A DNA stretch of 64,000 bases, from the NCBI RefSeq assembly GCF_036785885.1, contig NC_092323.1, forward strand, positions 6,518,501 through 6,582,500, written 5' to 3'. The translations under genes were made by a program, and so were the position numbers. Shown piece after piece: positions 1 through 64,000 of this stretch. The notes under the pieces are model-generated. The model had not been told where the DNA came from. It ran no database searches and saw only the letters and a list, made by a program, of their open reading frames with translations. Source of the DNA: Coffea arabica. Lineage: Eukaryota; Streptophyta; Magnoliopsida; Gentianales; Rubiaceae. Within the stretch, counting starts at the first letter, position 1. Each line of letters begins with the position of its first letter.

Positions 1-115
1 TATGATTATCCACAGCAGAGAGTGAGGGTAGTTCTCGCAATTAATGAAAAAGCAGAGAGGCTGGCGCATTTACTCTTTGCCTTTCCCTTTTTTCACTCTT
101 TCGTATCCATCGTAG

Positions 116-2359
116 GCTCCATTAAGATCGCGGAGCGGGTATATGAAACGGCTGCTCAAGGAGGATTCCTCCGAATTAAGCCTCTCTCCGCCGTTAAACA
201 TAACGGCCGAGACGTTTTCTCTAGTAACCGAATTCTGCTACGGGGCCCACATTGTCATTACTCCCTTTAACGTCGCACCCCTTCGAATCGCAGCTGAGTT
301 GCTAGAGATGACGGAGGCCAACGGAATTCCAGATGATTGCTTGCGCCAGAAGACGGAAACTTACCTCCGGCGTGCAGTCGCCGTTAACCAGGAGTACGCC
401 ACTGTTGTGCTGCGTTCCGCTGTGTCTATATTCCCGGAGGCTGAGACGACGGCGTGTCTCGTTAGTAGATGCATTGAAGCATTGATGTCGATGCATGACG
501 GTGACGACGCCGGAGACATGACTTGCCTGAACGACGTTCTCAAGTTAGGGCCTGATGATTTTCAACTAGTAGTGGAGTCATTGAATCAGCGGTTGACCAC
601 TCATGACCTCCTTTACAGGGTACTTGACCTTTATCTCAAGGTAAAATCATTGCCGTCAACTGTCAAAAGTGATACTCTATTTTCGTAACCAAAATTTTAC
701 TCCTACAAACATAGCTTTGAATGTTTTGACAAAAAAAAAAAAAAAAAACATAGCTTTGAATGGTTTTCCTTGTTTTCTATTGATAGTAGTATATATGGTT
801 ATAAGATCTAAACAGCTGTGACGGGAATCTTGTGATCGTTTGTTGTTAAAAAAGGGGATAATGTGCTTCTCCAGCTGCCACAGTCTGTAATTATAACTTG
901 ATAACTAATGCATTATTGGATTCGCGTTGATTTACTGGCTGATTCTCAGCTCGAGCTTTTCTAGCTGTTTAAGGTTATGACTTGAAAAAATTAGCACCGA
1001 CATCTCGAGTTGGTGACAGAAAAGTAAGACAACAACAACTTTCACGCAAGGCAATTAATTAAGAAAGCTGTTCTGAATGCTAATTGGTCCTCATTTTTTC
1101 CCCCCTTGGACATTTCAGAATTAAGAAAGCTCAGAATGATATATGGATGAGGGCTATAAACGTTTTTACCCTATTGGTACAAACTAATATGATCAATAAA
1201 ATAATGTTCTACCTCGGTCATCATGGCAGACGTAAGATTCAGTCTTTTGCTCTTTACCTGCGTTTTCTTGTTCAATTCTTTTAGTTATCTAAATGTTAAT
1301 TTGCATAAATGGCACCATGTGAGATCAAGAAGAGGTTGATTTGTTTCTTGAATGAACATCAATGAACGTACAGAACTGAAATTATTCCCGGTACATCTGA
1401 GTATATATGTAACGTGTCTTCTTTTTTTTTTTTTTTGTTGAAGAAGCTTCATTATTTCATTTGCGCGTATTGAAAGATCAAAGTAAACTACTCCAAGCAA
1501 AATATCTGCAACCATTGGCACTTTTTTTTTCTTTTAATTTCCTTATTAAATCCTGCTTCTAAGTTCCGGCTACTTTTTTTTCTTCTTTTTTTTTTCCTCA
1601 ATGTCTTTATTGCAGGGACACGTTGGGAAGATAACAGAAGAACAGAAAACCCGAATGTGCAACCACATAGACTGCTCCATCCTGTCCTCTCAAGTTCTAA
1701 TGCATGCAGTGCAAAATCCTAGAATGCCACTTATATTTGTAGTTCAGGCCATGTTTGTTGAGCAGCTCAACACCCGTCGCTCCATCTTCTCTGCAGCTGA
1801 TCACCGTAGTCGTAAGAATTCCAATGAAGCATCTGCCACACTTGGTGCAATTCTCCAACGTGATGCAGCACTCCGACAAGTGGCACAGCTCAAAGCGGCC
1901 ATGAGCACCACAAACTCGCGCATTCAGGATTTGGAAAAGGAGCTAAATGGGATGAGGAAGCGTTTCCAAGAATCACAAAACAGTCAAAATTCACTGGACT
2001 CTGGTAGATCACAAAGTTTTCGTTTTAGCTCGGAGAATAAAATCGAAAGAGGGCAAGTAGGATCGGTTTCTTCAGCAAGCTTTCGTATTATGACAAGTAA
2101 AGATCATAGAGGTGCAGGGTCTTCTTCATTTGATCAAGAATCGTGCGACAGGAGTCAGTCAGCTGAAAAGAAACTAGGGAGGAGATTAATGGATGGATTG
2201 AAGAGCGCGCTTCGAGTATCGAGTTTAGTCTCAAAGAAGAAGTTTGAAAGCAGCGGTGCTGGCAAATTTGGAGGAGATGGGGAGAACGTTACTGAAAAAT
2301 GTGAAATTGGGAAAGGGGATGTCATAGTCATAAAGAAGGATCTTCCCTATCATCGTTAG
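116..2359 (+). CDS. NPH3/BTB family protein, 3' part (5' end outside window)
   Basis: Two exons are visible: 116-640 and 1616-2359, joined by a phase-0 intron of 975 bp (donor after CTCAAG, acceptor TTGCAG). The first exon follows a pyrimidine-rich acceptor at 111-115 and reads APLRSRSGYMKRLL, the end of the BTB fold before the ETF..FCYG motif. The NPH3 domain follows, with LYRVLDLYLKGH across the exon junction and CNHIDCSILSSQ plus FVVQAMFVEQL after it. Residues QRDAALRQVAQLKAAM onward look like a coiled coil, and the tail is Ser/Lys-rich. Family members are plasma-membrane-associated adaptors, often substrate adaptors for CUL3 ubiquitin ligases in phototropic or auxin signalling; the role of this one is unknown. 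Its place beside GH43 and ARL8 homologues fits the At3g49900 type (from memory). The start codon and most of the BTB domain lie upstream of the window. Confidence 0.9.
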
Positions 2360-3017
2360 TTTAGTTTGTTACCCAAAGTCAAGTGTGACAAATTTTGCTA
2401 TTTAATTAGCTAGACCCCTATTTTTCTAAATTTAGCTAGGGGAAGAAGAAATTTTTATATGACTAGTGATATTTATTTGCATATGTGATGTTTCCCGAAC
2501 ACATCCATGTACAGATGTCTCGGAAAATTTCGAATTGATCATGAACCTTTTAGTCATTTGGGCGCACCCAAGAAAATGTAGACATGGTATCAATTAGCTG
2601 GTGAACTGATCAGTAATTAGGGGGGCCGTTCTTATGACTTTTGTTTGCTCGAGGGGAAAGCGATTTGTAGTCTAAACAATTATCTGCGGCCTAAACCTGT
2701 TAGATTGATCATGCACAAAAATTTTCACGAGCTGTACATTCAAAAAAAATGTTTTTTAATCAAACCATGTACATGTATAACATAATGCCTCTCTTCTCTA
2801 TTTGAAAAGTCAGGTTAATATAACTGGCCGCCATAGTTCATACCAGAAACTGGAAGAGCTGACTAGACACTGGTGAAGGGAAAGATGATTTAGAATAAGT
2901 AACCCGCACATAAAGAAACGGATTCCTTTACTCGAGCAGTATAAACGCGTGATCACAAATCGAATTCACTGAGTTCCTTGAATTTCATTTGATTGAGAAG
3001 TACGCAATTAGCAGTTA

Positions 3018-3170
3018 GTTCATGTGTTTGGATTGCAATTTTTTGAACTTTTTATAGGAAACATAATGTAACGATTTGATACATGTGAAGTGAAAAATTA
3101 ATTGAAAATTATGTTTACGAAAAAAGTAAAAAAAATTTTTAGTGAAAAATCCCTTTCCAAGCAAGGAACA
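3018..3170. mobile_element. Probable MITE, short non-autonomous DNA transposon
   Basis: The left edge reads TGTTTGGATTGCAATTTTTT. The right edge, read in reverse, gives CCTTGCTTGGAAAGGGATTT. The inside has the ATGTAACGATTTGATACATG core also seen in the copy near 42231. Ends are approximate and no target duplication was fixed. Confidence 0.45.
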
Positions 3171-3516
3171 CAAGTCTACGAAGGCTTCGGCTCTCTTTGT
3201 CCATTCTTTTACGGGCTAAACAAATAGGTGGGATGCATTAATGCCTTAATAATTTAGGCCAGCGGAGTATCTTTTTGTAGCAGGGAGTAGGGTAAGAGTA
3301 GGTGACTGATGGTAATGCATGCACAAGTGGCTAGCTTCACTACAAGTGGCTAGCTTATTTGCTGCGTTTCGCTAATCTCGTAGCAGCATTTTTTTTTATC
3401 ACTAATCTCGTATTTAAAACCGTATTAGTCAGGACAAAATAAACGTGGATATGCATTGATTAGGAGTCACATTTGATGTGTTTGGAATTGGACTAACGCA
3501 CCAGGAACTTAAATGG

Positions 3517-3685
3517 TCTCAGTCTTGCGCTTCGATGAGTTGCAGAGAATGTTATAACCGGAAAAAGATTGGGATTTTTGGGAGCAATAATGATGCCAGC
3601 TCTCGGTCTTGCGCTTTGACGAGTTACGAGGAATGGTATATATAACCAGGAAAAGGATTGGGATTCTGGGGAGCAATAATGCCAT
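3517..3685. repeat. Tandem duplication, unit about 84 bp
   Basis: Unit 1 (3517-3600) and unit 2 (3601-3685) both start TCTC(A/G)GTCTTGCGCTT and end with GGGAGCAATAATG. They differ by scattered substitutions and small indels, so the duplication is not very recent. Confidence 0.75.
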
Positions 3686-4259
3686 CTTATCAATAGCACA
3701 GGCCAGTTGTTGTACAGAGAAAAATAATACCTGCGAGTATTGTGGAGTTGGTTATGTGCTAGTTCTACCAAACACAATAATTCGTTCAAAAGAAAGACCC
3801 AAAAAAAAAAAAAAAAACCAAACATAACCGAGTACTCCAATAAATAACCGAGTACTCCAATAAATAAATGCAAGTGAGAGACGCCATGCGTAAGCTCGTA
3901 CACGAATCAAGAAGAAATCTCTGGCCACAATTCCTACCTACTACTACTCATGAACTAGGATGGACCTGGGGACGGGAAGGGGCCATTGGAAAACTCTGGG
4001 GAAGATTGGCTCTTCCATTACTCGTACACGAATCAAGAAGAAGCCTCCTCCTTACAGTTACAGTCCTATGTTCGCACATAAAGCTATCAGTAAGAATTTC
4101 ACTTCAAAGATAAATAAACACAAATACGTGCAACACTGGAGAGGTGCAGATTCTTATTATTATTATTTTTTTTTTGGATAATGGGAGAAGTGCAGATTTT
4201 ATGATGGGTAGCTCTGATGTGGAAATGTGATTTTTATATACACCGGGTATCGTACATAA

Positions 4260-4900
4260 CTAGTGTGAATATCCGTGCTACGCACGGTGAATAAAAAAAT
4301 ATTAAAAAATTGTACCAACACAATTAAAATGTAATATTTATCTAACAATAGTTTGAAATATGATAGAATGTGTATATCATTCAAGAACTGTCTTTTTTCG
4401 AAAGATCGATCCTGAAAAAATAATAGAAATTTATATTAGAAAATGAATGATAGACAAATAAAAATGAATGTAATTGACTGTTGTTAAAATGAAATTCTTT
4501 ATTTATTTATTTTTTTTTACCTTTTGTTATTAGAAAAATAATGATCATAAAGGGTATACTATAACAAAGTAGTATATGTTATTTATGAACACAAGTTATT
4601 TAATACTGGTGAGAATGGCACACCTTATATGTGTGCAAATTTAAAAGAATTTTATAAAAATATATTTACTTTTTTAGTAGTTGTTGGTTTTGGTTTTAGA
4701 AATGTGGAGTAGGGAACGTGAGAGAAATGTAAGGAATATGTGAGCATGATTATAGGATTTGTATGAGCGATTATATGATTAGTTAAGAGATAAGCATTGT
4801 TTAATTATAAAAATATAAAATTTTATTAAAATAGCATCCAAACTTTTGATAATTTTGGAAGCGTCTTGTCCAAAACCCCCCTCTGCAATATAGATATAGA
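4260..4900 (-). mobile_element. Small non-autonomous Helitron (minus orientation)
   Basis: Read on the minus strand, the element ends with the hairpin CCGTGC-GTA-GCACGG, then nine bases, then CTAG. This is the classical Helitron 3' terminus. The base outside CTAG is the expected A/T (A at 4259 on +). The 5' terminus on the minus strand reads TCTATATCTATATTGC, the usual TC(T)ATA start. The TATAGA repeat there leaves the exact end ambiguous (4894, 4900 or 4906). The interior is AT-rich and non-coding, with no Rep/helicase. Confidence 0.7.
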
Positions 4901-5180
4901 TATAGATACAGATGGTCCTAAGTTACTGCATTAATTATTTGTGGGCGTATAACGAAGTGCTATGCATTATCCAAACTCCAAAAAGCCCGCCGCCATCCCG
5001 GCATCCCGTATGAGCTTGCCACCCTATTGGTTGCTCAAAACTCAAAGCATTGAAATACTACTATGATACTAGTAGTTGTATGATTGTTAAAAGCAGGTTA
5101 GCACAAGGCATGATTGTCAAGTTGTTTTTTTTTTTCTTAAAAAAAGGCAAAAAATCAATAAAAAGATTCTCAAATCTCAA

Positions 5181-5374
5181 TGTTTGTTTGGATAGGAGTT
5201 TATTTGGATGATTTTTATTTGGATGATTTATTTGAGATAATTACTGTAATATTTTTTGTGATGTAATGTATGTCAGAGAAAAAGGTGATTAGAAAGATAA
5301 AAATATAATTGAAATTTATGATACAAATTATTTTATTTCAAATCTTCTCAATCCAAACACACCCATATCTCACT
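5181..5374. mobile_element. MITE of the TGTTTGGAT family
   Basis: The left end reads TGTTTGTTTGGATAGGAG. The right end, reversed, reads GGTGTGTTTGGATTGAGAAG. The interior contains ATTACTGTAATATTTTTTGT and a GATGTAATGTATG motif shared with the copies near 37790 and 38395, which supports one family. The target duplication is not clear. Confidence 0.55.
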
Positions 5375-6489
5375 AGAAACTCCATATATTTTTTAAAAAA
5401 TTTGGATAGGTAAAAACCACGTTTATTGCTGAAATAAAAAAAAAAGATATTATGATAATTTCCTACTGAAATTAAAAAGAAAAAGATGCAAATGCTTAAT
5501 GGCCAGTGGAAATTAATACATCAAAAGAAGGATCCCTTTGATTGGAAAATGTGTATCCCGTGAAACAATATTTGAGCATTTTTCATCGTACCAAACACTT
5601 GAAACACACACACACACACACATATTTATATCTTTTAATGTGAGACAAAATCCAGAAGATTTGTCGTCAAAAAATGAAAAGGGAAAGGAGGACCAATCAC
5701 CTTATCACCACTATTATTTTTCTTTTGCTGCGGACCTATCACCCCGTTGGACCATTTTTCTGCCGACCGACAAGGGAGAAGAGGAACGTGGCACAACAGA
5801 AGACGGGCTTTTAGTGTCTGTCTTCTAATGGAGTTATATTTAAGCGTGGCGGCATCTTCCCCAGTAAATCCATATTCTGCTCCATAAAGGCTAGTCAAAA
5901 AGCTAGTCAAAAAGAAATTACACAAGATTAAAAGCTGGTAGAAGACACATTCTCATATTAGTGTAAATTTTTTTTTAAAAAAGTCATATTAGTGCAAAGC
6001 ACATACGAATCCCAAAAGCAAAACTTTATTATAATATCGTCCTTAGTCACGATATCAACAATTTTGTATTCAAGACCATTAGTTTCTTATCAAGGATATT
6101 ACCATCATAAAGACGTTTGATAATGGTATCAACAATTGTTTAGATATCCTTTCATTCGTATAAAATTTTTTTTGATTGTGCTATATATACCTTATCCAAT
6201 CATTTTTTATTATACTGATTACTTTTTTTCAATCCCACATATATTGTATCACAAAAAATAAATGTCAGTGTCAAGGAGCACTTGTTAAGACACATAAATT
6301 ATACTCGACCTACCATATAAATCTACATATTAACAATATCATCATATGTTACATTTATAAGCTTTCTCTTTTAATTTTCCAATTTTAAAATATTAATTAC
6401 CATATCTTAACAAGTATTATCATTTATTGGGCATTCGTTAGATAGACTCATTATATTGTGATTAAATCTCATATACACTAATGGTATAT

Positions 6490-6640
6490 ATATTATTACT
6501 ATTAAATTTATGATATACGTACAATTCACATTAGTGTATACACTATTACTATTTAATTCATGATATATGTATAATTTATTCATATATATTGATAATATAT
6601 ATATATATACATTCTTACTATTAAATTCATGATATATACG
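6490..6640. repeat. AT-rich imperfect tandem repeats
   Basis: The motif ATTACTATT(A/T)AATT(T/C)ATGATATA recurs three times (near 6493, 6549 and 6616), separated by TA-rich spacers. Confidence 0.55.
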
Positions 6641-7494
6641 CAAAAATTAAATTTTACATATTTGTCTTTTATCCATCCTTTATCTATAGGAAAATTAATA
6701 CTTATATTATTATAAAAAAAATCCAAATAATCGAGTTTGCCGCTGAGACTGTTTTCACACCAAAATTTGGCGCCACTCACCTTCTTTCCTACTGATACAC
6801 GTGGACACAGATGTGAGCTGTGAAATGTCCCACTACCGCGCGTAGCCCGACCAACTAAAAAGAAATATCGTCACGACAGCCTCCACACCCCCTCGTCGGC
6901 GCGTCCATTACACTTCCATCCTCTTATTAAGGTGCCCTGTAGTTGCTAACGTCGTACCATTCCAATCCAATGTACGATGACGGTATTATCTCCAAATATG
7001 ACCCAACAGAATGGTGATCCTCGTCACTCCCTACCACTCGCCTTCCCCCACTCACCACTAACCCATGGCGGATCCAACCCATTTCGCAATTTCAGGGAGC
7101 CACAAAATACATCAGAACCCACCATTCTGTCTAAATTCCAAAATGCGCATCCTTTCACGATTCATCTTTCTCCCCTGACCTCCACCCTTCCTAGAAAATA
7201 CACCTTGTAATTTGTATAATAGGAGTTGCATTCCTTTTTCCCCCTCATGCATATTAGTAATTGAAGAATTGAGCATCTTTTTTTTTTTTTTAATTTATAG
7301 TCAACCCAGATGAACTTTTTATTTTTTATTTTTCAAATTTAGCTGCATTTCAATCCGGAATTTAGCAGCATTGCCCGTTACAAGGAAGAGTTTTTCTATC
7401 TCTGCTCCTCTTTTTATTTTTTTTTTCTTAAAAAAAATTGTTGTTGTCAATTTGCGTTGAAGAATTATTGGCCGTTGGATTGACGTTAGTAGAA

Positions 7495-11296
<3,802 letters not shown>

Positions 11297-11898
11297 TTTG
11301 CATATGCCTGCCTCTTCAATGGACATTGAGGCACCGACTGCTGTACATTTCAAAATAATAATAAGCTTCATGTAAAGGAAACTGCTCGTTTCCTTTGTGC
11401 ACAATTTGTCATGTATCCTGTAAATTTATTACTTCCATTGATTTGAATGTAAACCGTTCGTAGACTCTTTTTTTAAAAGAATGTATTGCGACTTTTAGTA
11501 GCTTGATTGCCATGAAGGAGCTCTGGGAACCAAAACCACCTGAATTGATTTGACGCAGGTTGAAGGTGATAAGTGCGAGCATAATTACGTAAAAAGAAAA
11601 CCTTTGAAGGTAAACACCTCACTAATTTATGGACAGTCATATACATATCCTCACTCACATAATACTCCATTATAGAAATTACTTCTTGTATTAAATCTAC
11701 TACCCAACCCAACTAGCATAATCTACATATATATATATATATATATATATATAGAAGTTGACCTTTGACAAAAAAAAAAAAAAACTAGCATAATCTACAT
11801 GCTGGGGAATTCCCAAAAAAAAAAAAATAATAATAATTGGTCTCTTTCCCTCTTATTATTGAAAATTTCCGGAGTTACATTCGATATCCAAAGTCAAT

Positions 11899-11948
11899 AA
11901 TGAGAATGAAGAGACTCTTCCATCTCTCTGAGGCTCTTCATTCTCATT
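11899..11948. repeat. Inverted repeat, 15-bp perfect stem
   Basis: AATGAGAATGAAGAG (11899-11913) is the exact reverse complement of CTCTTCATTCTCATT (11934-11948), with a 20-base loop. It lies about 50 bases past the stop of the small minus-strand ORF, so it could sit in that transcript's 3' UTR, or it may be a remnant of a foldback element. Confidence 0.7.
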
Positions 11949-11998
11949 TTCCACTTATTATTTCGCACGGAATAACATCAACCGAATGGTATTAATTT

Positions 11999-12196
11999 TT
12001 AAAGAAGAGGGACACCCAGTTCACTTCCTCTCCGATAGGCCATTGAGAAGCAGACCATTAGAGCCGCCGTGAAGGACCTGGCGACGGCTGCAACTCCCTC
12101 GTAAACCACAGCAAAACGCAGTTCCTGAAGGCCCCAGATTATCGAAATGCACCGTCCCAAAGCGCCAACCACCCCTGCCAACAATAATATTGCCAT
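11999..12196 (-). CDS. Candidate small membrane protein, 65 residues
   Basis: The frame starts at an ATG and reads MAILLLAGVVGALGRCISI, a hydrophobic N-terminus fit for a signal or membrane segment. A second apolar stretch follows (FTAALMVCFSMAYRR), and the protein ends GSELGVPLL. I do not recognise a family. Support is limited to the ATG, the length and the composition, which is more protein-like than that of the flanking AT-rich DNA. It could be a chance ORF. Confidence 0.3.
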   Translation of the reverse strand: MAILLLAGVVGALGRCISIIWGLQELRFAVVYEGVAAVARSFTAALMVCFSMAYRRGSELGVPLL

Positions 12197-12659
12197 CCGA
12201 GGCAGAGTCCGTAATTTAAGAGCTTCTCTTCTCTACTTCCGATTCTATGATAGTAACTGATTCGGATGAAGGTTAGTCTGAGAAGTGCGAAAGATTGTAC
12301 TACTACTACTACTTAAACAGAAAAAAAGGAAAAAAGGTGGTGCGGTGTTCCGTGTTCGCTTAAAGAGAGAAAAGACAGAGAGTTGGGTTCATTTGTAGTT
12401 GGAGGAACTGGGAAGTTTGCCACCCAACTTTTTTAATCTGCATCAATGTCCACTTTCCTAGAGAATCACGTCATTAATGATAAATCACAAATTAATTAGA
12501 CATAAAAAAAAAAAAAAAAATTAGACATAGCAACTTGCTATCTTTAGAACTAGAAATTTACTACTATGAAGACGGGGAGGAATTGGTTCTGCTTACCCAC
12601 TTTTGATGCTGCTAATTAATTGCACCGGTGGCTTTCTGGGCTTTTACTTTTACCAAAAG

Positions 12660-13132
12660 GGTTAATTACATTAGCCTCCCTTATGGTTTTGCCAAACTGC
12701 CGTTGCACCCCTCTAGGTTTGAAATTTTACATTCAACCCCTCAAACTTGATGGATGCTAAATGATGTCAAAGAGGATCCTATTATGACATTAATGCCCAG
12801 CACATGACAAGAAAATACCAAAAAAAAAGGGTAAAACAAAGAGCAAAGGTAATTTGGGGAGGAAGGATCGCTGAAAGACGACATTGCAATTTAATTTATT
12901 TACTCATTTTTTTTCTTTATTGGCTTGATAAAAGGTAAAAGCTAGGGTTGTTTTGGGAACTTTATGTTACCATTTGGCCTTGCTTGTTGTGTGCACGCTA
13001 CTCTCTTTAACGGGTTGGGGTTGATTGTTATTAGACTATCAAGTCAAATTGAGGTGGATGTAATATTTCAAACCTCAAGAGGTGTAATGGTAGTTTAGTC
13101 AAACCATAAGGGAGGCAAATGTAATTAATTCA
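12660..13132. mobile_element. Mutator-type MITE with long terminal inverted repeats
   Basis: The left terminus contains TTAATTACATTAGCCTCCCT. The right terminus, reversed, contains TTAATTACATTTGCCTCCCT. The two arms stay alignable for about 75-80 bp, through GGTTTGAAAT and ATTACAT. Flanking copies TACCAAAAG (12651-12659) and TACCAAAAC (13133-13141) look like a 9-bp target duplication with one change, which is typical of the Mutator superfamily. The interior has no coding capacity. Confidence 0.8.
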
Positions 13133-13141
13133 TACCAAAAC

Positions 13142-13954
13142 GAGGAGCGGTGCGAGCTTTTAGTTTTAGCATGGGTAATTTTATTTCCTGGGAATTTGCT
13201 TCTAAAAAATGCCTGGGGACGTAGAATGCCGAGCTTCGCGTGATACTCTGATACAAATTACCATCGACTGGTGGAGATGAGCGAACAGTACTGATCTCTA
13301 GGCCAGACAGATTGCCTTGTTTGGATTATGATTTTGTACCGAAATTTTTTTATGTTTCTCAAGAACATTAATTTTTTAATTACTTTTTACACTGCTATTT
13401 TTTGACAAAAATTTTTAAAAATAGCAATAGAAACGAAACGGCATTGAATTTTGTATGATAAATGAACTCCGAAATGAGATGATTTAAAGTCAATATTGAT
13501 TACCAGCCGGTCAATTACAATCACTTCCCAGCGTCCCACAACTCTTTCTTGAGCCATCGCGGAGAGAAGGAAGTTGGGGTTAAAAAATAATAAATAATAA
13601 AAAAAGGGGCGAGGGAGAGACCTGCGGGGAGGAATGAAAAAGGAAAACGGAGCACCGCCTTGGCAATTGGATTTTGTAGTTCCGGGTCTGAAGTTGGATA
13701 TCATACGAGCAGCGGGAGGTTCATAATTTGTAAGTTGATGTTTGCAAGGAGCCCCAGAATCTTTACACGATCCGCATAAAACTCAATCCAGAAACCGCGC
13801 TTTCTCGTCTGAGGAAGCACCTCACCTCTAACTCTCTAAGTAGGAGTGGTAATTAGAGTAATAAAAAAAAAAAAAAAACCCTAATCCCTTCGGGAAGGAA
13901 TCAGGTCTGCTGCAGTTGAATTCAGCTCAACCTCGGCTGAATACAAGTTGGACG
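13142..13954. other. Intergenic stretch and 5' leader of CYP65
   Basis: A TTGTTTGGATTATG motif near 13318 resembles one end of the local MITE family, but no matching right end was found. The segment from about 13700 to 13954 is probably promoter and 5' UTR. No other gene was seen. Confidence 0.4.
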
Positions 13955-16900
13955 ATGGGGAAGAAACAGCACAGCAAAGATCGGTTGTTCCTAACGAAGA
14001 CGGAATGGGCAACGGAGTGGGGAGGTGCAAAATCCAAAGAAATTCGCACGCCTTTCAAACGCCTCCCTTTCTATTGCTGCGCGTCCGTACTTTTTCTAAT
14101 TTCCATTCATACTCCTCACCTGTTTTTTCTTTCTGGCTAAATCATTTGTTGGATTTTAATCGCAGTCTTACGTTCACCCCATTCGAGGATCCGGTTTGCA
14201 CCAAAGACGGCAACGTCTTCGACATCATGTGAGCATTTTGTCTTTCACTATATTAATTCGGTCGTGACTCTTTTCTCTCTTTCTCTCTCTACTTGAATAC
14301 GTAACTTTTTTTATTTAAGCTTGTCAATTTCAATAAGGGAATGTGGCTTTTGATGTTTTCGTTAGGAACATAATTCCTTACATTAGGAAGTTTGGGAAGA
14401 ATCCAGTTAACGGGGCTCCGCTCAAGCCAGAGGACTTAATTCCACTTACTTTCCATAAGAATGCTGAAGGTGAATATATTTTCTTCAGCTGTCTTGGTAT
14501 TGAGTTTTCCTCCTAATATTTTGAATAAGATGTTTAATTGCACCTGGATTGATTACTCAGTGCTGAACATCGTGACCGTGTTAATGTTTATATCTGTGAT
14601 GATGAAACTTCATTTTTAGCTAAAAAAAAATACATATAGAAACTCTCCAGCAACCGTCATTGAGGACTTCAAGTTTTTCTACGTGAACTAAAGCAATTTT
14701 CAAAACTTATTGACCTTTGCTGTTGTTTAGTTAAAAGTCATCCCTTGTGTTTCTTATGGTGTAGGCATGTAGCTGATAATTTTCATTTTTCTGTACTATC
14801 ATTTTTTTCTTTGGGTCATTTTCTCTTTTGGTGCATATATTTCATATACTTTGGGTGATTTTTTTTTTCTGTACATACAATCTGTGATTTAAACTGATTC
14901 ACAGTGCAGTTGATACAAATCTCTTTCTTTGTCAAGAAACTGGTAGTAATGCATAAATTACTCTCATTGGTACTGGGTTTTGTATTTCTTTCAGCATGTT
15001 GATAACAGTGATTTACTAGTTGTCTTCAGTTAGTGTAGGCTAATACAGTGAGAGCTCTTCTGATATGGAAAACTACTAGTGCTAGTCCATGAAGTGGAGA
15101 GGAAGCAAGCTAGGATGATATTTTCCCTGTGCGATTTTGCTGAAGTTCAGGATATTGACTTCTCCTTTGCGTTATTGTTCTTATTTTAAGTTTTTATGAA
15201 TTTCTGAATTACAAACTGATTGGTAGCCAGATTTTACGTTTTTGGGCAGTAAATTGAATCATTCAGTTATTTGCATCCTTTGTTCCTTATTATATTGACC
15301 CGAAAGTAGTTTACTATGCATGGTTCAGGATCTGTGTTTTATTCTGTTTTTGTCCACAAAACTGGAGTTAAGCCATGGAGTGGATTTATCAACTAATGGC
15401 AGGAGAGTGATTGGTATATCACTCAGTGGATGTTGTATGAAGGGGCAAGAAGTGTGAAGATGTCTCAAACTTTTTATTCTATTTTATTTTATTTCTAAAA
15501 CTGTTTTCTGTACAGCAGTGACATAACCTGACAGTGCTATTGGTTGTAAACAAATAACGTATATAATCATGAAAAATCATGCTTGTCCAAGGACCAGATG
15601 TTTTGTGGCGCTTAAGATATACGCATAGTTTGTATACTATGAACTTTTCTCGCTGTAGTTGTATCCTGACGAATCTTTGTTCTTATTATCGCTGGTTCTC
15701 CATTATTACTTGTGCACCACCATTTCACCTAAACTTCTCATGTTCCATTTGGTATGGACAGGTAAATGCACCTGCATGATATGATAGCCATCTTTTAGCA
15801 TGAAGTTTCTCAGTCTTTGCTCATCTGGTATAGCAATGCAGGCGTTTAATGCCACATATAGTGTTATCCATTATTGTGTTTATGCAGGCGAATATCATTG
15901 TCCGGTGCTGAATAAGGTTTTTACAGAGTTCACACACATAGTTGCAGTGAAGACTACTGGGAATGTGTTCTGTTATGAGGTACTTTTTTTTGTACTACAT
16001 TTTCTGTTTCCTGATGTTAATCCCCTGTTGTCTTGGCACAAATTTACCATAAGATATTTTGTAGGCTATTAAAGAACTAAACCTTAAAACCAAGAACTGG
16101 AAGGAGCTCCTTACAGATGAACCATTCACTAGGGAAGACCTAATAACTATACAAGTAAGTTCCAATATAAGTCTCCTGCTTGGCAGTGATGTGCAGTTAA
16201 TTTAGACATTTGGCAGTGTGATTGTAATACAGTTATCCTGATTTGTTTGATTGTCTGCTATAGAATCCAAATGCACTGGACAGCAGGGCTCTCCTTGATT
16301 TTGATCACGTCAAAAATAGTTTGAAAGTTGACGATGAAGGTGAAATATTGGTTTATTGTCCTTGTCAATTAGCTGTTATATGGGTCTACAAGTTTCACTT
16401 TTTGAAGCAATTTTTGCAGAATTAAAAAGGATGGAATCAGATCCCACATATAATATAAATGTTACTGGGGATATCAAGCAGATGCTAAAGGAACTTGGCA
16501 CTGAACAAGCAAAGGAAATTGCTCTGCATGGTGGCGGTGGAATCAAGGCAAAAAATGAAAGAGCTGCTGCACTTGAGGCTATATTGGCTGCAAGGTCACG
16601 CATAAAGGATGAGTCCAATGGGAATGGTGAGTCAGCCAAGAAGGCTTATAGTATTGTGGATGCTGCTTCTGCCTCTGTTCATGGAAGAAGTGCAAATGCT
16701 GCAAAGTCTGCTTCAGATGATAAAACAGCTGCTAGAATAGCTTTGCACATGGCGGGTGAGAGGACACCAGTGAATGCCAAGCTGGTTAGCATCTTTTTAT
16801 TTGAAAAGACGCCTGATATTTTAGTCTTGGTTCTGACAGACAATACTTATGTCTTCTTTGTGAATGATCTGCAACATACTAACCATTACTTAAAGACAAG

Positions 16901-18649
16901 CATACCCCAACTTTACCCTTAGGTGTCTAGACTGAGCTTCCTATTTTCATTCAATTAGTGGGTGTTTTGTGAGAGTGACGAAGGTTAAGATGTTGGCTAA
17001 ACAAAACTCTCTTTTTTTTGGTTGCTTTGGAATTACCCAATAAAATTGGACTCGAGTAATTGCAGAAAAAGGTGTAATTGTCCCTTTCATTGTTTTACTT
17101 CTGGGGTATAAAAAGAATGTAAAAAAATCATTCAATGCCAGATGCTTTTCTTGCCAACAGTAAATACAATTAGGCAAAACTCAAATGATAGCTGAAGAGT
17201 TGAGTCATCATTGGTAAATCAGCATGACATAGTATTTTGTTCTTCTGTGTGCTCCAGGTAAAGAGTCGTTTTACCACTGGTGCTGCTTCGCGGTCCTTCA
17301 CTTCTACTGCTTTTGATCCTGTTACCCAAAATGAGTATGAATACATCAAAGTTGAGAAGAACCCAAAGAAGAAAGGCTATGTTCGCCTGCAAACAACACA
17401 CGGTGATCTAAATATTGAGCTGCACTGTGATATAACTCCAAGAACATGCGAGAACTTCATCAGTTTATGTGAACGTGGGTATTACAATGGAGTAGCTTTC
17501 CACAGAAATATAAGGTACTCTAAGCTTATCTTTTACACCAAAACTAGGCGTAGAAGATCTTTAATGATTGGAATATGCTTGTTGACAAGGAGGATTGTGC
17601 TTTATATGATATACAGGAACTTTATGATTCAAGGTGGAGATCCCACTGGGACTGGAAAAGGGGGTGAGTCGATATGGGGAAAGCCCTTCAAAGATGAACT
17701 AAACTCTAAATTGCTTCATTCTGGAAGGGGTGTTGTTAGCATGGCCAACTCTGGTCCTCACACAAATGGTTCACAGTTCTTCATCCTGTACAAATCTGCA
17801 AATCATTTGAACTTCAAACACACAGTGTTTGGTGGAGTTGTAGGAGGTTTGACAACGCTTTCTGCCATGGAGAAGGTCCCTGTTGATGACGATGACCGGC
17901 CTCTGGTTAGTGGTTCCTCTTTTAAGTCTCCTACTCATTCTGAGCTTTTGCAGTGTGTGATACAGGCAACATATGTTTCTAAATTCTTAGTTGTGTATCC
18001 CAAACATTACCAGTCCCAAATTTGGCAAAGCCTTTTTTTTTTTTTTTAACAAGAAGACAGAGCCCTTTTATAGAATTTGAAAGTCAGATGTTTAACTTGT
18101 ACAGTTGTTTGATTATTTTGTGTTTATCTTGGTTGTCAAACTGCTAAAGAGGCGGTGTTTAAATTTTTTGGGCGCAATTCTTCCCTTGCCATTGACTTTT
18201 AATTTTCTTTCTCCTCCTGTTCCCTTGCAGGAAGAAATCAAGATAACTGAAGTAGAAATATATGTGAATCCTTATGCAGATTCTGATGAAGAGGACGAGA
18301 AGAAGAGTACTAATGAGAACAATGCTGAAGATGAAGAAAATGTTAGTCCTGGATCTGATATTGTTCAAGCTGTCTTGCGTCTGTATTTTTTCCCCCACTT
18401 CTACTATTTAAATGGCTTATTTATTTCTTTGCATTTCAGGATAAGGTTGGCTCATGGTACAGCAATCCAGGGACTGGAACTTTAGGGAGTCAAGGTTTGG
18501 GTGGTGGTGTAGGGAAGTACTTGAAAGCAAGGAATTCACAGGTTGAGTCTACTACTGCTGGTGACAGCAGTCTACCCGCGGTTTCTGTGACAAAGAAACG
18601 AAAAGTGGGTGTCTCAACAGGAGAATATAAAGATTTTTCTTCGTGGTAA
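13955..18649 (+). CDS. CYP65: U-box cyclophilin CYP65/PUB49 (peptidyl-prolyl isomerase)
   Basis: This is a nuclear protein combining a U-box (E3 ubiquitin ligase type) with a cyclophilin domain, orthologous to human PPIL2. Exons: 13955-14082, 14166-14228, 14366-14469, 15888-15979, 16065-16154, 16264-16339, 16420-16784, 17258-17514, 17617-17905, 18231-18341 and 18440-18649. All phases agree and give 594 residues, the same size as the Arabidopsis protein (about 595). The start is MGKKQHSKDRLFLTKTEWA. The U-box spans about residues 37-110 (LPFYCCALTFTPFEDPVC..CPVLNKVF). The cyclophilin domain begins near YVRLQTTHGDLNIELHCD. It keeps FHR, FMIQGGDPTG, SMANSGPHTNGSQFF and KHTVFG; the residue matching cyclophilin A Trp121 is His. 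The tail has an acidic stretch and a KKRK nuclear signal and ends KDFSSW. Intron 3 is the longest (1.4 kb). Confidence 0.96.
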
Positions 18650-21590
18650 GAGTTGCAATAACTGCTAACCTCCCTAGACAACTGAATTTGCTTGATGGGT
18701 TTAGCCAATGTTGATACAGTTTAGCTGCAAGGAGGATAATGGATGACTTGAACCCTGTAAATGCAGAAAGTCTGTATTTTATGGTGTATAAATGATGCAA
18801 TTGAGAGTATTTGTACAGAATCTGTAGTAGCAAAGTTTATAAAGACCTTGGTACTTGAGGCGTTTATTTTAGTTTGATGTTCCCAGTTTTGATGGGTTTT
18901 TAGGAACTTTTGGGTGGAGTCCTGATAATGTATTTCTTGCTTCCCATTTCTAGTAGCTGAGGTTGATTTAATTGGATGGGAAGTATAAATGGGGGATCTG
19001 TGGAAACAGTTGTGTGTGTTTAGTAGCCTGGACCTGGAGTATCTTGAAAAATGTAGCGGCGGTCTGGCCATCATGGAGCTGGAAGCATCATAAAGCACAC
19101 AGCGGCTCTAGCAAAAGGTGATGAGAAACCAGCATGATTGGCCCAGCATTCCACGGAAGCATGGCGCTCGGAATTTCTTACTCCTTTGAGAGCCCATACT
19201 GATGCCTGCCGTTCCAGTTCCAGTTATCATGGACCGAACATAACCTGCATCTGCGTGCATACTTTCATTATTGGTGGCAAAAGCCGTGGTAGTGGGCCAC
19301 CTGACTCGCCCTGGACCGAGAGCTTGTCTTACAAAGTTTGTACTACAAATGATGACTTCTGCAAAGCTTATCATTCAGTTCTCAGGGGCCTGTTGACGTA
19401 CGTCGCTGTGGCTCATTTCTGTGTCTTCTTTTGCTTGGGTGTATTTCGGCTGTTGCTTCAACTTCAAATGTACATTGAGATTGGATGTATACGACCGAGT
19501 ATGACAATTTCTTACCCTTTTAAGTTTGAATTGTTTGGATTCAATTAAACTTGCCTCTCGTTTCCTACCCAAAATAATAATTAAAAGAATGCCTCTTTTT
19601 TGGTCAATATTGATTAAATCGTGGACTTGCATATCTGATGACGGATGATTGTTTGTCCCGAGTTTTCAAGATATATGTGCTTTCTCCCACTCTTGTTCAA
19701 ATTTTCTTCGTCAGAAATGTATTTAGATTTATTTAAGGCTTTACTTGGTTCTAAACTTTGCTTGGGGTGTTCTTTTGGGGGTTTATTTTTTGGGAATTTT
19801 TTTTGTTTGTTTTTGTTGTTTTGGGAAGGAAAAGAATACAAGCTCAATTCTCATTCTATTCTTATATTTTGGGAAATCGAGCAGAGTGATTTGAAAACAA
19901 AGAAGAGTTAATGCTGATACATACCCATAACCAGTAAAATATTCACGCTTGTCTATTTTTAGTGCTTTAGTGTCTTCATTCTACAAATTCCTTCATAGTT
20001 TCCTCATGGAATTTGAGCTTGTAAGTTTCATCACTGCTAAAGTCAGGAGCTCAAATCCGGTGATGTCTAAATGTGTTTTTTTTTTTTTTTTTTAAACCTA
20101 ATACACACCTAGGTAGACAAAGGACTAAGTCCATAGACTGGTTTATCAGTCTTTGTTGGCTTTTGTAAAGGATTAGAAAATTGTTAACCCAACCTTACTT
20201 ACTGGATTAAAGTCATTAAACTACTCGAAGTTTGAATGAAGAAGAAAGAGGTTAACATATACTTTTCAGTCCAACACAGGAAGACTATTATCGTGTTTGG
20301 AGTGGCGACGTTTTGTGCATACATTATTCTACAAGGAGATGTCCTTTTGAGGTAGATTAAGTTATAGTATTAAAAGGAAAAAATTGCAGTAGGACCAACA
20401 GATCCATTGAAACATCATCATTGATCATATACTCTACAAATCTCTTTTGTCATGACAATTTGCATGAGCGAGTTACTTCAGGAAAAGGATATTGGTCTAA
20501 TGTGTATGGTCGCTGCGATTATAATAATGCTTCTTGATATGCTCTTTCAATAATCAAGGAATTTAGTACTTGGAACACCTCCAAAACGATATTCTTCTTG
20601 GGAACTTGACCGACCCTTGCGATGACCAGCTTGTCCTTTCTCTGCAGAGTGGAAGAGAGGGCAACACACACACACACACACACTCTCTCTCTCTCCCTCT
20701 CCCTGTGTTTCCACGGTCGACAATTTGTCTTCGAATCCACTCCAAGCCCTACTCCTCATTTCTCGAAAACGAACAGCAACAGTCCAAACGTGGAATTTTC
20801 TTCAATCATTGATGGATATAGCCACGAATTCGAAATTAAAGGAGTCAAGAAAAGGATTAAGTATGAGCTACTCCACTCCTCACAAACTATCCTTCCTTCT
20901 TATTCTACCCCTATTCTCTTCTACTATCCCTTTCCAACTTCTCGACTCTTTTCAATCCATTGAATCTTGATCTCCAGTTGATAAATTTGTGCATTAAACA
21001 CACAAAATAGCCCACAAGAAAAATGTCAAATGAGTAACATTTAGGCAAGATATTTATGTAAAGTACTTATCTCTTTTAGAAATTGTTTACAAAATTTTAA
21101 CCTTCTTCATTTTTCTAGGTAACACTTCCTAGTCCTATTTTGAACCCAATGCTAGTGAGCTTGTGTGATCCTGTTCATTTGATTATATTAATTTGGCGCA
21201 GGCGTTACTCTCGAATCATCACAACAAGCGTGGACGGTGATGCGCTAACTAACGTCCATCTTGGAGACATCTGGTTTACTCAAGGCAGATGCAGGCGAAG
21301 ATAAAATGCCTGTAAAATTAGTCTCGTATATTCATTGAGAGATGTGGACTTTGTAGTTTTCTAATCTACTTAATTAACAAGGGTTAAGTGATATGTTGGG
21401 GTATGACGTCCATATCAAATTCCACAAATTGAACCAACCAAACCGCTTCTTTTCAGAAGATTTGTAAGATTAATTATTTCAGAACACAGAAATTGCTTCA
21501 AAGCTCATCGCATCAAACTAACTTTTACTACTACTACTACTACTTGCACAACTATTGCACAATTTGCTAATAGTGGAATGACACAATTAA
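18650..21590. other. Intergenic stretch between CYP65 and SHR, no clear gene
   Basis: The CYP65 3' UTR is followed by unassigned sequence. Two overlapping opposite-strand open frames at 19108-19548 have no recognisable motif. A (CA)n/(CT)n microsatellite lies at about 20664-20700. The segment 21200-21305 reads open but matches nothing I know. Confidence 0.4.
20664..20700. repeat. Compound (CA)n(CT)n microsatellite
   Basis: About nine CA units run directly into about nine CT units. Several overlapping short open frames here are only translations of this repeat. Confidence 0.9.
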
Positions 21591-21760
21591 CATGGCTCCC
21601 AGGGTTGGCTCGGCTGGTGTTGGGGAAGTCTCTTTAGGTCCTGGCATCGGGCGGTCGCGGTTCGACTTCTGTTTGGGCACAAGCACAGTGGGATTAGTCG
21701 GGGCCGGATTATTACTCCGTCGAATCCCGGATACCCACTGTGTTAGTAAAAAAAAAAAAA
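21591..21760 (+). mobile_element. SINE with tRNA-like promoter boxes and target duplication
   Basis: The 5' part contains TGGCTCGGCTGG (A-box-like) and GGTTCGACTTC (B-box-like) about 50 bases apart, as in the tRNA-related head of plant SINEs. The element ends with an A-run (21748-21760). It is flanked by GAATGACACAATTAA (21576-21590) and GAATGAAACAATTAA (21761-21775), a 15-bp target duplication with a single mismatch. The body is about 170 bp and non-coding. The near-perfect duplication suggests a fairly young insertion. It lies about 1.15 kb upstream of the SHR start codon. Confidence 0.85.
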
Positions 21761-21775
21761 GAATGAAACAATTAA

Positions 21776-22910
21776 TATTATTATTATTCATCTATATCTG
21801 ATACCTATCTAGAGCAGGCAGCAGCTGCCTACTAGCTAGGTAGCCTGGTGGTTTCAAGTGTGCTTGGTTATGGAACATGATAGTATATACGTATGGGGTT
21901 CAGAGAAAAGTGAAGATGGGGAGCATGCCCTGGATATAGAAGAAGAATGCAAATATAGTATTTTGACGCCAACTTTAACATATAGTTATATGATACAAGC
22001 GTGTGGGTTTTTGAAGCGGTATGAGGAAAGGAAAAAGCAGGGAATTTTTGGCAGACTTTGGAGAGGGATCAGGAGGCAAGGAATATCAATTGTGAAGCGA
22101 GAAATGGTATGGCTGTGTTGGGATGGTGGTGGGTTGGATGATGATGGTGCACGCCGGCAGCTTTTCTCATGTCTCTTTCTCCATTTCTATCTCTCTCCTC
22201 TCCCCACGAAGAACCATTTCTCACGCCTGCTCCACTGAATAATATTTATTATTACTCCATCCCTAAGCTATCAAAAGCTAATCCACTAAAGCCCCGTTGG
22301 AGGGTATGGTCATTTCTCGACTCTTGCTAGCTAGTATCGTTTTTTCCTTTTTTTTTTTTTTTTTTTCCTATTCTTTTGTCAGATAAATTCCACAGCAGAA
22401 CGCATCATGCTATTATCTACTCCGTGCCCACTTCTACGTTTTAATTTACCAAGAATTTCTATTTTAGTCAAATCCCTGTTAAATTTACAAAAAAGAAACT
22501 CCAATAACATAAACTAGAAATTAAACAAAGAAACCACCCCACCACCATTACTGTACTCCATTCCTATCATCGATTCCCCAAAAGAAGAAAAGCTAATTTT
22601 TGCTCATCAGTTAGATTCTCCCCTCCTCTCTCTTTCGTCTTTCCCCACCCGACCCGTCCTTGCTCCAACATATTATTCCTCTCTCCAATTATGTTTATGT
22701 CCGAGAAAAGCTAACTAATTCTTAGTAGCTAAACTCCAACTTGAAGATCCTCCTTTCACATTTCTTCTCTACTCTACTCCAATTCAGCGTTTTTAAACGC
22801 AAAACCAACTCCAACATCTGCTCCTCGTATCCGATACTCCCAACAGAATCTCGTTCAAAAAAAGCAAAGAAAACGGGCGTTTTAATTTTTGATGTGCTGT
22901 CTTCTGTTAA
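21776..22910. other. SHR upstream region
   Basis: This stretch is the presumed promoter and 5' leader of SHR. It includes a T-run near 22348 and CT-rich leader sequence (22600-22700). No other gene or certain regulatory element was identified. Confidence 0.4.
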
Positions 22911-24431
22911 ATGGATACTTTGTTTAGACTTGTCAGCCTCCAACAACCATCTGATCAGTCCTTCAACTCCAGCAGAACTTCAAGCAGCTCTAGATCTTCT
23001 AGACAAAACCACCATTACAACCAACATCAACAACAAGAAGAAGAAGAAGAATGCTTCAACTTTTTCATGGATGATGAAGACTTCTCCTCTTCTTCTTCCA
23101 GGCCGCACTACAATCCTTACCAGCAGCATCAGCAGCAAACTTCAAGCACCCCAACCCCTACCACCACTAACACAAGCAGCACCCCCACTCACCATCCCTA
23201 TGAATCAGCTGATTTTTCTTTCTCCCCTGCCAGGGACATAAACCAAGAATTTGCTTCTTCGTTTTCTGGCAAGTGGGCTTCCGATATTCTCCTCGAAACA
23301 GCCCGAGCCATTGCGGATAAGAACAGTTCTCGCGTGCAGCAGCTCATGTGGATGCTCAATGAGCTCAGCTCACCCTACGGCGACACTGATCAGAAGCTCG
23401 CCTCTTATTTCCTCCAGGCCTTATTCAGCCGCATGACGGACTCCGGAGAGCGATGCTATCGTGCCTTAGTATCTGCGTCAGAAAAAACTTGCTCTTTCGA
23501 GTCAACTAGAAAAATGGTTCTGAAATTTCAAGAGGTTAGTCCGTGGACAACTTTTGGACACGTTGCTTGTAATGGGGCGATCCTGGAGGCTGTTGAAGGA
23601 GAGCCTAAGTTGCACATAATTGATATTAGCAACACGTTTTGCACGCAATGGCCTACTCTTCTAGAAGCCCTAGCAACACGAAGCGACGAAACCCCGCATC
23701 TCCGCCTCACGACGGTGGTGGTCAGCAAGGCTGGCGCCGCCGGAGGAGGAGCCGCGGGCGTGCAAAAAGTCATGAAAGAGATAGGTAGTAGAATGGAGAA
23801 GTTTGCTAGACTTATGGGCGTGCCCTTCAAATTTAACGTGTTACATCATGCAGGCGATTTATCCGAACTAAATTTATCTGAATTGGATATTAAGGAAGAT
23901 GAGGCACTGGCCATCAACTGCGTAGGAGCATTACACTCGGTTTCAACGCTCGGTAATCGTAGGGACTTTCTCATTTCCATTTTTAGAAGTTTGCAGCCTA
24001 GGATCATGGCTGTTGTGGAAGAAGAAGCTGATCTTGATGTAGGATTTGATGGTTACGATTTTGTCAAAGGTTTTCAAGAATGTTTGAGATGGTTTAGGGT
24101 TTACTTCGAATCATTGGACGACAGTTTCCCGAAAACGAGTAACGAACGTTTGATGTTGGAGCGCCAAGCTGGACGCGCCATAGTTGACCTCGTGGCGTGC
24201 CCCGCTGCCGAGTCGATAGAGCGGCTAGAGACCGCCACGCGCTGGTCACATCGCTTACATGCATCCGGCTTTGGACCCGTTTCGTTTAGTGACGAGGTGT
24301 GCGATGATGTACGCGCCCTTTTGAGGAGGTACAAGGACGGTTGGTCAATGGCACAGTGCAATGAGTCGGCCGGAATTTTCTTGTCCTGGAAAGATCAGCC
24401 GGTGGTTTGGGCTAGTGCATGGAGGGCCTGA
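22911..24431 (+). CDS. SHR: GRAS transcription factor SHORT-ROOT
   Basis: SHR is made in the root stele and moves into the endodermis, where it acts with SCARECROW to specify endodermis and drive asymmetric divisions. The gene is one exon of 506 residues starting [20 protein letters not shown], the SHR-type N-terminus; AtSHR is about 531 residues. Residues 18-100 are low-complexity (Ser, Gln, His and Thr runs). The GRAS domain starts near residue 119 ([20 protein letters not shown]). LHIID at 234-238 is the VHIID motif, followed by [13 protein letters not shown]. The PFYRE-like region is about 330-400. The SAW motif (about 445-506) ends VVWASAWRA. No breaks are seen. The intronless structure is normal for SHR. 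The frame is in good agreement with SHR rather than SCR or other GRAS members. Confidence 0.96.
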
Positions 24432-26400
24432 TCATGATGGTGACTCTCTCACTAAAGAAAATTTTGGAAAATGGTGGTGATCTGCGCACGTGGGAGAGGG
24501 GTCTTATGGCACGTGCCTGGCGTGGAGTTTGGGGGTGGAGAAGATCGTGAATTTGTTTTTTTGTTTTTTTTTTTTTTTGGGAGCAGAGAAAGAAAGAAAG
24601 AAAGAAAAAAAGAAAGACGAAGAAGAAGAAGAAGATGATGATCATGAAGTTAAAAAAAAAAAAAAAAGAACGCACCAAGGCTTTTCGCATTAATCCAGTG
24701 GAGCGGAGTAAGATGGTTTTTTATTAATTGATCATGTAGTTTATTACCATTTGTGATTATTTTGTTGTTTACAAGAAACTCTTCTATTTTGGTTATATAT
24801 TGTGATCTCTCGTGCAAGTTTCTTGATCGTCGCCTGGCTTTGTTGCATTCGTTCGTTCGTTCGTTCGTTATAGGCCGGCTCTCCCTCTCTCTCTTTTTTT
24901 TTTTTTTTTTTTTGGATAATTGGGCTACTATTATTCTTATGGCAGTAGTAATACTATTCCATTCATCAATCATGGTCACATCATTGATGACAGGTCTAAC
25001 TATCCATTTTGGATATGAGTAACATAGTTGATATCAATTGTCTTTATGGTTAATTCAAGAAATGCTGGGACAAAGAGCTGTAATAACGTCGTTGATGAAA
25101 CTCCAAATCATCTTGCAATCTCCCCAACCATGTCTGGACAAAACCCCTTCACATACACACCACTTTATTGATAAAAAATAAAGTTGGTTGTCTCTAAACA
25201 TGACATCAAATTGCTTGTAGCATTTTCAATTAAGGGTCCAAATTAACCCGGGTGGAGTTGGTATTAGGTACGCTTAGATGATATCAGCTCTGAGGTGTTA
25301 AAGGTAGTTATTGATTTTTTATTTTTTTTTTATAAAAAGAAATTGTTTCTCAGTTTACTTTGAAAAAAAAGAAAGAAAGAAAGAAAGAAAGGTCGTCGCC
25401 ATCTTTGTTGGGACCATAGAATCTCCGGACGGCCAAGTTTATGCTTGGGAATCTAACAAAAGGTGTTTATTCATTAGTGGAATTATGGGCTTGTAATACG
25501 AATATCAAATAGGAGGGAGAGAGGGAGGGCGGGCGGTGTCTGTGCCTCTCCCTTTCTTTATCGTATTTTTCTATGTTTTTGTCCATCATTTTCAGGGAAG
25601 AGCGAGAGCTCCTCTTTTCTTTCTTTTTGCCGTGGGATGGAAATGGGATTGGCCCCCACCACCACCACCACCACCACCATCATCTCATCTCCCACCTCCT
25701 CTGCCAGCGATCCAAATTCCCTTTCATCTTATTATGGTGGTGTTGTGTACTTTTGGCCCACGAAAAGAAAGAAATGCAATTTAGTAGTGGGAACTTCTTT
25801 TTAGGATTTCATATCTTAATCTTTCATTCTTTTGACGAGACCTGCCCCCCCTCCACGCTAACATTTTCACAAAACTTTTCTACCTTTTCGGTCTTCCTTT
25901 TCAAACCTTTCCGCCAATAATTTCTGTCATCTGCGTGGGTTTTAATCTGGGGTTTTAAGCCTCTAAAAAGGCGTGGCCTTGGTCCCATTAACTTGTTGAT
26001 TACTATTTTATAACTGTGGAAGAGCCTCTTCTTCCTCGTTCTTCTGGTTGGTTTTGTCTTTTCAAAAATATTATTGTTGTATAAGATCGGTTGTCTATGG
26101 GGCCAGATTGATGCAAGTTGGCAACAAAGTGCAATTGATGGCTGGCTGATTGAGGGCTAATTTTTGATATCTCGATCGAGCTTCTCACCGATTGGATTCT
26201 CGTTCAAGTCAGGCAAACCTCTCACATGTACCGTTGCCCAACCCTCCCCCCTCCTCTTTTTTCCCTCATTTTCAGAATGAAAGTGAAAATTATAAAGATG
26301 AGGAGGAGAAGATAGTAAAAGTCACAAATTTTTACTGTACGTTTAGCTCCAAATCCTGCTTGGGGATGACCTTTCATCTGTACATATATATATATATATA
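24432..26400. other. SHR 3' flank and intergenic stretch
   Basis: The stretch is rich in simple repeats: (GAAA)n near 24587-24612, (GAA)n, (TTCG)n near 24850, T- and A-runs, and a (CAC)n block near 25655-25685 that yields His- or Pro-rich chance frames. A TA microsatellite ends at 26400, directly at the Helitron border. No gene was recognised. Confidence 0.5.
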
Positions 26401-27933
26401 CTAGGGGAAAAAGCCCGCGCCACGCGCGGGAGTTTAGTACCTGTAATTAAAGATAGTTAATAATTATTATTTGGTATTTTGTAGTATAAGAATTGAAATA
26501 TGACATTTTTATTACGTGATATTAAACAGAAAAATCATAAATTACATATTGAGTCAAAAAATATAATATGCAATGAAATATAATTATAAGATATGATCAA
26601 TCATTTTGCGTTTAATTAGATAAAATAAAATATCTACTTATATCTGCTCATGCATTTTAGGGATATTAAAATTTGTTATTTAGTTTGAATTTGATCTTGA
26701 TATGAGGGTAATCCACCACATTATCTTGTCATATAAGTGAGATTTGAACAGTTAGCATTCTTGAAGAAATTATTGCCAGTGGAATTTCAGTTCTTGCAAG
26801 CCAAATTCTTGAATTTATATTGATTCCAATGACATATCATCATGAAACCTCCACATTGACGAATCAATCAATTATGATTTATTGTATGATTTAGGACATA
26901 TAGCAAAGCATCTCCTTCTCGATAGGGGTTACAGTTACAAAACATCAATTTTTGACCTAGTTGCGAAAATATACAATAACTAACACACTAATCTAGACAA
27001 ATAATTATCTCAAAAAACATCTTAATCCACTCAATTCAAGAATTAAAAGTAATGAAGTACATACTTTTAAGTAGATGGTTAAACATATTGGGAAATCAAA
27101 TGAAGTGAAAAATGTCTAAATGGAATCATCAATAAAGTAGCAAACAATTTGAAAATTACAGTAACTAATAGTTAAAACAACAAAAGAAGTAGATGCAATC
27201 TATAAATGAAAAAATTTATGATGATAAAATTATTTTAAACCAAAAATAACAATTAATAAATGTGATCTCCTCCCTATCAAGTCTATCTAACATAGACAAT
27301 TGAATTAAAACACTAAAAGAAGTATTGCATATACAACTTGCAAGATCACATATTTCTTACAACCAAAAAAGTAGATTACCTAAAGAAAACATACCTATTG
27401 AGAAAGATGCTGCAAAATGGGAAAGAGGGGTAGCTAATATAGCAACATCCGAATTCAATAGACTATATGATTGTAATGGAACGAAGTTATAAGTAAATGA
27501 AATGAATTTGAATAGATGGGGATTACTATGACAACGGCCAAGAAACCAAACTTCTCTACTAATCAGCATTAATTGTGTCTTAACATCTATATATCATAAG
27601 TTTGCAAATGACTGATGAGAAAGGCTTTAAGAAATTAAGAGACTTGAATATCAATACAATTAAATGATTATAAGGGTTTTTATGTAATTTTACTAAAACA
27701 CAAGTTGATTTCAATTGTACCCAATGTTCAATCAAATATCGGTCACATGTTAAACTTACCCCTAGCTTTAAATATCTAAGAGGACATTTAAATAATTATT
27801 AAATAACCAAATTAGCTATAATGATTCATATTCAATACTCCAATTGCACTTTAAATACTCTCATATTCCCAAAATAGCCCCATCTTTGCGGTTGAAATCT
27901 TTGCCCTAAACTCATTCTTATATAGTATAAGGA
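26401..27933 (-). mobile_element. Non-autonomous Helitron, 1.5 kb, both ends defined
   Basis: On the minus strand the element starts TCCTTATACTATATAAGAAT. It ends with the GC-rich palindrome CCCGCGCGTGGCGCGGG, about 9 bases, then CTAG. These are the TC start and the hairpin plus CTRR end of Helitrons. The insertion lies between A (26400) and T (27934) without duplication, exactly the Helitron target rule. The interior is AT-rich with no Rep/helicase, so it would depend on another element. No captured gene was recognised inside. Confidence 0.85.
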
Positions 27934-28024
27934 TATACACACACACAGCTATTCTGCTTTTCTTGTCAGAATCTACCATACTAGTTAAGTACTGTCTGAT
28001 CGAAGATATATCATTAATTCTTGT

Positions 28025-28218
28025 GAAAAAATGGCCAATTTAGTTCCTAAACTTTTTTTTTCCGTCGATTTAGTCCCTATATATTATTTGTAACCAATTT
28101 AATCCTTAAACTTATATTTCGGTTCCAATCAAGGAACTCAGCGGCGGCACCACCGCATAATTTTCATCATGCTCCTAATCCAGAAACCCAAAAGGGGTAT
28201 TTTAGGGACTTCAATGTT
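28025..28218 (+). repeat. Left terminal inverted repeat of the Mutator-like element
   Basis: Matches the reverse complement of 30487-30681 along its whole length with scattered substitutions. Similarity stops at the GACTTCAATGTTGGG motif. Confidence 0.88.
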
Positions 28219-28249
28219 GGGGACTACCTCCCTCCCACTCTTCCTTTAG

Positions 28250-29332
28250 TCAACAATGGCAACCCACATATCTGTAAAAATAAATGACACACCCAATTCC
28301 ACCAAGAACCAGGACATCATAAACCCCAAGCTTTCTTTCTCTCTCATGCCCCAAAACCCACGGTACGACATCAGAGAAAGGCATCAATTTCATCCTCATA
28401 AAAAACTTGAAAAACTCACACTTATCATCCATTTGCCCAAAAAAAATATATCCCTATCAGTTGAGCCAATGCATCCCTTACAGCCCATCTCATTAAAACA
28501 AATCCAAACAGCCTTCTTATCCCCAAATTTTATCCATCCCAAATAGCTTTGAAAAAGTTCTTGGATTTCCCTAACAAATCATTCGCAACCTGATAAAATA
28601 CAATTCCTTTGACCCAGCTGTAAGTAACCAAGAATGCCAAGATCGCGTACCCATATGCAACTGATAAAATCCCAACAAAGTATATCAATGCTGTGGTGTC
28701 GCATCAGCCTAATTCAAGACCCCCTAGCAAGAAGTGTAAATCAACAACAGCATTTGAATCCTTGGTGGAATCATTAGCATCAGGATGTAACGAGGCGCTT
28801 TCTTAAGGAATTTCTAATGGCTCTGGAGGGTGTATAAAGGCAACCACACCAGACCGTACTGCGAAAGAGACACCATTGTCCACAATGGGGTCGGGCGAAA
28901 AACCCTAGATTGGAGTTGAAATTGGAGAGAATCACAAAGGTTGAAGATGGAGTGGGCTTAATCGGAATCACCCAAGAAGAAGTCTTCGTCAAAGGTGTGA
29001 TGACGGCGGCGAATATGGTGAGGGTGGTGGTGGTGGTGGTATTGTTGGTTGCCAAATAGGTTGAGATGGGAGACGAGGGACTTGAGAGAAGGGTCGCCAT
29101 TGATGGAAGAGATGAGGTAGTGGACCCCCTTCTCGACGTTGAAACAGAAGGCGAAAACGAGATAGATGAGGAAGATAAAGGTGAAGGGATGTGAAATGAA
29201 GAATCGGGTGGTTTTCTTGAAGATTTGGACTACTAATTGATTGCTAATCGGGGAGGGAAGTGAAGCTACTGGAGCTGGTTCGGGAGGACGGTGGCGGTGG
29301 TTCATGGCGGAAGTGAGTTTGGGTTTCTTGAT
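28250..29332 (-). pseudogene. Captured, decayed copy of a plant multi-pass membrane-protein gene
   Basis: Read on the minus strand, the copy begins MNHRHRPPEPAPVASLPSPI. A membrane segment follows (HPFTFIFLIYLVFAFCFNVE), then a His-rich loop and HTFDEDFFLGDSD. After frame changes it continues with LLGGLELG, ALIYFVGILSVAYGYAILAF, VANDLLGK, FVLMRWAVRDALAQLIG and FFMRMKLMPFSDVVPWVLG. In this order the pieces match a plant family of uncharacterised membrane proteins that I recall but cannot name. Several stop codons (for example after GGLELG and after FKAIWDG) and at least one frameshift break it. The family's C-terminal third is missing. There is no sign of introns. The location between MULE inverted repeats marks it as captured host sequence. 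Confidence 0.7.
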
Positions 29333-29379
29333 TGAGTTTGGGTTCATGGCGGGAGGACGGTGCCATACATGCATACTTA

Positions 29380-30417
29380 AGCCCTGTTTGGCACCTGAGT
29401 TTTTTGGAAATTTGTCTAAAACTTTACTGTAGATCACTGTAGAAGTTGTAAAAAAACTTTTATAAGATGAAAAACTTTTTCCTTTTCATTTTCTTTCTTT
29501 CTTTTTCTTTTTTCCTTTTTTTCCTTTCTTTCTTTTTTCTTTTCCTTCATCCCTTCCTCCCTTCCCGCTTCTTCTCCCTTCCCCAAGAAAACCGGCACCG
29601 GGAGCCTCAGCAACTCTCATATTTCCCCCGGCTCTCCGCAGCTTCCCTCGCCCTCAACACCCTCTCCCCTCGCCGCCCAGGCTGCAAAAAACAAGCCAAC
29701 CGAGAAATGGGTTGCGTCCGCACCAAGACAGTAAAAAAGTCCTCCAGCCAAGTCATCGAGCGCTACTACTCCAAGTTGACGCTAGATTTCCACACCAACA
29801 AGAAAGTCCTTGGCGAAGTCGCCATCATCCCATCAAAAAGACTCCAAAAACAAGATCGTCGGGTTCTCCACCCATCTCATGAAACGGATTCAAAAGGGTC
29901 TAGTTTGGAGTATTTCGCTCAAGCTTCAAGAGGAAGAGGGAGAGCGCCGCATGGACTTCGTTCCTGAAGAATCCGCGATCAAGACCGACAGGATTGAGGT
30001 CGATAAGGAGACCATTGAGTTGCTTGCCGTCATGGGTATGAGCGAATTGCCTGGTATTGTCCTCAAGGAGGAACAGTCTCCTCTCATGGTTGGATTTTTC
30101 TTACACAAAGGAGTATTTATCGGCCCCTTCTAATTAAAAAAAAAAAAAAGAAAACCGACACCTAAAGAGTAAAGAGAAGTGATCGGCGCCGGAACGGTAA
30201 CGGAGGTGGTGGCCGGCGACAGAGGTGGTGGTGGGTTGGGGTGGGGGAAGAAGAAGAAGAAAAGGGGAAGGAAATTTTTTTTTTTTTTTGTGTTTTGGGT
30301 ATTTTGAAATGTGTAAGTGAAAAACTTTGAGAAGTTTTTTTAAATTACTGTAGTTAAAGTTGGTAAAAAACTAGTATAAAACAAACTTGAGTAAAAACTC
30401 AAGTTCCAAACAGGCCC
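29380..30417. mobile_element. Nested Harbinger/Tourist-like element carrying an RPS17 copy
   Basis: The termini are AGCCCTGTTTGGCACCTGAG (left) and, reversed, GGGCCTGTTTGGAACTTGAG (right). They match at 21 of 25 positions when extended through the T-run. TTA stands at both borders (29377-29379 and 30418-30420), the target duplication of PIF/Harbinger elements. It sits inside the Mutator-like element, so it inserted later. The interior has a CT-rich block, a broken RPS17 copy and GC-rich sequence (30180-30240) of unknown origin. It carries no transposase. Confidence 0.7.
29707..30132 (+). pseudogene. RPS17: Broken copy of ribosomal protein S17 (eS17) gene
   Basis: The copy starts [20 protein letters not shown] and follows cytosolic eS17 through [20 protein letters not shown]. 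One extra A in an A-run near 29850 shifts the frame. The match resumes with [37 protein letters not shown] and [20 protein letters not shown]. The normal Gly/Arg-rich C-terminus is replaced by unrelated residues ending at a stop at 30130-30132. No introns are present, but plant RPS17 coding regions are, as far as I recall, often intronless, so this does not prove retroposition. The CT-rich sequence just upstream (about 29570-29706) may be the parent's 5' UTR. Confidence 0.88.
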
Positions 30418-30486
30418 TTAGTGTGACATTGGGTTGGAAAAAAAAATTACTCATCTGTCAACGATCCCAGTATTGACTAGTTACAA

Positions 30487-30681
30487 CCCAACATTGAAGT
30501 CCTTAAAATACCCCTTTTGGGTTTCTCGATTAGGAGTATGATGGAAATTATGCGGTGGCGTTGCCACTGAGTTCCTTGATTGGAACCGAAATATAAATTT
30601 AAGGATTAAATTAGCTACAAATAATATATAGGGACTAAATCGACGAAAAAAAAGTTTAGGAACTAAATTGACCATTTTCCC
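30487..30681 (-). repeat. Right terminal inverted repeat of the Mutator-like element
   Basis: Inverted partner of 28025-28218. The outer tip reads GGGAAAATGGTC on the minus strand, against GAAAAAATGGCC at the left tip. Confidence 0.88.
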
Positions 30682-30690
30682 AATTCCTGT

Positions 30691-32505
30691 CAACAAAGAT
30701 GGAAAAAACACTACTTATTTTTCCATTTAAAGCTCTTGAGGATCTCTCAAAGCGATAGTTGCAGCAACAACAGTTTCAAGTAATCGCTATTGATTTTATT
30801 TCTTTTTCTTCATTTTCCTCGCTTAAATCCAAAACATACGCTGTCAGCATTAGATGTATAACAACTAAATTAAATTTAAATTTAAAGTTCAAATTTTACA
30901 TATATATCATCAGTTGAGATTCTCTATATCACTGTTCGGCGCTAAATTCAGTGCCAATCCTACTTTATCATGTAATGGTAGAAAAAATTTAAATAAACAG
31001 CACATGACAAGTTAAATAAATAAGACACTTGGTATAAATATAAAAGTAGCACTGAAAAAGTGGCTCTGAAGATCTCATATGATATATCATGCATCCAATC
31101 ACGATAATATATTTATTATCAGTGTATATAAAATTAATTCTCAGAAATAATTTTCTTTTGGAAACGGAAAGGGTTGAGCCCTTAGGGAGCGTTTGAATCT
31201 ATCATCTTGGGCATCTAAATTGATATCCTTACTTACTGATGATTGGAATTGAACATACTCTTAATGAAAGGGTAAGTAGAGAAAATAATGAGACCATCCT
31301 TTTAAAGTTGGCTGATGATTGAGAAAAATAATGCTAAAGCCAGTGATTAAAGTAATACTACTGGGCTTGGCCGTGGACCAGAAACTAAGCAAAAGTTTCA
31401 ATAATCGCATTCCCGGGCCATGGGACATGGCCCTTGGGCATTTGCTTTAGGACCTAATGCGCGTTAATCGTGAGTTTTAAGCATATTACTTTGCAAGAAT
31501 ATGGTCCCACTAACATCGTGGAAATTGACAATTTATTAGTATTATTATTTGAAAAATGTTATTTGTACTCTATTTTTGGTTATTTGCATTCCCACTATTT
31601 ATTTTATCATATATTCTAATAAGTGAAAACTATATGATTACAATGATGGTGAGAGTGTAATTACCAAAAATGTGAGTGCAAATAACATTCCCCTTGTTAC
31701 TTCTGTTGTCATGGTCGATTCTCGTTGTGATCGTGTAAAACAAATTCATAATAAAGTTGCACAAAATTAGATTTTTTACATGACATAGACTCGCATTTTA
31801 TGTGAATTTAAGGTTTCTCATGGATTAAATCTAGCACATATGGAGGGGGAAAGATAGGGATTAGCAACCTTTAGATGTATTTCTTTCTTTCCCATCCAAA
31901 ATAAGCACAAAAAAACTGGTGGCTTTTCACGGAAATCCAGCAGAACTGAAGGTACTCCATCCACGGCTCCAGCAGTAGCAATGATTCCCAAAACTTTTTA
32001 ACTATTAATTTCGCAAACACAACCTTTTTAATTCTCAAAACCAGATTTCATCCATGTCCCACCATGAGACACTGCGTCTATTCGCAGTTCCTTAAAATCA
32101 GTTTATAGTAAACCTTTCAAGCTCAAAGTTGGAAATTCCCTAACGTATAATTTGGTAAGTCTCGTAAGACATGTCTTAAGACTAGGAATTTTGAGGATTT
32201 ACACCTTTCCAAGCATCACAACAGGTTAAAAGGCGAGGTTCACAGATATAAGCATCATACGCCTCATCAGAATTTCACTTCATATGAGAAATCAACACAG
32301 TGGAAGTAATAATGCAATATCATCAGGGCCTAAATAAGCAGGGTGAGCTGTAAGCTCAACTCACTCACCTCCGACTCTAGCAATTTACATCTACTTATTG
32401 TTGGGTTGAACTGAAAAAGATTTTGAATAAAAATGAAAAGAATAATTATAGGATTGCGGAATATATGGTACACCTCTGTGTCAAATGCAACACGCCTGTC
32501 ATGTA
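30691..32505. other. Intergenic stretch with one MITE
   Basis: The stretch holds a 143-bp MITE (31551-31693) and the 3' flank of the GH43 gene. The rest is AT-rich without recognisable features. Confidence 0.5.
31551..31693. mobile_element. Foldback-type MITE, 143 bp
   Basis: The left arm starts GAAAAATGTTATTTGTACTC. The right arm, reversed, starts GGGGAATGTTATTTGCACTC. The arms align over about 48 bp (roughly three quarters identical), leaving a short centre. The superfamily is unsure because no clear target duplication is visible. Confidence 0.65.
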
Positions 32506-35500
32506 TCATTGCTTTCCCTTCCATCGGTGAGGAAGCCTCCATTTCTTATGCCAATATATGGAAATTCTGGACCACATAGGGAACCCGAAACTGTACTCCA
32601 GAGGCTCATCTACAGGCCCTCCAACAGTCAGTGGCAACCATACATACCTTGAGTCCCTCAAATCAGCTGGATTCCATCGATCAGCCACGAAAATGAACGA
32701 GCCAGGAAATCCAGGCAAAGGAAGCACACAAGTGCCCTGAGAAAAAAATGTTGTCAGTCGAAAAATTTTGTTACCACCAATGCATGGGTTTCCGATGGTC
32801 TCCCATTGTCCCATTATTGATTCAGTAGCATGGGCTAGAGCCTCATTTGGAGCCCAACCAGTGCATCCTGATGTAATCATGTAATATGTGCCCTGGTGCT
32901 TGAATAGAGCTGGGGCTTCCCGGTGTTGTCCAACAAGAATCCTTCTCATGATATTTGTCACGTCCAGATAGTCTTCATTGAGAGGTCCGATATGAAGCTC
33001 ACTGTTGTCCTCTGAAGAGTATACGAGGTATGCCACCCCATCATCATCTTTGAAGATAGTCATGTCCCTGCTATCAAACCCATGAGGTCTTTTGCTGTAA
33101 AGATACTTGAAAGGGCCGGTAGGAGAGTTGCCAATGGCCACACCTACTGAAGCTTTTGTGTAGTTTGTATCATCAATATGCATCCACATTACGTATTGAC
33201 CCGTCTTATCATTGTAAATGACTTTTGGCCTCTCCAGAACATTTAACTTGTGCAGATCATGAGTTTCATTCTTTTCTTCAGCTGCTAGTACGATCCCTTC
33301 ATTTTTCCATGTCCACAAATCTTTTGATGAATAGCAACCAACGCCAATAACATCAACCTGTAACAAAGAGATTACTACTTTTTTGAGCCATAAAGCTGCA
33401 ATGTGCATTTGAAAATAACGTCCATGATGCCTGATTTAACAAAACAAAGACACTTAACAGGTAAGCACTGTGTATCAGTTATCAAGAAAAAACACGATTA
33501 ATCTCCTGTCTAAAAGGCAATGATATGTAATAGGAAGCTTAGTATGGTTTTATGATATATGTCACTAAATATTTAGAGGTTCTTGGTGCTCATAGACACC
33601 ATTTGCATTGCCATACTCTTCTGACTCTCTTCTACTATCTAAGAATTTTGTCAAAACTACCAAGATTGGGTGGACCATGTAATGAATAAGACCTACTTCT
33701 GCTTTTGTCACAAACCGAAAATGAATTTCCAATTTGACAACGATGACTAGTCCAGCTAATTCAGTTGCAACTCAGGCCCCTGTTAAAAGGGAGAACCTAC
33801 ATGAGTTGACTACACATGGAGCATGGGATTACCAAGTTCATCTGAGGATGTACTGCAATTAATGGCTTCGGTCTAAAACTGATTGATTCTCCTTAAGTGT
33901 CGGAATTCTTCAAACATCTCCTCAATATTTTCTGAGAGGAGAAAGATTAGAACTAGCTTTCTTCCTCAACTTCTTCCTATTCTGACTTCTTGGGGACTGG
34001 TCATAAGTTGAAACTAGAGTGACTCAAAAGTGCACCACCAGTTTACCAGTAATTTCCATTCATATGGATTCCATGCTCAAAATGATCTGTGAAAAGCCTA
34101 AAGCATGTCACTTCCGTTCAATCAATTTTTTCTGAAGCATTTCATTTTGAGAACAGAACATGTGAAGAAACTATGCCCCAATGGGGGAAGAGAAATTTAT
34201 ATGTCAAGAATTATATTGACATAAAAAAGTTAGTTTTGTTTGTTAAACAGATAATATGAATGAAGGTAGATTACACAAAAGAGTCTTGCAATCTGAGTAC
34301 CTCCGTGAAGAATAGACTAGCCAGGGGCAACCAATTATGATCGAAAATCTAAATAGCAATTGCAACTGCTCTTCTGAAATTTGTCTTTAAGCAAATCAGA
34401 ATGAAATGATTCAAATTTACATTTAGAAAGCAAAGGAAAATTGCAGGCCTACTTAGAAGGTAAAGGTTACTTCATTTTGACCAAGAAGATCACAAGTTCT
34501 ATTAACAGAACAAGACTCTTTGTTTACAGGGGCTACTGGTTAGACAGCATTCACCGAACTCTCAACCGTGGAGACTTACGCCGTCATTGTCTATTTCTCA
34601 AAGAAGCAACAGATGAAGGAACTTTTTACTTTGGTGGCTGGTCATCTGTCTTAGTAAGGGACTAGGATGTATGGTAAATTGAAATGCCAACTCACTGGCT
34701 ATCAAGATTATACTTTTTATTCTAACCAAGTAGGGTACATAATCTACAAAACTAATATTCAATAGTCAGACATAACAGAAACACCAACATATCCATAGCT
34801 CTGCATTTAATGAAGAATCGTCAGATCATGATGCAGTGGCTAAATGCAATCCTTTAAGAGAAGAGCACCACTATCCTCCTCAGAAGAAACATCAGACAAA
34901 TTCCTACTGTTTGACCTATAAGTACAGCTGACATTAAACATTTTTTCAAACCTACCCGGGCTGCACCCTTTTTGTGAGCATGATAGGTGGGACCATCTTT
35001 AAACTCTCCATACCAATAGTATGTTTCTGTCTTTTCATCGTATAGAATACCACCTCCATGGGCTTGAATTGGATTTCCATCAGTATCCAACCAAATTCTA
35101 CCAGGGAAATAGTAGGAACTTTCATTCCCAGTATCCTTTACGGGATCTATAGCCATAGTCTCATCAGGAAAGAAAATGCGCCTGAGCTGGGAAGACTCGT
35201 CAAGGAATTCATCAATCAAGCTAGTGTGGACTTTCCTAGGCCTCCTTTTAGCAGCACGAGGAGATCGTCTTCCCCTTGGTGTGGGACTTTGTATATTCTC
35301 CTCCTCAACCTCTTCAAGCTCATGCAATTGCAGGCGGTGGCTTATGCGCATCTGATTTTCTTCATTATGCACATCTGTATCATGGATAAAAGTGTACAGT
35401 TGAAGTATAAGAAAAAATCCCACCAAGCTCCATGCCAACAATGAGCATCTGCTCCCTGCATTGCAACGTAAAGTGGTTGGTTTCCGGTATTTGTTCCTCA

Positions 35501-35507
35501 TCCTCAT
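32506..35507 (-). CDS. GH43-like glycosidase, type II membrane protein (At5g67540 type)
   Basis: Two coding exons, 34956-35507 and 32506-33357, are joined in phase 0 (CGG|GTT) over a 1.6-kb intron and give 467 residues, as in Arabidopsis homologues. The N-terminus MRMRNKYRKPTTL is followed by one membrane segment (LLAWSLVGFFLILQLYTFI, about residues 24-42), so a Golgi or endomembrane type II topology is likely. A basic Arg/Pro-rich stem follows. The five-bladed propeller region shows AHGGGILYDEKTETYYWYGE, LYSKRPHGFDSRDMTIFKDD, REAPALFKHQGTYYMITSGC and ADRWNPADLRDSRYVWLPL. It ends WRLPHRWKGKQ. GH43 enzymes use Asp, Asp and Glu to cleave arabinose-, xylose- or galactose-containing glycans. The substrate of this plant subgroup is not established. 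Confidence 0.93.
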
Positions 35508-37789
35508 TTTTGTTCCCTTTTAAATCTTCAAGATAACACTGCAGTTAACAAAATGCAGCCTCTAAGGAGATTTAAAACTAGTGTAACAGGCATACAATTT
35601 CAACTTTTGAACATGACAACATACACATGGAGACGTGGAAGAAAAGTAGAAGAGCAATTTTTCGTAAAGCATGCTTTAGGGCATCAAATTATCCACCATC
35701 GCAGCTCATTGTTGCGACGTATCTTTAGAATAAAGAAAATCAACTTATCTCAAGGTCATAATGGAGCTAAATACAAATCTTTTCTTGAATGATGTAGATA
35801 AAATACTTTTACCCTTACCACTGAATTTTGCCTTTGCATACACAATAGGTATATATGAAAAGTCAAAGATTATGGTCCAGACACCATAAATTGTGTCACT
35901 CAGCAACTAAAATTACCTAAAGCAATCTTGAGGTGTGACTGAAACAAACACAAGGACACAGGTAAGAACTGAAGAACATTATTGGAGCTCAAGCTCAACC
36001 CATGGATAGGTCTAGTTCGACAGAATGTTAACAACAAAACTCAAACTAAATCAACTAATGGTAAAGGGAGAAGAAAAACCTTAATACAAAAATTAAAAGA
36101 TTTAAAAAAAAAGTACCAACGAGAATGTGAAATCAGCATCTACAACTTAAAATTGAATACTGGAAGAAGATTACCTAGAGCTAGCAATAGTAAAGAAACT
36201 AAGAAGTTAGTTCAAAAAGATAATGAAATCCATGGTCGGACATCTATCCATCACAGGCCAATCCAGGTAATTCACATAACTTCCAAGCCAGTATTTAATT
36301 TCAAATTGTCTACAGAGCAAGAAAAAAAAATACTAAAAGCAGAAATGCAAACAAAATATACCACCACAACAAAAGAAACACAAAAAGCAATCAGTGAAGT
36401 TGCTGAAAAAAAAAAAGGGTTTACCTGAAGAAGAAGACAAACCAGGTGGATATGGAGCACAGATTCTGGACATGGAGTTTGCTCTTCTTTCACCTCATGT
36501 ACTTAAAAATTCTCCAATCCACAAACATCCCAATTTTTTTTTACCGGGTCAATACTATAATCTCAGGAAGCAAAATCTCAATACTCTGAGGTCCCAAGAA
36601 TTTTTTTTTTCCTTTTCTTTTATTCTCTGTAGGTAGGAAGGGGGAAAAGGGTCAAAATTGACGGAGGAAGAGCTGAATCAAAGACCCAAATAGTAAAAGA
36701 AAAGTAAAAGTCACAGAAAAATGGAAAAAGAGGAAAGAGGAAGTAAACACTAGATAAGGCGGTGGCTTGGGTGGGTTAGAGAGTTTGATGTTGGATCGAC
36801 ACTTGGTATTAAGTTGATGAGCTGAGCTGAGATGATGATGGCGACCGTGTGATTGCCGCATGAGAAATGATGAGGACGACAACCAGAGGCCGATGACTTC
36901 AGCCCAAAGATGCTCTCTCTCTCTCTCTCTCAACAAACATACATTAGTAGTACTAAGTCAGTAGTTAGCTAGTGCTCTGCTTCTTTCTGGAAGATTAATG
37001 ATTGGATTTCTCCCTACAGTATTAAGGTTTAATGCGTAAATTTGGGACATTGGTCGAGTTGACTGCACCTGAATGGGCATACAAGAACATAAAATTATGT
37101 ATATTATAAAAAATATAAATATACATTAATCGCATAATTATACGAAAATTACAACCTTCTAGCCCTTGTCTACTCGTCCATTGCTACTACGTCAATGTTT
37201 TTTTTTTTTTTTCTTTCTGCAACCAAAATTTTCCGATTGGAAACGTTAGTGGCCAAGGCCTAATTCTTGTGGAGTTCATTTAATGAGAGAGAACCCTGTA
37301 CATATGTTTGTGTTGTTTAGGAGTTGCAGAAGATGGAGGAGACAGTGTACAAAGTACGCCACATTGAAATTTAATTGATTGGTCTATGTCTTATCCTGTT
37401 CCGGGGAATGAATGGTGTTGTATTAAGGCTTGGTGGGCGAGAGTTGAAAGGTTTAAACTTTACTTCCTATTAATTGTCATAATATGTGATTTTTTTGAAA
37501 AATGTATATGTGTATGTAATGCACTTGTTTAGTACGGTGATTCAGTCTCCATCAGCTCCTCATAAACCCAATTGAACCTCCCCTTAGATTAAATTAGAAT
37601 AGAGTAATATAGATAAAACGGCGATGACAAAAAAAAAAAAAAGAGAAAGAATGAATGGTGTTATATTAAATGAGCATGGTCTTGAGGTTTGGAAGTAGCT
37701 GTACACTGTGTCTTTCTCTATTTGTCTCTAGTAGAATTTATTGTTGTTTAATGATTCGAGCACTAACATTTTTTCAAAATGGATAATTT

Positions 37790-37975
37790 TAGTGTATTAT
37801 TTGAAATATTATTTGGAATAATTACTGTAGCACTTTTTGTGATATGATGTGTATGAGATAAAAAGGATGAGATAAAAAGGTGATTGGGAATATAAAAAGG
37901 TAGGTTGGAAAATGTGTTTGTGATGCAAGCGAAATATTATTTGGAATAATTTTGATATCCAAACACTCCTTTGTT
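37790..37975. mobile_element. MITE of the TGTTTGGAT family
   Basis: The interior has ATTACTGTAGCACTTTTTGT and GATATGATGTGTATGAGA. The right end reads GATATCCAAACACTCC, and ATTATTTGGAATAATT occurs near both ends. It shares its layout with 38395-38588 and 5181-5374. The left border is approximate. Confidence 0.5.
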
Positions 37976-38394
37976 TATCAGGTTACGTTTATATACCCGT
38001 ATTAGACATAGGACCCTATTCGAACTTTTGTAGCTTCAAAGTGGTGAACAAGCTGTCCTGATGTTAGTCTTTGGTTGATGGTATATATTTTTTGAGTACG
38101 TTCATGTGCCTCGTTAAAAAGGTATGTACTTTCTGGTACCGTACTGAACCTTACAATCGTTTAAAGATGATGAAATTACCAAAAGAAAGAAGTGGGGAAG
38201 AAAATGGAACAAAAGTTGAACTGTTCTAAGGATTCTTATTTTTAATTAATGGCCTTAGTGCACATATTTTCATCCATAATGCATAAATTCATATTTATTG
38301 TCCGCCAACACTTTCCCTATTTTAACTAGTGGTTTAAGGACACTAAGTGGACTAATCCTGCTTTTAGTCACAATGACATGACTTTAGCATTTTA

Positions 38395-38588
38395 GGACTG
38401 TAGGAGATTATTTGTAAAAATTATTTAGGCCGATAACGTAGCACTTTTTATAATATGATGTGTGTAAAATATATAAAAAAAAAAGTAGGAATTATAAAAA
38501 AGTAGTTGAAATTTGTGCTTATGATGCAAGTAGAATAATATTTGGAAAAAGATTTTCCAAATCTTGATATCCAAACGGAAGTGTTTAC
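38395..38588. mobile_element. MITE, sister copy of the element at 37790
   Basis: GTAGCACTTTTTATAATATG, then GATGTGTGTAAAA, GATGCAAGTAGAATAATATT and the right end TTGATATCCAAACGGA align in order with the element 600 bp upstream. It is diverged and the borders are approximate. Confidence 0.5.
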
Positions 38589-38885
38589 AATTTTCATTCT
38601 ATTTAGATAGAGTATCGATTAAAATTTCCAAGACTAAATCACAACGCTGCTTGCACTGAACTCTAGGGCTCAGCCCATCTTACCCATGAAGTAAACATAA
38701 CAGGGCTAAAATTAAACTTACTCTAAACTTCTCCTATTGAACCACTCCATGTTCCAATCTGCCTTGCGACTTCATGGAGTAAAATTATGTTTACCTACAT
38801 GAGAGTTCACTTCACCTGCATCTTTTTCCTATCTATTATCTATATACACTAATATCTGTCGCAAATTTTTTTTTTCCCCCTGGTG

Positions 38886-41724
38886 CTACGCAGGCTTGGG
38901 AACAATGGAAAACTTGGCAAAGGATCGGTGTCTATCTCGACAAGTTTTTGCCACCCAGAGTGAAACCAAAACCGTCATGATTAATGACAGCGATAAAGCA
39001 GATGACCATAGCATTCTTACTGAGGTTTTGAATGGCTTGCACTGGCGAACAACAATATCAGAAAATGCTTGTTTCACAGAGGTACACTGAGTCAAGCTCA
39101 GTAAATCCGGAAACACATTAATCAAGTCTTGAATGGAGTGGCTATAGGCTTCAGCCATCACATAGGAAGCCTCTGGAAGAAATCTTCCATCAATTAAGCA
39201 TTCTTCAGAAGAATTGCCCTTGTAGCAGGTGAACCTCGATAGAATCTATCAGCCAAAGAGAGGAACTTGTGAGAATCAGCAGCAACTGATGTGATTACAT
39301 TATGAAGCGCATAACGCCCAAATGTCAGCATTGAGACACCCATGGACGATCACTTACATTTGGTAAATCTCCTATTGGAATAGCATCTTTGTGACAATTT
39401 TGAGGTGCATAGACGTAATTGGGTGCACTGGCAAAAGGGTCGCAGATTTCCTGAAATCCTAAGGTATCTTCATTGCCTTCTTGAATTCCAAGAACTGCTT
39501 TTAGCTCTGTCAGCTTTGTATTTGCCTGCAGTTCCCACCAAAAAGCGACCAAGGATAAGTTATTTGCTAGGAAATTCGAAAGTTCAGAGTTTCCTCTAGC
39601 CTCGAGTTTACCTGGGAAATAAAATTATGAACAGTTTTGCCAATTTGTACCAATAAGTTGTTGGAATCAGATGGTGATGCACAGGGATGTATGAACCTAA
39701 GGCTACTGTCATCAGGATTTTCCTCAAACTTCACCAAAGCTGAACATGTGTCTCGTGCAAAACTGCATATCCACAAAATTTTGTATTGCCAAGTTAACCT
39801 AGTAAAACAAAGTGCATCTGTGCTGTAGATTGCTTTCATGTATGGACATATCAGAGTATGAGTATCAGAGGAATAAGAAAGATGAAGGGATTGATGCTCA
39901 CGTCTGGAAGAAATAATCAAAACCTGTCAGAATCCAGCTTAGAGTCGTCAAGATCCAGCAGCAAAATATTATGCTAAAATACATGAGCAAGACCAGTTTG
40001 AGATCCAGCAGCCAATTATTTTGCTTAAATACATAAGCAAAGACCAATTGGAGATAAATGTAGCGATCAGGGAGATATGAAAGAAGAAGAAAGATGTTTC
40101 AGTTTTGAGCATCCAAAAAGCTCCACTTACACCATAATTCCAGGATACCAATGCAGGATCAGCAAAACTGAGCCAAAGCAGCGACCCATTAGTTAAACTG
40201 ATTTGGTTTTGTCACACGTTTGTCAGAAACAACAGAATTGAAGTAACAAAAAAATAACCAGTAAATGTAACAAGGGATGCTTCTTTCTTCGTTTATGCAT
40301 TTCTTCCTATCTATATATAAAGAATAACTTCCTTTAATTTGTATTCTTTCAAATGCCAACCTGAGTGCTTATCTGGGGCTGGTACTAAACCTAAGAAAAC
40401 CACACAATCGAGCCCCCTCTCCCAAAACCCCAAAGGCTTCTTTCTTTTATTAGCACTTCTTAAAATCAAGTTCACTTGAACCAGCTATAGAATATGATAG
40501 GAAGAACGTGGCTACTGTATGTTGTTCAGGTTTCCAATATCAATCGAAAAGGTCATGTTTTAAAATTTATTTGAAAACTTGAAGCACTCGTCTTACGACC
40601 ATACTGATTTAAGTGTTTGTTAGACATTGCACTATATGCTTGAAATGCATCAATTATATTAGAAAGTCTCACCTAATGCTGCAACCAGCAACATTAAATT
40701 GATTGTCACTACTGCAACAGTTGTGGAGTACCTAAAATTAAGTTGGAAATAAGGTACAATGAATTCTTTGAAATTAAAGAAAGCTTAAAGTGAACTTTGA
40801 AGCAGTGATTAAAAATTTACAGGATCTCAACTGCTTCGTGGCTTGGATGCTTGGTTTTTGCAACGAAATCTTTAATGAGTAGTGATTCCCTTCTTAGCCG
40901 ATGGGAAGTTACATTCAAAAGATTGCACGTCTGTGGATCATAGGGACGCAACAAGGCCTGCATATCTACCAACGAATTTATAACTCTACGCATGGCTCCG
41001 GAAGCATCGCTTGCAGCACCAAAGACTGTATCTACGAGCATGTTGGCTCTCTTCTGACTGCTCTTACTTGCAGCAAAAACAAAGCTGCTAGCAATTCTTC
41101 GATCCAAAAAGAACAAGCATATCAGGTCCTCAGGATGAAATTTCTCATACTTAGGATAAGAACATGTAAACCATTTGGATTTGAGATTTTTTATATACAT
41201 AACATGAAACAACAGAAACTAAGCTAGACAGGCACTCACATGGCAAGCAAAGTGAATAGAACAACCAGCGAGAACGTTGCAATGTAGAAAGAATGTGGAT
41301 AATTCACAATTCGAAAACAGCTACCGAACAAGTTCTTCAGGATCAAGTAACTCCCAAATCCCAAGCCAAACAAGAACCATATGCCGGCGACCGCATAACC
41401 GTGGATTCCTGTAAATGCTGCAGACTGGAAACATTGGAGGCGGGGAAACATCAGTACAAAGCATTTTCCTGGGGGATGGTACACCTCTGATTATCTGTAC
41501 CCGGAAATGGGAAAAAGTACGTATTAATCGATCAAACTTACGGCCCAGTAGTGTCGGTTTCTGATATCATAAACTCCATTATAAGGTTTGAAATGGCGCA
41601 GGGGATCAGGTCTTTTCAAGCTCTGTTCCGGAACGGGGGAGGCAAACACTAGGCAATTGTAAGTGAATGTAGTAGAAATTAAAAAGAAAAGTAAAGGAGT
41701 AACAATCCGGTTTGATTTAGGCAT
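38886..41724 (-). CDS. Multi-pass plant membrane protein (At2g12400/At5g67550-like)
   Basis: Nine exons on the minus strand: 41542-41724, 41240-41424, 40821-41096, 40673-40731, 40131-40167, 39902-39973, 39612-39762, 39358-39525 and 38886-39245. Phases agree and give 496 residues. The start MPKSNRIVTPLLFFLIST is a signal-peptide-like N-terminus; an in-frame ATG at 41853 would add 43 residues. Membrane segments: AVAGIWFLFGLGFGSYLIL, FYIATFSLVVLFTLLA, VAVVTINLMLLVAALVLLIL, VIIFCCWILTTLSWILTGF and a last one near the C-terminus (LWSSALSLSLIMTVLVSLWV). Cys-bearing extracellular loops lie between them (CDPFASAPNYVYAPQNC, FTCYKGNSSEEC). The overall plan recalls tweety-like proteins. The biochemical role is unknown. 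It lies between GH43 and ARL8, as in Arabidopsis (from memory). Confidence 0.85.
39951..40050. repeat. 50-bp tandem duplication across a splice acceptor
   Basis: Units 39951-40000 and 40001-40050 both begin AGATCCAGCAGC(A/C)AA and continue with matching TGCT(T/A)AAATACAT(A/G)AGCAA. The first unit (on +) contains the acceptor of exon 6 of the membrane-protein gene. The second is a diverged copy lying inside the intron. Confidence 0.8.
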
Positions 41725-42230
41725 TACACTACTATGTGACTTCGGCTTCTGTTGCGGGAAGTGTGTATTTTTTGGATGATAAAAACAGCAGGAAAAATCA
41801 AGAATTGGTGTATGGAGGGAAAGAAAAAGGAATTGAAAGAGAAAAGAAGACATGGATGGTGGATAATCATGGCTTGACTTGATGATTAAGGTAAGAATAG
41901 CTTGTTCCGTGTGATCTGCGAACCTTTTGGTTGTTATTCTCTTTTGGTCTTCTCTCTGTTTTAGAAACCAGAACTGGTTTGCTGCAGTGGCGAAGTTTAT
42001 GGCTGTCCTTCCAAACTCACGCCAAGGACTAGACGACTTTTTGGTACATCCCCACTTCTTTTTCTAGTATCTACGTGATTGCGTACCGTAGTCTGTACTC
42101 TGTAGCTAACATTTTAGGGTAAAAAAAAAAAAAAAAAAGAGCTAGCAGTTCCGTTCCTAAATCCTGAACTCCTAATACGGGTTCATAAACTTTCTAATTT
42201 TGCACAAGAAAAACGGGAGGAAAATTTAGG

Positions 42231-42373
42231 TTGTGTTTGGATTGCATTTTCCGTGATTTTTCATGAAAAAATTACTGTAGCGATTTGATGTATGTGAGGA
42301 AAAAAGATAATAGGGAAATGTAATCACGGAAAACGACGTAATTTTTCGATTGAAACCGGCAATTCAAACAAGG
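42231..42373. mobile_element. MITE, about 143 bp
   Basis: The left end is TTGTGTTTGGATTGCATTTT. The right end, reversed, is GCCTTGTTTGAATTGCCGGT. The core TACTGTAGCGATTTGATGTA is shared with the copy near 3018. It abuts the next MITE. Confidence 0.65.
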
Positions 42374-42664
42374 CTTTAGATTTTGTTTGATAATTCAATT
42401 CAACATATAAATTTAATGGATTCAAATCTTAACATATTCATACGCGTTTGATAATAAAAAATTAAACATTTAAACTAATTAAGTGGTACTAAATTTTCTA
42501 AACAAAACTTTCTCCAAAAAATAAGTGATATGCTATTCACTTGTCACTGAATGTGATATATACTCAAATGTATTAAATTTAATACTTAACAATTTAATAA
42601 TTTAATGAATTCAAATAATCAAATTTTAATTTCAAACTTCAATATTATCAAACGCAGCCTTAGC
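42371..42664. mobile_element. hAT-like MITE, about 290 bp
   Basis: The left end AGGCTTTAGATTTTGTTTGA pairs with the reversed right end TAAGGCTGCGTTTGATAATA, and subterminal TTTGATAATT motifs match. The interior is AT-rich. The GGCTGCGTTTGATAA type of end is common among plant hAT-like MITEs. Confidence 0.6.
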
Positions 42665-45624
42665 TTAAGGGTGGCGTAAAGGTGGGAACCAACTTCTCAA
42701 TAATAACTTTTGCAGCATAAATGTTTCTCTCTCCCTCTCTCTGTTTTTTTTTTTTTTGGTCCTATTGAGGGCCTAAGTCCCTAAACTAATTACATAGAAT
42801 AAATTTAGGGTCAGTGACCCCTCTCGTGTCTGGCATGGAAGTTTCTTTAAAGAGAGATGCCAAATCAAATGTTCTCTCTTTGTGATGGATGGTGTACTAG
42901 CATTGGTTAAAACGTACTTGAACTATGTTTTGATTTAAATTTTTTTTTTTTTTTACAGGAATAGCGTCTATATATTTGACAAAATTGAAATCTTTCAATA
43001 CATCTGCCCAATAGTTAGGCCTACTTGGGTGAAGAACTCTTTAACTTGGAAAACCATCAAATCAACTTAATTTACATGTGAAACTTTAGGTTCATATCAC
43101 TGAATGACACAAACCAAAAGAAACAAATTATTGACATGTTAGATCTTGCCCGCCAGTTTAGCCTTAAGAAAAATTCATCCAGAAAAAGGAAGGAAAAAGC
43201 TATTCATTGCATTTTGTTTTTTTCTTTGCTTTCTTTTCTCTTTTCTCTTTTCTCTTCTTTTTATTTTCTAAAAGCTTCATGGCGACATGTTTCTTTACTT
43301 TTTCTCTTTTGTTTCTTATTGCAGGGCCATACATTGCTGACTGGCGCTAATGCAGATCCCTTTTACGTATTGAAGTAATCGAATAAATTTACTAGAAGTT
43401 ATTTTGTTTTCATCAAATGTGATCCCCAAGCCCACTGGTTCTCTCCACTTTCTCTTTATCATCAATCTTCTCTCTACCGTTCTTCTACTTGGGAGGGAGA
43501 TTTTGATCTTATGTCGAGATTTTCCTTGCTCTTCATCTGTTTTTGCTTTATATTTAATAAAATCTCTTCTAAAATATCCTAATGACAATTTTGTCTCCAT
43601 CAGTGTTTTTACCAATGAAAATTTTCTTCTCTCCTAAGCTATCTTAGTTGCGGTTTTGTTTAATTTTTGTTATTTTTTTCCGCAAATCTAAGAGTTTTTC
43701 AAATCTATATGATAAATCTAATTTTTTTTTTTTTTGGATCCTTTTGTCAGATCTTAACATCAAATTTGAACTTGAAGCAATTGGATAGTAGATCTAAAGG
43801 AATAGACATGCATAGATATTTATGGAGCAACTCATGCAATTCGTCAGATCTTATACTTTTGTAATACAAGGTGTAATATTATATTTTTTGTAATCCTATT
43901 AAATTTAATGACTGTTCACGTTATATATATATTTGTGACATGTTATGTGTATTTCTTGTTAGTAGTGTAGCGATTTTTGTCGTGCAAATCGTATTTGATG
44001 ATTTTCAACTAGTTTATTAATAATATTGACTTCTTTTCTATCAAAAAAAATTTACCAGAAGATTGTGTGAACTGGATAGTTGCAACAATTTGCCTCTTTA
44101 GTATATGCTATCCGAACTTGTGAGTTAATTAAATATTATTAACTCTTTGTGTTACTGTGTCTCCCATCCAAAGTGGCCCGGTTAGATGCACTTAATACTA
44201 GTTTTTATAATTTGTTCGATCGATACTGTTATCCAAAAAAGAAACAGATATGATGATATTCGAAATTTAAAAATTTGAGACTTAGGTAATCCAATTCCAG
44301 GTTGCGCAGACACGTAAAAATCATTGAACTTTAAAAATTGCAAGGGTTGTGTGCTAATGGGCCTCTTTGTCCGGTTAAATTTGTTGGTCCATCTGTCCTT
44401 GGACAAAGGGTTGTAGCTGATGAAAGACAGTCCTGTCTTTGACATCCATTACTATTTTACTCGAAAATTGGGCTGGAAGTAAATGTATTCAATGATCTTC
44501 TCATAAATTGTAGTCGAAAATTAAAGCGTGAGTTTGGGAATGCCATGCCTTTTTTAGGTGATAAAAATATTTTGAAATGTTTGGTGAACGCGATTCCATG
44601 CATTTAAAACAGTAATTTTTGTTGTTAAAAACGCTTTTAGCAAAAAATTCAAATTTGATACTTTTAAAATAGTTTTTTATGTTTTTAAAATAATTAAACA
44701 TAAAAATTAATTATTTTATCGTCTATTATTATCTCAATAGAGAGATAAATATATTTAAAATTTAAAATCATACATTATCCAATATAATAAATACTTATCA
44801 AAGTTTCTAGTAAGTACTTTTATCCAATCAATATACTTATGCATTTAATAAGTACTCTTATTCAAACTTTTATTAAGTTAAGTTAATTTTTTTATAAATC
44901 ACTGCAACTCTAAACGGGCACTAGCTAAGAAGGCAAAAGGGGAATCGAGAAAGACAAACATACAAGGTTCCTAAACCAAATAATTTTTTTTTAAAAAAAA
45001 TCATATTCCTAACGCATACATAAGAAAAAGGGGGGAAAAAAAGAAAAAAAATAAAAGCACAGTTGACGAATAAACCCAATGGTACCCAATCATAATTGGA
45101 CATGAGCACACGTGACTTTGTGTCCACGGACCATATTATCTGCAGCGTCAACCTAAGCCCAGACGCCGTCCAACTTCCAGGTCCAACCAATAAGGCAATA
45201 ACACCACACTTACGGTGGCCGGCCACCCACGCGCCTGACTCTGCGACTGCCGCTCACTTCATTTTTAAAATTTGACCATCTCGTTCTCCCATTGGTCCAC
45301 GTACCCCATAGGTACCGCGAATTGTAGCCACGCAGTGGTGTCCTGATTTGCAAATCCGGATTCTCACAGGGCCTTTTGGCAAAACAAAGACAAATCATTG
45401 CCATCGCTTTGTACAGAATAATTAACTCGCAATGTAGAACATAAAACGATAAACAGAGAAGGGAAAGGAGAGAAGTTGAACGAAGACAGAGGGAGAGAAG
45501 ATTGTGGTTTGAGGTCTCTCTGTCTTCTGTTTGTTAGAGCCTAAAACCGAGATTTTGACAGATCTCTTTCTATCTATTTCTCTTTCCGTCCCTCTCGTTG
45601 TCGGGTCTTCGCATCTTCTGCAAT

Positions 45625-47938
45625 ATGGGTCTCTGGGAAGCTTTTCTCAATTGGCTCCGAAGGTATGGTCATGGTATCTATTAAAACGCAAGGTTCCAAT
45701 CTTAGCAATTTTGGACGTTGGCCTATGCTGCTACATAGTTTCTGCGTTCTGGGTCTTTCTGTTTAATTGATTTATGCGTTATTTAAAAAGCTTTTTAAAA
45801 GCTTTCCAGGATCTGTTCTTTTTCTTTGATTCTGATATTCAGGCCTGATAGTCTGAATTGTAACTTTGATTGTTCATTTTCTGTATTTTGTCCATTTCTT
45901 CCCCTTGATTGGACTGGGATAAAGGATTAGTTGTAATTGATTTTGTGATCAGTAATGAGGCAATTGAGATATCTATGCCTACAAGGTTGTTTTGATGAGC
46001 TATGCTCCCTTTCTGCATTACCTGTATTTCTACTTTTTTGCTGGATAGTGCAGGATTTTTTTTGGGGGGGGGGGGGGGGGGTGGGGGGCTGTGGGGGCAA
46101 GGCACATCAAACATATGTCTGCAATTTTGGGCTTTAGTTTTTACCATTGGACATGTTGCAAAAGGGCTAAGTAATTTGCAGAGATCTTAGTAAGATGACA
46201 TGCATGATTTGGAGGGAAGAGATCAGAGTTCCTTGAGGATGTCAGTGCCGAAAGTTGCAGAAACATGACTTCTAGCACTAGCTAGATAATTGTAGATATA
46301 ACTAACTCACATACCTTCTCGGTAAAGTGATGCTTATATATGTCGTTTTCATGTGGGGTTTGGGAATTTGTCTGCTCATTGTCTGCACATTGTAACATGT
46401 ATGTGATCCTTGCACGAGCCTATGGTGCTACAAAATGGTGAAAAAGATGAAAGCATGATCGTATCCGTACACACGGATCTGATATTATTAGATTAAGTGT
46501 TCGATTCTGGATGCTACTTGCTAATGTGGGTTGGTGATGAAAATGAGAGTTCAACTGTCACGTGGTCTTGTTATTCTGGCTTCCTGGTTAATCATGTTGA
46601 ACAAGATGGAGCTTTGTCTCATACGAAGTTTTTGATGGCTGAAAAGATGAGGACAGTAATTCCATATCATGGTTTTGTTATCTTGTCTCTCTGGAGCTTT
46701 AGTTCAAGTTCCTCTTCTTCATCCATATGATTTTTGAACATTTTTAAGAGTTGCAATTAACCAAATTGAATGGTTGATGAAAGATTTACATGATCTTTCC
46801 ATGGATGCAGTCTCTTTTTCAAGCAGGAAATGGAGCTTTCTCTGATAGGGCTTCAAAATGCTGGAAAAACTTCACTTGTAAATGTTATAGCTGTAAGTAG
46901 AGAGCATATCTTATTTTCAGATGGGCCATTATGATCTTTCTCAATTTCATTCAAATTTTAGATTTGATTTTTCCCTTTAATATAATCTAATGAACTAAAT
47001 CCTGTTTCTTTTTTTTTATACTCTTAGACTGGTGGATATAGTGAAGACATGATCCCTACGGTGAGTTATCTTTCTAGGGGGATTTATTTTTCATCGAAAT
47101 TTGAACTACATTCAAACTTCATTTTCAATGTTTCTGCCTCTCTGGGCTGTTGCTGATAACATCATGGAGTTTGATTGATCTCTAGGTTGGATTTAATATG
47201 CGGAAGGTCACCAAGGGGAATGTTACAATAAAGTTGTGGGATCTTGGAGGTCAACCTAGATTCCGGAGCATGTGGGAACGATACTGCCGTGCAGTTTCTG
47301 CCATTGTGTATGCATCTGCCTCTATTATGTTTACTTAGCTGCATAATATGAAGGTTGCTGATCCCCAATTGGACTTTGAGGACGAATATTGAAATGAAAA
47401 TACTCATTCTTTATCAGTAGTTTAGTTAGGATCTGGGTTGAACCTTTTCCTAGTCAACTGATGGATTTGGGTTGACACACTTGAGAGTAATAGTATTTAG
47501 ATTAGATCAACAAAATTTTTAGACTTTGTTGACTTTTGTCTCGACTTTTCCTCCAGGTATGTTGTTGATGCTGCTGATCATGAAAATATCAGCATATCTA
47601 GAAGTGAATTGCACGATTTGCTGAGTAAACCATCACTTGGTGGGATACCATTGTTGGTCTTGGGTAACAAGATTGACAAGCCTGGAGCCCTTACAAAGCC
47701 TGCTTTGACTGATCAGATGTAAGTGAATCAAATTGTATGCCGCGCCAATGCCCTTTATATTTTGTAGCATATGCTTGCCATCATCAAGATTTTATCTGAG
47801 GATTTCATCATCCTGTGCAGGGGTTTAAAATCTATTACTGATCGTGAGGTATGCTGCTTCATGATATCATGCAAAAACTCAACCAACATCGACTCTGTCA
47901 TTGATTGGCTTGTTAAGCATTCTAAATCAAAGAGCTAA
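45625..47938 (+). CDS. ARL8: ARF-like small GTPase ARL8
   Basis: Six exons: 45625-45662, 46811-46892, 47028-47060, 47186-47307, 47557-47718 and 47821-47938. They give exactly 184 residues, the family length. The start [20 protein letters not shown] is the ARL8 amphipathic N-terminus. Nucleotide-binding motifs are all present: GLQNAGKTS (G1), IPTVGFNM (G2 Thr), WDLGGQPRF (G3), NKID (G4) and SCKN (G5). ARL8 proteins associate with vacuolar or lysosomal membranes. In plants they are also host factors of tobamovirus replication (TOM1/ARL8 complex, family knowledge). The first intron contains a long G-run. Exon 3 is only 33 bp, a conserved microexon-like size. Confidence 0.97.
46064..46088. repeat. 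Poly-G tract in ARL8 intron 1
   Basis: Eighteen consecutive G (46064-46081), one T, then six G, preceded by a T-run. It meets the formal pattern for a G-quadruplex on the coding strand, and the length may include an assembly error. Confidence 0.9.
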
Positions 47939-49121
47939 ACACGAGACTCTTGTATTCTGAATTATTATATGTGGTCAGAAGTTGTGAGGATAGACCCGGT
48001 TTGGGTTGGTTTTTGGTTAGATCTGGTAATTGAAGTTCTCTGTTGATTTTTTCTTGTCCTGCATAACCCAAATGATGTGTATTGCAAAGTAAATAGTTTT
48101 GGCAATTGAGTGAATGAGCTGTTACTTGTGGTTTTTGGTGGACATATGTCCATCTCACTATGTTAAGAGCTTGCGTTTCTGTGTCAACATTTGTCCATCT
48201 TGCCCTGCATGCAGTTCTCTCCTTTCCTGCCCAGGTGTTGTACCTGACTACCTGTTCTGCTCATGGTTTTCTGAAGAATGTATACATTCTCCATGGGTTT
48301 TCCGCCCCGCCCTTCCGTGCTATGGCGATCAAATGCTTGTCCGTGGAATTTATTGTAAAACTAAAGGGTCTGTTTCTATACAATCCTAAAGTTATTTTTT
48401 TTATTTTTAATTTTTGAGCAGGCAAAAAATGGGTGGGAAAGAAACATTAATAATGTTATAACCTTATAGGAGCAGGAAAATGATTCTATTGATTCTTCCC
48501 CCGGATTTTGAGAGAGAACATGACTGGGAAGGGAAGGATTTTATTTGTTCTTGTGTAAACTCAAAAGGATTCATTTTTTCTTTTTCCTTTTTAGTTTGTG
48601 CTTGTGTGTTCGTGCCTTTTCGTTTGTTACGCATGGCACACCCCTTTTCTGCTCCTACCATCCGTCAACTCATCCGATCCGACTCGACTCTTGAGAATTC
48701 TGAAGTTCAGCAGATGGGTTGGGCTCCGCATAAGACGCACAGGGTGGCTTTTTATCCTCCTAGTATCTTACAAATAAAATAAAATAAAAACTCTTTGAAA
48801 TTGTTGAGAAAACAAAACAAAGACAAAAATAGTTGAATTGCTAAAATGAAATGGGGACGATTTATGTGATGTGATGCAACACCTTCACAAAGAGATTTTT
48901 TTGTAATTATTTAGCTTCGTAGTTTGAAAAAAATATGTGCAGTTTTAGTCGTGTCAAAACTCAGGGGAGTCATCTGTAATTTAACCAAAATATACGGATT
49001 TAGGGCTTTCGGGTCGGGTGGCAGGCTTTCGGTTTCTCGGATATTTTCCCTGCATTCTTTCCCCCCATATCTTCTATCTGCAAATTCGCTTCACTCATCA
49101 ACTTCGACCCCCGTCCCAGTA
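47939..49121. other. ARL8 3' flank and DG1 upstream region
   Basis: Contains the ARL8 3' UTR and the DG1 promoter. The DG1 frame stays open back to 48924 but lacks an ATG, so it is treated as leader. No separate gene was seen. Confidence 0.45.
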
Positions 49122-52100
49122 ATGGAAGCCTCAACAGGGCCTCCCCCTCTCCCAGCTCCTCCACCCGAACAAAAAACAGAAAAGATTAGGCAAAAGCTCC
49201 TGCAAGAAGGTGTTGCCCCAACTCCCAAAATCATCCACACAATCCGCAAGAAGGAGCTCCAGAAACTCAACCGACGCCTGGCCAAACAAGCTGCCAAACA
49301 GCCCCTACCCGTCCTAACAGATTCCCGGCAACAACTTCTTGCTGAAGAATCCCATTTCAAGACTATAAAATCTGAATACAAGAACTTCAGAAATGCAATT
49401 AGTGGTGCAAAAAAGATGGTGGGTCGGCCATGGGAGAGACTGGAGACGCTTAAATTGAGAGAGCTTGCGAGTGAGAATAAAGAATATGGCGGAGACAAGT
49501 TGAAGACTGAGCACCTGATCGAACTCAGTGACATTATGGAGAGTGAAAAGGAGAAATTTCACTGGCTTTTAGATGATGATATCGAAGTGGAAAAAGATTG
49601 GCTCGATAAAGAAAGGAGTACGTGGGTCCCACCCAAGCATTGCCGGAGTGAAGCTGAAACAATTGATATTTTTCTGGAGAGGTAGGCAATCTTTTACTAT
49701 TCAAAAAGTCTCTGCTTTTCATCTATTATGTGTTTAGCTTGAAGTTTCGATGATGGTGCCTGCCTGTTCTTTGATTTAAAGATTGGATGGTTCGGAGCCG
49801 CGTGTGAAGGACTGGAAATTCTCGAAGATAATGAAGCTGTCTGGATTGCAGTTCACGGAAAAGCAGATGCTGAAGGTAGTGGAGGGGCTGGGTGAGAGAG
49901 GCAAGTGGAGGCACGCATTGTCTGTTGTGGAGTGGGTTTACAGTTCTAGGGAGCATAGACACTTTAGAAGCAGGTAAGGTTTCTGCTTTGTTTTGCTCTG
50001 CGTTTGGCTATATTTTAGCCATACTAAAATTTTTTGTATACGAATAGTTTTGGCAAGTTTTTAATTGTGTATGCCACTGATACTTTATTTAAGTGTTGAT
50101 CCTTTTTGGCTGAAGGAAGAAATTTACATTTGATTTTCTTGTTTTTGAAGGTTTGTATATACAAAGTTGTTAGCTATTCTTGGGAAGGCCAGGAGACCTC
50201 ATGAAGTTCTTCGAATATTCAATTTCATGCGAGTAATGATATTTGTTTTCTAATTCGTGTGATTTGAATTTTGATAAAGTACTCTTTTGCAATCTAGTTG
50301 GATAGAATCTAACTTCATTTCTACCAAAGAAGTAAAAAGTAACTTCATTTTGTGTTTAGGGGGATGGACATATATATCCTGACATGCCTGCCTACCATAG
50401 TGTTGCTGTTGCACTGGGCCAAGCTGGCCTTTTGAAGGAACTGCTGAAAGTAATTGAATGCATGAAGGAAAAACCGAAGATAATTAAAAATAGGAAGTCT
50501 AGGAATTGGAATCCTGAGCTTCAACCGGATGTCATCATATTCAATGCCGTAAGGGACAAACTAGATTTATGACAGATATGTAATAATCCAACAATGTACT
50601 TCATTGAGCATTTTCCCCATTTCACCAGGTTCTGAATGCATGTGTTCCATCCCGTCAGTGGAAGGGAGTATCTTGGGTGTTTCAGCAGTTGAGAAAGAGT
50701 GGTCTTAGACCTAATGGAGCAACCTATGGCCTCTCCATGGAGGTAATCTTATTTTTATTTTTATTTTTCGATTTATCATGGTAAAACAAAAGATAAGTGT
50801 GTAATTATGGTACAATATTGATTTTTATCTTAATAAAGATTGACCAGATCTTTCTATGCGGTTAAGTTATGATGTCAGTAATTGACTGGTAAACTCAAAT
50901 CCATGTCTTTATCAATTAGTCCTTTGCAAGTATTTTAATAGTGTTTCTCTTGTTTGCTGTTTGCTCTTTTTCTTACTGGTGTTGAATAGGGGATGTTTCT
51001 CTTCGAAGAGATTGTTCGAAGCAATTCCACTTAAGTTGTTGCCCTCAGCATCTAGTTCAATCATGTGCATCTAGAAAGAGTAGGGTGACATCTTTCTCGT
51101 AGAAACTTTGTGTTATTTGTAGTTTCCATACTATTTGGCTTCTATTAACCCATACTCTGCTTATATGCCATTACTGAATTTTCTGGATTGTACCTATGCA
51201 TCTGCATCTATGTACTAAGTTAGGATCATTTAGTACCCTTCCTCGCAAAGCAATGATATTTGGACAAAATTTTGTTTTACTTGACTGATTTTGTTTGTCC
51301 TCAAGTTATACTTGTATTCAAGCCTTACAGGACGTGCTTCTTAAAAGGTAATGCTGCAATCTGGAAAGTATGATCTTGTCTACGAATTCTTTGGGAAAAT
51401 GAAGAGAAGTGGAGAAGATCTGAAAGCCCTTACTTACAAAGGTACTATGGTGTAGCCCTAGCTGTTCACATTGTCTGCTGTGGTGTTTAACTGTTATGTT
51501 ATCTGCTACTTTTAGTTCTTGTGAAAGCCTTCTGGGCAGAAGGCAAAGTCAGTGAAGCTATCCAGGCAGTCAGAGAGATGGAAGACAGGGGAATTATTGG
51601 GACGGCCTGTGTGTATTATGAGCTTGCTCGTTGCCTTTGCTTCCATGGCAGGTGTCAAGAAGCTATAATGGAGGTTGGTTTTACTGTAATTAAGATTTTT
51701 GCTATGGTCCACTAATTAGGGGTGCAATTTGACAATATGTTTGTTGACTACCTGAGATTGCTGTCTGGAAGTTCAAGCTAGATGTTGTAGTAGGAGGAAG
51801 TGGAAGTGGGATTTTACCTGTTACAAGGGTCCTTTGAATTTTGATTTTGACAGGAGGACAGCTTCCATAATAACCTTTTAAAGTCTTGTGACTAATAGAT
51901 GTAAAGTCCCATCTTAGCTTATCTTGATGGTTGATCAGTGAAATTTGTTTGTTTATGTTGCATCAGGTTGAGAAACTAAAGAATGTTCATCGGACTAGAC
52001 CCGTGGAGGTTACCTTTACCGGCATGATTTTGGCTGCCATGGATGGTGGGAATTTAAATGGTTGTTTAGCTATCTTTGAACATTGTAAAAGATGCTGTAG

Positions 52101-53599
52101 CTCTGACATTGGAGTCATTAATGCTATGTTGAAAGTATATGGGCTAAATGATATGTTTCTTGAAGCTAGAGAACTATTTGAAGAAATTAGGAGAGATTAT
52201 CCGGGTTCTGGGATTTTTCAGAATTGTTGGGCATCTTCTCTTAGCCCTGATATTTACACATTCAGCTTAATGCTAGAGGTATCTGCGAGTGCAATGCAGT
52301 GGGAGTACTTTGAGTATGTATACAAAGAAATGACCCTTGGTGGACATAAGCTTCATCAAAATAAACATGCATCCATGCTAGTGGAAGCATCCAGAGCTGG
52401 AAAGGTAAACTATGGAGGTGTCACCTTTTGTATTGACAATTCTCCTTTGAATGTCATCATTGGTACTAGGAGTTCAAAATTTGCCTTTGGACCAAATATA
52501 TTTAGTTTGTTGGTTCGGTATTATATTTTCATAATGTTAATAACCAATGTGGTTTCTCCAGGTGACTCTAAATTCTTTAGCCATTTTATATGATACATTT
52601 AGTTCTGCATGATTAGAAGGATGTGAAGTTTAGTTGGTCACTACAAATGCTTTCTGCGATAAATTTGCTGTTATAAACGTATTGAATGACCCCAAGATGA
52701 CAATTACAAGATGAGCTCATTCCTGTTAGAACTAAGTTTGATATTTGGTTGTTAAGCTTTCTATGCTCTTTTGTCGGATGCAGTGGCACTTACTGGAGCA
52801 TGCATTTAACACAGTTTTGGAGGATGGTGAAGTACCGCATCCTACATTCTTTACTGAAATGGTATGCCAAGCTGTTATCCAACATGATCATGAAAGAGCT
52901 GCCACACTAGTTAACACAATGGCTCATGCTCCATTTCAAGTTAGTGAAAAACAATGGATTGAGTTGTTTGAAGAAAATGAAGACCGAATTAGCAGGGCTA
53001 GTTTGAGGGAGTTATCAGATGCTTTGTGTAGTCATCATCTAGCAAACGAGGCCACAGTTCTTAACTTTACTCGAGCATTGCAGTTCCTCTGTGGTCCTTC
53101 AAGCTTGAGTAGCTCATTGGATTTAATATCTTCTGGCAACAATTTGACGGGTTTATTACCTCCAGATGGTTGTGATCAGTTATCTGACGGCACTGGAAGT
53201 ATAAATCCCAATATAGCTGGTGTGAATCCACCCAAGAGTCTCCAAGTTAACAGAAATGACAGAAGCAGTTTCGATGGGTTGTCCAGTTACAATAACGGAG
53301 GGAATGTTAGTGCTAGTCCACACATAATGCTTGAGCATTCTGGCAATCCTTTTGCGTCTACAGATTTTGGTCTTACTTACTGGGAGAGCAACTCAAGTGA
53401 CATCAAATGCAACGATCTAGGGGCCTGTGGTGATGATGATGACCTGGAATTTGAGGTGTCAGCCAGTGGACATAGCGATTCCCGTGGATCCAATGTACCT
53501 TCAGCCGATGAGATTCTGAAAAGCTGGAAGGAAATGAGACAAACTGATGGCAACTTCTTTTCCCTCCCAGTTGTCCAGAACCAAATTGAGATGCATTAA
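49122..53599 (+). CDS. DG1: Chloroplast PPR protein DG1 (Delayed Greening 1)
   Basis: Nine exons: 49122-49681, 49782-49973, 50151-50232, 50360-50548, 50629-50742, 51348-51441, 51516-51673, 51967-52404 and 52784-53599. Phases agree and give 880 residues (about 798 in Arabidopsis). DG1 is needed for early chloroplast development and works with sigma factor SIG6 in plastid-encoded-polymerase transcription (family knowledge). Landmarks shared with Arabidopsis DG1 are the MEAS start, EGVAPTPKIIHTIRKKELQK, LLDDDIEVEKDWLDKE, SGLQFTEKQMLKVVEGLGER, FVYTKLLAILGKARRP, AYHSVAVALGQAGLLKELLK, GLRPNGATYGLSMEVMLQSG and QWEYFEYVYKEM. PPR motifs cover roughly residues 230-600. The C-terminal ~250 residues are acidic and longer than in Arabidopsis, ending near ADEILKSWKEMRQ. 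The MEAS start is chosen by homology, as no upstream ATG exists in this frame. Confidence 0.93.
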
Positions 53600-54685
53600 G
53601 CTATAGAGCTTCTTCTGAAGAACTTCTTGGCAGTTGAGTCGGGCATTGGTATACATACATTCATTTAAATTAGGTGTACTTGAGTCAAAGCATCATGTGT
53701 ATCTGGTGTTATGTTCTATTTTGTTTTTCGATGATACACTTTGGGTGGCAAGATTTTCAATGATATACTTGCAATTCCCACAAATTACTTGTGCATAATG
53801 AAGTCCCTTGTTATGTTTCATTTCATTAGGTTGACTTTCGCGAGTTCATCGATGCAAACGTACGTGAGTTAAAAAAGTGACTAAATACATAAAATGTGAG
53901 GCTACAGATTACATTTATAATACAAGTAAAATATTACTACTATGAATAATTTTGCTATCCCAACATAAAATTGTTGCGCAGTATGGCAGTGACTGAAGTG
54001 AACGGGTATTGTACTAGTTTTGGGATCATGTCAAAGCAAGTTTTCTCGTACTATTAATGAATATGTTTCTACTTATCCGTCCAAACGACATCGTTAAAAC
54101 GGTTGAAATGACAAAACTGTCCTTTTCCAGCTACGACTTAGAACCCTAGGGGAGGGGAGGGCTGTTGGAACCAGTGAACATCTCTACTGCTGGTTCAGTA
54201 TCCCCATCGTCAAAGTCGCTCTCAGCAGATGCTGGTTTATATGATTATATTAGTAATTTAGTAGTTACAATATTTAGGATTAATTATATTGGAAAAATGT
54301 GAGCAAGTGATTGGAGTAAAATTTGATTTTTTATAATAGTAAAATTGAAGAAAATTTAAAAGATAACAAAAAGTCGTGTTTTAGTCATTCCCAGAGCATT
54401 CTCGAAGCTAAAAATCATTCCTTGGGTTCCAAACAAGGCCGCAGTTACAAATCACTACTAGCTGCCAAACATAAATTTAGAACCAACCATATTGGTGAGC
54501 ATAATTTTCAGTTGCTCTTTGGGGCGAACATAAAATGCAATGCAAAACATATATAAGTTCCCAAAAGTTTTCACTAATTCTCCCTTTGTCGCCCTCACTG
54601 CTCTTGCGTATCATTTTGATCTGATACACCAAAAAATTAACTGAATCCCTCCACCGGCCACATAGGAACCTCCGGCATCGGAAAA
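53600..54685. other. Intergenic stretch between DG1 and NDUFS4
   Basis: Contains the DG1 3' UTR, AT-rich spacer and the NDUFS4 leader. No gene or clear repeat was found. Confidence 0.45.
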
Positions 54686-56558
54686 ATGGCGGGCTCTCTT
54701 CTACGCCTCGCGAGCCGATCTCGTCAAGCCTATCCATCTTTCCGGACCCCACTGTCGAGACCATTCGCCTCAGACGCATTGGTGGAGACCAAACCTGGAG
54801 AAATCGGCGTGGTCTCCGGCATCCCCGAAGAACATCTTCGCAGACGGGTATACTCTTTTCTGTTAACGTGTTTTTTTTTCTCCAATTATTTTTCAGTTAT
54901 AGTCAGTTAATGGAGGTAATTTTAAGTGAAAAATAAAGTAATTCAATCGATATCTGAGCTAGGGATTTCAGTGGACCACTGAATATTTTCGTTATTTTTG
55001 TGTACAAATTGATTAAAGAACTTCTATTGTTGCTATAGTTGATATCATATGACTAAGTTTCTTTCAGAATTCTCATGCGTTACAAGTTTAATCTTGCAGG
55101 CTGGGGGTTATGAAATATAAACTCATAATCATTTAAAATATTTAAAGGTGCATAAGGGAAAAAAGGAGTAGTTATCTTTTCCTAAATGTAATTGTTTGTG
55201 GCATTATTTTCATTGAGGAGTCCAAAATTTATAGAACACGTTCAATAATTTCATGGCAGGTTCTGATTTATTCACCAGCTCGAACTGCAAGTCAGCAAGG
55301 ATCAGGAAAAGTTGGAAGATGGAAGATCAACTTCGTGTCTACTCAGAAGTAGGTTTTATTTTCTGTACCTTTCTATTTGTTTGTTATGGGGGTTTGAAGG
55401 AAGTTTTGACAGATACGTGACCTCTAAATGCACATTTTGTTTCAGTTGATTTACTGGTTTCACAGTGCTATAGTTGTTCAGTTCTGACTAGGATGTTAGT
55501 AAAATATATTGCAGTTTATTTGCCAATTTAAAACAGAGTGCACCAACTTCTATCTGATTATTAAAAATTTGGGCCTTGACACTTCAATTAACAATCTTCA
55601 TTTTGTTTATTTTTAAGAAAAAGCCTTTTACCAAAAAGCGCAAAAAAGGGAGGTTTTTTTTTTTTTTTGGTTGCGGAGGGAGAGAGTTTCGGATACATAT
55701 CAGATGATCTGTACTTCTACTAATTAGACACTTTTGAACTTGTGTCTTAGTTACCACATAGTTTTTGAGCTTTGCAGCTAATGACCTGCTTCTTAGTGCA
55801 TTGGCACCATTACTAGTTTAACTTCAGTATAGTTTCTTGTTTATTGCATTTATCAGACAAAATTAGCGTAGTAATGCCTTCTTTCTGAATGTGGAAAGGT
55901 GTTGCTTGCTCTGTTATGATATAGGAAACACTTACCTCTTTGGCCACTAACTAACGGATCACTGCACATTGAATCTTGATTCCCCTTTATGAAACACTGC
56001 AGTTTCCTCTTCATGGATGGCTCCTGAGTATGATGAATGATAAAGATGATCTTTATTCAAATTTGTATTGTTTCTGTCATATCTAGATGGGAAAATCCAC
56101 TGATGGGTTGGACATCCACGGGGGATCCATATGCCAATGTAGGTGATTCTGCTTTGTGTTTTGATAGTGAAGAAGCTGCAATAGAATTTGCTCAAAGACA
56201 TGGTTGGGATTACACGGTATGTGGACAATCCTCTCTTTTTATGATGGTCTATACCTTTTCCTAGTAAATTGTGTTAAGAAGTAACAACTGTTTTGAAAAA
56301 TAAAGGCAGTTAGATTTGTAAATATTGTGTTTGAGGTTTCAGAGAATTGAGTGATTAATTGGATCTGTAAAGTGGTGATATGTGATATATACAAGGTAGT
56401 CAGAACTACAGGACAATTGAATAGTTCCTGGAATTACTTTTTAGCCTTTTTGTTCTGCAATATTGGGTGTCAACTGTCAATTTGCTAGTAGTCTGATGTT
56501 TTGTGTTTCCGTGACTTCTTATTTGCAGGTTAAGAAGCATCATAAACCATTTCTAAAG
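54686..56558 (+). CDS. NDUFS4: NADH dehydrogenase Fe-S protein 4 (NDUFS4/FRO1), terminal exon not found
   Basis: This 18-kDa subunit of mitochondrial complex I stabilises the matrix arm; the Arabidopsis gene is FRO1. Exons: 54686-54847, 55260-55348, 56087-56216 and 56529-56558. They encode a mitochondrial presequence ([20 protein letters not shown]), then [77 protein letters not shown] and [20 protein letters not shown]. Homologues continue with about 17 more residues (a KSY.DNFKWKG tail, usually a separate short exon). Nothing like that tail is visible between 56559 and 59900. Reading through the exon 4 donor adds one Val and a stop (GTGTGA). The model is therefore 137-138 residues against about 154 in Arabidopsis. 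Expression or completeness cannot be judged from sequence alone. Confidence 0.88.
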
Positions 56559-57002
56559 GTGTGAAACTTCTGCTTACCTGAATGATATCTTTACATGATG
56601 AGCTAATGGATGTAAATATAGTAACTGGCTTTATCTTTGGTTGATGAGTAGTGCATGCTTTTACCAAACGAAAGGCCTTTTTCATTTGCAGCATTATAGT
56701 TCCTGTATTTAACAAATATCTCATCAAGGGTAGCTCCCGCTCCATGAACTTCCTTCGAAAACTCCCCACCTCCCAAAAAAACCTAAAAATAAAGGCAATA
56801 ATATGGGAATAACCTCCTTATCAGTATATTTAGATACATGTTTGTTATCAAGTGTTGGTTTGACTAGTTAAAAGCATTGAATTGCATCTTATGCGTGTTC
56901 TTTCACCCTTCCACCTTCTCCATGCTCGTCATTTCTATAACCTAAAGTGTAATTTAGTGTCTTACAAGTGCATAGGTCGATGCATCTTCTTTCTGCTTTT
57001 TG

Positions 57003-57524
57003 ATGTTTGCATTTGCTCAGATACTACCAGAATCTAATACTACCAGGAAATCTAATTCCACCCGAAAGCCCAACCCATTACTCACGCGGGCCCTCTGCAC
57101 AGCCACGGAAACCCGAACCCAAAAGCTCGAACGCATCGCCGACGAGCTTCTGGACCTCACTAAGATCGAGAGGCACGACTATGCCATCCTCTTCAGGCAC
57201 AAAATGGGCCTAAACCGATACGGGCCTGCTGTTTCTGGCGTTGTAACTTCATCCGGTGCTTCAGCTTCCGGGCCGGATTCGGCCTCTGCAGATGCCAAGG
57301 CTGCTGAAAAGACCATTTTCGACGTGAAGCTCGAGAAATTTGACACCGCCGCAAAGATCAAAGTTATTAAGGAGATTAGAGGGTTTACTGATTTGGGCTT
57401 AAAGGAGGCTAAAGATTTGGTGGAAAAAGCCCCTGTAGTTGTGAAAAAAGGAATTACTAAAGAAGAGGCCGATGCAATTGTTGAGAAGCTCAAGGCAGCT
57501 GGTGCTACTGCTGCATTGGAATGA
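57003..57524 (+). CDS. Mitochondrial ribosomal protein L12 (bL12m)
   Basis: L12 forms the flexible stalk of the mitoribosome that recruits translation factors. One open exon of 173 codons reads [20 protein letters not shown] (presequence and its junction), then [20 protein letters not shown], an Ala/Ser-rich hinge (residues about 85-105) and the C-terminal domain [20 protein letters not shown] to the end AAGATAALE. The key [20 protein letters not shown] helix is intact. The ATG at 57003 is the only in-frame start upstream of the presequence. However, TTTGCTCAG just after it (57012-57020) is a strong splice-acceptor sequence, so the true 5' end could be spliced and the first residues (MFAFAQ) may be intronic. 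It is a neighbour of NDUFS4, 445 bp downstream of its last recognised exon. Confidence 0.88.
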
Positions 57525-59940
57525 TTAATGTTTCGCCAGTTCTTCTTCTTCTTCTTTTTTCCGCTTGCCTGCCTTGTAGAATAATTTGATACGTCATTTT
57601 AGTTGGAAATGAAAAAAGAGGTCTATCATTTGGGGCATCAGTTGTCTTTGTTAACCAAAATTTTCCCTTGTGCTTTTGTGAGAAAGTCTATCGTATTTGT
57701 CTTCAGACAGGCTATTCATCACCTGCGCAATATGCCATAAGCGATGATCTAAATCTTTCAATGCCAGAGGTTTGTTCCCTGATAATTTTCTCGATATGCA
57801 GTTGAAGTTTTGTTGTCTAATGCACGTACGGTACTTGCAAATCATGCAGTAAGGACGTGTGCTCATAAAGGGTGATCATTTCTATCACCAGACCTTTGAT
57901 CTCACCTCATTGGTTTTTACAGATTAAAGGAGTTGTTCCGCTAGGCACTAAGGAAGAAAACAAGAATACTGGCAATTACAACTTCAACAAGTAGTATCAG
58001 AGGAGTTGAATTAGCATTAATGAAGACATTGTAAAAAATAAAAATGGTTAAGAAGAGACGCTGCTGCGAAGATTTTGAGATTTGGAAAAATCTCAACACG
58101 ATTAACCATTTCATATTATAGTTCAGAGGAGCCTAACACATTTTTTTTGCTTCTGTTAAGAATTGCAAGTGATGAAGTAATTGTCCTCGACTCAAAATAA
58201 CTTGGTTCATTGCAAGTAAAGCCTGAAAAATACTCTGATTTTTGAATATATTAGTTTTCCTATGAAATGAAGAATAAAAAATTCAGAACTTCTTACCGGC
58301 AGTTTTGTGCAGTACGCTGTTCTTTCGGTTCAACATTGACTTTTGAATGGACTTGGACTCGGCAATTCGTAGATGGACCTGTTTTATTTCTCAAGATATA
58401 TGCCAATATGCATGACAAACTTAGCTAATCCATGTCCACTATTAATCTATGAAGTAAGATCTGATTTTAGTTCCATGAAAGTAGTAAAAAGAAGTGGTCA
58501 AGAAAAGAAGAATCTTAAATTCGTACAGGAGTTCGGTAAATTTTAATCACTTTCAAGTCTGCCTGCATGTTACGGGTCATGAGGGAGACGCATCTTTCTT
58601 TCCTCGTACATTATCCTCTTTGAGTTCCTTTTATTAAAGCTAATTGACATTTGAGAGAAATTAGCAAGCAATTAGCCTCGTGCAATTTGGCACCCCTTAA
58701 TCTTAGACGGTAGGTAGCGCATAAATTAGGCGCCAAGGGATGTAACCAGCAGAGAGTGCGGCCAGGAAACCCTCCCAAACAAGGAGGAAGGTGCATAGAG
58801 GTGGACTAAGAACACGAAACTACAATTCAGCGTACCCAAATGAAAAGAACACAAGTATGTGGCTCAGAGACATAAAAGATGCAGTGCTTCGCTTCAATGA
58901 AGGGCCACAATGTCCGTTGCTCATATTTCCAGTTAAGCATCTGAAACTATATTTAAACTCTCTCCTTCCATTTTCATTGTAAAATCTATCAAAGAGAAGC
59001 TAATAATAATCCAAACACTATGGACAAAAACCCCCTTCAGATTTACAAAACTAGCTATATCTACAATTATTAACATGCTTGCAGAAGAGGGGGCAAGAAG
59101 GGAGTAACCATTGTCAGGGCATGGCTGAGTTCCAATGATCAAAGGGCGAGACAATCTGCAAGAGGAAAACTGCTATTAGTTCAGCAAAGCAAGTTTCTGT
59201 CTATTTGACAAAATTGATAAGAGAAACGTAATGTACAATGCAGTTTCTACTTATGAACAAGGTTCTTCACTCAAAAACAACCATAGCCCGAACTAAATTC
59301 AATAAGCTTTCCTTTTTATGCAAATTGATTTCCAATCGAGTAAAAAAGGATACACCCAACATGCACAGGAACACATGGCAAATACCGAAAGGCTACATGA
59401 ATAGTCATGTCAGACTAAGTGAAGGTGTTTGGATGGTTGAACTGTATATATGAACAGGAATTTGACACCCTTGACTGCTTATACTTAGACCCATTTAGCT
59501 ATTTACTTAGTGGTCTTCAGTTAGCATTTAGCCTGCTCTGCAGCACAATAATCTAAGAAATGTGGGGGGAAGGCCTATGCCTTTAGCTATGAGTGAACCT
59601 CATATGCATATAGCACGTGATCACAAGAGCAACATCCTACCCCTAGTCATTACGCAGGGGCAAAAGATCAAGGACATTGAATCAGCGAATACATCAGAAA
59701 ATGAATAAAAACCCCTTCAACTAGCTCCAGACAGCATTATGGTTAAGCACCCATCTCAGCACAGGTACAACTATTATGACACAGTGCCAACCAAAACTTG
59801 AAATTAACAGAAATTGTACAGCTAAAATCGGAATGCCAAGGGTACAGCTAAACCACCATTTAATGCCCAATTCATCTTCCAGCTAAAATAACACAGGTAT
59901 GACAAAAGGCAGAACAATATATGACTTTTTGGCATTGAGT
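57525..59940. other. Intergenic stretch between L12 and TRB
   Basis: L12 3' UTR followed by unassigned sequence down to the TRB stop. I searched it by eye for the missing NDUFS4 tail exon (DNFKWKG) and found nothing. No other gene was recognised. Confidence 0.45.
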
Positions 59941-62501
59941 TTACCAGACAAGAACAGTTCTACACTTCAATGCCTTCAATGCTGCTTCAGCAAAACACTG
60001 TGCCGCTTCTGCCTCTGCTTCTGCCTCTTCAGCTTCCCTTGCAGCCACCTCAGCCTCTGCTATTGCAGCTTCTGCTTCTGCAACTGCTTGTGCAGCAGCT
60101 GCAGCAGCCTCCGCTGCTGTCATGCTCCTCAACCTCTCCAGTTCAGCATCAATCTGAGCTTTAGTCAGAACTTTGGTTCCTTTCTTCTCTCCGTTTGAAG
60201 AGTCCTTTTGCACTACCTCCAAAAGCAAAGGAGGAGGGTCTATCCCTAAATCAATAGTGGCTGAAGTTGGAGCAATCCTGTACTGATGCTTTACCTATCA
60301 ATTCAACATCGATTCAATGATCTCAAACCACATGAATGGGTTAAAAGCAAAGAATTTTCATCTTATAGCCAAAAACTGTCCATGGAATATTGCTCCACCG
60401 ACAACATGGGTTACCTTAATCAGTCGCCCTTTTTCTGTTAAAAGCTTCAAGTTTGCAGCTAACAGTCTCTCAAAATTTGGAGGAGTCAAGTAACGCTCCT
60501 GCAGAGAAGAAAAGCAATAATGTCAACATTCAGATTGAATGAGATAAAGGGCAGAACTAGAATGTAGCACATATATTTCATAACACCCTGTGCAATGCTT
60601 TTCTGTCCAGTATTTCAAACCCAAATGTGTTAAAATTGAAAGGGACATGGTTTACTAGTACATATCCAGTACATGAACCAAAGATGCAATACAAATTGCA
60701 TAGCTCTCCCAAGCAAAAGTATAAGATGGCAGTGATCCATGAAAAACTATGAATTGGCAGAAGAATAACTTCCACAAACCAAAGGAAACATGATTCATAA
60801 AGCAATATTATCATCCATTAACTGGTGGCACTTTCAAGTCCAAGATCATCATCCATGAAGTGATGGCACTTTTAAACAAGCAGATATTGTATATTTCCAT
60901 GAGAAATCAAAAACAAAATCAAGTGAAGATCAACAACCATAAAGTTAGAGAAATTCTAAAAGGAAACAGCAACATTTCCATGTAATACTAAAAAAATCAA
61001 CTGAAGATCAACAACCATATAGTTAGAGAAATTCTAAAAGGAAACAGCAACATTTCCATGTAATACTCAGATGCCATTTTTAATTATACAGCTAAAACAA
61101 CCTTAACACCCTCAAAATTTATAACCATGGGAAAATCAGAAGTGCTGCTACCCAATGACTTTTTCTAAAGACCAGTATTCTTCATTAATATAACCTCTAT
61201 GTACAGAGAAATTGCAGCCCGGTTAGAACCACGGGGTTCCTTCAACTTTGCAATAGCCTCCAATATAAGATCATCCAACCTGTGTCAATTTAAATTCAAG
61301 TCAACAATTTGATCAGTAAAGACATCAATTTGAGAAAAGGAAAAAACAAAAACAAGAAGGAAATTAAGCATAGAATTTCTTTATTGAATTCCCTCCAATA
61401 CAAAGATCATCCAAGCTGTGTCATTGTATATTCGAAATTTTTTCCTTCCAACCTTTTAGATCATAACAAACTTTAGTTTTTAATCCAATTTAATCATCTT
61501 TATATTGAAATCAATACCAAATCCAGTTCAGAACTTCTGCATCAAGTCAAATCAAGAATAACTGGACAAACTTTCTAATCCACTGTAGCAGATTGATTAA
61601 CTACAAACGTGAAACAAGCACATCTCCTGCCCAAGAGACATAATGCATGAGCTGGACAAAATCCATTCCCAAAAAAAAATTAAGGAAAAGACTAAATGCA
61701 AAGATCTCTTAGTAACCATGGAGCTTTTGATAAAGATGTTGATAGCACATGCATATAACCTCAAAACAGTTAGATCCACAACAATGAGAACATAATTTGC
61801 AAGAGTTATGGCATAATCATGCATTCTATTCACAGGAGTTCTCCGGGAAGGATGTCAAAAACAAGAGTTATCTCTGGTATGACTTCAACGTATCACACGA
61901 ACTGAGCCCAGTCCAATGTACAAATAGTCATATAACCTTGAAATTGGCGTTTTGGAGCTGGAGTTTGGCTCTTTTACACTGATTACTGAAAGAGGTTCAG
62001 CATCAACAAGTTCTGGAACATTAGTAACCACAGGGCTAAGGTCCCTAGTAATATCCTCAAGCTTGGCAGTCTGCTGAGCAATTTTATATCCAGGCCTACC
62101 TCTCTGCCGAGAGCCCCACCCATTGGCCATCACATTTATGTTTCTCCATTTATCCTGTCAAGTCCAAAGCCTTAAAATCAGCACCTTCCACCAACATGTC
62201 AGAGAAGCAAGATTGCAGAAATCACAAAGCACAATGATGCATTAGCAAAATCAGTATAACTGATATTTAGCTTACCAAGCAACTACATTTAGATATTAAA
62301 CTTCTGTCAATGAATAAAAGAGAATACAGACAAAATGCTCAACATATGTACCTTAAGATCCACATTTGAGCGTGAGCGCAAGACTGCACTGAACTCCGGA
62401 TCTTTAAGAATTGTACTCCATTTGCCTACACCATACTTTGCAATGCCAGCTTTAAGGGCTGCTTCTTCTTCTGGAGTCCACTTCTGCTTAGGGGCACCCA
62501 T
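59941..62501 (-). CDS. TRB: Telomere repeat-binding factor, single-Myb-histone TRB protein
   Basis: TRB proteins bind telomeric and telobox DNA, interact with telomerase and recruit Polycomb group factors in the nucleus. Exons on the minus strand: 62352-62501, 61937-62154, 61195-61279, 60415-60498 and 59941-60294. Phases agree and give 296 residues, the family size. The N-terminal Myb/SANT domain starts [20 protein letters not shown], with [20 protein letters not shown] and, across the junction, [20 protein letters not shown] (telobox-type VDLKDKWRN). The central H1/H5-like domain is [20 protein letters not shown] to KHQYRI (about residues 122-190). The C-terminus is an Ala/Glu coiled coil ([20 protein letters not shown]). 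The final residues CRTVLVW differ from the usual MMIRA-type end, so a further short exon is possible. Introns carry a 78-bp tandem duplication and a partial duplicate of the exon 3 acceptor. Confidence 0.94.
60916..61068. repeat. 78-bp tandem duplication in TRB intron
   Basis: Units starting near 60916 and 60994 share GAAGATCAACAACCATA and run on through CATTTCCATGTAATACT with only a few differences (AAGTG/AACTG, AAAG/ATAG). High identity suggests a recent event. Confidence 0.9.
61390..61425. repeat. Partial duplicate of the TRB exon 3 acceptor region
   Basis: The stretch resembles 61256-61290, which holds the true acceptor and first codons of exon 3. On the minus strand, CACAGCTTGGATGATCTT stands against CACAGGTTGGATGATCTT. 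The copy lies 135 bp upstream of the true exon start, inside intron 2. Confidence 0.8.
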
Positions 62502-63599
62502 CAAACAGGTATCCAAGATACTTCTGTAAATTACAGAGAATTGCACCTCACATAGCTACATCATACTGTAAATTATACTGAAAGAGAGACTAAGCTAGCA
62601 TTAGAAGCAGTTAAATCATCAGAAATGAATAAAAGATGAGATTTGAAAATCGTTATCCATGAAATTGATGGAGTTAAAACATTTTAAGAATACAAAACTG
62701 ATGATACGGAAAGCAACTTAATTCAAATGTAGTAGATAGTTCATGAACCCCAGTACCTTCAGGAACGGCACAAGTAGTTAAAGCTGTGGCCAGTCCCTAC
62801 GCTTCTCAATATTTAATTATGAGATTGTATGTCTCTTTCGAAAAACCTTAAAAATTTTACTCAACAAAAAAATAGTAATAAAAAAAATCCAGGGCCATGT
62901 GTTAATCTTACATGTCACTAAACTTGGAAAGCTATTCAAGATATTATCTTGTCTAACCAGCAGAGTTTGTAATGCTCAAAATCCTAAAATGAAAAAATTT
63001 AGGAATTAATGAAATTACCGAAGAAACAAATCGTTTAGTTGAAAAACTGTCCACTTCAATGAGATTAAAAAAAAACAATTGTACAATTCTTCAAGCACAT
63101 GCACGTGTCATCAAAGAAGAAATATTATTGGTTGCAAAACTTACCAACGCTCACTATAACAATTTGCAATAAAGTAAAACAACATCAAGCAATAATTTAA
63201 CAAAAATAACATCCAGCAGCAGCAGTATGCTTTCTAGATTAGCCCAGACGAAAAAGAGTACGTAAATTGAAAGTTGCTGGTTTAGCATACCCGGGAAAGC
63301 CAAGGGCTGCGAAAGAATGCAGTGATGGTAAATCAAACGCGACGCTTCTCCTTCATATCGTTATTAAACCATCACAGCAGTCTTTCTCCTCCGCCAGGGG
63401 AATTAACACCGACCCAAAAACACAGAACATAAAAAATGAAACCCTAAAAGGAGAGTGAGTGTGTGCGTACGTACTAACTCCAAAGCCAACAGCTGTCGCG
63501 GGCTTGCGGCAATTCTCTTTATTCAGTGGGAAAGAAATGAAATTTTGGCCCCCATTATTTAATGGGGGTTCGAGTCCTCCCCTTTTCAATTCCGTTGTT
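62502..63599. other. TRB 5' leader and upstream region
   Basis: Upstream of the TRB start codon. A 5' UTR intron is possible, because TRB genes commonly have one, but no junction was fixed. No separate gene was recognised. Confidence 0.35.
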
Positions 63600-63659
63600 T
63601 CTATTTCTCTTTTATTTTTTTTAAAATATAAATGAAAGGATTCGAATTTAATATATCTC

Positions 63660-64000
63660 AGTTTTAAGAGGTATCAAAATGGGTGATTTGGACGGATTTG
63701 GGTTAGGTAAAATGGGTAATAGGTATAAGTGAGTCAATCCATTTATATCCATTTAATTATATGGGTATAAATGGGTAAGTCAAAAAATGAATTAGGTAAC
63801 CCAATTACCCATTTATAACCCATTTATTTTAACTTTTTGTAAATTCATTTAAATTCATTTTTGCAAACTAAGTTATCAATTTATACCATCCTTTGCACTC
63901 ATCATTAGTTTTAAATATTTATTTATAATGCTTAATAAATCTAATTATCAATTTTTTTTCCATGTGTACTCTATGTCGCAAAATTGCATACTATTTAATA
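63660..64000. repeat. ATGGGTA-rich repeat, probable edge of a transposon
   Basis: The motif AAATGGGTAA and its reverse complement TTACCCATTT recur in both orientations from about 63680 to 63830, with GGACGGATTTGGGTTAGGTA near the start. This layout is typical of subterminal repeats of hAT-like elements. The element continues past the window, so its class is not certain. Confidence 0.4.

Follow-up and report, generated by a model that had tools for sequence, protein, structure and literature searches.

A putative coffee Pack-MULE hosting a smaller gene-carrying DNA element within its captured gene segment

The locus at 28025-30681 of the 64-kb window (the whole stretch of DNA analyzed here, C14:6518501-6582500 of Coffea arabica) reads, from its sequence and its relatives in the genome, as a non-autonomous Mutator-like element (Pack-MULE) which hosts a smaller, unrelated gene-carrying DNA element. 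We consider it very probable that a Pack-MULE with a segment of a DUF7813 gene spread in trans and that a PIF/Harbinger-like element, already holding a copy of eS17 (RPS17), then entered the captured segment at a TTA. An earlier note, made from the sequence alone, had proposed that a second gene-carrying element is nested in a gene-capturing Mutator-like element, and this is supported by both the sequence and its relatives. The note also called the stacking of two capture systems unusual; the stacking stands, but it is not very surprising because both families are abundant (a first look gave 771 candidates for the MULE's terminal inverted repeat and 2188 for the inner element's right arm). What the locus offers is a clear and well-ordered case of two kinds of element already known in plants. 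A search of titles and abstract openings in the literature found, among the papers listed, no coffee Pack-MULE that contains another gene-bearing element, which is no proof of absence. Our genome-wide searches covered 1,197,963,845 bases in 131 contigs. Near-alike copies of both parent genes and of some insertions were found in pairs on contigs with adjacent numbers (C3/C4, C9/C10, C11/C12 and C13/C14), as in an allotetraploid.

The outer element is bounded by terminal inverted repeats (TIRs) of approximately 195 bp, at 28025-28221 on the forward strand and, located by inverted-repeat comparison and genome search, at 30487-30681 on the reverse strand. Complementarity is 93% between 28055-28221 and 30487-30653 and 97% between 28028-28060 and 30646-30678. 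A whole-genome search with the left TIR, in which the best 40 of 771 candidates were scored, recovered the right TIR with an E-value of 2.4e-73, so the pairing is not due to chance. Immediately outside are the two copies of a 9-bp target-site duplication, AATTCTTGT at 28016-28024 and AATTCCTGT at 30682-30690, which agree at 8 of 9 positions. The inverted repeats and the duplication described in the earlier note were both borne out, the latter with one mismatch and with a homeologous empty site carrying a single AATTCCTGT. Among the matches listed, pairs of TIR matches approximately 1.97 kb apart occur on C6, C9, C12 and C4 with nearly uniform scores and 88% identity to the window TIR, which suggests another MULE subfamily that has spread recently.

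The empty site lies on C13. The right flank of the MULE (30682-31900) has a full-length match of 90% identity at C13:4905582-4906762, and the sequence around the start of this match reads ATCATTAATTCCTGTCAACAAAAGCG, with one AATTCCTGT and no MULE. A check for such a site had been suggested together with the original claim, and it came out positive. Therefore, the MULE either arrived after the subgenomes parted or was cleanly lost from C13; one account places the species split at 4-6 million years (PMC11018527). The left flank (27000-28024) was useless as a homeolog probe, being mostly a repeat. This repeat of approximately 1.5 kb at 26402-27912, whose bounds are approximate due to an AT microsatellite close by, is located just left of the MULE and is missing from the homeologous C13 stretch. 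A search with part of it (27000-27935) found matches at the 40 of 837 candidates that were scored, itself included, and the repeat is probably a solo LTR or an LTR-like insertion.

Most of the interior between the TIRs could be traced to a single host gene. A DUF7813 gene segment, consisting of a broken coding sequence of approximately 390 codons and an upstream region, occupies 28223-29379 on the reverse strand, and the remainder of the upstream region, on the same strand, follows at 30421-30486 on the other side of the inner element. Over 28223-29321 the segment is 85% identical to two intact, intronless parents at C11:4046434 and C12:3095458, which have a reading frame of 470 codons; the protein of the C11 parent matches Pfam DUF7813 (PF25105) with an E-value of 4.9e-199. 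When 29362-29379 is joined to 30421 through approximately 30446, the joined sequence matches both parents at 82% across the insertion site of the inner element, and similarity extends more weakly from approximately 30446 to the right TIR. Since parent similarity spans 28223-29321 and both flanks of the inner site, the MULE took the upstream region together with approximately 390 codons, and nearly all of its interior, the inner element aside, appears to be DNA of one host gene. The longest stop-free stretch in the window copy is 149 amino acids, compared with 386 in the same parental segment. The two unrelated host gene copies noted earlier are real, with intact parents for both (PF25105 for DUF7813 and PF00833 for eS17), and with broken reading frames both cargoes are now probably inert. 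Upstream of the C12 parent, a stretch matching the MULE TIR at 70% was detected (L013:1047-1231), within about 100-150 bases of the edge of the captured segment, and none was reported at the C11 parent; the match is possibly a trace of capture from an adjacent insertion.

No transposase was found, as had been claimed: the MULE interior consists of captured gene DNA and the inner element, with the final 30-40 bases before the right TIR matched only weakly to the parents. The MULE would be mobilized in trans by a MURA-type enzyme supplied elsewhere. Among the matches listed (150 of 2147 PF10551 candidates against 40 of 771 TIR places, compared by eye), no PF10551 match was located within 20 kb of MULE TIRs, and the closest pair was approximately 30 kb apart, on C9.

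Sister copies, for which a genome search had been proposed, were identified at nine further loci with DUF7813 cargo between such TIRs. The cargo search scored 14 candidates in 15 rows, read as 12 loci: the two parents and ten TIR-flanked loci (the window, C11, C10, C9, two on C5, C7, C17, C8 and C20), where the two rows each on C7, C17 and C20, parted by an insertion, were counted as one locus. Eight of the ten are 83-100% identical to the window cargo, and C8 and C20 are more diverged at 72-82%. A 9-bp duplication was readable by eye in seven of the ten loci, a count that leaves out the two tandem C5 copies with ends not resolved. It is perfect in C7, C8, C9, C17 and C20 and matches at 8 of 9 positions in the window and C10; no target duplication was found by eye for the C11 MULE. 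The tandem copies (L015/L016, C5:4869544-4874813) apparently have a terminal sequence common to both.

K2P distances of the window cargo are 0.105-0.107 to the parents, 0.053 to C7 (a part of 502 bases), 0.078 to C11, 0.086 to C9, 0.14 to C17 (a row which includes an unrelated insertion) and 0.157-0.175 to C10 and C5. The C8 copy is 0.54-0.65 from every full-length row and is perhaps a paralog or the product of an older capture. A tree that omitted the partial C7 copy and C20 singled out no nearest kin for the window copy. In the C9 sister, approximately 235 unmatched bases (L014:2257-2492) replace window positions 29261-29372 and end beside the same TTA that was used by the inner element; the C10, C11 and C5 sisters show a gap of similar size there.

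The inner element extends from 29380 to 30417, has short TIRs AGCCCTGTTTGG / GGGCCTGTTTGG, and is flanked by TTA at 29377-29379 and at 30418-30420. Its left arm (29380-29584, forward strand), pyrimidine-rich in its inner part, is common to sister copies with differing inserts, and its right arm (30163-30417, forward strand) was used for the family search with 30148-30423 as the query. A 3-bp duplication alone is weak evidence of an insertion. The proposal of a later insertion with its own ends and TTA duplication nevertheless holds with exact bounds, since sister MULEs and both parents read through the site. The uninterrupted site is fully spanned in C7 and C17 and weakly in C20 (71%), and in C9, C10, C11 and both C5 copies coverage starts 3-7 nt left of the joint and runs to the right; both parents span it at 82%. 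No match at this site was found in the C8 sister. The target bases are TCA in C7, C17 and the parents, TCG in C20, and TTA in C9, C10, C11 and C5. Judging by its TIRs and duplication, the inner element is probably PIF/Harbinger-like, and it would move by a transposase supplied in trans.

The inner element belongs to a family with variable content. The right-arm search gave 41 matches in the best 40 of 2188 candidates, of which 20 were converted to loci and 21 were not. We cut out 18 copies with both arms, namely L046 from the eS17 search and 17 of the 20 loci (the window, L025, L026/L058, L027-L030, L031/L064, L032-L035, L037-L039, L042 and L043); L036, L040 and L041 were dropped with a partial or missing left arm. 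By eye, ten different inserts are present in 14 of the 18 copies: eS17 in three copies and those of L028, L029/L032, L030/L033, L027, L038, L039, L042, L043 and L058. The other four (L034, L035, L037 and L064) lack a foreign insert; also by eye, their pyrimidine-rich and purine-rich arms flank a short palindrome. L029/L032 and L030/L033 appear by eye to be two insertions, each present in both homeologs. A matching 3-bp duplication was seen by eye in 10 of the 14 copies with both ends found (six TTA/TAA, with L029/L032 and L030/L033 among them, and four other); three more match at two of three positions and one at none, and a further seven of 21 family loci yielded no ends. TTA/TAA is the main PIF duplication in the Pack-TYPE account of Gisby and Catoni 2022 (PMC8903248).

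A pooled search, which scored the best 40 of 74 candidates, pointed to likely sources for seven of the nine non-eS17 inserts (L027, L028, L030, L032, L038, L039 and L058), where a source was judged likely if the insert matched homeologous places or several others; two sources were read directly. Among the matches listed, the L042 insert has near-identical copies on C3 alone and the L043 insert matches only itself. A Pfam search of four translated inserts named none of them, apart from one weak, below-cut-off match to an alpha/beta-hydrolase (E-value 0.1); one insert is proline-rich by translation. The L028 and L038 inserts have gaps that were considered as introns in a test for mRNA capture, and both were found to be internal losses; for L038 the C11 homeologous copy keeps the missing piece. 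The inner family is likely a repeat, high-capture Pack family in coffee. MULE TIRs of the outer family are located approximately 1.1 kb or less from two inner-family elements and outside them (L046:3116-3313; L058:535-731 and 3377-3570), possibly reflecting a shared insertion preference.

In the window the insert of this family is an eS17 copy at 29600-30135 on the forward strand, running from 5'UTR to 3'UTR with an internal loss of 196 bp and frame damage, and 92% identical to its parents on C11 and C12. The 196-bp gap was considered as an intron and rejected on reading the parent, which shows loss of the end of the coding sequence and part of the 3'UTR, i.e., a deletion. The eS17 search scored 11 candidates in 13 rows: element-borne copies on C14, C22 and C4, the two parents, a diverged pair on C3/C4 and short pieces at four places. 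The further eS17-bearing elements (C22:12689384 and C4:16551588) have flanks of their own. Because both junctions and the internal losses are common to all three element-borne copies, they derive from one capture followed by DNA transposition. All three are on even-numbered contigs, perhaps all in one subgenome.

K2P distances for eS17 are 0.056 between the window and C22 (26 transitions and 2 transversions), 0.079 between the window and C4, 0.091-0.093 between the window and the parents, and 0.005 between the parents. Homeolog divergence at one C9/C10 site is 0.02-0.06 per 500-column window in eight windows, leaving out a last window of 80 bases at the alignment end (0.33). On these distances both captures look older than the subgenome split. 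The excess of transitions suggests that methylated DNA has decayed fast here, and we assign no dates.

As to the entry of eS17 into the inner family, we lean slightly toward retroposition, in which eS17 mRNA would be inserted into a copy of the inner element, followed by internal deletion and then by DNA transposition. The motif AAGAAGACCGGCACC occurs on both sides of the insert, as AAGAAAACCGGCACC at 29585-29599 and AAGAAAACCGACACC at 30148-30162 (14 of 15 positions identical in the window), and an A-run at the junction with the right arm (30136-30149, A14) precedes the right copy. The left copy of the motif is confined to eS17-bearing elements: all three have it, and none of the 15 others read does. 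On the right, the C22 copy has lost any recognizable repeat. The insert begins, by eye, within a few bases of the transcription start expected approximately 30 bases after the parental TATAAAA, and ends in a T-rich stretch about 227 nt past the stop; such ends are not expected from DNA capture.

The alternative that eS17 was taken up as DNA without an RNA step, whether by fusion of neighboring elements or by a template switch while a gap was repaired, has close to an even chance. DNA uptake is the likely route of the family's other inserts, and the two non-eS17 inserts with sources read (L028 and L038) show no sign of splicing and have internal losses comparable to the 196-bp deletion, which is not an intron either. 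Both the A-run and the motif AAGAAGACC form part of the right arm itself: the A-run is present in most copies lacking eS17, and the motif, with three substitutions or fewer, in 10 of 15 of them (it is missing in L027, L030, L033 and L043, and the sole L028 match, located elsewhere, is due to chance). In the C4 copy GAAAAAGGA separates A-run and motif, as in an ordinary right arm. The sequence CTTCCCCAA, just upstream in the eS17 parent, is compatible with microhomology at the left junction. Retroposition also needs a separate loss of the element center, and an exact-pattern search for a cargo-free, center-deleted precursor, a weak test allowing no mismatches, found none. No intron was seen in the parent coding sequence or captured UTR parts, so intron loss cannot decide the route.

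The earlier note had ordered the events as capture 1, insertion 1, capture 2 (before or after) and insertion 2. Capture 2 can now be placed before insertion 2, because the C22 and C4 sisters of the inner element contain this eS17 copy too, joined to the arms at identical points. The inner element sits in the captured DUF7813 upstream region and is therefore later than capture 1. Sequence comparison thus places both captures before the inner insertion; that the MULE had reached this locus before the inner element joined it is likely only. We propose that the DUF7813-carrying Pack-MULE would have spread to several places, this locus among them, and that the eS17-holding inner element would then have inserted at a TTA within the captured segment. 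An unlikely variant is that the inner element joined the MULE at a former address and the composite, rather than a plain MULE, inserted on C14. It is consistent with the C13 site, which lacks both elements, but the inner element is absent from this site in all eight readable loci of the nine others bearing DUF7813 (C8 gave no match). A single Pack-MULE can contain several gene pieces, which would favor one complex MULE capturing both genes in successive rounds, with the inner TIRs and TTA coincidental, but we regard this as extremely improbable and reject it: sister MULEs read uninterrupted through the site, eS17-bearing copies elsewhere have flanks of their own, the inner right arm recurs at many places (best 40 of 2188 candidates, window included), and among 20 fetched 3.2-kb inner-arm loci MULE TIRs surround the element in inward orientation in the window alone, those at L026 being nearby but outside it.

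The preferred scheme, a plain Pack-MULE entered later by the eS17-holding element, can be compared with three known systems. Like other Pack-MULEs, the outer element has long TIRs, a 9-bp duplication, no transposase seen, a captured 5' part of a host gene, an intact parent and several post-capture copies; unlike them, it holds a second gene-bearing transposon within the captured segment. The inner element resembles Pack-PIF/Pack-Harbinger elements as described in a Pack-TYPE account (PMC8903248) in being non-autonomous, with short TIRs, a 3-bp duplication, conserved ends and variable host DNA inside. It differs in the cargo-free copies with pyrimidine- and purine-rich arms around a central palindrome and in the ten different inserts in 18 copies, and it was assigned here without a transposase. 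The eS17 copy resembles a processed retrocopy of a ribosomal protein gene in its near transcript length, flanking 15-bp direct repeats and 3' A-run, but it lies between DNA-transposon arms, together with them at three places, and its repeat motif and A-run are also element-native.

We tentatively entertain, at somewhat less than even odds, that three machineries are stacked in 2.7 kb, with a reverse transcriptase copying eS17 mRNA into a foldback PIF-like element, DNA transposition of that element spreading the retrocopy, and one copy entering the captured gene of a Pack-MULE. If true, host DNA or cDNA would fill the break-prone palindromic center of the inner family, making it a general vehicle; a 2026 review still leaves room for an undiscovered mechanism of gene capture (PMC13317346). 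The locus gives an ordered and testable history of two captures and two insertions, with parents, sisters and empty sites in one genome, and an abundant coffee PIF-like family with common ends and differing host inserts is a good set for studying gene capture by DNA transposons.
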